Assembly: GCF_017471675.1 (NCBI RefSeq)
Contig: NZ_JAFUSK010000027.1
Coordinates: 1 to 38,233, forward strand
DNA: 38,233 nucleotides
DNA from: Pseudobutyrivibrio sp.
GTDB taxonomy: Bacteria > Bacillota > Clostridia > Lachnospirales > Lachnospiraceae
Reading direction: 5' to 3'
A program made the position numbers and the translations under genes. Each line of letters begins with the position of its first letter. The first letter of the stretch is position 1. Of the stretch, positions 1-38,233 are shown one piece after another. The notes beneath the pieces were generated by a model. The model had not been told where the DNA came from. It saw only the letters and a list, made by a program, of their open reading frames with translations, and did not search any database.

Positions 1-122
1 CTTCAGGCGGTGGAGGCGGCTTTTCCTCAGGCGGAGGCGGCGGCTTTTCCTCAGGCGGAGGTGGCGGCTTTTCCTCAGGCGGAGGTGGCGGCGGTCACTC
101 TGGTGGCGGTCACAGTTTCTAA
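1..122 (+). CDS. 3' end of a protein with a Gly-rich repeat tail (partial)
   Basis: The open frame enters from the left edge and ends at TAA 120-122. The visible 39 residues are almost only Gly, Ser and Phe, in an eight-residue period (Ser-Gly5-Phe-Ser), closing with a His-containing Gly run. Tails of this kind end membrane-anchored TPM-domain (YgcG-like) proteins and some DUF2207 proteins in Firmicutes, but no diagnostic domain is visible, so family assignment is a guess. The tail is probably disordered and exposed at the membrane or cell surface. The next gene begins 160 bases downstream in the same direction. Confidence 0.7.
   Translation, partial: SGGGGGFSSGGGGGFSSGGGGGFSSGGGGGGHSGGGHSF
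3..92 (+). repeat. 24-bp in-frame tandem repeat encoding Gly-rich octapeptides
   Basis: Three full 24-bp units start at 3, 27 and 51, and a partial fourth at 75. The core is TCAGGCGGAGGCGGCGGC followed by TTTTCC. Units differ only at third codon positions (GGA/GGT/GGC), so the protein repeat is exact while the DNA has begun to diverge. The array may extend left of the window. Confidence 0.85.
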
Positions 123-196
123 AGATTTAGATAATTTTTTAACAAAATCCTAAATTTAGACTTTACTAAATCCACAGAAAGTGAGAAAATGTAATC

Positions 197-219
197 AATA
201 ACGCGCAAGTGCGCTTATT
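197..219 (+). other. Inverted repeat in the leader of the NifU-like gene
   Basis: AATAA, an unpaired C, GCGC, loop AAGT, GCGC, TTATT forms a nearly perfect hairpin in the 160-base gap between the Gly-rich protein and the NifU-like gene. It has only a short A/T-rich trailer, so it could be a weak terminator of the upstream gene or an operator. No clear -35/-10 pair was found in this gap. Confidence 0.4.
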
Positions 220-282
220 TATCATGTCATTAATGTAGTAGCAATATATTAATGGTTATTGAACGAAGAAAGGAGTTCTACA

Positions 283-975
283 ATGATTTACACAAAAGAA
301 GTAGAAAACATGTGTCCTGTAGCAAAGGGCGCAAAGCATGAACCAGCTCCTATCCCTGAGGAGGGAAAATGGGTAAACGCTAAGCAGATTACTGACATTA
401 GCGGTTTCACACACGGTGTTGGCTGGTGTGCTCCACAGCAGGGTGCCTGCAAATTATCTTTAAATGTTAAGAATGGTGTTATTGAGGAAGCACTTGTTGA
501 GACAATTGGTTGCTCAGGTATGACACATTCAGCAGCTATGGCTGCAGAGATTCTTCAGGGAAAGACAATCCTTGAGGCTCTTAATACAGACCTTGTTTGT
601 GACGCTATCAACACAGCTATGAGAGAGCTTTTCCTTCAGATCGTTTACGGACGTACACAGTCTGCATTCTCTGATGATGGTCTTGCAATCGGTGCTGGTC
701 TTGAGGATCTTGGAAAGGGTCTTCGTTCACAGGTTGGTACAATGTACGCAACAAAGGAAAAGGGTGTTCGTTACCTTGAGATGGCTGAAGGCTATGTAAC
801 AGGTATCGCACTTGATGATGATAACGAAGTTATCGGATATCAGTTTGTTTCTCTTGGAAAGATGACAGACTTCATTAAGAAGGGTGATGATCCTAACACA
901 GCATGGGAAAAGGCAAAGGGCCAGTACGGTCGTGTTGATGATGCTGCTAAGATTATCGATCCACGTCAGGAATAA
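283..975 (+). CDS. NifU-like iron-sulfur cluster scaffold family protein (partner of GGGtGRT protein)
   Basis: This 230-residue protein resembles the NifU N-terminal/IscU scaffold fold. A GC-SG-MTHSAA-MAAEIL-GKTI stretch at about 76-96 matches the second-cysteine region of IscU. Cys49, Cys56, Cys77 and Cys106 are candidate cluster or metal ligands; Cys11 lies in an N-terminal extension. It is longer than typical IscU (about 130 residues), with an extra C-terminal region. ATG 283 is chosen because AGGAG at 271-275 precedes it; an in-frame TTG at 259 has no ribosome site. The GGGtGRT gene follows after 21 bases, so the two are surely cotranscribed. Assembly of Fe-S clusters is a family-level inference; the role of this subgroup is not established. 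Confidence 0.85.
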   Translation: MIYTKEVENMCPVAKGAKHEPAPIPEEGKWVNAKQITDISGFTHGVGWCAPQQGACKLSLNVKNGVIEEALVETIGCSGMTHSAAMAAEILQGKTILEALNTDLVCDAINTAMRELFLQIVYGRTQSAFSDDGLAIGAGLEDLGKGLRSQVGTMYATKEKGVRYLEMAEGYVTGIALDDDNEVIGYQFVSLGKMTDFIKKGDDPNTAWEKAKGQYGRVDDAAKIIDPRQE

Positions 976-996
976 TATAGGAAAGGAGAAACAAAA

Positions 997-2007
997 ATGG
1001 CTTTATTTGAATCATATGAAAGAAGAATTGATCAGATCAATGCTGTTCTTAACAAGTATGGTATCAGCTCAATCGAAGAAGCTGAGAAGATTACAAAGGA
1101 CGCTGGTCTTGATGTATACGAGCAGGTAAAGAAGATTCAGCCTATCTGCTTCGAGAACGCTTGCTGGGCTTACACTGTAGGTGCTGCAATCGCTATTAAG
1201 AAGAATTGCCGCAAGGCTGCTGATGCAGCTGCAGCAATCGGAGAGGGACTTCAGTCTTTCTGTATTCCAGGTTCTGTTGCTGATCACCGTAAGGTAGGTC
1301 TTGGACATGGTAACCTTGGTAAGATGCTCCTTGAGGAGGAGACAGAGTGCTTCTGTTTCTTAGCTGGTCACGAGTCATTCGCTGCAGCTGAAGGTGCTAT
1401 CGGTATCGCTGAGAAGGCTAACAAAGTACGTCAGAAGCCACTTCGCGTTATTCTTAACGGTCTTGGTAAGGACGCTGCTCAGATTATTTCACGTATCAAC
1501 GGTTTCACATTTGTTGAGACAAAGTACGATTACAAGACAGCTAAGCTTAACATCGTTTCAGAGAAGGCATACTCAAACGGTCTTCGTGCAACAGTTAAGT
1601 GCTATGGTGCTGATGATGTTCAGGAAGGTGTTGCTATCATGCATCACGAGAACGTAGGTGTATCTATTACAGGTAACTCTACAAACCCTACACGTTTCCA
1701 GCATCCAGTAGCTGGTACATATAAGAAGGAATGTGTTGACCTTGGCAAGAAGTACTTCTCAGTTGCTTCAGGCGGTGGTACAGGACGTACACTTCACCCA
1801 GATAACATGGCAGCAGGTCCTGCTTCATACGGTATGACAGATACTCTTGGACGTATGCACTCAGATGCTCAGTTCGCTGGTTCATCTTCAGTTCCTGCAC
1901 ACGTTGAGATGATGGGTCTTATCGGTATGGGTAACAACCCTATGGTTGGTGCTACAGTTGCAGTTGCAGTTTCAGTTGAGGAAGCTGCTACAGCAGGTAA
2001 GTTCTAA
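997..2007 (+). CDS. GGGtGRT family protein (function unknown)
   Basis: This 336-residue protein carries the family-naming motif GGGTGRT at residues 259-265, followed by a conserved stretch rich in Gly, Met and small residues to the C-terminus. It has no signal peptide or membrane segment, so it is probably cytoplasmic. The ribosome site GGAAAGGAG ends 7 bases before ATG. Codon use is strongly biased (CGT for Arg, GGT for Gly, AAC, GAG), like the highly expressed ilvC and glnS in this window, which suggests abundant expression. It follows the NifU-like gene in one operon and ends at a strong terminator. The pairing suggests a role linked to Fe-S chemistry, but no activity is known to me. Confidence 0.9.
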   Translation: MALFESYERRIDQINAVLNKYGISSIEEAEKITKDAGLDVYEQVKKIQPICFENACWAYTVGAAIAIKKNCRKAADAAAAIGEGLQSFCIPGSVADHRKVGLGHGNLGKMLLEEETECFCFLAGHESFAAAEGAIGIAEKANKVRQKPLRVILNGLGKDAAQIISRINGFTFVETKYDYKTAKLNIVSEKAYSNGLRATVKCYGADDVQEGVAIMHHENVGVSITGNSTNPTRFQHPVAGTYKKECVDLGKKYFSVASGGGTGRTLHPDNMAAGPASYGMTDTLGRMHSDAQFAGSSSVPAHVEMMGLIGMGNNPMVGATVAVAVSVEEAATAGKF

Positions 2008-2024
2008 TATAATTTCCTCTTAAA

Positions 2025-2070
2025 GGCTTCTCCTACTAGGAGAAGCTGTCACCGAAGGTGACTGATGAGG
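2025..2070 (+). repeat. Dispersed two-hairpin repeat, copy 1
   Basis: A 46-bp element made of a long hairpin (GCTTCTCCTA, C, TAGGAGAAGC at 2026-2046), a second hairpin (GTCACC, GAA, GGTGAC at 2048-2062) and the trailer TGATGAGG. A second copy with the same architecture lies inverted at 17651-17696. It sits between the GGGtGRT stop and the terminator. Related elements are, from general knowledge, common between genes of gut clostridia. Confidence 0.8.
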
Positions 2071-2076
2071 TGTTTA

Positions 2077-2106
2077 GCCCTTAGGCATTTGCCTAAGGGC
2101 TTTTTT
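2077..2106 (+). terminator. Rho-independent terminator of the GGGtGRT operon
   Basis: A perfect 10-bp stem GCCCTTAGGC / GCCTAAGGGC with loop ATTT is followed by six T at 2101-2106. It lies 70 bases after the GGGtGRT stop and just after the dispersed repeat. Confidence 0.93.
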
Positions 2107-2213
2107 ATATATAAAAATACTAGGTGATTTAGAGCATTTGGATTAACAAATAGTACATAATTTAATGATATATTATGTTTTAGAGTGGGGCGCAATTTAA
2201 GGAGGTTTAAAGT

Positions 2214-3642
2214 ATGCTTAAAAGAGTCTTTGGATTATTTGCAGCGTTTTTTTTTAATCGTCATAACATTTATTGGGTGTGGCTCTAAAAATAGTGCGAC
2301 CCCAGCTGTAGAATCAGAGGAAAGTGAAGAAGCTCTCCCAACAGGAGATGTGAGCCTTAGAGTGTGGGGAGCCGATGAAGATGAAGAACTTATTAACGAA
2401 ATTATAAAAAGTTTTATAGCTGAATATGGTTCTTTAGCTAATCTTACAATTACCTTTGAAGCTCACAGCGAATCAAATTGTAAGGACGATATATTAGGAG
2501 ATGTTTTAAATGCCCCTGATGTATTTACGTTTGCTGATGATCAGCTTATGGCTTTTGTGGCGTCAGGTGTTTTGCGCCAAGTTTCAAATTCAGATGAAAT
2601 TACTGGACGAAATTTGGCTGCTTCAAATGATGCTGCATCAGTTAATGGAACTCTCTATGCATATCCACTGACAGCAGATAATGGATATTTCCTGTTCTAC
2701 AACAGTGCGGTTTTAAGCGACAGCGATGTGGAAACCATGGATAGCTTATTAGCTGCTGCAGGAGCCCATGGACAAAAAGTATTCATGGAAATGAATTCTG
2801 GATGGTATATGTATTCATTTTTCGGAAATACAGGTCTTGAGATTGGTCTAAATGATGATGGAATTTCTACATACTGTAATTGGAATTCCCAATCTGGTAC
2901 TTATACTGGTTTTGATGTAGCAGAGGCTATGCTTAAAATAGGCACAAATCCTGCTTTTACAACTGTAAGTAATGATGGATTTGTGGGTGGCGCAAAAGAT
3001 GGTACTTTTGTTGCTGGTGTAAGCGGAATATGGGATGAAAACGGAATTAAAGAAGCCTGGGGAGATAACTATGCTGCCTGCAAACTACCGACTTATACAA
3101 TAAAAGGTGAGCAACTTCAGATGGCAAGCTATGCCGGATATAAGCTTGTAGGTGTAAATTCATATTCAAAAAATAGAGCCTGGGCAGAGAAGTTTGCAGA
3201 CTGGATGACGAATGAAAAAAATCAAACTCTAAGATTTGAAATGCGAGGCCAAGGACCATCTAATACTAATGCATCTAATTCTGGAGCTGTGGCGGAGTCT
3301 AAGGCTATCCAGGCTCTTCAACAACAGGCGCCATATTCAAGTTTGCAGCGTGTTGGCGGCACTTATTGGGAACCTGCATCTACTTTTGGAAAACTTATGA
3401 GTGAGGGAAATCCTTCAGGCAAACAGCTTCAAGTTCTTTTAAATGAGCTGGTGACTGGTATTACAGGTGAAGAATCAACAGGTATCGAAGATGATACAAC
3501 AGCAGAGGAAACAGCTGATGCATCAGAGGAACTGACCGAAGAGGAAACATCAGAAGAGTCGACCGGCGAGGAAGTCTCTGAAGAAATAGCAGAAGAGACA
3601 CCTGATGATATGTTAGAAGAATCAGAGGATTCTGAGGAATAA
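2214..3642 (+). CDS. Sugar-type extracellular solute-binding lipoprotein, frameshifted in its signal peptide
   Basis: The protein resembles family 1 periplasmic solute-binding proteins (MalE-like) of ABC importers. The best start is ATG 2214, 7 bases after AAGGAGGTT. From there the frame runs 24 codons and stops at TAA 2286-2288. Removing one T from the nine-T run at 2247-2255 joins it to the main frame and gives a 475-residue lipoprotein with Lys-Arg n-region, hydrophobic core and a lipobox ending FIGC at Cys22. A GTG at 2185 opens the main frame without a shift, but it has no ribosome site and yields a poor signal. Residues 415-475 form a Glu/Asp/Ser/Thr tail unusual for binding proteins. 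No permease or ATPase is nearby; two chemoreceptors follow, the first after 15 bases. The gene could be phase-off, slippage-decoded, or carry a base-calling error. Confidence 0.85.
2247..2255 (+). other. Nine-T homopolymer at the frameshift point
   Basis: The T9 run lies within the signal-peptide coding region, 34 bases into the gene. With eight T the ATG 2214 frame would continue into the binding-protein body; with nine it stops at 2286. Runs of this length are known sites of replication slippage and of RNA polymerase slippage. Confidence 0.85.
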
Positions 3643-3657
3643 TAGGAGGACAAGGGA

Positions 3658-5382
3658 ATGAATAAAAAAAGTAGTATTCGTGTAAGGATATTGATTCCAG
3701 TCCTTTTGTTGGGAGTGGTTTCTATAGTTTCAAATTTTATGGCACTTGTCAATTTAAGCAAGGTTAATAATAATGCATCAAAGATTGCTGATGAATATAT
3801 GGTGGCAATTTCTCAACTTAATCAAATAGGACAAGCTTCAAAAGACATACATACTCTTGCGTTATCGCATATAGTAGCAACTGATTTTGAAACTATGACT
3901 TCCATTATTTTAAAAATTGATACTGAAGAGCATGATTTAGATGAGCAGATGCTGTCATATAAAAATCTTGGAATTGGTAATGATTCAGCTTATGAAAAAA
4001 TGGTTAATGATTATCAATCTTTTAAGGAATCAATTATGATTTTGCTTGCTCAAAGTGCTAATCAAAAGACCAAAGATGCCTATGCAACAGCAAATGGTGC
4101 AGTTTCTGATAATGCAAAATTGCTTTCTTCTGACATTAGCGACATTACTTCCTCATTCCAAAATGAGGCTAATGTTCAAAGACAAGCTTTATCATCGGCG
4201 AATAAAATTGCTAGCATTACTTCTCCAATAGTAGTAGTTATCAGTGTGATTGCAGTGATTGTAGCTGTAATAGTTGTTTCTATTTATGTTATCAGACCTA
4301 TTATTAAGGCTGAATCTGAACTTAATGATGTTATTGACGGAATAAACAGACGTGAAGGTGATTTAACAAAACGTATAACAGTTTCTTCAAACGATGAAAT
4401 TGGAGCATTGAGTAGGGGAATCAATTCTTTTATTGAGCATCTACAAGGCATTTTTAATGTAATCAAAACCAATTCCACCGCGATGGATAAGGTAGTAACT
4501 GATGTTTTAGGAAGTGTGCGTACATCCAATAACAGTGCTTCTGATTTGTCTGCATTAACAGAAGAGCTTTCTGCTACTATGCAGGAGGTAGCAAACAGTG
4601 CAGGAATTATAAATACAAATACTGAGACAGTAAGGCTCAAAGTGGACGAAATGGCTCAGAAGAGCCGCGAAATTAATGATTATTCTAAGATAATGAAAGA
4701 TCATGCCAACACAATGGAACAGACTGCGAGATCGAACATGGAAGAAACAAACAAAAAGGTAGAACAAATACTTGCATCTTTAAATCAGGCAATTACAGAC
4801 AGCCAAAGCGTAGATCAGGTTAATTCTCTTACTGACGATATTATGAGTATAGCCAGTCAGACAAATCTTCTTTCTCTTAATGCTTCAATAGAAGCTGCTA
4901 GAGCTGGTGAAGCAGGAAAAGGCTTTGCTGTTGTTGCTGATGAGATTGGTGGATTGGCAGAAAACAGCAGGCAGACCGCTGCAAACATCCAGGAAATAAA
5001 TTCTGTAGTTGTAAATGCAGTTCATAATTTGGCAGATAGTGCTAATGAAATAGTAGATTACATGCGAAACTCGATTCTTCCTGAGTTTGCCAGATTTGTA
5101 GATGACGGTGGAAAATACAGAGATAATGCTGATTATATTGAGTCAGTAATGAATGATTTTACTGAAAAAACTGATGGATTTAAAATCACTTTTGATGAAA
5201 TAGCAGAATCTATAAGTAGTATTACATCAGCTATTGATGAAGGAGTACAAGGAGTTTCATCAGCGGCGGAAAGTACGCAAACTCTTGTATATGACATGGA
5301 TACAATTACAAAGCGTATGGATGAAAACCAACGAATAGCCTCTGAGTTAGATGATGAAACAGCTATATTTTCGAAGATATAA
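3658..5382 (+). CDS. Methyl-accepting chemotaxis protein (first of two)
   Basis: A 574-residue transmembrane chemoreceptor. The first membrane segment is about 9-31, the extracellular sensor about 32-187 (helical, 4HB-like), the second membrane segment about 190-213, HAMP about 214-266, then the cytoplasmic coiled coil. The conserved hairpin tip that contacts CheA/CheW lies around 398-437 ([20 protein letters not shown]). It ends without a tethering pentapeptide. GGAGG at 3644-3648 drives ATG 3658. It starts 15 bases after the solute-binding protein, so the two are almost certainly cotranscribed. This invites the idea that the binding protein presents ligand to this receptor, as MalE does to Tar in enterobacteria; that link is inference. 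Confidence 0.95.
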
Positions 5383-5456
5383 TTTTTGATTTTTATGTGA
5401 ATCGAGTGAAAAAATTGTGTATTTAAATCCAAAAGCAAAATTTAGTCTTATTATGT

Positions 5457-5472
5457 AGGAGGGGGAATGTAA
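5457..5472 (+). promoter_or_regulatory. Possible start-stop element ahead of the second MCP
   Basis: AGGAGGGGG at 5457-5465 is followed by ATG 5467 and immediately by TAA 5470. A second ribosome site GGAGGGG at 5485-5491 then serves the real MCP start at 5497. The first site may be a chance or relic site, or a minimal start-stop that holds a ribosome. No promoter was recognised in the 114-base gap. Confidence 0.25.
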
Positions 5473-5496
5473 GATTTAGCTGTTGGAGGGGTTAAC

Positions 5497-7344
5497 ATGA
5501 GCGAGAAAAACAAAATTATGGAGAGGTTAGATGAAAATCTTACAGCTGAGCAAAAGGAAAATCTTAAAGCTGTTGGAAAGGTTGTTGAAAATAATAAAGG
5601 CAACTTTTTCCAATCAATTACTTTTCAAAACATAATTGTAAATGTTGTTATACTTGCGGCATTTATAATATATGTAGTGATTTCCATTTCAGCTATGCAA
5701 AGCTTAAAGTCAGTGGCTTTTGAATCAAGTGAAAATGAGCTTATTTGCGCACAGGAATCGGCTGCATTACGTCAAGATGTAATTCATATTTCAGATGAAA
5801 TTAATCGTACATTAGGACAATTTGAGGCAGGCAAGGAAATGCCTGCTGAAGAATTTGCGAATATGGAAGGTTATATGAATGATATTGGCTCTCATCTTGA
5901 TTATATGGATGATAGCCTGCTGGTTGGATACCTACCAGGTGGGCAGGAGAGAGTTGATAATCTCAGAGCTAGCGCAGAGGCATTAGTTGCTGCAGCTGGT
6001 GCTATGGAAAACTTTATCATATCAGGTGATTTTAATGGAGCAATTGGCTGTGTATCTGGTGATTACGGAACAAGCCTTGGTGCAACATATGATGCTTTAG
6101 ATGCTATTGATGAGGGACTTAATTCTCTAGGCGATGGCTTTGGCGCTTATTTGGATGGTTACATTGCCCAGGTTTCTTTAAAGGGATATATAGTCATTGC
6201 GTTGGTTGTTGCCTTGATTATACTTAGCTTTGTGCTTTCATTTGTTAGAATTAATAAGACTATACTTGGTATTTCATATGAATTACAAGCTATCATTAAT
6301 AATATCAATAAGGGCAAGGGTGATTTAACTGCTAGAATAAATACAAAAACAAAAACAGAGCTTGCACTTATATCTGATTGTATCAATCAGTTTTTAGGAA
6401 CATTGCAGGGCGTAATCAGAGATGTTAAGGATGGAGCAACAGTTCTTACATCATCTGCAGATAGTGTTATTGTAAAGATTCAAAGTGCCAGTGATAATGT
6501 AACAAATGCATCTGCTGCTATGGAAGAGCTTGCAGCATCTATGGAAAATGTAGCGACAACCACAGGGGATTTACATGATAGGCTGTCATTAGTAAAAGAG
6601 GCTACCGGTGCTATTGATGAAGAAGCGAGAGCAGGTTCGGAAAAAGCTAATGAAATTAAGGCAGAGGCAGACAGCATTAAACGTGAGGCAAATGCTAAGA
6701 AGGAAAACACTGGCGCTAAGATGGAAGAGCTTTCGAAGGTTCTTGAGGAGTCTGTTAAGGAGTCTGAGCAGGTTAATCAAATCGGTGATCTTACAAATGA
6801 GATTTTGGATATTGCAAGCCAGACCAATCTGCTTGCTTTAAATGCATCTATTGAAGCTGCTCGTGCTGGTGAAGCAGGTAAAGGTTTTGCTGTAGTTGCG
6901 GATGAAATAAGCACGTTGGCTGCTAATTCCCGTGATACAGCAGGCAATATTCAGGAAATATCTGCAAAGGTTACTACTGCTGTTAAGACTCTTTCTGACA
7001 ACGCAGTACAGGTTATTGATTTTATTAATCAGAATGTACTTGCGGATTATGATGCGTTTGTAGATACAGGAGCGAAGTATGAAAATACAGCCACTATGAT
7101 AGATGAAATGCTGGCTACATTTACAGAAAAGGCCAATAATCTTAACAGTGTTATGGCTGAGATGTCAGATAGAATTGAAAGCATTTCTAACTCAGTTAAT
7201 GAAAGCTCTAATGCAATCAGCATGTCTGCTACAGCAACAACTGAGATAGTGGGTGAAATCCAGGGCATTAATGATGCTATGGACCAGAATAATGATGTTA
7301 CTAAACAGTTGAATGCAAGCACCCAGAAGTTTGAAATTGTTTAA
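5497..7344 (+). CDS. Methyl-accepting chemotaxis protein (second of two)
   Basis: A 615-residue chemoreceptor. Unlike its neighbour it has a cytoplasmic N-terminal extension of about 42 charged residues before the first membrane segment (about 45-67). An acidic extracellular helical sensor (about 68-228) follows, then membrane segment two at about 230-252, HAMP to about 305, and the signalling coiled coil with tip around 440-478 ([20 protein letters not shown]). The cytoplasmic halves of the two receptors are clearly related, including an unusual segment after the tip (FVD-GG/TGA-KY), while the sensors differ. This suggests duplication followed by sensor replacement. It is followed by a strong terminator. 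Confidence 0.95.
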
Positions 7345-7353
7345 TTTAGTGTG

Positions 7354-7390
7354 GGGACTCCAGTATTTATACTGGGGTCCCTATTTTTTT
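7354..7390 (+). terminator. Rho-independent terminator after the MCP pair
   Basis: A 12-bp stem GGGACTCCAGTA / TACTGGGGTCCC (one G-T wobble) with loop TTTA is followed by TATTTTTTT. It ends the binding-protein/MCP/MCP unit. Confidence 0.93.
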
Positions 7391-7551
7391 AGTACGATTA
7401 TTTGTGATGGAATTTGATTGAAAATGTGCAAGATTGTTATAAAACTGTGAACGAATTGTGAAAAATATGTTTATAATAACAATTGAATTAAAAGACCTAC
7501 CATAGTAATATACTTTGTGTTGTTATAAATACAGATTCGAAAGGTTATATT

Positions 7552-7758
7552 ATGTTTAATATTATTATGCTTGTGGTATTTTCTCTTGTAACATTGTTTT
7601 ATGCTTTTTATGTTGCTTCACAGATTCGTTTCGCAGCTAGTTTTGAAGGAGCAGCAGATAATAAGGTTATTACAAGGTCTATAGTTGTAGTTGTAATTAG
7701 TATTCTTGCACTTGCTATTCTTTGGTTCCAGGCTGCATTTGTTTATTTTTATCATTAA
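7552..7758 (+). CDS. Small membrane protein, function unknown
   Basis: A 68-residue protein with two predicted membrane helices (about 2-23 and 42-65) joined by a short loop with Arg, Glu, Asp and Lys. Not recognised. GAAAGG at 7538-7543 lies 8 bases before ATG. The gene has about 207 bases upstream and its own terminator downstream, so it is probably monocistronic. Small two-helix proteins often modulate larger membrane complexes, but nothing here identifies a partner. Confidence 0.75.
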   Translation: MFNIIMLVVFSLVTLFYAFYVASQIRFAASFEGAADNKVITRSIVVVVISILALAILWFQAAFVYFYH

Positions 7759-7783
7759 TTACAGAGTTTAATTATGTTTTATA

Positions 7784-7818
7784 AGCCATGTATCAATTTT
7801 TGGTACATGGCTTTTTTT
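7784..7818 (+). terminator. Rho-independent terminator after the small membrane protein
   Basis: The stem AGCCATGTA / TACATGGCT encloses an 11-base loop and is followed by TTTTTTT to 7818. Confidence 0.9.
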
Positions 7819-7912
7819 ACACAAATATTTAATACTTTACACAAATTTCTAATACAAATATTTGATAGAAATAAATAAAGGAAAACAGGAAGTAACTATA
7901 AGGAGATTAGAT

Positions 7913-8404
7913 ATGAATTTATTAAATCGATACGCTAAGATTGAAAGAGATTATTCTTATGGTTATGGTATAGCTGTCTTTGGAATCATTGTAATCATTT
8001 TTGGAATTTTTGCATTTTATGTTGTAAATGGCAGAATTGATTATCCAACCACAGAAGCTGTAGTTACGGATGTTGAACTTTACGAGGAGGCTCACTATGA
8101 GGGTGAAACTCGTTATGATGCTTCATACACAATATATTTTACATATAATGTTGATGGTCAGGAATATGAAGGTAAATTTGATGATCGAGATAAGGAAGAA
8201 GTTGGAAATGTTATAGAGATTAATTACAATCCATCAGACCCTACTGATGTAAGTTGGCCAAACAGTATTCTAATACCTATTATAATAATTGTTGGTGGAG
8301 GAGTGATGGTTACAGTAGGTTTGATTAACGCTAGAAAAATAAAAGAAAAAAATCAGAGATTAAAAGAGCAGGAGGAGGAGTGGAATTATGGCAAAGACTT
8401 ATAA
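7913..8404 (+). CDS. DUF3592-like membrane protein
   Basis: A 163-residue protein with an N-terminal membrane helix (about 18-40), an extracytoplasmic beta-rich domain and a second helix (about 122-145), ending in a charged cytoplasmic tail. The middle part, with the pattern TEAVVTDV ... Y-I-YFTY-VDGQEY ... I-YNP-DP, resembles DUF3592 proteins, whose function is unknown. ATG 7913 is chosen over an in-frame TTG at 7862 because AAGGAG at 7900-7905 precedes it. It overlaps the next gene by 17 bases, so the pair is translationally coupled. Confidence 0.82.
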   Translation: MNLLNRYAKIERDYSYGYGIAVFGIIVIIFGIFAFYVVNGRIDYPTTEAVVTDVELYEEAHYEGETRYDASYTIYFTYNVDGQEYEGKFDDRDKEEVGNVIEINYNPSDPTDVSWPNSILIPIIIIVGGGVMVTVGLINARKIKEKNQRLKEQEEEWNYGKDL

Positions 8405-8888
8405 ATTCGAACAGGAAAGAAAATTTCTTAAAGCTGGATATTTTATGAAAGATGAAAGTGGTAATATTGTATATGAAGCTAAAATGCTGACCCAGCCTTT
8501 GATTGGGGCTAGTGATTTTGATTTTATTAATCATCTTAGTGGACGAAAAATACTTCATAAAGTTTCGAAGACCTTAACTACCCAAGTTAATGAAGACTTT
8601 GCTACAAATTCAAGATTTAAACTGGATGGCACTAATATTTGGGACTATCTCCATGAAGAAGGTATTAGAATTGATACAGATTTTTCAAAAGGAAAAATTG
8701 GTTTGACGTATACTATTACCCTTAAAGGTCAGCCATGTGCTATAATTGCAAGCTCAACTCCTAAAGGAAAATCTGTAATAACCATGGGAAATTGTTATGA
8801 CGTGACAATAGAGGATGATAAAGATTTAGATATTGTTTTTCTTACAACATTTGCTGCTGCTAGAACTGACCAAGCTTTCTTGGATTAA
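8388..8888 (+). CDS. Hypothetical protein, possible LURP-one/tubby-like fold
   Basis: A 166-residue soluble protein with no membrane segment. It begins inside the end of the preceding gene, with GGAGGAG at 8373-8379. The alternating beta pattern and the stretch around ITLKGQPCAII recall the LURP-one-related (scramblase/tubby-like) fold seen in bacterial YxjI-type proteins, but this is a weak resemblance. Tight overlap with the DUF3592-like gene suggests the two act together, perhaps with this one on the cytoplasmic face. A terminator follows. Confidence 0.7.
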   Translation: MAKTYKFEQERKFLKAGYFMKDESGNIVYEAKMLTQPLIGASDFDFINHLSGRKILHKVSKTLTTQVNEDFATNSRFKLDGTNIWDYLHEEGIRIDTDFSKGKIGLTYTITLKGQPCAIIASSTPKGKSVITMGNCYDVTIEDDKDLDIVFLTTFAAARTDQAFLD

Positions 8889-8900
8889 TAAAAATTATGG

Positions 8901-8934
8901 CATGGCTCTTCTTATATAGAGGAGCCATGTTTTT
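8901..8934 (+). terminator. Rho-independent terminator
   Basis: The stem CATGGCTCTTC / GAGGAGCCATG (one wobble) with a 7-base loop is followed by TTTTTA. It closes the DUF3592-like two-gene unit. Confidence 0.9.
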
Positions 8935-8953
8935 ATGTTATAATTAATCCAAT

Positions 8954-8982
8954 TTGACTTTCTACCTGGTTACATATATACT
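8954..8982 (+). promoter_or_regulatory. SigA-type promoter for the aldolase gene
   Basis: TTGACT at 8954-8959, a 17-base spacer and TATACT at 8977-8982. The predicted RNA start is about 36 bases before the ATG at 9026. Confidence 0.75.
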
Positions 8983-9025
8983 TACTTTATCACTTTTAAT
9001 CACTAAAGTATCGGAGGACATAAAG

Positions 9026-10003
9026 ATGAAAAAAGAAATATCCAAGCTTTTGGAAGTTAGAGAGAGTGTCAGAGTTGTTGATGCCACACTTAGAGATGGT
9101 GGCCTTGTTAATGACTTTTATTTTACTGATGAATTTGCTAAGGCGCTTTATCTTACAAATGTAAAGGCTGGGGTAGACTATATGGAAATGGGCTATCGTG
9201 CTGATAAGGAACAGTTTGACGAGGATAAATTTGGCCCATGGAAGTTTTCATCAGATGAATATATTAGAAAGATTGTTGGAGACAATAACACTGATTTGAA
9301 GCTTGCTATTATGGCAGATGTGGGAAGATGTAATTACAAGGAGGATATTCATCCTAAGAATGAAAGTCCTGTAGACCTTATCAGGGTTGCAACATATTTA
9401 CATCAGCTTCCAGGGGCAGTGCAGATGATTGAAGATGCCTATAAGAAAGGATATGAGACCACCTGTAATATAATGGCTATATCTACTGCATCTATGGAAG
9501 ATATTAAATCAGCACTTGATATTGTGTGCCAAACCCCAATTTCATGTATTTATATTGTAGACAGCTATGGCTCGCTATATCCAGAGCAGACAGAGCGTAT
9601 TGCTGATATGTACTATGAGATTGCCAACAAGTATGGTAAGAAGGTGGGAATGCATGCCCATGATAATCAAAAGCTGGCATTTGCCAATACTATTGAAGCT
9701 GTAGGTGATAATGTAGACTATCTTGATGCTACATATTGTAGTATGGGACGTGGAGCTGGTAACTGTGCTATGGAGCTTTTACTTGGATTTTTGAAGAATC
9801 CTAAGTATAAGGAGAGATATGCAATCAAGTTCGTGGAAGACTACATGCTTCCGCTAAAGGAGCAAGGAGTTGTATGGGGCTATGATATGCAGTATCTTAC
9901 AACAGGTCTGCTTAATCAGCACCCAAGAACTGCCATTGAATTTACAAAGCAAGGAAGAAAGGACTACTTCGCTTTCTATCAAGAGATGTTAAACCTTGAC
10001 TAA
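9026..10003 (+). CDS. HMGL-like (DRE-TIM metallolyase) aldolase-domain protein
   Basis: A 325-residue TIM-barrel protein of the HMG-CoA lyase/isopropylmalate synthase superfamily. DATLRDGG at 19-26 supplies the catalytic Arg and metal-binding Asp; MHAHDN at 209-214 supplies the two metal-binding His. The later GRGAGN motif is also typical. It lacks the C-terminal DmpG communication domain of 4-hydroxy-2-oxovalerate aldolase and the regulatory domain of LeuA, so its substrate cannot be told. ATG 9026 has GGAGG at 9013-9017; an earlier in-frame TTG at 8954 lies inside the promoter and is rejected. It converges on a glycosyltransferase gene only 5 bases away. A role in making an unusual sugar or acyl group is possible but unproven. 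Confidence 0.88.
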   Translation: MKKEISKLLEVRESVRVVDATLRDGGLVNDFYFTDEFAKALYLTNVKAGVDYMEMGYRADKEQFDEDKFGPWKFSSDEYIRKIVGDNNTDLKLAIMADVGRCNYKEDIHPKNESPVDLIRVATYLHQLPGAVQMIEDAYKKGYETTCNIMAISTASMEDIKSALDIVCQTPISCIYIVDSYGSLYPEQTERIADMYYEIANKYGKKVGMHAHDNQKLAFANTIEAVGDNVDYLDATYCSMGRGAGNCAMELLLGFLKNPKYKERYAIKFVEDYMLPLKEQGVVWGYDMQYLTTGLLNQHPRTAIEFTKQGRKDYFAFYQEMLNLD

Positions 10004-10008
10004 ATAAA

Positions 10009-11169
10009 TCATTGAACAATTAAGCTTACAATGATATTAGCAATATTATCCCAGGTATGGTTTTTTGATGCAATGTCAAAGCCTGCCTGGGCTATTTTTT
10101 TCAATTCATCTAAATTAGAAAGAGCTGTGTCTACCTTTGTAGTAACAGCATCTATATTATCAAGGTTGTAAAAGAGTATGTTTTCATTATCAATATATTC
10201 ACTTTTTAGCATAGTGGTCGGGTCTGTAAATGAAACTGCTCCATTTAACTGGGCAGAGAATACCCTATCGTGACATCCGGCTTTGAAATTCGGTTGAATA
10301 TTAACGCATAGCTTTGATTTGGCAAATATTGTAAAGGTAAGATTAAATGGGATTTCCCTGTGAATAGTAGCGTGGTTTAAATTAAGCTCTTCCCATAATC
10401 CTCCGAATAAATCAAGTTTGTGCTGGCATTTATCTAAGGCTAAAACCAGATTTTTTCTATTAACACACCTTACATAGGTATCTGCAAGATAAAAGGTCTG
10501 GGTATGTAGTGGTAAATCAGAATTGATGTAATCATATATTTCATTTCTTGCAAGCGCTTCAACAGCATCTTCTATAGTAAGGGAAGAATTAGCCTGCATC
10601 ATATCAATTAATTCCTTTATATTTTCCACAAGGAAATCAGGAAGCTTTTTGATGGCAGTTTCTATTCTAATTGGATCTGTGTATGTGCCTGTAAATATAA
10701 TGTCATAAGGTCGAGCTTCAAATTTTTCCCAGTCTAAGGAATCTTTTCCAAAGGCAAGCTCACCTGTCATAGGTGTAACAGCTACAGATTTGATATGTGG
10801 GTAGTATTTTAATATATAGTCCTTGTGCTTGGCATCAAGACATACTACGTTAAAGTTTTTTAATTTATTTTTCAAGGAATCGTGGTGATAAAGGGGATGA
10901 TCCAAGATAACATCAATAAAAGGAGCATATACATTATCTAAGAAGAATGAATCATCATCCATAAGAGCTCTAGGCAAATCTGAATTAAAATCAATCATAG
11001 CATCAAAATGCTTACCTACAAATTGCTCTAAATCATCTAAGGACTGTTCATCTACCTTAAAATATTCGATGTCATGGCCTGCTTTTTTTAGAGCAGCACC
11101 AAGAGAGTCTCCGAAATACAGATATGAATTATAGCAGACCGTTTTCATTTCAAAAATCAAAAATTTCAT
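10009..11169 (-). CDS. CgeB-like glycosyltransferase
   Basis: A 386-residue protein read from 11169 down to 10009. The C-terminal third (about 255-380), with an SKLCVN-Q-NFKAGCHDRVF-A-L-GA pattern and a late helix, matches the nucleotide-sugar-binding half of GT-B enzymes in the CgeB/Glyco_trans_1_2 group. The N-terminal half starts with a Rossmann-like strand and Tyr-rich segment as in related clostridial proteins. No membrane segment is seen. AAGGGG lies 8 bases before the start on the minus strand. Donor and acceptor are unknown. It faces the aldolase gene tail to tail with no obvious terminator between them. Confidence 0.8.
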   Translation of the reverse strand: MKFLIFEMKTVCYNSYLYFGDSLGAALKKAGHDIEYFKVDEQSLDDLEQFVGKHFDAMIDFNSDLPRALMDDDSFFLDNVYAPFIDVILDHPLYHHDSLKNKLKNFNVVCLDAKHKDYILKYYPHIKSVAVTPMTGELAFGKDSLDWEKFEARPYDIIFTGTYTDPIRIETAIKKLPDFLVENIKELIDMMQANSSLTIEDAVEALARNEIYDYINSDLPLHTQTFYLADTYVRCVNRKNLVLALDKCQHKLDLFGGLWEELNLNHATIHREIPFNLTFTIFAKSKLCVNIQPNFKAGCHDRVFSAQLNGAVSFTDPTTMLKSEYIDNENILFYNLDNIDAVTTKVDTALSNLDELKKIAQAGFDIASKNHTWDNIANIIVSLIVQ

Positions 11170-11274
11170 ACGAAAATCCCCTTAAAACGTTCAAAATTAA
11201 TTCATAATTATTTTAGCATATCATTACCTCACTATGATATACTTTGTATATGAAAATAAATTAGGGAGGAGAAT

Positions 11275-11931
11275 ATGATTAAAGCGGCAGCATATAATTG
11301 TGAGGCATTACAGAATCCATTCATATTTGACGAGGTGTATAGTCTTATTAGTTCCCAAAGAAGAGCCCACGTGGATGAGGCTAAGACACTAAAGGGCAAA
11401 TGTGAAAGGCTTGGAGCTGCCCATTTACTTGAAAAGCTGTTGTGGGAGAATCATATTCAACGACCTTATGTGTATTCTACTACTTCCCAAGGGAAGCCAA
11501 TCTTTATTCAGCCTAAGAATGTAGATTTTAGTATTTCTCATTCTAATTTTTTCGCTGTAGCAGCAATTTCAGATAAACCGGTAGGGATTGATGTTGAGCG
11601 TATCAGGCCTTATGACAAGGATTTAGTGGAGAGATTTTTTACTAAGTATGATCTTGAATATCTAGAGTCCTTTAAAAAGAGCGAAGTAAACAAGAAATTC
11701 ACTGAAGTGTGGACCTTTAAGGAGGCGACCTGCAAAATGATGGACAGGCCTTTGATGCAGGTGTTGCAATGGGTAGATTTTAGCGAGTATTGTGATTGCG
11801 AAAAGGGCAAAACCTATTGGACTAAGCAAGGCTTTGAATTTAGGGATTACTACATAACACTTTGTTACGAGGATAAGAGGCAGCCTATTCAAATGGGACT
11901 CTATAATCCTTATGATGGAAAATATTACTAG
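11275..11931 (+). CDS. 4'-phosphopantetheinyl transferase, Sfp type
   Basis: A 218-residue enzyme that moves phosphopantetheine from coenzyme A to a serine of carrier proteins. The two signature motifs are present: VGIDVE at 103-108, with metal-binding Asp106 and Glu108, and WTFKEATCK at 146-154, with Glu150 and Lys154. Length matches Sfp/Gsp rather than AcpS (about 120 residues). GGGAGGAG precedes ATG 11275. No polyketide, peptide synthetase or carrier protein gene is in the window, so its target is elsewhere. Confidence 0.9.
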   Translation: MIKAAAYNCEALQNPFIFDEVYSLISSQRRAHVDEAKTLKGKCERLGAAHLLEKLLWENHIQRPYVYSTTSQGKPIFIQPKNVDFSISHSNFFAVAAISDKPVGIDVERIRPYDKDLVERFFTKYDLEYLESFKKSEVNKKFTEVWTFKEATCKMMDRPLMQVLQWVDFSEYCDCEKGKTYWTKQGFEFRDYYITLCYEDKRQPIQMGLYNPYDGKYY

Positions 11932-11983
11932 TTTATTGCCATTTATTTTAAAATGTATTGGTAATTAATAATGCACTTATTTC

Positions 11984-12012
11984 TTGTTATTTAAAAATGA
12001 TTGTGATACAAT
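11984..12012 (+). promoter_or_regulatory. SigA-type promoter for ilvN-ilvC
   Basis: TTGTTA at 11984-11989, a 17-base spacer and TACAAT at 12007-12012. This predicts a 60-base leader before ilvN. Confidence 0.75.
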
Positions 12013-12032
12013 CAATTACAGTTTCGTACTTC

Positions 12033-12050
12033 AAAGTGCTAAAGCACTTT
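12033..12050 (+). promoter_or_regulatory. Hairpin in the ilvN leader
   Basis: AAAGTGC, loop TAAA, GCACTTT forms a 7-bp stem in the predicted 5' leader, 30 bases before the ilvN start. It is followed by TAAGAATAAGG rather than a T run, so it is not a terminator. It may stabilise RNA or bind a regulator. No T-box features are seen. Confidence 0.45.
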
Positions 12051-12079
12051 TAAGAATAAGGTTTTAGGAGAGTAATACG

Positions 12080-12580
12080 ATGGAATCTAAAAAAGTTCTT
12101 TCAATCTTGGTAGAAAACACACCAGGTCTAACCAGCCGCATTTCAGGCTTATTTTCAAGAAGAGGTTATAATATTGATAGCTTTTCTGCAGGGGTCACAG
12201 CTGATCCAAGATACACACGTGTTACAATCGTTACACATGGAGACGACAATATTTTAGAGCAGATTGAGAAGCAGGTTTCTAAGCTTACAGAGGTTGTTGA
12301 CTTAAAGGTTTTAGAGCATGGTTCATCTGTAAAAAGGGAGCTTATGCTGGTTAAGATATCAGCTAGAAATAGTGATAGACAGGATGTCCTTACTATAGTA
12401 GAGATTTTCCATGGTAAGGTTGTTGATGTCACTCATGATTCTATGATTCTTGAACTTACAGGAAATCAGGATAAGCTTGAGGCATTTTTAGATATGCTAG
12501 GAGACTATGATATCTTAGAGCTTGCACGTACAGGTGTTACAGGACTTACACGTGGTTCTGAGGATGTAGTTATTCTTTAG
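12080..12580 (+). CDS. ilvN: Acetolactate synthase small (regulatory) subunit
   Basis: A 166-residue regulatory subunit of acetohydroxyacid synthase, the first common step of valine, leucine and isoleucine synthesis. The N-terminal ACT domain (about 4-77) begins with the typical LSILVENTPGLTSRISGLFS, which binds feedback amino acids; the C-terminal domain (about 80-160) activates the catalytic subunit. Length is normal for the family. TAGGAG precedes ATG. ilvC follows after 32 bases. The catalytic subunit ilvB is not in the window, which is an unusual split. Confidence 0.95.
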   Translation: MESKKVLSILVENTPGLTSRISGLFSRRGYNIDSFSAGVTADPRYTRVTIVTHGDDNILEQIEKQVSKLTEVVDLKVLEHGSSVKRELMLVKISARNSDRQDVLTIVEIFHGKVVDVTHDSMILELTGNQDKLEAFLDMLGDYDILELARTGVTGLTRGSEDVVIL

Positions 12581-12600
12581 TTATATTAAAAGAAAAATAG

Positions 12601-13641
<1,041 letters not shown>

Positions 13642-13647
13642 TAAAAA

Positions 13648-13677
13648 CCGCGAGGCCTAAGCCTCGCGGAAGTTTTT
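13648..13677. terminator. Bidirectional terminator between ilvC and the AP2-domain gene
   Basis: A 9-bp stem CCGCGAGGC / GCCTCGCGG with loop CTAA (13648-13669). On the plus strand it is followed by AAGTTTTTA; on the minus strand by TTTTTAT. The stop codon of the minus-strand gene lies in the loop at 13657-13659. Confidence 0.9.
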
Positions 13678-14466
13678 ATTACGGAAAAACTTGTAAAGAT
13701 GAGAAGAGATTTTTATTTCAGTATATAAATCAGCATACTCTCTAGGCGTATATTCGGTGATATAGTTAACAGGAAAGGATTTAGTCATTCCTCTGGACTT
13801 ACACAAATCTACAGCTTTGTTGTATGCAATGGCTGCCGTGGCTTCGTCGCGATAGCGGCCTACTATAAAATCTCCGTTTAAATGGATTTTGGCAGCATAT
13901 ACAGTTTTTCCTTTTTTTTCTTCTTTGTAAACACCGTGATATTTGTTTACAACCACTATGTTTGAATAACGCAGGTCAGTACTATCGCCATTGGCAAATA
14001 TATAATCTCTACCTTTAACACTGTAGGGCTTTATTCCATAGCGGCCTAAGATGTTATATTGCATTCCATAGTCGCTTACAAACATGTGCCCGCCGCGGTT
14101 TTGGATTTTATGGCTTGAGTAATAAAATAAATCATCATTATCGAATTTTAAAACTGTTGATTTATCAAGATAGTACAAAAAATAGTTTTTCTGAAGATAA
14201 ATCGGAGTTTTTATATATATGTGGTTATCTCTAAAATTAATTAGAGTGATGCATTTTTCAAAGGTTAGATATTTGATTTTGTGGTTAATAGAAAGAATGG
14301 ATATGCTAGAATCCCTTAGTATATCCCATGCTTCTTTGTATGCTTTGGTACATTCAACTTCATTATCAAAGCTTCCAAGGCTAATGTGTTTACCATTGTA
14401 TGTAATATTGCCTCGGTAATAGGCAGTGCCATCTTTTTTTGTTGCTTTATATACACCAGGTTTCAT
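13657..14466 (-). CDS. Protein with two AP2/ERF-type DNA-binding domains
   Basis: A 269-residue protein. An AP2-like domain lies near the N-terminus (about 4-50: GVYKATKKDG ... YNGKHISLGSFD ... AYKEA) and a second near the C-terminus (about 184-228: HGVYKEEKKGK ... RYRDEATAAIAYNKA). The region before the second domain (FANGDSTDLRYSNIVVV) resembles the end of HNH homing endonucleases, but the catalytic His/Asn residues of the motif are not evident. ATG 14466 is chosen because AAGGAGG lies 5 bases before it on the minus strand; an ATG at 14490 lacks one. The gene sits opposite the surrounding branched-chain genes and its last codons form part of the shared terminator. It may be a DNA-binding regulator or a relic of a mobile endonuclease. 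Confidence 0.82.
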   Translation of the reverse strand: MKPGVYKATKKDGTAYYRGNITYNGKHISLGSFDNEVECTKAYKEAWDILRDSSISILSINHKIKYLTFEKCITLINFRDNHIYIKTPIYLQKNYFLYYLDKSTVLKFDNDDLFYYSSHKIQNRGGHMFVSDYGMQYNILGRYGIKPYSVKGRDYIFANGDSTDLRYSNIVVVNKYHGVYKEEKKGKTVYAAKIHLNGDFIVGRYRDEATAAIAYNKAVDLCKSRGMTKSFPVNYITEYTPREYADLYTEIKISSHLYKFFRNKNFREA

Positions 14467-14557
14467 TATAGCCTCCTTTTCATTTCTCAATTATTATTTT
14501 ACACAATTGCGAAGGGAAAAGTTTAAAAATTCAGTGAACTAATAAGGATGAATGAAA

Positions 14558-15286
14558 ATGTCAGATAATACAATCTCTAAAAAGAAAGCGATTACACAAG
14601 GCCTAAGGGATGGTTTTCCAATAGGCTTAGGGTATTTTGCTGTGTCTTTTTCTCTTGGAATTTTTGCTAAATCAGTTGGATGTAACGCCATTCAGGGAAT
14701 AATTAATTCCTTTTTTAATCATGCAAGTGCCGGTGAGTACGCGGTGTATTCTATGATAGGCGTAGGGGCATCATATTTGGAAATGGCTATAATGACATTA
14801 ATCGTTAACGCTAGATATTTGCTTATGTCTACAGCCCTTAGCCAAAGGATTCATCCTAATACATCCTTTTTACATAGGCTTTTTATTGGATTTCATGTAA
14901 CTGATGAGCTTTTTGCTATTTCTATTAATAGACCTGGATTTGTTAATCCCTTTTATTGCTATGGAGCTTTCTTTATAGCTGTAATTGGCTGGTGCGCAGG
15001 CACTGCCACAGGAATTATTGCAGGTGGAATTCTACCGGCGAGATTGGTAAGTGCATTGTCAGTTGCCCTTTACGGAATGTTTTTAGCCTGCATTATGCCA
15101 GAGGCAAGAAGGCACAAAATCGTGGCAGTGTTAATAATCATAAGCTTTGTATTAAGCTATATTGCAAATGAGCTTTCTTTATTTGCAGCAATTTCCAGCG
15201 GAACAAAAACAATTATATTAACTGTATTGATTGCATCTGTTGCGGCAATAGTATTTCCACATCCGGAGGTAGAAGATGATGACTAA
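14558..15286 (+). CDS. azlC: AzlC family branched-chain amino-acid exporter, large subunit
   Basis: About 242 residues with multiple membrane helices. The opening GLRDGFPIGLGYFAVSFSLG and the region with MSTAL ... FHVTDELFA are characteristic of AzlC/YgaZ, the large subunit of a two-part exporter of branched-chain amino acids. Starts at 14552 and 14558 are both possible; AAGGA at 14544-14548 gives better spacing to 14558. It overlaps azlD by 11 bases. Its position after ilvN-ilvC fits a role in relieving excess of the pathway's products. Confidence 0.9.
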   Translation: MSDNTISKKKAITQGLRDGFPIGLGYFAVSFSLGIFAKSVGCNAIQGIINSFFNHASAGEYAVYSMIGVGASYLEMAIMTLIVNARYLLMSTALSQRIHPNTSFLHRLFIGFHVTDELFAISINRPGFVNPFYCYGAFFIAVIGWCAGTATGIIAGGILPARLVSALSVALYGMFLACIMPEARRHKIVAVLIIISFVLSYIANELSLFAAISSGTKTIILTVLIASVAAIVFPHPEVEDDD

Positions 15287-15581
15287 TGCATATATTTATA
15301 TATTAGTGGCAGCTTTGGTAAGCACCATCATCAGAGTGCTTCCAGTAACTATATTCAGAAAGCCGATTAAAAGCAGATTTGTAAGGTCTTTTTTATATTA
15401 TGTTCCTTATGTAACCCTTGCAGTAATGACGTTTCCTGCTATTATAAATGCTACCCAAAGCAAGATTTCTGGAATATTGGCGCTTGTTTGTGGAAGTATT
15501 GCCGCATGGTTTAATATGAGCCTTTTTAAAGTGGCATGTATATGCTGTGGTGTAGTTTTTGTAGCAGAGTTATTCTTGTAA
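15276..15581 (+). CDS. azlD: AzlD family branched-chain amino-acid exporter, small subunit
   Basis: A 101-residue protein with three to four membrane helices, matching AzlD/YgaH, the small partner of AzlC. The conserved start Y-L-AALV-T-IRVLP is present. The ribosome site GGAGG at 15265-15269 lies inside azlC, so the two are translationally coupled. Confidence 0.9.
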   Translation: MMTNAYIYILVAALVSTIIRVLPVTIFRKPIKSRFVRSFLYYVPYVTLAVMTFPAIINATQSKISGILALVCGSIAAWFNMSLFKVACICCGVVFVAELFL

Positions 15582-15609
15582 TAAAGTAATTTTAGGTTAG
15601 AAATTTTAA

Positions 15610-15638
15610 TTGCATAAAATCGAATTGGTATATATAAT
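15610..15638 (+). promoter_or_regulatory. Strong SigA-type promoter for ddh
   Basis: TTGCAT at 15610-15615, a 17-base spacer and a perfect TATAAT at 15633-15638, giving a short leader of about 27 bases to the GTG start at 15672. Confidence 0.8.
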
Positions 15639-15671
15639 ATTTTCAAAATGATTTTGAATGGAGGAACTAAC

Positions 15672-16649
15672 GTGATTAAAGTAGGTATTTTAGGATATGG
15701 AAATCTGGGACGTGGCGTTGAAGCTGCAGTTACACTTAGTGATGATATGGAGCTTGTGGCTATTTACACAAGAAGAGACCCAAAGACTGTTACAGTTAAG
15801 ACTAATACAATAGTTAAATCAACGGATGATCTTGATACAGGTAAGGAAGATATAGATGTACTTATTATTTGTGGTGGAAGTGCTACTGATTTGCCAGAAA
15901 TGACACCAAAGTATGCTAAGCTTTACAATGTTATAGATTCTTTTGATACACATGCAAGAATCCCAGAGCATTTTGACAATGTTGACAAGGCTTCTAAGGA
16001 GGCAGGCAAGGTAGGACTTATTTCCTGTGGTTGGGATCCAGGAATGTTTTCACTTAATCGTCTTTACGCTACAGCTATTTTACCAAAGGGTGAGGCTTAT
16101 ACATTCTGGGGTAAGGGCGTAAGCCAGGGTCATTCAGATGCTATCAGACGTATTGATGGTGTAGTTGATGCAAGGCAGTATACTGTTCCTGTACAGGCTG
16201 CTCTTGATAGAGTTAGAGCTGGCGAGAATCCTGAGCTTTCTACTAGAGAAAAGCATACAAGAGAATGCTATGTTGTAGTAGAAGAGGGAGCAGATAAGGC
16301 TAGAATTGAAAAGGAAATCAAGGAAATGCCTAATTATTTTGCTGATTATGATACAACAGTAAACTTTATTTCTGAAGAAGAGCTTAAGAAGAACCACAGC
16401 GGCTTACCACATGGCGGAAGTGTAATTTATACAGGTGAGACAGGCTTTGATGGAAATAAGCATGTTATTGAATACAGCCTTAATCTTGATTCTAATCCTG
16501 AGTTTACAGGAGCTGTTCTTACAGCTTATGCAAGAGCTATTGTACGTTTGCATAGCGAGGGCGTTACTGGCGCTAAGACAGTGTTTGATATTGCTCCAGC
16601 ATATCTTACACCAGTATCAGGCGATGAGCTTAGAGCACACTTCCTATAA
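15672..16649 (+). CDS. ddh: meso-Diaminopimelate dehydrogenase
   Basis: A 325-residue NADP-dependent enzyme that makes meso-diaminopimelate directly from tetrahydrodipicolinate, for lysine and peptidoglycan. The Rossmann motif GYGNLGRG is at 8-15. The CGWDPGMFSLNR stretch and the GVSQGHSDAIRRIDGV stretch are hallmarks of this family. The start is GTG 15672, with GGAGG at 15660-15664; an ATG at 15648 overlaps this ribosome site and is rejected. Length equals the usual 326 residues. It indicates use of the dehydrogenase branch of lysine synthesis. Confidence 0.95.
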   Translation: MIKVGILGYGNLGRGVEAAVTLSDDMELVAIYTRRDPKTVTVKTNTIVKSTDDLDTGKEDIDVLIICGGSATDLPEMTPKYAKLYNVIDSFDTHARIPEHFDNVDKASKEAGKVGLISCGWDPGMFSLNRLYATAILPKGEAYTFWGKGVSQGHSDAIRRIDGVVDARQYTVPVQAALDRVRAGENPELSTREKHTRECYVVVEEGADKARIEKEIKEMPNYFADYDTTVNFISEEELKKNHSGLPHGGSVIYTGETGFDGNKHVIEYSLNLDSNPEFTGAVLTAYARAIVRLHSEGVTGAKTVFDIAPAYLTPVSGDELRAHFL

Positions 16650-16684
16650 TTAAGAAAAGCTTTAATAAATATTTGTAAAATTAG

Positions 16685-16722
16685 TTGCTAACATAGGCTT
16701 TAAAGGTTTATAATCTTTAAAG
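16685..16722 (+). promoter_or_regulatory. Promoter flanked by twin palindromes, upstream of the rhomboid-like gene
   Basis: TTGCTA at 16685-16690, an 18-base spacer and TATAAT at 16709-16714. The palindrome CTTTAAAG occurs twice, at 16698-16705 and 16715-16722, bracketing the -10 box with 17 bases from start to start. This could be an operator or a hairpin. Promoter call is firm; operator call is tentative. Confidence 0.6.
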
Positions 16723-16759
16723 TCTATATTTTTGTGGATTTTTAACTGGAGGGAATACA

Positions 16760-17626
16760 TTGCTGGAAAAATTAGAAAAGAAATTTGGCAGATATGCCAT
16801 CAATAATCTTATAATTTATCTATTGATTGGTTATGCAATTGGCTATCTTTTGCAGTTTGGCCAACGCTTCACAGGTGTAGGTTATATTAATTACCTTACA
16901 CTTGAGCCATATTATATATTACGTGGTCAGGTATGGAGGCTTATTTCCTGGGTTATTATTCCACCAGACACCAGTGTAATATGGGCTGTTATTATGTTTA
17001 TGCTTTATTATCAGCTTGGTACTACACTTGAGCGTACATGGGGGGCTTTCAGATTTAATGTTTATATCTTTGGAGGAATGCTCTTTACTGTACTTGGTGC
17101 ATTTATAGTATTTGCTATTTATGGCGGTTCCATTCCAACGGGATTTATTGGAATGACCACCAGCACTTATTACATTAATTTATCAATATTCCTTGCATTT
17201 TCAACATGTTTCCCTGATATGCAGGTTTTATTGTATTTTATTATTCCAATCAAGATGAAATGGATGTCCATTTTCTATCTTGTAATTATCGGATACGAGG
17301 TTGTAAAGTATCTTGTTGCAGGAGCATTTTTTGCCGCAGTGCCTATCATTGCATCACTGCTTAATTTCTTCATCTTCTTTATGATGACCAGAAATATGAG
17401 CAGATTTAATCCAAGGGATATTCATAGACGTGCTGAATTTAAGCGTGCAGCCACACCACCACGTACTCAGTACAGGGATGGCACTCCTATTGCAAGACAT
17501 AAATGCGCTGTTTGTGGTAGAACAGAGCTTACTAACCCAGAGTTAGAGTTTAGATTTTGCAGTAAGTGTAATGGTAATTATGAGTATTGCTCAGACCATT
17601 TATTTACACATACACACATACACTAG
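16760..17626 (+). CDS. Rhomboid-like membrane protein with C-terminal zinc-binding motif
   Basis: A 288-residue protein starting at TTG 16760, with GGAGGG 6 bases upstream. Five or six membrane helices occupy about 15-215, with the WRLISWV-IPP loop typical of rhomboids. The GxSG serine motif is replaced by GFIGMTTS and the catalytic His is not evident, so it is probably an inactive rhomboid (pseudoprotease). The last 40 residues hold CxxC at 249/252, CxxC at 267/270, Cys277 and His280, then a His-rich end (H284, H286, H288), which should bind zinc. Such a fusion suggests a membrane scaffold or quality-control factor; the function is unknown. Confidence 0.85.
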   Translation: MLEKLEKKFGRYAINNLIIYLLIGYAIGYLLQFGQRFTGVGYINYLTLEPYYILRGQVWRLISWVIIPPDTSVIWAVIMFMLYYQLGTTLERTWGAFRFNVYIFGGMLFTVLGAFIVFAIYGGSIPTGFIGMTTSTYYINLSIFLAFSTCFPDMQVLLYFIIPIKMKWMSIFYLVIIGYEVVKYLVAGAFFAAVPIIASLLNFFIFFMMTRNMSRFNPRDIHRRAEFKRAATPPRTQYRDGTPIARHKCAVCGRTELTNPELEFRFCSKCNGNYEYCSDHLFTHTHIH

Positions 17627-17650
17627 ATTTAAGATTTTAAGAGGGAACAC

Positions 17651-17696
17651 CCTCATCAGTCAGCTGTGCTGACAGCTTCTCCCAGAGGGAGAAGCC
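17651..17696 (-). repeat. Dispersed two-hairpin repeat, copy 2 (inverted)
   Basis: Read on the minus strand it matches copy 1 at 2025-2070: a hairpin GCTTCTCCC / GGGAGAAGC, a second hairpin GTCAGC / GCTGAC and the trailer TGATGAGG. Base changes between copies keep both stems paired. It lies 25 bases after the rhomboid-like gene and 28 bases before glnS, and may act as a terminator or RNA processing signal there. Confidence 0.8.
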
Positions 17697-17724
17697 TATA
17701 GAAACACGAAGGGATTGTATAAAA

Positions 17725-19395
17725 ATGAGTGAAGAAGTAGTTAGCAAAAATTTTATTGAACTTGAAATTGACAAGGATTTAAAGGAGGGAGTATACGACC
17801 ATGTATGTACACGTTTCCCACCTGAGCCAAATGGTTATTTACATATTGGCCATGCTAAGTCAATTATTTTAAATTATGGTCTAGCTAAGAAGTATAATGG
17901 CGAGTTCCACATGAGATTTGATGACACTAATCCTACAAAGGAAAAGGTGGAGTTCGTTGATTCTATAAAGGCTGATATTAAATGGCTTGGAGCAGATTGG
18001 GGTGACCACCTTTATTTCGCATCTAATTATTTTGATAGAATGTACGAGGTTGCTGTTGATTTAATCAAGAAAGGCTTAGCATACGTTTCAGACCTTTCAG
18101 CTGAAGAAATGAGAGAGTACCGCGGTGATTTTGAGCATCCAGGTAAGGAAGACCCTAACAGAAATCGTTCTGTGGAAGAAAACCTTCAGATGTTTGAAGA
18201 TATGAAGGCTGGTAAGTACGAGGATGGAAGCCATACACTTCGAGCTAAGATTGATATGGCATCACCTAACATCAACATGCGTGACCCAATCCTTTACAGA
18301 GTTGCGCACATGACACATCACAACACTGGTGACAAGTGGTGCATCTATCCTATGTATGATTTCGCACATCCACTTGAGGATGCTTTCGAAAATATTACAC
18401 ATTCTATCTGTACACTTGAGTTTGAAGATCACAGACCTCTTTATGATTGGGTAGTTAAGTCAGCAGGCTTTGCTAATCCACCACGTCAGATTGAGTTTGC
18501 AAAGATGTATCTTACAAATGTTGTAACTGGTAAGCGTTACATCAAGAAGCTTGTTGAGGATGGAATTGTTGATGGATGGGATGATCCACGTCTTGTATCT
18601 ATCGCAGCTTTACGTCGTCGTGGCTTTACACCAGAATCTATCAGAAAGTTTGTTGAGCTTTCAGGTGTATCAAAGGCTAACTCTTCATCTGATTATGCCA
18701 TGCTTGAATACTGCATCAGAGAGGATTTAAAGACTTCAAGAAGCCGTGTTATGGCTGTCCTTGACCCTGTTAAGCTTGTTATTGATAACTACGAAAGTGA
18801 TGATGTTGAGTGGCTTGACGCTCCTAACAATCTTGAAAATCCAGAGCTTGGTAGCCGTCAGGTACCATTTGGCAAGGAGCTTTACATAGATAGAGAGGAT
18901 TTCATGATTGAGCCACCTAAGAAGTACTTTAGATTATATCCAGGTAATGAAGTACGTCTTATGAATGCATATTTTGTAACATGTACATCATACGAGACAG
19001 ATGAAAATGGAAAGGTTACATGTATTCACTGTACATACGACCCAGCTACAAAGGGCGGAGACGCTCCTGATGGCCGCAAGGTTAAGGGAACTATTCACTG
19101 GGTAGCTGCAAAGACAGCTCTTAAGGCAGAGGTTCGTCTTTACGAAAATATTGTGGATGAGGAAAAAGGAGTGTATAATGAAGATGGTAGTTTAAATCTC
19201 AATCCAAATTCACTTACTGTTCTTAAGGATTGTCTTGTTGAGCCTTCTTTAAAGGAAGCTAAGGCTTATGACAGCTTCCAGTTTGTAAGACAGGGATTTT
19301 TCTGTGTAGATGCTAAGGATTCTAAGGAAGATGCTTTAGTATTCAATAGAATTGTATCCCTTAAGAGCTCTTTCAAATTACCAACAAATAACTAA
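17725..19395 (+). CDS. glnS: Glutaminyl-tRNA synthetase
   Basis: A 556-residue class I synthetase that charges tRNA-Gln with glutamine. [15 protein letters not shown] contains the HIGH motif at 40-43. The catalytic domain continues with [20 protein letters not shown], typical of GlnRS, and the C-terminal beta-barrel anticodon domain is complete. The KMSKS equivalent reads VTGKR at 267-271, keeping the Lys but replacing Met-Ser. AAGGGA lies upstream. No T-box leader is visible. Many Firmicutes lack GlnRS and use GatCAB, so its presence is a mild lineage clue. Confidence 0.97.
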
Positions 19396-19433
19396 TAACT
19401 CATCAATAGTAATCTACAGAAAAGGATTGCAGC

Positions 19434-20282
19434 ATGAATTTATTATCGGGAATGGAAAAATTTGGTTTCTCCATGGATGGAGAGCTAGACATTTTGGCTG
19501 ATGATAAGCCAAAGAAAGAAGCAGAGGCTGCTAAAAAAGCAGCGCCTGTAGTAAAGCAGGAGAAGGACTTTATCATTGATAAAAAGGTTCGTTGTCCTGT
19601 ATGTGATAAGGAATTTCCTATCAAGGCAGTACTTGCCACTAAGCTTAAGAGATTAGAGCCTGATTTTGATTTACGCCCTAATTATGAGCATGTAGATAAG
19701 TGTAAATATGATTTTATCTCATGTCCTAAGTGTGGTTATTCAGCACTGGATACCACATTCTCTAAGATTGACACAGCTCGTGTTAAGCTTATTCGTGCAG
19801 AATTTTGTCCTAGCTTTAAGCCTCAACAGGAAGAGCTGCAGGAGACTTATTCTTACGAATATGCCATTGAGAAATTTAAGCTTGCTCTAATTTGCACCAT
19901 GAAAAAGCGTGCTAAGATGTCTGAGAAGGCTTATGTATGTCTTAAGATTGCATGGTTACGCCGTGCTCAGCTTAAAGAGCTTGAGGGCAACAAGGATGCA
20001 GACCCAAAGGTAATTGAGATGGTGAAGAAGGAGTATGATGGCTTTTATGCTCAGGCCTACGAGGGCTTCATGAAAGCTATTTCTCAGGAAACACCTCCTT
20101 ATTGTGGAATGGCATCAGAGGCTGTTGAATTTATGCTTGCTAATATGTCTGTTTACTATAAAAAATACGATGCAGCAATGAAAATCATTGCAAGACTTAT
20201 TCAATCGGCTAGCACTTCCAGAAAGCTTAAGGATAAATGTTTAGAGCTGAAGGAACAGATTGTAGCAGAACAAGGCGAATAG
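19434..20282 (+). CDS. DUF2225 family protein
   Basis: A 282-residue cytoplasmic protein. Two CxxC pairs (CPVCDKEF at about 54 and CPKCGYSA at about 96) form a zinc-ribbon-like N-terminal part, followed by a helical, TPR-like region rich in Lys and Glu to the C-terminus. This matches DUF2225, common in clostridia, of unknown function. The first 40 residues are poorly conserved and charged. AAAGGA lies 8 bases before ATG. It follows glnS after 38 bases and ends in a terminator. Confidence 0.88.
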   Translation: MNLLSGMEKFGFSMDGELDILADDKPKKEAEAAKKAAPVVKQEKDFIIDKKVRCPVCDKEFPIKAVLATKLKRLEPDFDLRPNYEHVDKCKYDFISCPKCGYSALDTTFSKIDTARVKLIRAEFCPSFKPQQEELQETYSYEYAIEKFKLALICTMKKRAKMSEKAYVCLKIAWLRRAQLKELEGNKDADPKVIEMVKKEYDGFYAQAYEGFMKAISQETPPYCGMASEAVEFMLANMSVYYKKYDAAMKIIARLIQSASTSRKLKDKCLELKEQIVAEQGE

Positions 20283-20289
20283 ATTTTAC

Positions 20290-20332
20290 GAACTGCCAAT
20301 AGGTGGAAATTCCTAGATGGCAGTTCTTTTTT
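20290..20332 (+). terminator. Terminator immediately before the prmA ribosome site
   Basis: The stem GAACTGCCA (20290-20298) / TGGCAGTTC (20318-20326), with an inner AGG/CCT pairing, is followed by six T to 20332. The prmA ribosome site GAGG starts at 20333. Either prmA depends on read-through or this is a conditional attenuator. Confidence 0.88.
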
Positions 20333-20341
20333 GAGGTTAAT

Positions 20342-21298
20342 ATGAATTGGATTAAATATTCTATAAATACAACTACAGATGCAGAAGATTTTGTTAGTGC
20401 CATGCTTATGGAAGCAGGTATTGTTTCAATCGAAATAGAAAACAATGTACCTGTATCTGGTGAAAAGCAGGGTGGAGAGTTTGAAGAGCTTCAGCCTGAT
20501 TTACCTACAGATGATGGTACATCTAAGGTGTGCTTTTACTTAGGCGAGGATGAAGACCATGAAAGCATCTTAGCTAATGTTAAGGCTGAGCTTAATGAGC
20601 TTAAAGAAATGATGGATATTGGTGAGGGCACAATTGATACATCTATTACTAAGCAAGAGGATTGGATTAATAACTGGAAGCAGTTTTTCAAATCCTTCTA
20701 CATAGATGATATTCTTATCAAGCCTACTTGGGAGGAGATTGCACCAGACGACAAGGGTAAGATTTTTGTTGAGATAGACCCTGGAGTTAGCTTTGGTACA
20801 GGAAAGCATGAGACAACACAGCTATGTATCAGACAGCTGAAAAAGTACGCCAAGGCAGATGATGAAATCCTTGATATAGGCTGTGGCAGCGGAATCCTTT
20901 CTATCATTGCAAACAAGCTTCTTGATGGTAAATGCCATTTGGTAGGTACTGATATAGATGAAGATTGTATTACATCTACCTACGAGAACTTTGAGATTAA
21001 TGGTATTCCTAAGGAAGCTGGTGATTTCTATGTTGGAAATCTTACAGAAGATAAGGATTTACAGGACAAGGTTGGCTATGAAAAATACGATATAGTTGTT
21101 GCAAATATTCTTGCAGATATTATAATCGGTATGGCACCTGCTATTTATCCTACACTTAAAAAGGGTGCATACTTCATTTCTTCAGGTATTATTGATTTCA
21201 AGGAAAATGAGGTAAAGGATGCCTTAGAGGCAGTAGGACTTACTATTGTAGAGATTAATCATCAGGGAGAGTGGGTGAATATCACCGCTCGTAAGTAA
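20342..21298 (+). CDS. prmA: Ribosomal protein L11 methyltransferase
   Basis: A 318-residue SAM-dependent enzyme that methylates ribosomal protein L11. The N-terminal substrate-recognition domain begins MNWIKYSI-TTTDAEDFVSAML; FGTGKHETT and the SAM motif DIGCGSG at 178-184 define the catalytic domain. ATG 20342 has GAGG at 20333-20336; an in-frame ATG at 20303 lies inside the terminator hairpin and is rejected. rsmE follows after 4 bases, a common pairing in Firmicutes. Confidence 0.95.
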   Translation: MNWIKYSINTTTDAEDFVSAMLMEAGIVSIEIENNVPVSGEKQGGEFEELQPDLPTDDGTSKVCFYLGEDEDHESILANVKAELNELKEMMDIGEGTIDTSITKQEDWINNWKQFFKSFYIDDILIKPTWEEIAPDDKGKIFVEIDPGVSFGTGKHETTQLCIRQLKKYAKADDEILDIGCGSGILSIIANKLLDGKCHLVGTDIDEDCITSTYENFEINGIPKEAGDFYVGNLTEDKDLQDKVGYEKYDIVVANILADIIIGMAPAIYPTLKKGAYFISSGIIDFKENEVKDALEAVGLTIVEINHQGEWVNITARK

Positions 21299-21302
21299 AG
21301 GT

Positions 21303-22031
21303 ATGCAACAGATATTTGTTAATGAAGGTCCAGTAAATGACAGCTTTGTGATAACCGGTGATGATATGCATCATCTGGTTAGGGTGGTGCGCCTTAAAAG
21401 AGGTGAGGTTATCAGGGTTTCTTCCGCTGAAGGGCTAAACTATCTATGTGAGGTTTCTGATATCACATCAGATGAGCTTATTGCTAAGGTTAAGGAAGAG
21501 GTTCCATCTACAGAGCTTTCAAATAAAATCTATCTTTTTCAAGCCTTGCCAAAGGGAGATAAGATGGAGACCATAATAGAAAAGTGCGTTGAACTAGGGG
21601 TCCATGAGATTATTCCCGTTCAAATGAAAAACTGTATAGTGAAGCTTGACGACAAAAAGAAGAAATCCAAGCTTACAAGATATCAAACTGTGGCTGAAAC
21701 TGCAGCAAAGCAATCCAAGCGTTCTATAATCCCTAAAGTAGCTGATTTTATGAACTTTAAGGATGCCTTTGAATATGCCAAGTCTCTTGATATATTACTT
21801 CTTCCATACGAAAGCAAGAATGGTATGAAGGATACCTTTGATGCCCTTGATTCTATTAAAGAGGGCATGAGTATAGGCGTATTCATTGGGCCAGAGGGCG
21901 GCTTTGATTCATCTGAGATAGAGCTTGTAAGGGAAAGCTGTCGAATAATTTCACTTGGCAGAAGAATTCTTCGTACTGAAACAGCTGCCATTTGTACACT
22001 TTCTATGTTGATGCTTAAAAGTGAGGTTTAA
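21303..22031 (+). CDS. rsmE: 16S rRNA (uracil1498-N3)-methyltransferase
   Basis: A 242-residue SPOUT methyltransferase that modifies U1498 of 16S rRNA. The N-terminal PUA-like domain (HLVRVVRLKRGE) and the C-terminal knot with IGPEGGFDSSEIE and LGRRILRTETAA are diagnostic. The ribosome site is weak and overlaps the prmA stop, implying translational coupling to prmA. Its stop TAA directly abuts the ATG of the next gene. Confidence 0.96.
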   Translation: MQQIFVNEGPVNDSFVITGDDMHHLVRVVRLKRGEVIRVSSAEGLNYLCEVSDITSDELIAKVKEEVPSTELSNKIYLFQALPKGDKMETIIEKCVELGVHEIIPVQMKNCIVKLDDKKKKSKLTRYQTVAETAAKQSKRSIIPKVADFMNFKDAFEYAKSLDILLLPYESKNGMKDTFDALDSIKEGMSIGVFIGPEGGFDSSEIELVRESCRIISLGRRILRTETAAICTLSMLMLKSEV

Positions 22032-23180
22032 ATGATTTACTTTGATAATTCAGCTACCACCAGATGTTCTGATGGGGCTATGAAAATAATACAGGAATGT
22101 TTACAGGTTAATTTTGGCAATCCTTCTTCATTACACAAGATGGGCTACAGAGGCAAGGATTACCTTAAGGAATCCCGTGAGACAATAGCTTCTATACTAA
22201 AGTGCCAGCCTAAGGAGATTTATTTTACCAGTGGTGGTACAGAGGGAAATAACCTGGCTATAAAGGGCGCAGCTTCTGCTAAAAAGCGCCTAGGTAATCA
22301 CATCATTACTACTAAGATTGAACATGCAAGTGTTCTTAATCCTGTTAAGGCTCTTGAAAAGGAGGGCTTTGAGGTTACATATCTTGGAACAGATGAATAT
22401 GGTGTCATTTCTCTTGATGAGCTTAAAGCTGCTATTAGAGAGGATACTATCCTTGTTTCTATAATGATGGTTAATAATGAAATCGGAAGCTTGCAACCAA
22501 TAGCTGAAGCCTGCAAGATTGTTAAGAAGGCTAATCCTGATATTATATTCCATACAGATTGTATTCAGGCCTTTGGTAAGATGAGTATTATTCCAAAGAA
22601 GCTTGGCATTGATATACTTACAGTTAGTGGTCACAAGATACATGGTGCAAAGGGTTCTGGGTTTATATATATCAAGGATAAGGTTAGAGTGGTTCCTCAG
22701 ATTCTTGGAGGCGGTCATGAAAATGGCATGCGTTCTGGCACTGAAAATGTTCCTGCTATTGCATCTCTTGGAGTTGCTGCTAAGGAAGCATACGATAACC
22801 TTGACAGAAATCGTGAACACCTGTATGCTATGAAATCTAGGTTTATAGAAGGAATCGAATCAATCGATGGTGTTACCGTTAATGGTCATACCGGAGAAGA
22901 TAGCGCGCCACAGATTGTTAGTGTTTCCATAAAGGGCAACCGTACCAGAGCACAGGTTATGCTTAATGCCCTTCAGGATAATTATGGAATTTTGGTTTCT
23001 GCCGGTTCAGCTTGTTCATCTAACAAGCCAGCTATCAGCGAAACTCTTAAGTCTATTGGTCTTGAAAAGGATTTATTAGAGCGTACAATAAGATTTAGCT
23101 TCTGTCCTGAGAATACCTTTGAAGAGGTGGATACAGCTATAGAAGCACTTAAGGATTTAGTACCAAAAATGGTTTTATAA
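22032..23180 (+). CDS. Cysteine desulfurase (NifS/NifZ type)
   Basis: A 382-residue PLP enzyme that releases sulfur from cysteine as a protein persulfide. The opening MIYFDNSATTR, the PLP lysine in SGHKIHGAKGSG (Lys202) and the persulfide cysteine in SAGSACSS (Cys328) are all present. It abuts rsmE and lies 12 bases before thiI. In Bacillus subtilis the desulfurase NifZ is likewise next to thiI and supplies sulfur for tRNA 4-thiouridine, so this is the likely role here, rather than general Fe-S assembly. Confidence 0.94.
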   Translation: MIYFDNSATTRCSDGAMKIIQECLQVNFGNPSSLHKMGYRGKDYLKESRETIASILKCQPKEIYFTSGGTEGNNLAIKGAASAKKRLGNHIITTKIEHASVLNPVKALEKEGFEVTYLGTDEYGVISLDELKAAIREDTILVSIMMVNNEIGSLQPIAEACKIVKKANPDIIFHTDCIQAFGKMSIIPKKLGIDILTVSGHKIHGAKGSGFIYIKDKVRVVPQILGGGHENGMRSGTENVPAIASLGVAAKEAYDNLDRNREHLYAMKSRFIEGIESIDGVTVNGHTGEDSAPQIVSVSIKGNRTRAQVMLNALQDNYGILVSAGSACSSNKPAISETLKSIGLEKDLLERTIRFSFCPENTFEEVDTAIEALKDLVPKMVL

Positions 23181-23192
23181 AAGGAAGGTAAT

Positions 23193-24374
23193 ATGACATA
23201 TCAAGCATTTTTGATTAAGTATTCAGAAATTGGCGTTAAGGGAAAGAACCGTTATGTATTTGAAGATGCCCTTGTTCGTCAGATTAAGAGAGCCCTTGAT
23301 AATGTAGAGGGACATTTCATCGTTAAGAAACAAAGCGGAAGAGTATTTGTTTCTGTTGAAGGTGAATATGATTTTGATGAGGCTGTAGATGCTTTGCAGC
23401 ATGTGTTTGGGATCAGCGCAATTTGCCCTACAGTAGTTGTGCCAGATGAAGGCTTTGATAAGCTTGCAGAGGCAGTTGTTAAATACGTTGATGAAGAATT
23501 TGAGGATAAGAATTTTTCATTCAAGGTATTTGGACGTCGTGCCAACAAGCAGTACCCAATGACATCTATGGAGGTTGCGGCAGAGGTTGGAGCAAGACTT
23601 CTTGATGCGTTCCCAGAAATGAGCGTTGATGTACATAATCCAGATAGAATCATTTACGTTGAGGTAAGAGAGAACATTGCTATTTATTCTACAGAAATCC
23701 CAGGACCACACGGTATGCCTGTAGGCACAGCAGGAAAGGCAATGCTTCTTCTTTCAGGTGGTATTGATTCACCAGTTGCAGGCTACATGATTAGTAAGCG
23801 TGGTGTTACACTTTCAGCAACATATTTCCATGCACCACCATACACATCAGAGCAGGCAAAGCAGAAGGTTGTTGACCTTGCAAAGCTTGTTGCAAAGTAT
23901 TCTGGTCCAATCGATTTGCATATTGTAAACTTTACAGATATTCAGTTATATATTTATCAGCAGTGTGCTCATGAAGAGCTTACAATTATTATGCGTCGTT
24001 ACATGATGCGTCTTGCTGAGCATTTTGCTAAGGAAAACGATTGTATCGGTCTTGTTACAGGCGAGTCTATTGGCCAGGTTGCAAGCCAGACAATGCAGTC
24101 ACTTAACTGTACAAATGCTGTTTGTTCATTACCTGTTTACAGACCACTTATTGCATTTGATAAGCAGGATATTGTTGATATTTCTGAGAAGATTGACACT
24201 TACGAGACATCAATTCTACCTTACGAGGATTGCTGTACAATTTTCGTTGCAAAGCATCCTGTTACAAAGCCTAAGCTTGAGGCTATTGAAAAGCATGAGC
24301 ATCTTCTTGATGAGAAGATTGATGAGCTTATGCAGGCTGCAATTGACAGTGTTGAAATTATAAAAGTAAGATAA
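23193..24374 (+). CDS. thiI: tRNA 4-thiouridine synthetase
   Basis: A 393-residue enzyme that makes 4-thiouridine at tRNA position 8. A THUMP RNA-binding domain (about 60-165) precedes an ATP-pyrophosphatase domain with LSGGIDSP around 187-194. As in other Firmicutes, the C-terminal rhodanese domain of the E. coli enzyme is absent; Cys residues in the catalytic domain (ILPYEDCCTIF) probably accept the sulfur. It follows the NifZ-type desulfurase closely. AAGGAAGG lies before ATG. Confidence 0.95.
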   Translation: MTYQAFLIKYSEIGVKGKNRYVFEDALVRQIKRALDNVEGHFIVKKQSGRVFVSVEGEYDFDEAVDALQHVFGISAICPTVVVPDEGFDKLAEAVVKYVDEEFEDKNFSFKVFGRRANKQYPMTSMEVAAEVGARLLDAFPEMSVDVHNPDRIIYVEVRENIAIYSTEIPGPHGMPVGTAGKAMLLLSGGIDSPVAGYMISKRGVTLSATYFHAPPYTSEQAKQKVVDLAKLVAKYSGPIDLHIVNFTDIQLYIYQQCAHEELTIIMRRYMMRLAEHFAKENDCIGLVTGESIGQVASQTMQSLNCTNAVCSLPVYRPLIAFDKQDIVDISEKIDTYETSILPYEDCCTIFVAKHPVTKPKLEAIEKHEHLLDEKIDELMQAAIDSVEIIKVR

Positions 24375-24379
24375 AAAAT

Positions 24380-24408
24380 ATGAGCTTTGCTATAAAAGCA
24401 AAGCTCAT
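24380..24408. terminator. Terminator between thiI and the HPr-like gene
   Basis: A 12-bp stem ATGAGCTTTGCT / AGCAAAGCTCAT with a 5-base loop. The T run is on the minus-strand side (TATTTTTTAT), so it mainly serves the minus-strand HPr-like gene; the plus-strand trailer AAATATTTAAT is weaker but may also stop thiI transcripts. Confidence 0.85.
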
Positions 24409-24435
24409 AAATATTTAATAGCTTTTAGGAAAGGA

Positions 24436-24666
24436 TTAAACAATATAATCCTTTAATGTAGACATTACGTCTTCAGCATCACCCTCAGCATGTACTGTAA
24501 GGTCGATTGGCTTAGATAAGTCAAGTGAGAAGATACCCATGATTGACTTAGCGTCGATAACATAACGTCCGCTAACAAGATCAAAATCATAGTCGAACTG
24601 ACTAATAGTATTAACAAATGACTTTACCTTGTCAATTGAGTTAAGAGAAATTTGAACTGTTTTCAT
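24436..24666 (-). CDS. HPr-like protein lacking the catalytic His (Crh-like)
   Basis: A 76-residue protein with the length and C-terminal half of the PTS phosphocarrier HPr. The regulatory serine region is kept (DAKSIMGIFSL, Ser41 matching HPr Ser46), followed by the beta strand and last helix. The active-site segment GIHARPA is replaced by SIDKVKS, with Asp12 at the His15 position, so it cannot carry phosphate from enzyme I. B. subtilis Crh is a known parallel: it also lost His15 but keeps Ser46 for HPr kinase and CcpA. A regulatory role in carbon catabolite control is therefore likely. GGAGGAGG precedes the start; a minus-strand TATAAT lies at 24696-24701. Confidence 0.85.
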   Translation of the reverse strand: MKTVQISLNSIDKVKSFVNTISQFDYDFDLVSGRYVIDAKSIMGIFSLDLSKPIDLTVHAEGDAEDVMSTLKDYIV

Positions 24667-24781
24667 TTTGCTGCCTCCTCCAAAGTTTTTATAGAATTAT
24701 ACTAAAGCAAAGGCATGTAAAAGTCAACAAAGTCTTGATATTTTAAGATTTTTACCAATTTTAAGAAAGGTATTTAGATAT

Positions 24782-26107
24782 ATGAAAAAAGCTGCACTAC
24801 ATAATCTTGGATGCAAGGTCAACGCCTATGAAACAGAGGCCATGGAAGAGCTACTTAAGAAGGATGGCTTTGAAATAGTAGACTTTAATGAACAGGCTGA
24901 TGTTTATGTAATAAATACCTGCTCGGTGACGAATATTGCTGACAGAAAATCCCGTCAGATGATTCATAAATGTAAAAAACTAAATCCAGATGCCTGTGTT
25001 GTGGCGGCTGGCTGTTACGTACAGAACTTTGGCAAGGATATTGCAGATGAACTTGGAGCTGATATTATTCTTGGAAATAACAAGAAGAATGATTTAGTTG
25101 CTAAAGTTCACGAATATTTTGAAAAACTGGATGAAAAGGATGGTCCTATTCTTGATTATGTTGATATTAACGAAGGTAATGTTGACTATGAGGATATGAT
25201 TATTGAAAAGGACTCAGAACACACACGTGCATTTGTAAAGGTACAGGATGGTTGTAATCAGTTTTGCTCTTACTGTATCATCCCGTTTGCAAGAGGACGT
25301 ATCAGAAGCAGGGCGATTGATGATGTGGTTAATGAGGTAACAGGCCTTGCAAAGGCTGGCTACAAGGAAGTAGTTATTACAGGAATTCACCTTAGCTCTT
25401 TTGGAACAGGTACAGATTTTGGCCTTGCTGATTTACTAGAAGCAGTTCAAAAAATAGATGGTATAGAAAGAATTAGAATGGGTTCTCTAGAGCCTCAAAT
25501 TGTCACAGAGGATTTTGCAAAAAGAGTATCTGCACTTTCTAAAATGTGTCCACATTTTCATCTGTCTTTGCAGTCAGGCTGCGACAGCGTACTTGTAAGG
25601 ATGAATAGAAAATATACAATCGAAGAATATACTAAGGGAGTAAATATCCTTAGAAAATATTTTGATGACCCGGCAATTACTACAGATATAATCGTAGGAT
25701 TTCCTCAGGAGACCCAAGAGGAATATAATACAACACTTGATTATGTAGATGAAATTAGATTTGCAGAATTACATGTATTTGCATATTCTAAGCGTGCAGG
25801 CACAAGGGCTGCTAAAATGTCAGGGCAGATTACAAATGCAGTAAAAAAAGAACGTAGTGCCAAGCTTATCAGCAAGGGAATAGAAAATACAAAGGCATAT
25901 CGTATGGCTCATATTGGTAAGGTTATGGATGTACTTTTTGAAGAAAAGCAGATTATAAACGGATGTGAGTATTTTGTAGGCTTTTCTAAAGAATACATTA
26001 AATGCATGGTTAAAGCAGATGATAAGGATTTATCTAATACAATCCTTAAGGTGAAGGCCACAGAAATTACACCAGATAATGAACACTTGCTTGTTGAAAT
26101 TTGCTAG
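24782..26107 (+). CDS. mtaB: tRNA t6A37 methylthiotransferase
   Basis: A 441-residue radical-SAM enzyme that converts t6A37 to ms2t6A37 in tRNAs reading ANN codons. The N-terminal UPF0004 domain carries Cys11, Cys47 and Cys78 for the auxiliary cluster; the radical-SAM triad is CNQFCSYC with Cys158, Cys162 and Cys165; a TRAM RNA-binding domain ends the protein (about 375-440). The opening GCKVNAYETEAM and overall length fit MtaB rather than MiaB or RimO. The region before it is AT-rich, with a weak ribosome site GAAAGG. Confidence 0.94.
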   Translation: MKKAALHNLGCKVNAYETEAMEELLKKDGFEIVDFNEQADVYVINTCSVTNIADRKSRQMIHKCKKLNPDACVVAAGCYVQNFGKDIADELGADIILGNNKKNDLVAKVHEYFEKLDEKDGPILDYVDINEGNVDYEDMIIEKDSEHTRAFVKVQDGCNQFCSYCIIPFARGRIRSRAIDDVVNEVTGLAKAGYKEVVITGIHLSSFGTGTDFGLADLLEAVQKIDGIERIRMGSLEPQIVTEDFAKRVSALSKMCPHFHLSLQSGCDSVLVRMNRKYTIEEYTKGVNILRKYFDDPAITTDIIVGFPQETQEEYNTTLDYVDEIRFAELHVFAYSKRAGTRAAKMSGQITNAVKKERSAKLISKGIENTKAYRMAHIGKVMDVLFEEKQIINGCEYFVGFSKEYIKCMVKADDKDLSNTILKVKATEITPDNEHLLVEIC

Positions 26108-26170
26108 TTTGTATATTAATATTAAAGTGATAGTTTGTAGATTTATTATTTGAGTAAAGACGAGGTAGAT

Positions 26171-26437
26171 ATGGCAGATTTAAGTAACACTCAATATTTT
26201 AAGGTTCAGAAAGACAATCCTGTTGGTGTAAAGGATGTGATTGAACAGGTATACAGCGCTTTAACAGAAAAGGGCTATAATCCCGTTAATCAGATTGTTG
26301 GTTATATTATGTCCGGGGATCCTACATACATCACCAGTCATAATAATGCACGTAGCCTCATTATGAAGGTTGAACGTGATGAACTAGTTGAAGAGCTACT
26401 CAAAGAATATATTGAAAATGAGAGCTGGAGCAAATAA
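26171..26437 (+). CDS. IreB family regulatory phosphoprotein (UPF0297)
   Basis: An 88-residue protein of the UPF0297/IreB family; in Enterococcus, IreB is phosphorylated on threonine by the kinase IreK and affects cephalosporin tolerance. Conserved features are TQYFKV near the N-terminus and the segment [23 protein letters not shown] 26171 is chosen (GAGG at 26161-26164); an earlier in-frame TTG at 26150 has no ribosome site. The stop overlaps the next start as TAATG. The IreB-RuvX-DUF1292 order is a conserved Firmicutes string. Confidence 0.94.
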
Positions 26438-26862
26438 TGAGTGGCAGAATACTGGGTCTTGATTATGGAACAAAGACAGTTGGGGTCGCAATTAGTGACC
26501 CTTTACTTTTGACTGCACAGGAATTAGAAACCATCACAAGAGAAAGGGCAAGCGCTTTGCGTCATACCCTTGTCCGTATTAAAGATATTTGTGAGGAATA
26601 TGGTGTTACATTGATTGTCCTTGGATATCCTCGTAACATGGATGATAGCGAAGGCTTTAGATGTGAGGACACCATCAAATTTAAAGAATTATTAGAAAAA
26701 CGAGTTGATATTCCAATCACTCTAGTTGATGAAAGACTTACTACCGTCTATGCTGATGAAATTCTTGAAGAATCTGGCGTCGCCAAAAAAGACCGCAAAA
26801 AATACATCGATCAAATTGCCGCCGCTATAATACTACAAGATTATTTAGATAATAGGAGTTAA
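26437..26862 (+). CDS. ruvX: Putative Holliday junction resolvase / pre-16S rRNA nuclease (YqgF family)
   Basis: A 141-residue RNase H-fold nuclease. GLDYGTKTVGVAISDP at 7-22 carries the first catalytic Asp9; LVDERLTT and the final DQIAAAIILQDYL complete the active site. E. coli YqgF matures the 16S rRNA 5' end; a role at Holliday junctions has also been proposed. It overlaps the IreB gene by one base and is one base from the DUF1292 gene. Confidence 0.95.
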   Translation: MSGRILGLDYGTKTVGVAISDPLLLTAQELETITRERASALRHTLVRIKDICEEYGVTLIVLGYPRNMDDSEGFRCEDTIKFKELLEKRVDIPITLVDERLTTVYADEILEESGVAKKDRKKYIDQIAAAIILQDYLDNRS

Positions 26863-26863
26863 T

Positions 26864-27127
26864 ATGGAACCAATTATTTTACCAGGTGAAAATGGAGAAC
26901 AGATAAAGCTATTTGTGGTTGAGGAGACTAAGGTTTCAGGACATAAATATTTGCTTGTTTGTGATAGTGAAGATGAAAATGAAGATGCTGATGCATCTAT
27001 TTTAAAAGAAGTAGCTGCCACTGGTGAAGAATCTGTCTACGAATTTGTAGAGGATGATGTTGAATTTGAAGCAGTTGCAAAGGTATTTGAAGAGTTAGTT
27101 GGTGATGATGCCGACTTGGATTTTTAA
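26864..27127 (+). CDS. DUF1292 (YrzB-like) acidic protein
   Basis: An 87-residue very acidic protein, matching DUF1292 by size, composition and its place after ruvX, as yrzB follows yrrK in Bacillus. AGGAG at 26854-26858 precedes ATG. Cytoplasmic; function unknown. Confidence 0.9.
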   Translation: MEPIILPGENGEQIKLFVVEETKVSGHKYLLVCDSEDENEDADASILKEVAATGEESVYEFVEDDVEFEAVAKVFEELVGDDADLDF

Positions 27128-27148
27128 TTAGATTTAGGAGGTTATTTT

Positions 27149-28825
27149 TTGAAAAAGAAAACTGAAAACACAGCTGAAAGGCTAAAGATTATTCCACTTG
27201 GAGGTCTAGAGCAAATCGGCATGAATATTACTGCTTTTGAATACAAAGACAGTATTATTGTGGTGGATTGCGGACTTTCCTTTCCTGAGGATGATATGTT
27301 GGGCGTGGATCTGGTTATTCCAGATATAACATATCTTAAGGACAATCAGGAGAAGATCAAGGGATTTTTCATTACCCATGGTCACGAGGACCATATTGGG
27401 GCAATTCCTTATGTATTTAAGGAGCTTAACGTTTGCCCTATTTATTCAACCAAGCTTACTAATGGTCTTATTGAGCATAAGCTAGAAGAGCACAAAATGC
27501 TTACAAAGGTTAAGCGTAAGGTTGTTAAATACGGTACACATATTAATGCAGGAGATTTCAGAGTAGAATTTATTCGTACTAATCACAGTATTCAGGATGC
27601 AGCTGCTCTTGCAATTTATTCTCCAGCAGGTATTGTTGTGCACACAGGCGATTTCAAGGTAGATTACACGCCAGTATACGGAGACCCAATCGATTTACAA
27701 CGCCTTGGTGAAATCGGAAAGAAGGGTGTACTTGCCCTTATGTGTGATTCAACAAATGCAGAAAGACCTGGTTTTACAGCTTCAGAAAAGACTGTTGGTA
27801 AGACTATCGATTCTATTTTTGCTGACAACGATAGCACTCGTATTATCATTGCTACATTTGCATCTAATGTAGATAGAGTTCAGCAGATTATTAACTCAGC
27901 TGATAAGTACGGAAGAAAGGTATGCGTAGAAGGCCGCTCTATGGTTAACACTATCGAGACAGCTTCTAAGCTTGGCTATTTGCAGATACCTGATAATACA
28001 CTTATTGATATTGAATCACTTAAGTCATATCCTGACGAGAAGGTTGTTCTTGTCACAACAGGCTCACAGGGTGAGTCTATGGCTGCTCTTTCTAGAATGG
28101 CTAACGGAACTCATAAAAAGGTTCAGATTAAGCCAGGGGATATGATTGTATTTTCTTCTCATCCAATCCCTGGTAACGAGAAGGCTGTTTCAAATGTTAT
28201 CAATGATTTGACAATGCATGGCGCTGAAATCGTTATGCAGGATGTTCATGTTTCAGGACATGCTTGCGCCGAAGAAATAAAGCTTATTTATTCTTTGGTA
28301 CGTCCACAGTTTTCTATTCCAGTCCATGGTGAGTACAAGCACCTTGTGGCTCAGGCTAAGATTGCGGAATCCCTTGGTTGGGATCATGACCATATCAAGA
28401 TTATCCGTTCAGGTGATGTACTTGAGCTTGGGGATAATTATTCTAAGATTGCAGGTCATGTACATACTGGTGCTATCATGGTTGATGGTATCGGAGTAGG
28501 TGATGTTGGTAACATCGTTCTTAGAGATAGACAAAAGCTTGCTGAGGACGGTATCATCATTGTTGTGCTTACACTTGATGGCGCATCAGGCACAGTACTT
28601 GCAGGTCCTGATATTGTATCACGTGGCTTTGTTTACGTTAGAGATTCAGAGGATCTTATGGAAAGTGCAAGAGCAGTCCTTGCAGATACAATGGATGTTC
28701 TTCAAGAGAAAAATATTACTGATTGGAACAAGATTAAGGGTGATATCAGAGATAACCTTTCTGATTTTGTATGGCATGAAACAGGCCGTCGTCCTATGAT
28801 TATTCCAATTATCATGGAAGTATAA
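27149..28825 (+). CDS. Ribonuclease J
   Basis: A 558-residue metallo-beta-lactamase/beta-CASP ribonuclease with endo- and 5'-exonuclease activity, central to RNA decay and rRNA maturation in Firmicutes. The motif HGHEDHIGA starts at His77 with the metal ligands; HTGDFK and the late HVSGHA/HGE motifs are present, followed by the C-terminal domain. The start is TTG 27149 with AGGAGGT 7 bases before it. In B. subtilis the gene after yrzB is the lytic transglycosylase mltG; here RNase J takes that place. Whether it is J1 or J2 cannot be told from sequence alone. Confidence 0.95.
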   Translation: MKKKTENTAERLKIIPLGGLEQIGMNITAFEYKDSIIVVDCGLSFPEDDMLGVDLVIPDITYLKDNQEKIKGFFITHGHEDHIGAIPYVFKELNVCPIYSTKLTNGLIEHKLEEHKMLTKVKRKVVKYGTHINAGDFRVEFIRTNHSIQDAAALAIYSPAGIVVHTGDFKVDYTPVYGDPIDLQRLGEIGKKGVLALMCDSTNAERPGFTASEKTVGKTIDSIFADNDSTRIIIATFASNVDRVQQIINSADKYGRKVCVEGRSMVNTIETASKLGYLQIPDNTLIDIESLKSYPDEKVVLVTTGSQGESMAALSRMANGTHKKVQIKPGDMIVFSSHPIPGNEKAVSNVINDLTMHGAEIVMQDVHVSGHACAEEIKLIYSLVRPQFSIPVHGEYKHLVAQAKIAESLGWDHDHIKIIRSGDVLELGDNYSKIAGHVHTGAIMVDGIGVGDVGNIVLRDRQKLAEDGIIIVVLTLDGASGTVLAGPDIVSRGFVYVRDSEDLMESARAVLADTMDVLQEKNITDWNKIKGDIRDNLSDFVWHETGRRPMIIPIIMEV

Positions 28826-28826
28826 A

Positions 28827-29471
28827 ATGATAGTAGATGAAAGATATACTACCTACCTAAACAGTCTTTATCCTGAGCTAGATGAAGGCCTTGATAATAT
28901 CAGAAGAGAGGCTAGAGCAAATTTCGTACCTATTATTAGGGATGAGACTATTAATCTTCTTGCTACATTGATTCGCATGAATCAGCCTAAGAGGATTTTA
29001 GAGGTAGGAGCAGCAGTAGGTTTTTCAGCTTGCTTAATGGCAAGCGTTGCTAGGGATGCTAATATTGTTACCATCGAAAATTACGAGCCACGCATTCCTA
29101 TTGCAAATAATAATATTAAAAACATGGGTTTTGAGAACCGGATAACACTTATTGAAGGAGATGCTACAGAGGTTCTGCCTACACTTGATGGTCCTTTTGA
29201 TTTTGTATTTATGGATGCAGCCAAAGGACAATACATTAATTTTTGGCCAGAGATTAAGCGCCTTACAAAGGATGGGGGTATCATTGTCACTGACAATGTT
29301 TTGCAGGATGGTGATATAATCGAATCCAGATATGCCATTACAAGGCGCAATCGAACCATTCACAAAAGAATGCGAGATTATCTTTATGAGCTTACCCATG
29401 ATAAAGGCTATACTACAACAATATTGCCACTTGGGGATGGAGTTAGTATTAGTGTGAAAGGAAAGAAATGA
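28827..29471 (+). CDS. SAM-dependent O-methyltransferase, TrmR-like
   Basis: A 214-residue class I methyltransferase of the COMT/YrrM group. The SAM site EVGAAVGFSACLMA begins at Glu59; FVFMDAAKGQY and VTDNVLQDG carry the metal-binding Asp/Asn. In B. subtilis YrrM (TrmR) methylates 5-hydroxyuridine at tRNA position 34, and its gene is next to the U32 proteins that hydroxylate it. The same arrangement here (ATGA overlap with a U32 gene) supports this role. It begins one base after the RNase J stop. Confidence 0.88.
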   Translation: MIVDERYTTYLNSLYPELDEGLDNIRREARANFVPIIRDETINLLATLIRMNQPKRILEVGAAVGFSACLMASVARDANIVTIENYEPRIPIANNNIKNMGFENRITLIEGDATEVLPTLDGPFDFVFMDAAKGQYINFWPEIKRLTKDGGIIVTDNVLQDGDIIESRYAITRRNRTIHKRMRDYLYELTHDKGYTTTILPLGDGVSISVKGKK

Positions 29472-30694
29472 GAGAAACAGAGTTACTAGTTCCTGCAAGC
29501 AGCCTTGAAGTACTTAAGGTTGCGGTTATATATGGAGCTGATGCAGTTTACATTGGTGGAGAGGTTTATGGTCTTAGAGCCAAGGCCAAGAACTTTTCCA
29601 AAGAGGATATGATAGAGGGAATCAGATTTGCCCATGAGCATGGCGTAAAGGTTTATGTCACAGCTAATATCCTTGCCCACAATGGTGATTTAGAAGGCGT
29701 TAAAGAATACTTTAAGGAGCTTAAGGAGATTAAGCCGGATGCTCTTATTATTGCAGACCCAGCTATCTTCATGTTAGCTAAGGAGATTTGTCCAGAGATT
29801 GAAAGACATGTCAGTACACAGGCTAATAATACCAACTATGGAACATATAAGTTCTGGTATGACCTTGGTGCAAAGCGTGTAGTATCTGCAAGAGAGCTTT
29901 CACTTGAAGAGATTAAAGAAATCAGAGCAAATATTCCTGATGACCTTGAGATAGAAACATTTATCCATGGCGCAATGTGTATTTCTTATTCAGGAAGATG
30001 CTTGCTTTCTAATTATTTTACAGGAAGAGATGCTAATCAGGGAGCCTGCACACATCCATGCAGATGGAAATATGCAGTAGTTGAGGAGCAGCGTCCAGGA
30101 GAGTACCTTCCAGTTTACGAAAACGAAAGAGGTACTTACATTTTCAATTCAAAGGACCTTTGCATGATAGAGCATATTCCTGATTTACTTTCATCTGGAA
30201 TTGACAGCTTTAAGATTGAGGGACGTATGAAGACAGCACTTTATGTTGCAACTGTTGCTCGTACATATCGCAAGGCTATTGATGATTGTAAGGAATCGGA
30301 AGATAAATATCTTGCAAACTTAGATTGGTACAAGGAACAGATTGCTGCTTGCACTTATCGCCAGTTTACAACTGGATTTTTCTATGGCAAGCCATCGGAA
30401 GAGTCTCAGATTTATGATAACAATACCTACAATATCGGATATACCTATCTTGGAATTGCAGGGGCTGTAAATGAGGACGGCTACTTCGAAATAGAGCAGC
30501 GTAATAAATTTTCAGTAGGTGAAACTATTGAAATTATGAAGCCAAACGGTGATAATATAGATGTAGAAGTTCTTGGAATTAAAAATGAAGAGGGCGAGGA
30601 TATGGAATCTTGTCCACATCCTAAACAAAAGCTATTTATCAAATTAAATGTTACACCTGATGAATTTGATATTCTAAGAAGAAACGAACCTTAA
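29468..30694 (+). CDS. U32 family protein, TrhP-like tRNA hydroxylation factor
   Basis: A 408-residue protein of peptidase family U32. The signature ETFIHGAMCISYSGRCLLS at about 163-181 matches the family pattern. Conserved Cys residues (GACTHPCRWKY) could bind a cluster or metal. U32 proteins TrhP/YrrN/YrrO are needed for prephenate-dependent hydroxylation of tRNA uridine 34; the 4-base overlap with the TrmR-like gene supports that role over peptidase activity. Bacillus has two adjacent U32 genes; only one is present here, with the full C-terminal barrel domain. aroC lies nearby but on a separate unit. Confidence 0.9.
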   Translation: MRETELLVPASSLEVLKVAVIYGADAVYIGGEVYGLRAKAKNFSKEDMIEGIRFAHEHGVKVYVTANILAHNGDLEGVKEYFKELKEIKPDALIIADPAIFMLAKEICPEIERHVSTQANNTNYGTYKFWYDLGAKRVVSARELSLEEIKEIRANIPDDLEIETFIHGAMCISYSGRCLLSNYFTGRDANQGACTHPCRWKYAVVEEQRPGEYLPVYENERGTYIFNSKDLCMIEHIPDLLSSGIDSFKIEGRMKTALYVATVARTYRKAIDDCKESEDKYLANLDWYKEQIAACTYRQFTTGFFYGKPSEESQIYDNNTYNIGYTYLGIAGAVNEDGYFEIEQRNKFSVGETIEIMKPNGDNIDVEVLGIKNEEGEDMESCPHPKQKLFIKLNVTPDEFDILRRNEP

Positions 30695-30717
30695 AATTAG
30701 TTACGAGGAGAATCCAA

Positions 30718-31773
30718 ATGGCAGATAGTAAATATGTAGCTTATGTAGGCACTTACACTCACGAAACCAGTGTTGGTATTTATGTTTATGATGTTAACCC
30801 TGATACTGGAGTTCTTACTGAAAGAAGTGTTGCGCCTATTAACAACCCATCGGATATTATTAATTCACACGATAATAAGTTCCTTTATTCTATAGCAGAT
30901 GAAGGTGTTGCCGCATTCAGGATTCTTGAAAATGGTGATTTGGAAAAGATTAACCAGGAATGGGTAGGCGGCATGAGAGGCTGTAACCTCTGCGTGGATT
31001 CTAAGAATAGATACTTATTCGTTGCAGGCTATCATGATGGTCGTGTTACCATGATGAAGTTGAATGAGGATGGTTCCATTGCAGGTATCGCAGATGGTAT
31101 TTTCCATCAGGGTATTGGTAAGTCTGTTGCAGACAGGCCTCTTTACCCACATTGCACATGTGTTGAGCTTACTAAGGATGAAAGATTCCTTTGTGTTGTT
31201 GAAAATGGTTTACATCAGATTAAAATCTACGAAGTAGATTATGATATGGGCAAGCTTCGTCTTGTTGATATTGTTAGATGTACAATGGGTTCAGCTCCAC
31301 TTAGAATGAAGTTTTCTCCTGATGGCAAGTATGCCTATGTCATCACAGAGATGTCTAATGAGATTTTAGTATATGATTATCATATTATAGAGGATCATCC
31401 TGATTTTGAATGTATCCAGACAGTATCATTACTTGTTGGTGTAGATGAAGAAATAAGCACAGGTACTAATATTAAGTTTGGTGATGATGACAAGTTCTTA
31501 TATGCCAGCGTAGATGGTCTTAATGCTGTGTGCATGTATGAAAGAGATCCTAGGTCAGGAAAGATTAAGTATTTCTCACACAGCTTTATCAGCGGTGATT
31601 ACCCTAAGAGCTTTGCTATTCTTCCAGGGGATAAGTACTATGTTTCACTTAATCATGATACTAACGAAATACGTAGCTTTACCATCGATAAAAAGGCAGG
31701 TCATTCATTGATGCAGAATGCACCAATCAAGATTGCTAAGCCTAACAGTATTGTTGTAGTAAAGATTAAATAG
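30718..31773 (+). CDS. Lactonase family protein (seven-bladed beta-propeller)
   Basis: A 351-residue protein resembling 6-phosphogluconolactonase of the YbhE/Pgl type and 3-carboxymuconate cyclase. The opening YVAYVGTYTHETSVGIYVY and repeated D-K-FLY-sheets are typical of this propeller; the conserved Arg/His near PHCTCVELTKDERF fits the active site. It would hydrolyse 6-phosphogluconolactone or a similar lactone, but the substrate is not fixed by sequence. It follows the U32 gene after 23 bases and has its own terminator. Confidence 0.88.
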   Translation: MADSKYVAYVGTYTHETSVGIYVYDVNPDTGVLTERSVAPINNPSDIINSHDNKFLYSIADEGVAAFRILENGDLEKINQEWVGGMRGCNLCVDSKNRYLFVAGYHDGRVTMMKLNEDGSIAGIADGIFHQGIGKSVADRPLYPHCTCVELTKDERFLCVVENGLHQIKIYEVDYDMGKLRLVDIVRCTMGSAPLRMKFSPDGKYAYVITEMSNEILVYDYHIIEDHPDFECIQTVSLLVGVDEEISTGTNIKFGDDDKFLYASVDGLNAVCMYERDPRSGKIKYFSHSFISGDYPKSFAILPGDKYYVSLNHDTNEIRSFTIDKKAGHSLMQNAPIKIAKPNSIVVVKIK

Positions 31774-31781
31774 CTTGTTGT

Positions 31782-31811
31782 AAGGGCTGATAAAACAGCC
31801 CTTTTTTCTTT
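31782..31811 (+). terminator. Terminator between the lactonase gene and aroC
   Basis: The stem AAGGGCTG / CAGCCCTT with loop ATAAAA is followed by TTTTTTCTTTT. The aroC ribosome site begins only about 12 bases later, leaving little room for a separate promoter. Confidence 0.92.
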
Positions 31812-31833
31812 TATATAACCTAGGGAGGTAGTG

Positions 31834-32928
31834 ATGGCAGGTTCAACTTTCGGAAGTAATATTACAGTAACAACTTGGGGAGAGTCACATGGTAAAGCAA
31901 TTGGTGCTGTTATTGATGGCATTCCAGCAGGAATGAAGCTTGATGAGCAGGATATTCAGATTTATCTTGATAGAAGAAAGCCAGGCCAATCCAAGTTTAC
32001 AACAGCACGTAACGAGGCAGATGAGGTAAAGATATTATCAGGCGTATTTGAGGGCGTTACTACTGGAACACCTATTTCAATTATGGTTGAAAATACCGAC
32101 CAGCACTCTAAGGACTACGGTAATATAGCTACAAGCTTTAGACCAGGTCACGCTGATTATGGTTATATAGAAAAATATGGTCTCAGGGATTATAGAGGCG
32201 GCGGACGTTCATCTGGAAGAGAAACAATTGGACGAGTTGCTGCAGGTGCTATCTGTGCTAAGCTTTTATCAGAGCTTGGTATTACAGTATGTGCTTATAC
32301 TAAATCCATTGGGGATATAAAGATTTACGATTTTGATTTATCTGAAAGAGATAACAATGCACTTTGCATGCCAGATCCTGCAGCTGCTAAAAAGGCTACA
32401 GAATATCTTGAGGCATGTATGCTTAATAACGATAGTGCAGGCGGGGTTATTGAGTGTCTTATAACAGGTGTTCCTGCCGGCGTAGGTGATCCTGTTTTTG
32501 ATAAATTAGATGCTAACCTTTCTAAGGCATTAGTTTCCATAGGTTCTGTTAAGGGCGTAGAGATTGGGGATGGTTTCGCAGTTTCTAAGACTGTTGGAAG
32601 CATCAACAATGATAAATTTAGAATGGTAGATGGCAAGGTTACTAAGGCTACCAATCATAGTGGTGGTATTTTAGGTGGTATATCTGACGGTGATGATATT
32701 ATTGTAAGATGTGCAATTAAGCCAACTCCATCTATTTCACAATCGCAGCCTACCGTAAATGAGAACCACGAAAATATCGATATTGAAATACATGGCAGAC
32801 ACGATCCTGTTATTGTTCCAAGGGCGGTAGTGGTTGTAGAAGCTATGTGTGCAATCACAATCTGCGACGCCCTGTTTTCGCACATGACAGATAGATTAGA
32901 TTATATTAAGGAGTTTTATAAGAATTGA
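31834..32928 (+). CDS. aroC: Chorismate synthase
   Basis: A 364-residue enzyme that makes chorismate from EPSP using reduced FMN, the last step of the common aromatic pathway. TTWGESHGKAIGAVIDG at 13-29 and RPGHADYGYIEKYGLRDY are signature stretches, and the C-terminal GRHDP-IVPRAV is complete. ATG 31834 is preferred over GTG 31831 because of spacing from GGAGG at 31823-31827. It overlaps tgt by 4 bases (TTGA). A terminator lies just upstream. Confidence 0.96.
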   Translation: MAGSTFGSNITVTTWGESHGKAIGAVIDGIPAGMKLDEQDIQIYLDRRKPGQSKFTTARNEADEVKILSGVFEGVTTGTPISIMVENTDQHSKDYGNIATSFRPGHADYGYIEKYGLRDYRGGGRSSGRETIGRVAAGAICAKLLSELGITVCAYTKSIGDIKIYDFDLSERDNNALCMPDPAAAKKATEYLEACMLNNDSAGGVIECLITGVPAGVGDPVFDKLDANLSKALVSIGSVKGVEIGDGFAVSKTVGSINNDKFRMVDGKVTKATNHSGGILGGISDGDDIIVRCAIKPTPSISQSQPTVNENHENIDIEIHGRHDPVIVPRAVVVVEAMCAITICDALFSHMTDRLDYIKEFYKN

Positions 32929-34061
32929 AGTACGAATTATTAAAGACAGAGGGAAAAGCTAAAAGAGGCCGTTTTCATACTGTCCACGGTGTTATTGAAA
33001 CACCTGTATTTATGAATGTTGGTACTGTAGCAGCCATAAAGGGTGCTGTTTCTACTGACGATTTGCGCCAAATTAAGACTCAGGTTGAGCTTTCTAATAC
33101 CTATCACCTTCATGTTAGAACTGGTGATAAGCTAATTAAAGAGCTTGGAGGCTTGCATAAATTCATGGCTTGGGATAAGCCTATCCTTACAGATTCCGGC
33201 GGATTTCAGGTATTTTCCCTTGCTGGTATCAGAAAGATAAAGGAAGAGGGAGTTACATTTAATTCCCACATAGATGGCCGTAAGATTTTTATGGGTCCAG
33301 AGGAATCTATGCAGATTCAGTCAAACCTTGGCTCTACCATTGCTATGGCTTTTGATGAATGTCCACCAGCACTTGCAGAACGCAAATATGTAGAGGATTC
33401 TGTTGCTCGTACTACAAGATGGTTACATAGATGCAAGGCAGAAATGGCTCGTCTTAATTCTTTGGATGATACAATTAATAAAGAGCAGCTTTTGTTTGGG
33501 ATTAATCAGGGCGCTATTTATAATGATATTCGTATAGAGCATGCCAAGATTATTTCAGAGCTTGATTTGCCAGGCTATGCTGTTGGTGGTCTTGCTGTAG
33601 GTGAAAGCCATGAGCAGATGTATGATGTGCTTGATAATGTGGTGCCATATCTTCCACAGAACAAGCCAACATATCTTATGGGTGTTGGTACACCTGCTAA
33701 TATATTAGAAGCAGTGGAGCGCGGTGTTGATTTCTTCGACTGCGTTTACCCAAGTAGAAATGGTCGTCACGGTCATGTATATACTAATCATGGTAAGCTT
33801 AATCTTTTCAACCAAAAGTTTGAAAAGGATATGCGTCCAATAGAAGAGGGCTGTGGTTGCCCTGCATGTCGTACATACTCTAGGGCTTATATACGTCATC
33901 TTCTTAAGGCTAAGGAGATGCTTGGAATGAGACTTTGTGTTCTTCATAATCTCTATTTCTACAATACAATGATGGAAGAGATTAGAGACGCTCTTGACGC
34001 TGGCATGTTTGCCACATATAAGAAAAATAAGCTAGCATCTATGGAAGCAGGAGAGGAATAG
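32925..34061 (+). CDS. tgt: tRNA-guanine transglycosylase
   Basis: A 378-residue enzyme that exchanges guanine 34 for preQ1 in tRNAs for Asn, Asp, His and Tyr, on the way to queuosine. DSGGFQVFSL holds the base-recognition Asp; FDCVYPSRNGRHGH holds the nucleophilic Asp; the zinc site is CGCPAC plus a later Cys/His in LCVLHNLYFY. The start is TTG 32925, overlapping the aroC TGA stop, with AAGGAG about 12 bases upstream. yajC follows, as in many bacteria. Confidence 0.96.
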   Translation: MKYELLKTEGKAKRGRFHTVHGVIETPVFMNVGTVAAIKGAVSTDDLRQIKTQVELSNTYHLHVRTGDKLIKELGGLHKFMAWDKPILTDSGGFQVFSLAGIRKIKEEGVTFNSHIDGRKIFMGPEESMQIQSNLGSTIAMAFDECPPALAERKYVEDSVARTTRWLHRCKAEMARLNSLDDTINKEQLLFGINQGAIYNDIRIEHAKIISELDLPGYAVGGLAVGESHEQMYDVLDNVVPYLPQNKPTYLMGVGTPANILEAVERGVDFFDCVYPSRNGRHGHVYTNHGKLNLFNQKFEKDMRPIEEGCGCPACRTYSRAYIRHLLKAKEMLGMRLCVLHNLYFYNTMMEEIRDALDAGMFATYKKNKLASMEAGEE

Positions 34062-34092
34062 TATTAAATAATTATTAATTCGCTCTTTTTGG

Positions 34093-34121
34093 TTGCGCTT
34101 ATTAAATAATTTTTGTAGAAT
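34093..34121 (+). promoter_or_regulatory. Promoter for yajC
   Basis: TTGCGC at 34093-34098, a 17-base spacer and TAGAAT at 34116-34121 in the 109-base gap after tgt. Confidence 0.55.
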
Positions 34122-34170
34122 GATTAATAGATTTTGATTTGGCAAAGGCCATTAGTAGGAGGATAATTTA

Positions 34171-34515
34171 ATGTTAAACAATGGTATGTTATTAGCTGCA
34201 ACAGGTATGAATAGTTCAATCAGCTTGATTATTTGGGTAGTAGTACTTTTCGCATTCATGTATTTCTTCATGATTCGCCCTCAGCAGAAGGAGCAGAAGG
34301 AAAAGACAGCTATGATGGCTGCACTTGCAATTGGTGATACAGTGCTTACAACAAGTGGTTTCTATGGCGTAGTTATCGCTATTCCTGATGACACAACTGT
34401 TATCGTAGAGTTTGGTAGCAACAAGAACTGCCGTATACCAATGCAGAAGGCTGCAATCTCTCAGATTGAAAAGCCAGAAGATGCTGTTAAATCTACAGAA
34501 GAAAAGGCAAAATAA
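34171..34515 (+). CDS. yajC: Preprotein translocase subunit YajC
   Basis: A 114-residue protein with one membrane helix (about 16-35) followed by the hallmark MIRPQQKEQKEK and a small cytoplasmic domain with GDTVLTTSGFYG. YajC accompanies SecDF in the Sec translocon; secD/secF are not in the window, and a terminator follows directly. AGGAGG precedes ATG. Confidence 0.95.
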   Translation: MLNNGMLLAATGMNSSISLIIWVVVLFAFMYFFMIRPQQKEQKEKTAMMAALAIGDTVLTTSGFYGVVIAIPDDTTVIVEFGSNKNCRIPMQKAAISQIEKPEDAVKSTEEKAK

Positions 34516-34522
34516 TAAAAAT

Positions 34523-34551
34523 GGCTTTCCTCTACGGAAAGCCGTTTTTTT
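34523..34551. terminator. Bidirectional terminator after yajC
   Basis: The stem GGCTTTCC / GGAAAGCC with loop TCTAC is followed by GTTTTTTT on the plus strand; the minus strand has ATTTTTATTATTTT beyond the stem. The stop codon of the minus-strand gene (34550-34552) lies in the plus-strand T run. Confidence 0.9.
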
Positions 34552-35404
34552 ATTTCCTACGTTCTCTAAGATACTGAGAGCCCTTATTAAGCAGTGCCTT
34601 AGTGGAAGCCACTGGATGAGTAAATTTTGCAATGTGCCTAAACTGACCACGCTGAGTTTCAGTGGCGTTTTTAATCCACTCCTTAACAGCTTCAGTAGAA
34701 AGCTGTTCTTTGATTTCTTCAATACGTTCAGCTGTAAGTTCTCGTTTTACAAAAGCTGCCTCTTTCCTTTCAGCTGCTTTTTCAAGCCTAGCAATTTTTG
34801 ATTCGTTAAGATTGTTTTGTAAAGTAAGTATACGTTCTGCCATTTGGGCATTTATCTGTTCATTAATTCTCTCAAATTCCTTGGCGAAGGTAGTAAGAGC
34901 AGAAATAGTAAGTGCCATATCCATACCGAATATAAACATAAATATTAAGGCAATTAATTCTATTAGATTTTGAGGAATGTAGCTAATGGAATTAACTATT
35001 GGTGGAATAATAAATTGAGTAACAATAACTCCAGCAATACCAAAGCACAATGTAAATGGCAAACATACACGGCCATTAATATTAAGAGGCATATCTGAAT
35101 AATCCCACCACCTGGCGTTGAATCTTTTTTCTAAAGTATAGGAAGTAAGATATTCCAAAAAGAATGAACCTATAGCACAACCTATAAAAATGGTTAAGTA
35201 AGATGCGTTTTGTAAAAAATCAAAGGGCAAATCAATAAAAATGATTTGTGCCAATGTGGCACCAACGCCATATAGGGGAATGCATGGCCCGTAAAGAAAG
35301 CCTCTATTTTGCCATGATTTTTCATTAATAGTGCAAAAGCAGGTTTCGTATATCCAACCTAAGAAGCTATAAATAATAAAGTACACAAAATATCTGCTTA
35401 TCAT
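34550..35404 (-). CDS. CmpB-type putative ABC transporter permease family membrane protein
   Basis: A 284-residue protein with about five membrane helices in the first 185 residues and a charged, probably coiled-coil cytoplasmic tail (about 190-284). The opening YFVYFIIYSFLGWIYET, then RGFLYGPCIPLYGVGA and the R-WDYSDMPLNINGRVCL stretch, define the family named ABC_trans_CmpB, common in clostridia. No ATPase partner is nearby, and real transport activity is unproven. AGGGAGAAG lies 6 bases before the start. Confidence 0.88.
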   Translation of the reverse strand: MISRYFVYFIIYSFLGWIYETCFCTINEKSWQNRGFLYGPCIPLYGVGATLAQIIFIDLPFDFLQNASYLTIFIGCAIGSFFLEYLTSYTLEKRFNARWWDYSDMPLNINGRVCLPFTLCFGIAGVIVTQFIIPPIVNSISYIPQNLIELIALIFMFIFGMDMALTISALTTFAKEFERINEQINAQMAERILTLQNNLNESKIARLEKAAERKEAAFVKRELTAERIEEIKEQLSTEAVKEWIKNATETQRGQFRHIAKFTHPVASTKALLNKGSQYLRERRK

Positions 35405-35481
35405 AAATCTTCTCCCTTCATACTTATTTTATAGTATAGAGGACTTACACACAGAATTAAAGTAAATGTTTGTCAATTTAC

Positions 35482-35510
35482 TTGAAAAGATATTTTCCCT
35501 ATGATATACT
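35482..35510 (+). promoter_or_regulatory. SigA-type promoter for secG
   Basis: TTGAAA at 35482-35487, a 17-base spacer and TATACT at 35505-35510. The predicted RNA start near 35517 coincides with a hairpin, TGTTGC / GCAACA at 35516-35534. Confidence 0.75.
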
Positions 35511-35568
35511 TCAAATGTTGCAAAAGCTGCAACAAATTATAAATTTTAGCCTAAAATGGGAGGCAATT

Positions 35569-35811
35569 ATGCAAGCATTAAAGATAGTTCTTATTTTTTT
35601 ATTAATCGCTATATGTGTGGCACTTACAGTCATCATTCTTTTTCAGGAAGGAAAGCAGAACGGACTAGGTTCTTTATCAGGACAGCAGTTTGATTCATAC
35701 TGGGGCCGTAACAAGGGTCGCTCACGTGAAGGTTTACTTGTTAAGCTTACTACAGTATGCGTTATTCTTTTCTTTGTACTCTCAGCAGTACTTAATATTG
35801 GAAGCTTTTAA
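35569..35811 (+). CDS. secG: Preprotein translocase subunit SecG
   Basis: An 80-residue protein with two membrane helices (about 4-24 and 57-78) and the typical cytoplasmic loop VIILFQEGKQNGLGSLSG. It is the small subunit of SecYEG. ATG 35569 has GGGAGG upstream; the open frame extends further 5' without a ribosome site. rnr follows, and secG-rnr is a common Firmicutes order. Confidence 0.95.
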   Translation: MQALKIVLIFLLIAICVALTVIILFQEGKQNGLGSLSGQQFDSYWGRNKGRSREGLLVKLTTVCVILFFVLSAVLNIGSF

Positions 35812-35825
35812 GTTAAGGTTATTGA

Positions 35826-35854
35826 GCCACCCTTAGGGGTGGCATTTTGTTTTA
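35826..35854 (+). terminator. Hairpin terminator between secG and rnr
   Basis: GCCACCC, loop TTAG, GGGTGGC, followed by ATTTTGTTTTATA. The T run is interrupted, so read-through into rnr is likely. The rnr ribosome site AGGAGG starts a few bases later. Confidence 0.75.
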
Positions 35855-35866
35855 TATAGGAGGCGT

Positions 35867-38116
35867 ATGAAAGAATTCGATAAACAAAAGCATTTTTTGA
35901 TGGATGTTTTTAAGAGTCAGGCCTATATTCCAATGAAAAAGAAGGAGCTGGAAATCCTTCTTGATGTAGAAAAAGACAAGCGTGGGGAATTTGCTGAAGT
36001 CTTACAGGAATTAGTGGATGAAGGTGCTGTAGAGATTACAAAGCGTGGTAAGTATCAGATTCCTGAGAATAGACCTAAGTTTGTTAAGCTTAAGGATTAT
36101 AAATCCAAGAAACCTACAAAGGCTGAGGTTACAAGAGGTAAACAGTCTCTTAATCAGGTTGCAAAGAATGCTAATAAACCTAAAAATATAGAGCCTGATA
36201 TTATAGGTAGATTTATATCTCATAAGGATGGCTATGGATTTATAGAGGTTGATGGCAGCGAGGAGGATTATTTTGTTAGCAGAGACAATACAGGCTTTGC
36301 TATGCAGGATGATACTGTTGCGGCAGTTCTTACTTTTGGTGCCCCTGGTAAACGTCAGGAGGCAAAGGTTATAAGGATAATCGCTCATGGCTTTTCAGAT
36401 GTGGTTGGAACCTACGAGAAAAGTGCAGGCTTTGGCTTTGTGGTGGCTGATAGCAATAAGCTTGACAGGGATATATTTATTCCTGCAGGTAAGGATATGG
36501 GAGCTGTCACAGGACATAAGGTAGTATGTCATATTGAAGATTACGGTGATGATAATCATAAGCCAGAGGGCGTTATTACAGAGATACTTGGTCATAAGAA
36601 TGATCCTGGTGTAGATATATTATCCATCGTTAGAGGCTTTGGGATTGAACCAGAATTTCCATCAAAGGTACTTAAGCAGGCTACAACCGTGGCAAAGCCA
36701 GTATCAGAGGCTGATATGGCTGGAAGGTCTGATTTAAGAGAGCTTACAGTCATCACTATTGATGGAGAGGATACTAAGGATATTGATGATGGTGTTTCCC
36801 TTCAGATGGATGGGGACAACTTCATTCTTGGTGTACATATTGCAGACGTAACTAATTATGTACAGGAATCCTCAGCTCTTGATGTAGAGGCTTTAAAGAG
36901 AGGTACATCAGTATATCTTGCAGATAGAGTGATTCCAATGCTTCCTCACACGTTATCTAATGGAATGTGTTCACTTAATGAGGGAGAGGACAGGCTTGCA
37001 CTTTCTTGTATTATGACTTTTAACCCTAAGGGTGAGCTTATAGACCATGAGATATGTGAATCTGTTATTCATAGCAATCATCGCATGACATATACTGCAG
37101 TGTATGCAATGATGACAGGTGATGAAGCTGTTAGAAATCAGTATGCTGATATAGCTGATATGGTAGATAATATGTACAAGCTATCTCAGATTCTTAGGGC
37201 AAAGCGAAAGAAGAGAGGCTCTATTGATTTTGATTTTCCAGAAACACATATTATTATCGATGAAAATGGTAAGGTAGTAGGCCTGGCACCATACGAAAGA
37301 AACGATGCCCATAAGCTTATAGAGGATTTTATGCTTGCAGCTAATGAAACAGTTGCTGAGCATTTTTCGCTGATGGAATCACCATTTGTATATCGTGTGC
37401 ATGGTGCGCCTGATCCTGAAAAGATGCAATCTCTCTCAAGATTTCTGGGAGCTTGCGGTTACAGCCTTAAGGGAAATAAGGACAGTATCCACCCTAAGGA
37501 AATTCAAAAGATGCTAGAATCTCTTGCAGGGCATGAGGATGAAGCTGTTATTACTAAGATGACCCTTAGAAGCATGCAACAGGCTAGATACGATACGGAG
37601 TGTAAAGGTCATTTTGGTTTGGCTGCTCAGTATTATTGTCACTTTACATCCCCAATCAGAAGATATCCTGATTTACAGATACATCGTATTATTAAGGACC
37701 ATTTGCGTGGCCGCATGAATGAAAGAAAGATTTCTCATTACGAAAGTATACTGCCACAGGTTGCACTTGAGACTAGTAAGCTGGAGCGCAGAGCAGAGGA
37801 ATGTGAGCGTGAGGTTGATAAGTTAAAGATGGTTCAGTTTATGAAGGAATTCATTGGACAGCAGTTTGAGGGCAATATTTCATCAGTAACAGGCTGGGGA
37901 ATGTATGTAGAGCTTGAAAACACCGTAGAAGGCCTTGTACATGTATCTACACTTTATGATGATCACTATGATTTCATCGAAGAGAATCTTACACTTGTAG
38001 GAGAACGCACAGGACGTACCTTCAAGCTAGGCCAGCCTGTAACCGTAATCCTTGATTCCGTAGACGAAAACGCCCGCACCATTGACTTCGTTTTAGAAGA
38101 GTTTCAACGTTTCTAA
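35867..38116 (+). CDS. rnr: Ribonuclease R
   Basis: A 749-residue 3'-5' exoribonuclease that degrades structured RNA and helps in tmRNA quality control. The order is N-terminal winged helix (about 1-65), cold-shock OB domains (about 105-240), the RNB catalytic domain with TIDGEDTKDIDDGVSL starting near residue 300, and a C-terminal S1 domain (about 660-745). Length is normal for the family. ATG has AGGAGG upstream. Usually smpB follows; it lies beyond the window if present. Confidence 0.97.
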   Translation: MKEFDKQKHFLMDVFKSQAYIPMKKKELEILLDVEKDKRGEFAEVLQELVDEGAVEITKRGKYQIPENRPKFVKLKDYKSKKPTKAEVTRGKQSLNQVAKNANKPKNIEPDIIGRFISHKDGYGFIEVDGSEEDYFVSRDNTGFAMQDDTVAAVLTFGAPGKRQEAKVIRIIAHGFSDVVGTYEKSAGFGFVVADSNKLDRDIFIPAGKDMGAVTGHKVVCHIEDYGDDNHKPEGVITEILGHKNDPGVDILSIVRGFGIEPEFPSKVLKQATTVAKPVSEADMAGRSDLRELTVITIDGEDTKDIDDGVSLQMDGDNFILGVHIADVTNYVQESSALDVEALKRGTSVYLADRVIPMLPHTLSNGMCSLNEGEDRLALSCIMTFNPKGELIDHEICESVIHSNHRMTYTAVYAMMTGDEAVRNQYADIADMVDNMYKLSQILRAKRKKRGSIDFDFPETHIIIDENGKVVGLAPYERNDAHKLIEDFMLAANETVAEHFSLMESPFVYRVHGAPDPEKMQSLSRFLGACGYSLKGNKDSIHPKEIQKMLESLAGHEDEAVITKMTLRSMQQARYDTECKGHFGLAAQYYCHFTSPIRRYPDLQIHRIIKDHLRGRMNERKISHYESILPQVALETSKLERRAEECEREVDKLKMVQFMKEFIGQQFEGNISSVTGWGMYVELENTVEGLVHVSTLYDDHYDFIEENLTLVGERTGRTFKLGQPVTVILDSVDENARTIDFVLEEFQRF

Positions 38117-38143
38117 CGTATATGCGATATTCAAAGAAGTAAA

Positions 38144-38168
38144 AATAGCTTGTAGTTGACAAGCTATT
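38144..38168 (+). terminator. Probable terminator after rnr
   Basis: AATAGCTTGT, loop AGTTG, ACAAGCTATT forms a perfect 10-bp stem followed by ATATTTCTT. The T run is weak. Confidence 0.6.
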
Positions 38169-38179
38169 ATATTTCTTAA

Positions 38180-38233
38180 GCGGAGCTTTTTATGCGGAGC
38201 GTAGAAATTATAATGCTTGTCAGCGTAACAAGC
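38180..38233. repeat. Possible interspersed repeat at the window edge
   Basis: GCGGAGC occurs at 38180 and 38194, and GCTTGT / ACAAGC arms (38215-38220, 38228-38233) repeat those of the preceding hairpin. No coding frame is apparent. It may be the start of an intergenic repeat that continues past the window. Confidence 0.3.

Follow-up and report, generated by a model that had tools for sequence, protein, structure and literature searches.

The window analyzed here comprises 38,233 nucleotides (positions 1 to 38,233) of contig NZ_JAFUSK010000027.1 of a Pseudobutyrivibrio species of the Lachnospiraceae (assembly GCF_017471675.1). Its 5' part codes, on the forward strand throughout, for a GGGtGRT protein (997..2007; Pfam PF14057), a solute-binding protein (SBP) lying in a frame open from stop to stop over 2161..3642, and two chemoreceptors, of which MCP1 (3658..5382; Pfam 4HB_MCP_1, HAMP and MCPsignal) begins 15 bases after the SBP stop codon and MCP2 (5497..7344; Pfam) forms the right flank of the pair made up of SBP and MCP1. 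The SBP frame matches SBP_bac_8 (E 4e-28) as well as SBP_bac_1, and its mature MalE-like domain of the CUT1 type (2290..3480), with 4ua8 as the best solved relative (E 8.6e-37), is followed by an acidic low-complexity C-terminal tail (3481..3639) whose length varies among relatives; in Butyrivibrio sp. AC2005 (L050 5971-8322) a charged tail extends for several hundred residues. An AlphaFold model of the SBP built with 17 sequences (mean pLDDT 61.3, pTM 0.60) was too weak for use. Downstream of the GGGtGRT gene lies a terminator-like hairpin (2076..2101; one found against 1.2 +/- 1.2 in shuffled sequences, hence weak on its own), which suggests that SBP and MCP1 are probably transcribed from a promoter of their own.

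The start of the SBP gene is interrupted in the deposited record. A Shine-Dalgarno GGAGG (2201..2205) is placed eight bases 5' of ATG 2214, and the frame opened by this ATG (2214..2288) runs for only 24 codons to TAA 2286-2288 within a broken lipoprotein signal, the SBP frame being offset from it by one base across a run of nine thymines (T9, 2247..2255). Joining the 11 codons 5' of the tract to the frame from 2248 yields, as counted by eye, 25 residues up to GCGSK. Since the signals of the closest relatives (MSKRFFSFFVSLLLITALFAGCGSK) have this length too, the offset of one base is genuine, and Cys22 of the lipobox FIGC (codon 2278-2280) is correctly assigned. The first-pass annotation had described the ribosome site, the start, the tract, the early stop and a signal restored in the other frame, all of which the sequence, its translation and the relatives bear out, as they do its statement that the rest of the gene is intact, the SBP frame continuing over 485 codons to its stop at 3640-3642. 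As bases 2255-2257 read TAA, a -1 ribosomal shift or a single inserted U would terminate translation at once, and the frame can be restored only by the loss of one base or the gain of two. Judged from the sequence, T9 is both a repeat of a potentially hypermutable type in a coding start, as in contingency loci, and an A/T run of at least nine at a frame junction, as in genes read by slippage.

We then compared this start with those of orthologs from a contig search (21 loci), from the genus (29 genomes including the window's own) and from 397 family genomes, some loci belonging to the same genomes; L039, which is cut at its start, was left out of this comparison, and L081, L082 and L084 were read by eye. 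The start could be read in 28 distinct relatives, every one of which carries the signal with its lipobox in a single frame, and most begin at an ATG equivalent to 2214 preceded by GGAGG or a similar motif. Their longest T run in this stretch of the gene is T7, seen in six Pseudobutyrivibrio loci (L006-L011), and one further locus (L053) has an in-frame A8. Among these 28 relatives, same-species strains not included, we found neither a kept or length-variable tract nor a homolog that needs slippage to be read. Because all of them are intact, the break belongs to the window's lineage, and because they read in one frame with no T run above seven, the tract does not represent a conserved switch. 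The first-pass annotation had held that its candidate switch would be refuted if all relatives lacked the homopolymer and used another start; the long tract is indeed absent from them, but they use the same start. The 397 family genomes, themselves a sample of a larger set, yielded no allele closer to the window SBP (68% at best), which leaves no second member of the same allele group in which to follow the tract. G006, the nearest of the genomes (housekeeping dS 0.138), has no SBP match above a 42% paralog; its contigs end at this site, with GGGtGRT missing from the assembly, and the DNA 5' of its MCP2 gives a 94% match to the pair-free type, so that, judging by sequence, it may lack the pair. 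A short intergenic element at window positions 2020-2076, which belongs to no Rfam family (the window has no Rfam match at the gathering threshold), accounts for 28 of the 45 matches listed in this same genome for window positions 1-9000 (40 of 143 candidates scored).

The genomic context of the SBP was more informative. In 18 of the 21 contig-search loci MCP1 stands directly 3' of the SBP, the other three ending inside the latter; together with the window, L012 and seven family loci (L078-L084) these give 27 loci with downstream DNA, each genome counted once, and in every one of them the SBP is followed by MCP1. All 27 receptors match 4HB_MCP_1, 26 MCPsignal, 23 HAMP and six also TarH, those of L012 and L078-L084 being cut by the end of the locus, and over the available locus DNA they are 37-75% identical to the MCP1 of the window. 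In the family set, the SBP homologs whose identity is 42% or less lack any MCP1 match in the roughly 1.5 kb available beside them. Of four other SBP matches in the window's own genome, the weakest of them on C81, the three strongest each have two BPD_transp_1 permeases, and such permease-linked paralogs are not followed by a receptor gene of this kind; no such permease occurs among the 35 window ORFs scanned or among ten genes that flank the SBP in six distant relatives. These flanking genes vary by lineage (MatE, DnaB, Condensation, DUF4026, amylase, GH76, part of an ABC-2 transporter and others, one being without a match). Over 19 rows the distances of SBP and MCP1 correlate with an r of 0.94 (Mantel p 0.0005, uncorrected for the species tree), and the trees of both genes unite the five other Pseudobutyrivibrio alleles with full support and to the exclusion of the window, the position of the window itself being weakly supported in the SBP tree.

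Given this conserved adjacency, the reading that fits the two genes best is that of a dedicated sensory unit, in which the SBP, a sugar-binding surface protein, would bind to the receptor and the pair would act in chemotaxis. The earlier call of a solute-binding protein stands by family match and by a lipobox present in the downstream frame here and in all 28 relatives, but the neighbors point to a chemoreceptor partner rather than to a plain transport role. Maltose sensing in E. coli, where the binding protein MalE works with the four-helix-bundle chemoreceptor Tar, offers a likeness, as a MalE-like binding protein and a four-helix-bundle chemoreceptor occur here too; unlike that system, the window SBP is a lipoprotein whose gene is paired with and moves with the receptor gene and has no permease beside it. 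The sensor region of MCP1 gave no match to solved structures up to E 1, and among the matches listed in the open-licence literature we found no description of a pair of this kind.

The pair is not present throughout the genus. GGGtGRT marks the left flank of the insertion site: in the 24 genus loci with this gene, the SBP comes next in six (including the window), an MCP2 homolog without an SBP in 10 and neither in another six, while two end too soon; the MCP2 homologs that follow GGGtGRT directly, where the pair is absent, have 49-90% identity. These flanks alone were rejected as proof that the pair had been replaced, GGGtGRT being 98-100% identical in 22 of the 24 genus genomes with a match, and divergence was therefore measured against five housekeeping genes. 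Between the window and G013 dS is 0.63 for the latter, as against 2.00 for SBP and 1.84 for MCP1, and between G023 and G005 it is 1.57 as against 0.05 and 0.008. This mismatch between the pair and the housekeeping genes leads us to conclude that the pair has been exchanged between species. The housekeeping values uphold exchange for G013 and among the other species and weaken it for G027 (SBP/MCP1 dS 1.76/1.80, housekeeping 1.33) and G005 (1.71/1.72, housekeeping 1.64), whose comparisons with the window are not clearly out of line; by its sequence, the pair in the window is a separate allele. Two further irregularities were observed. The SBP genes of G027 and G013 differ by a dS of 0.18 and their MCP1 genes by 1.31 (L036 7435-9156; L037 7444-9165), which implies that recombination also breaks within or between the two genes. 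Likewise, MCP2 (window 5497-7344) shares 97% identity with its counterpart in L037 (dS 0.04), a locus inferred to come from the same genome as G013, to which the housekeeping dS is 0.63; on these values MCP2, too, seems to have been exchanged recently.

In light of the above, we propose, with a probability of about one half, that the window holds a recent, leaky and in principle reversible break by a single T, which affects the binding member of a sensory pair that had been acquired. Replication slippage would have recently added one T to the tract in the lipoprotein signal of the SBP, the first gene of a two-gene sensory pair that moves among species of Pseudobutyrivibrio. The binding protein would then be largely off in the sequenced clone, the main product being a 24-codon peptide with neither signal peptide nor lipid anchor. 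RNA polymerase would probably drop one U in the run in some transcripts, from which we expect a minority of full-length protein, and the same slippage at the DNA level could reverse the change. Expression of MCP1 would perhaps be lowered by polarity, leaving a receptor without its ligand carrier. The list of options in the first-pass annotation (replication slippage, slippage of RNA polymerase, sequencing or assembly error) was sound, and its second entry is plausible as the source of a minor full-length product from published data on E. coli RNA polymerase, where deletion on a T8 run restored a +1 reporter at 10% (PMC6260861). Slippage at natural runs is reported to reach 15-55% (PMC4256274), and in many genomes the avoidance of A/T runs becomes visible at a length of nine (PMC1088944). 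The available part of a genome-wide RNA study, however, finds homopolymer deletions rarer than insertions and records no frame restored by slippage (PMC5574713), which counts against such a rescue here.

The proposed break presupposes that the tract exists in the DNA. Were the genome in fact one T shorter, the gene would be as intact as in the 28 relatives, all of which are in frame, and an error of minimal size, a single wrong base within a long run, would account for the break. Such an error is nevertheless unlikely in view of how other tracts of this genome read. The tract is an unusual one: T8 matches in the window on both strands number three as against 8.75 +/- 4.06 in shuffled sequences, and we found 20 distinct A/T tracts of at least nine in its 3.10 Mb (23 rows, three T10 tracts being counted twice), which, classed by reading frames and not by annotation, comprise 13 intergenic tracts, six that are coding and in frame (L059, L060, L063, L064, L067 and L077) and one, that of the SBP, which is coding and broken. 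A candidate for a second broken gene, at the A9 of L064, was rejected, as a short frame (<100 codons) is open through the tract. A survey of reading frames around shorter tracts in the window plus 400 kb of the same genome (a 438-kb sample) returned 40 scored coding tracts of at least seven, of which 37 keep the same frame on both sides and three change it; the latter were rejected as errors since, read by eye, they look like ends or starts of neighboring genes, leaving no break among the 40. For a further 115 tracts of this length, including that of the SBP, coding sequence on both sides could not be established, and one more lies between strands. Counted before any reading by eye, the frame changes at 60 of 3409 random positions and at five of 155 tracts of six; the three changes among the 40 longer tracts are a higher share than that at random positions, which speaks against the proposed break. 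The number of T9 rows in the genome (23) falls inside the range of its 28 genus mates (1 to 36), and 32 of the 35 window ORFs scanned match a Pfam family, none of which is split between neighbors, the two separate MCP genes aside.

We consider quite unlikely a strict form of the candidate phase switch named in the first-pass annotation, namely an evolved switch in which a long T tract is kept and the lipoprotein is turned on and off by replication slippage, thereby altering what the chemoreceptor senses. The tract does lie within the signal of a surface lipoprotein, its on and off lengths follow from the frames, and a precedent exists in the Helicobacter pylori chemoreceptor TlpB, which is tuned by a variable G repeat in its mRNA leader (PMC8295292). 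Phase variation in this strict sense nonetheless finds no support in the relatives, none of which has a tract above T7, and the rarity of comparable sites speaks against it: a GGAGG and ATG with T8 in the first codons was encountered in only 14 rows (13 distinct sites) across the 29 genus genomes, once in the window's own genome, as against 49 rows for a backward control pattern, whence such sites are avoided. Moreover, eight of the 13 stay plainly in frame for 164 to 516 codons, including a lipoprotein-like start in L090, so that a T8 in such a signal is ordinary; the window and L096 have a long frame elsewhere, and in the remaining three the frames read from the start do not exceed 63 codons. 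A narrower version, confined to this species, in which slippage of two kinds, of the DNA from cell to cell and of RNA polymerase inside each cell, would together set how much ligand carrier the mobile pair supplies to its dedicated chemoreceptor, strikes us as a long shot.

Early permanent loss is likewise improbable; in this view the start has only just been lost, and the SBP, now a pseudogene, is disappearing from the acquired pair. The pair is absent from many genus mates and hence dispensable, and at columns that do not vary among the other 12 representatives the window SBP carries nine changes (four in the next highest), an excess that MCP1 does not share (seven at otherwise invariant columns, the highest being eight). 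In relative-rate comparisons with L036, its own changes are in excess with seven of seven outgroups (chi-square >3.84 in two), those of MCP1 with six of seven (chi-square >3.84 in none). This excess could reflect mildly relaxed constraint older than the T9 tract or a changed ligand. The absence of any stop throughout the frame argues against decay, as does a dN/dS of 0.06-0.08 for the mature domain against five Pseudobutyrivibrio loci (MCP1, about 0.10), values obtained with synonymous sites near saturation and from pairwise comparisons that are blind to recent decay. Finally, a shift of the start to TTG 2230 (or TTG 2239, or GTG 2185), giving a short lipoprotein signal (LDYLQRFFLIVITFIGC), is very improbable: no stop interrupts the SBP frame from 2161 onward across the tract, but these starts are weak, by eye none has a Shine-Dalgarno at a fitting distance, the short n-region is without net positive charge, and the relatives mostly use the equivalent of ATG 2214.

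Returning to the recent single-T break, several known systems offer partial likenesses. Contingency loci of Neisseria and Campylobacter likewise place a slippery run in a surface-protein gene that is turned on or off by frame, but theirs are known for poly-G tracts, while the window has poly-T and its SBP relatives have no kept or variable tract. Buchnera and Blochmannia are AT-rich endosymbionts with many long A/T tracts, whereas the window's genome has only seven coding tracts of at least nine, with one break. Frameshifted genes of these endosymbionts resemble the SBP in that a long A/T run breaks the frame and the rest stays intact (PMC4256274, PMC5574713). As described in the available parts of the sources, transcriptional slippage genes such as mxiE and spa13 of Shigella and tssM of Citrobacter (PMC1088944, PMC5009743, PMC4256274) similarly have an A/T run between two frames and depend on RNA polymerase slippage for the full-length product; they differ in that slippage is used by these genes, whereas the relatives of the window SBP need none, and in that mxiE and tssM gain a base where the SBP must lose one or gain two.

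Taken alone, the frame break is an ordinary kind of event, and the pair is the more useful finding. A 2025 screen, in which four-helix receptors and binding proteins are discussed, examined eleven folded sensor domains of the four-helix-bundle class from human gut bacteria without finding a ligand for them and, in the part available, suggests that receptors of this class may take their signal from binding proteins (PMC12415202). The unit described here, with its gene order seen in all 27 loci and exchanged between species, names partners for joint testing, and the broken allele would constitute a natural knock-out of one half of it. The break would also serve as a clean natural test of rescue by a Firmicute RNA polymerase in a gene that still looks selected. 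Were the species-specific switch true, clones of one rumen-type bacterium would differ in what they swim towards.

Two minor observations emerged from the same searches. A contig binned as Aeriscardovia, an Actinomycetota MAG (L039), carries a Butyrivibrio-like SBP-MCP1 pair and is probably misplaced. In L096 (G027:C50) a C5T8 run follows GGAGG and ATG, with a stop after eight codons and then a 247-residue open frame in another frame, possibly a second tract break in the genus or else a chance start.
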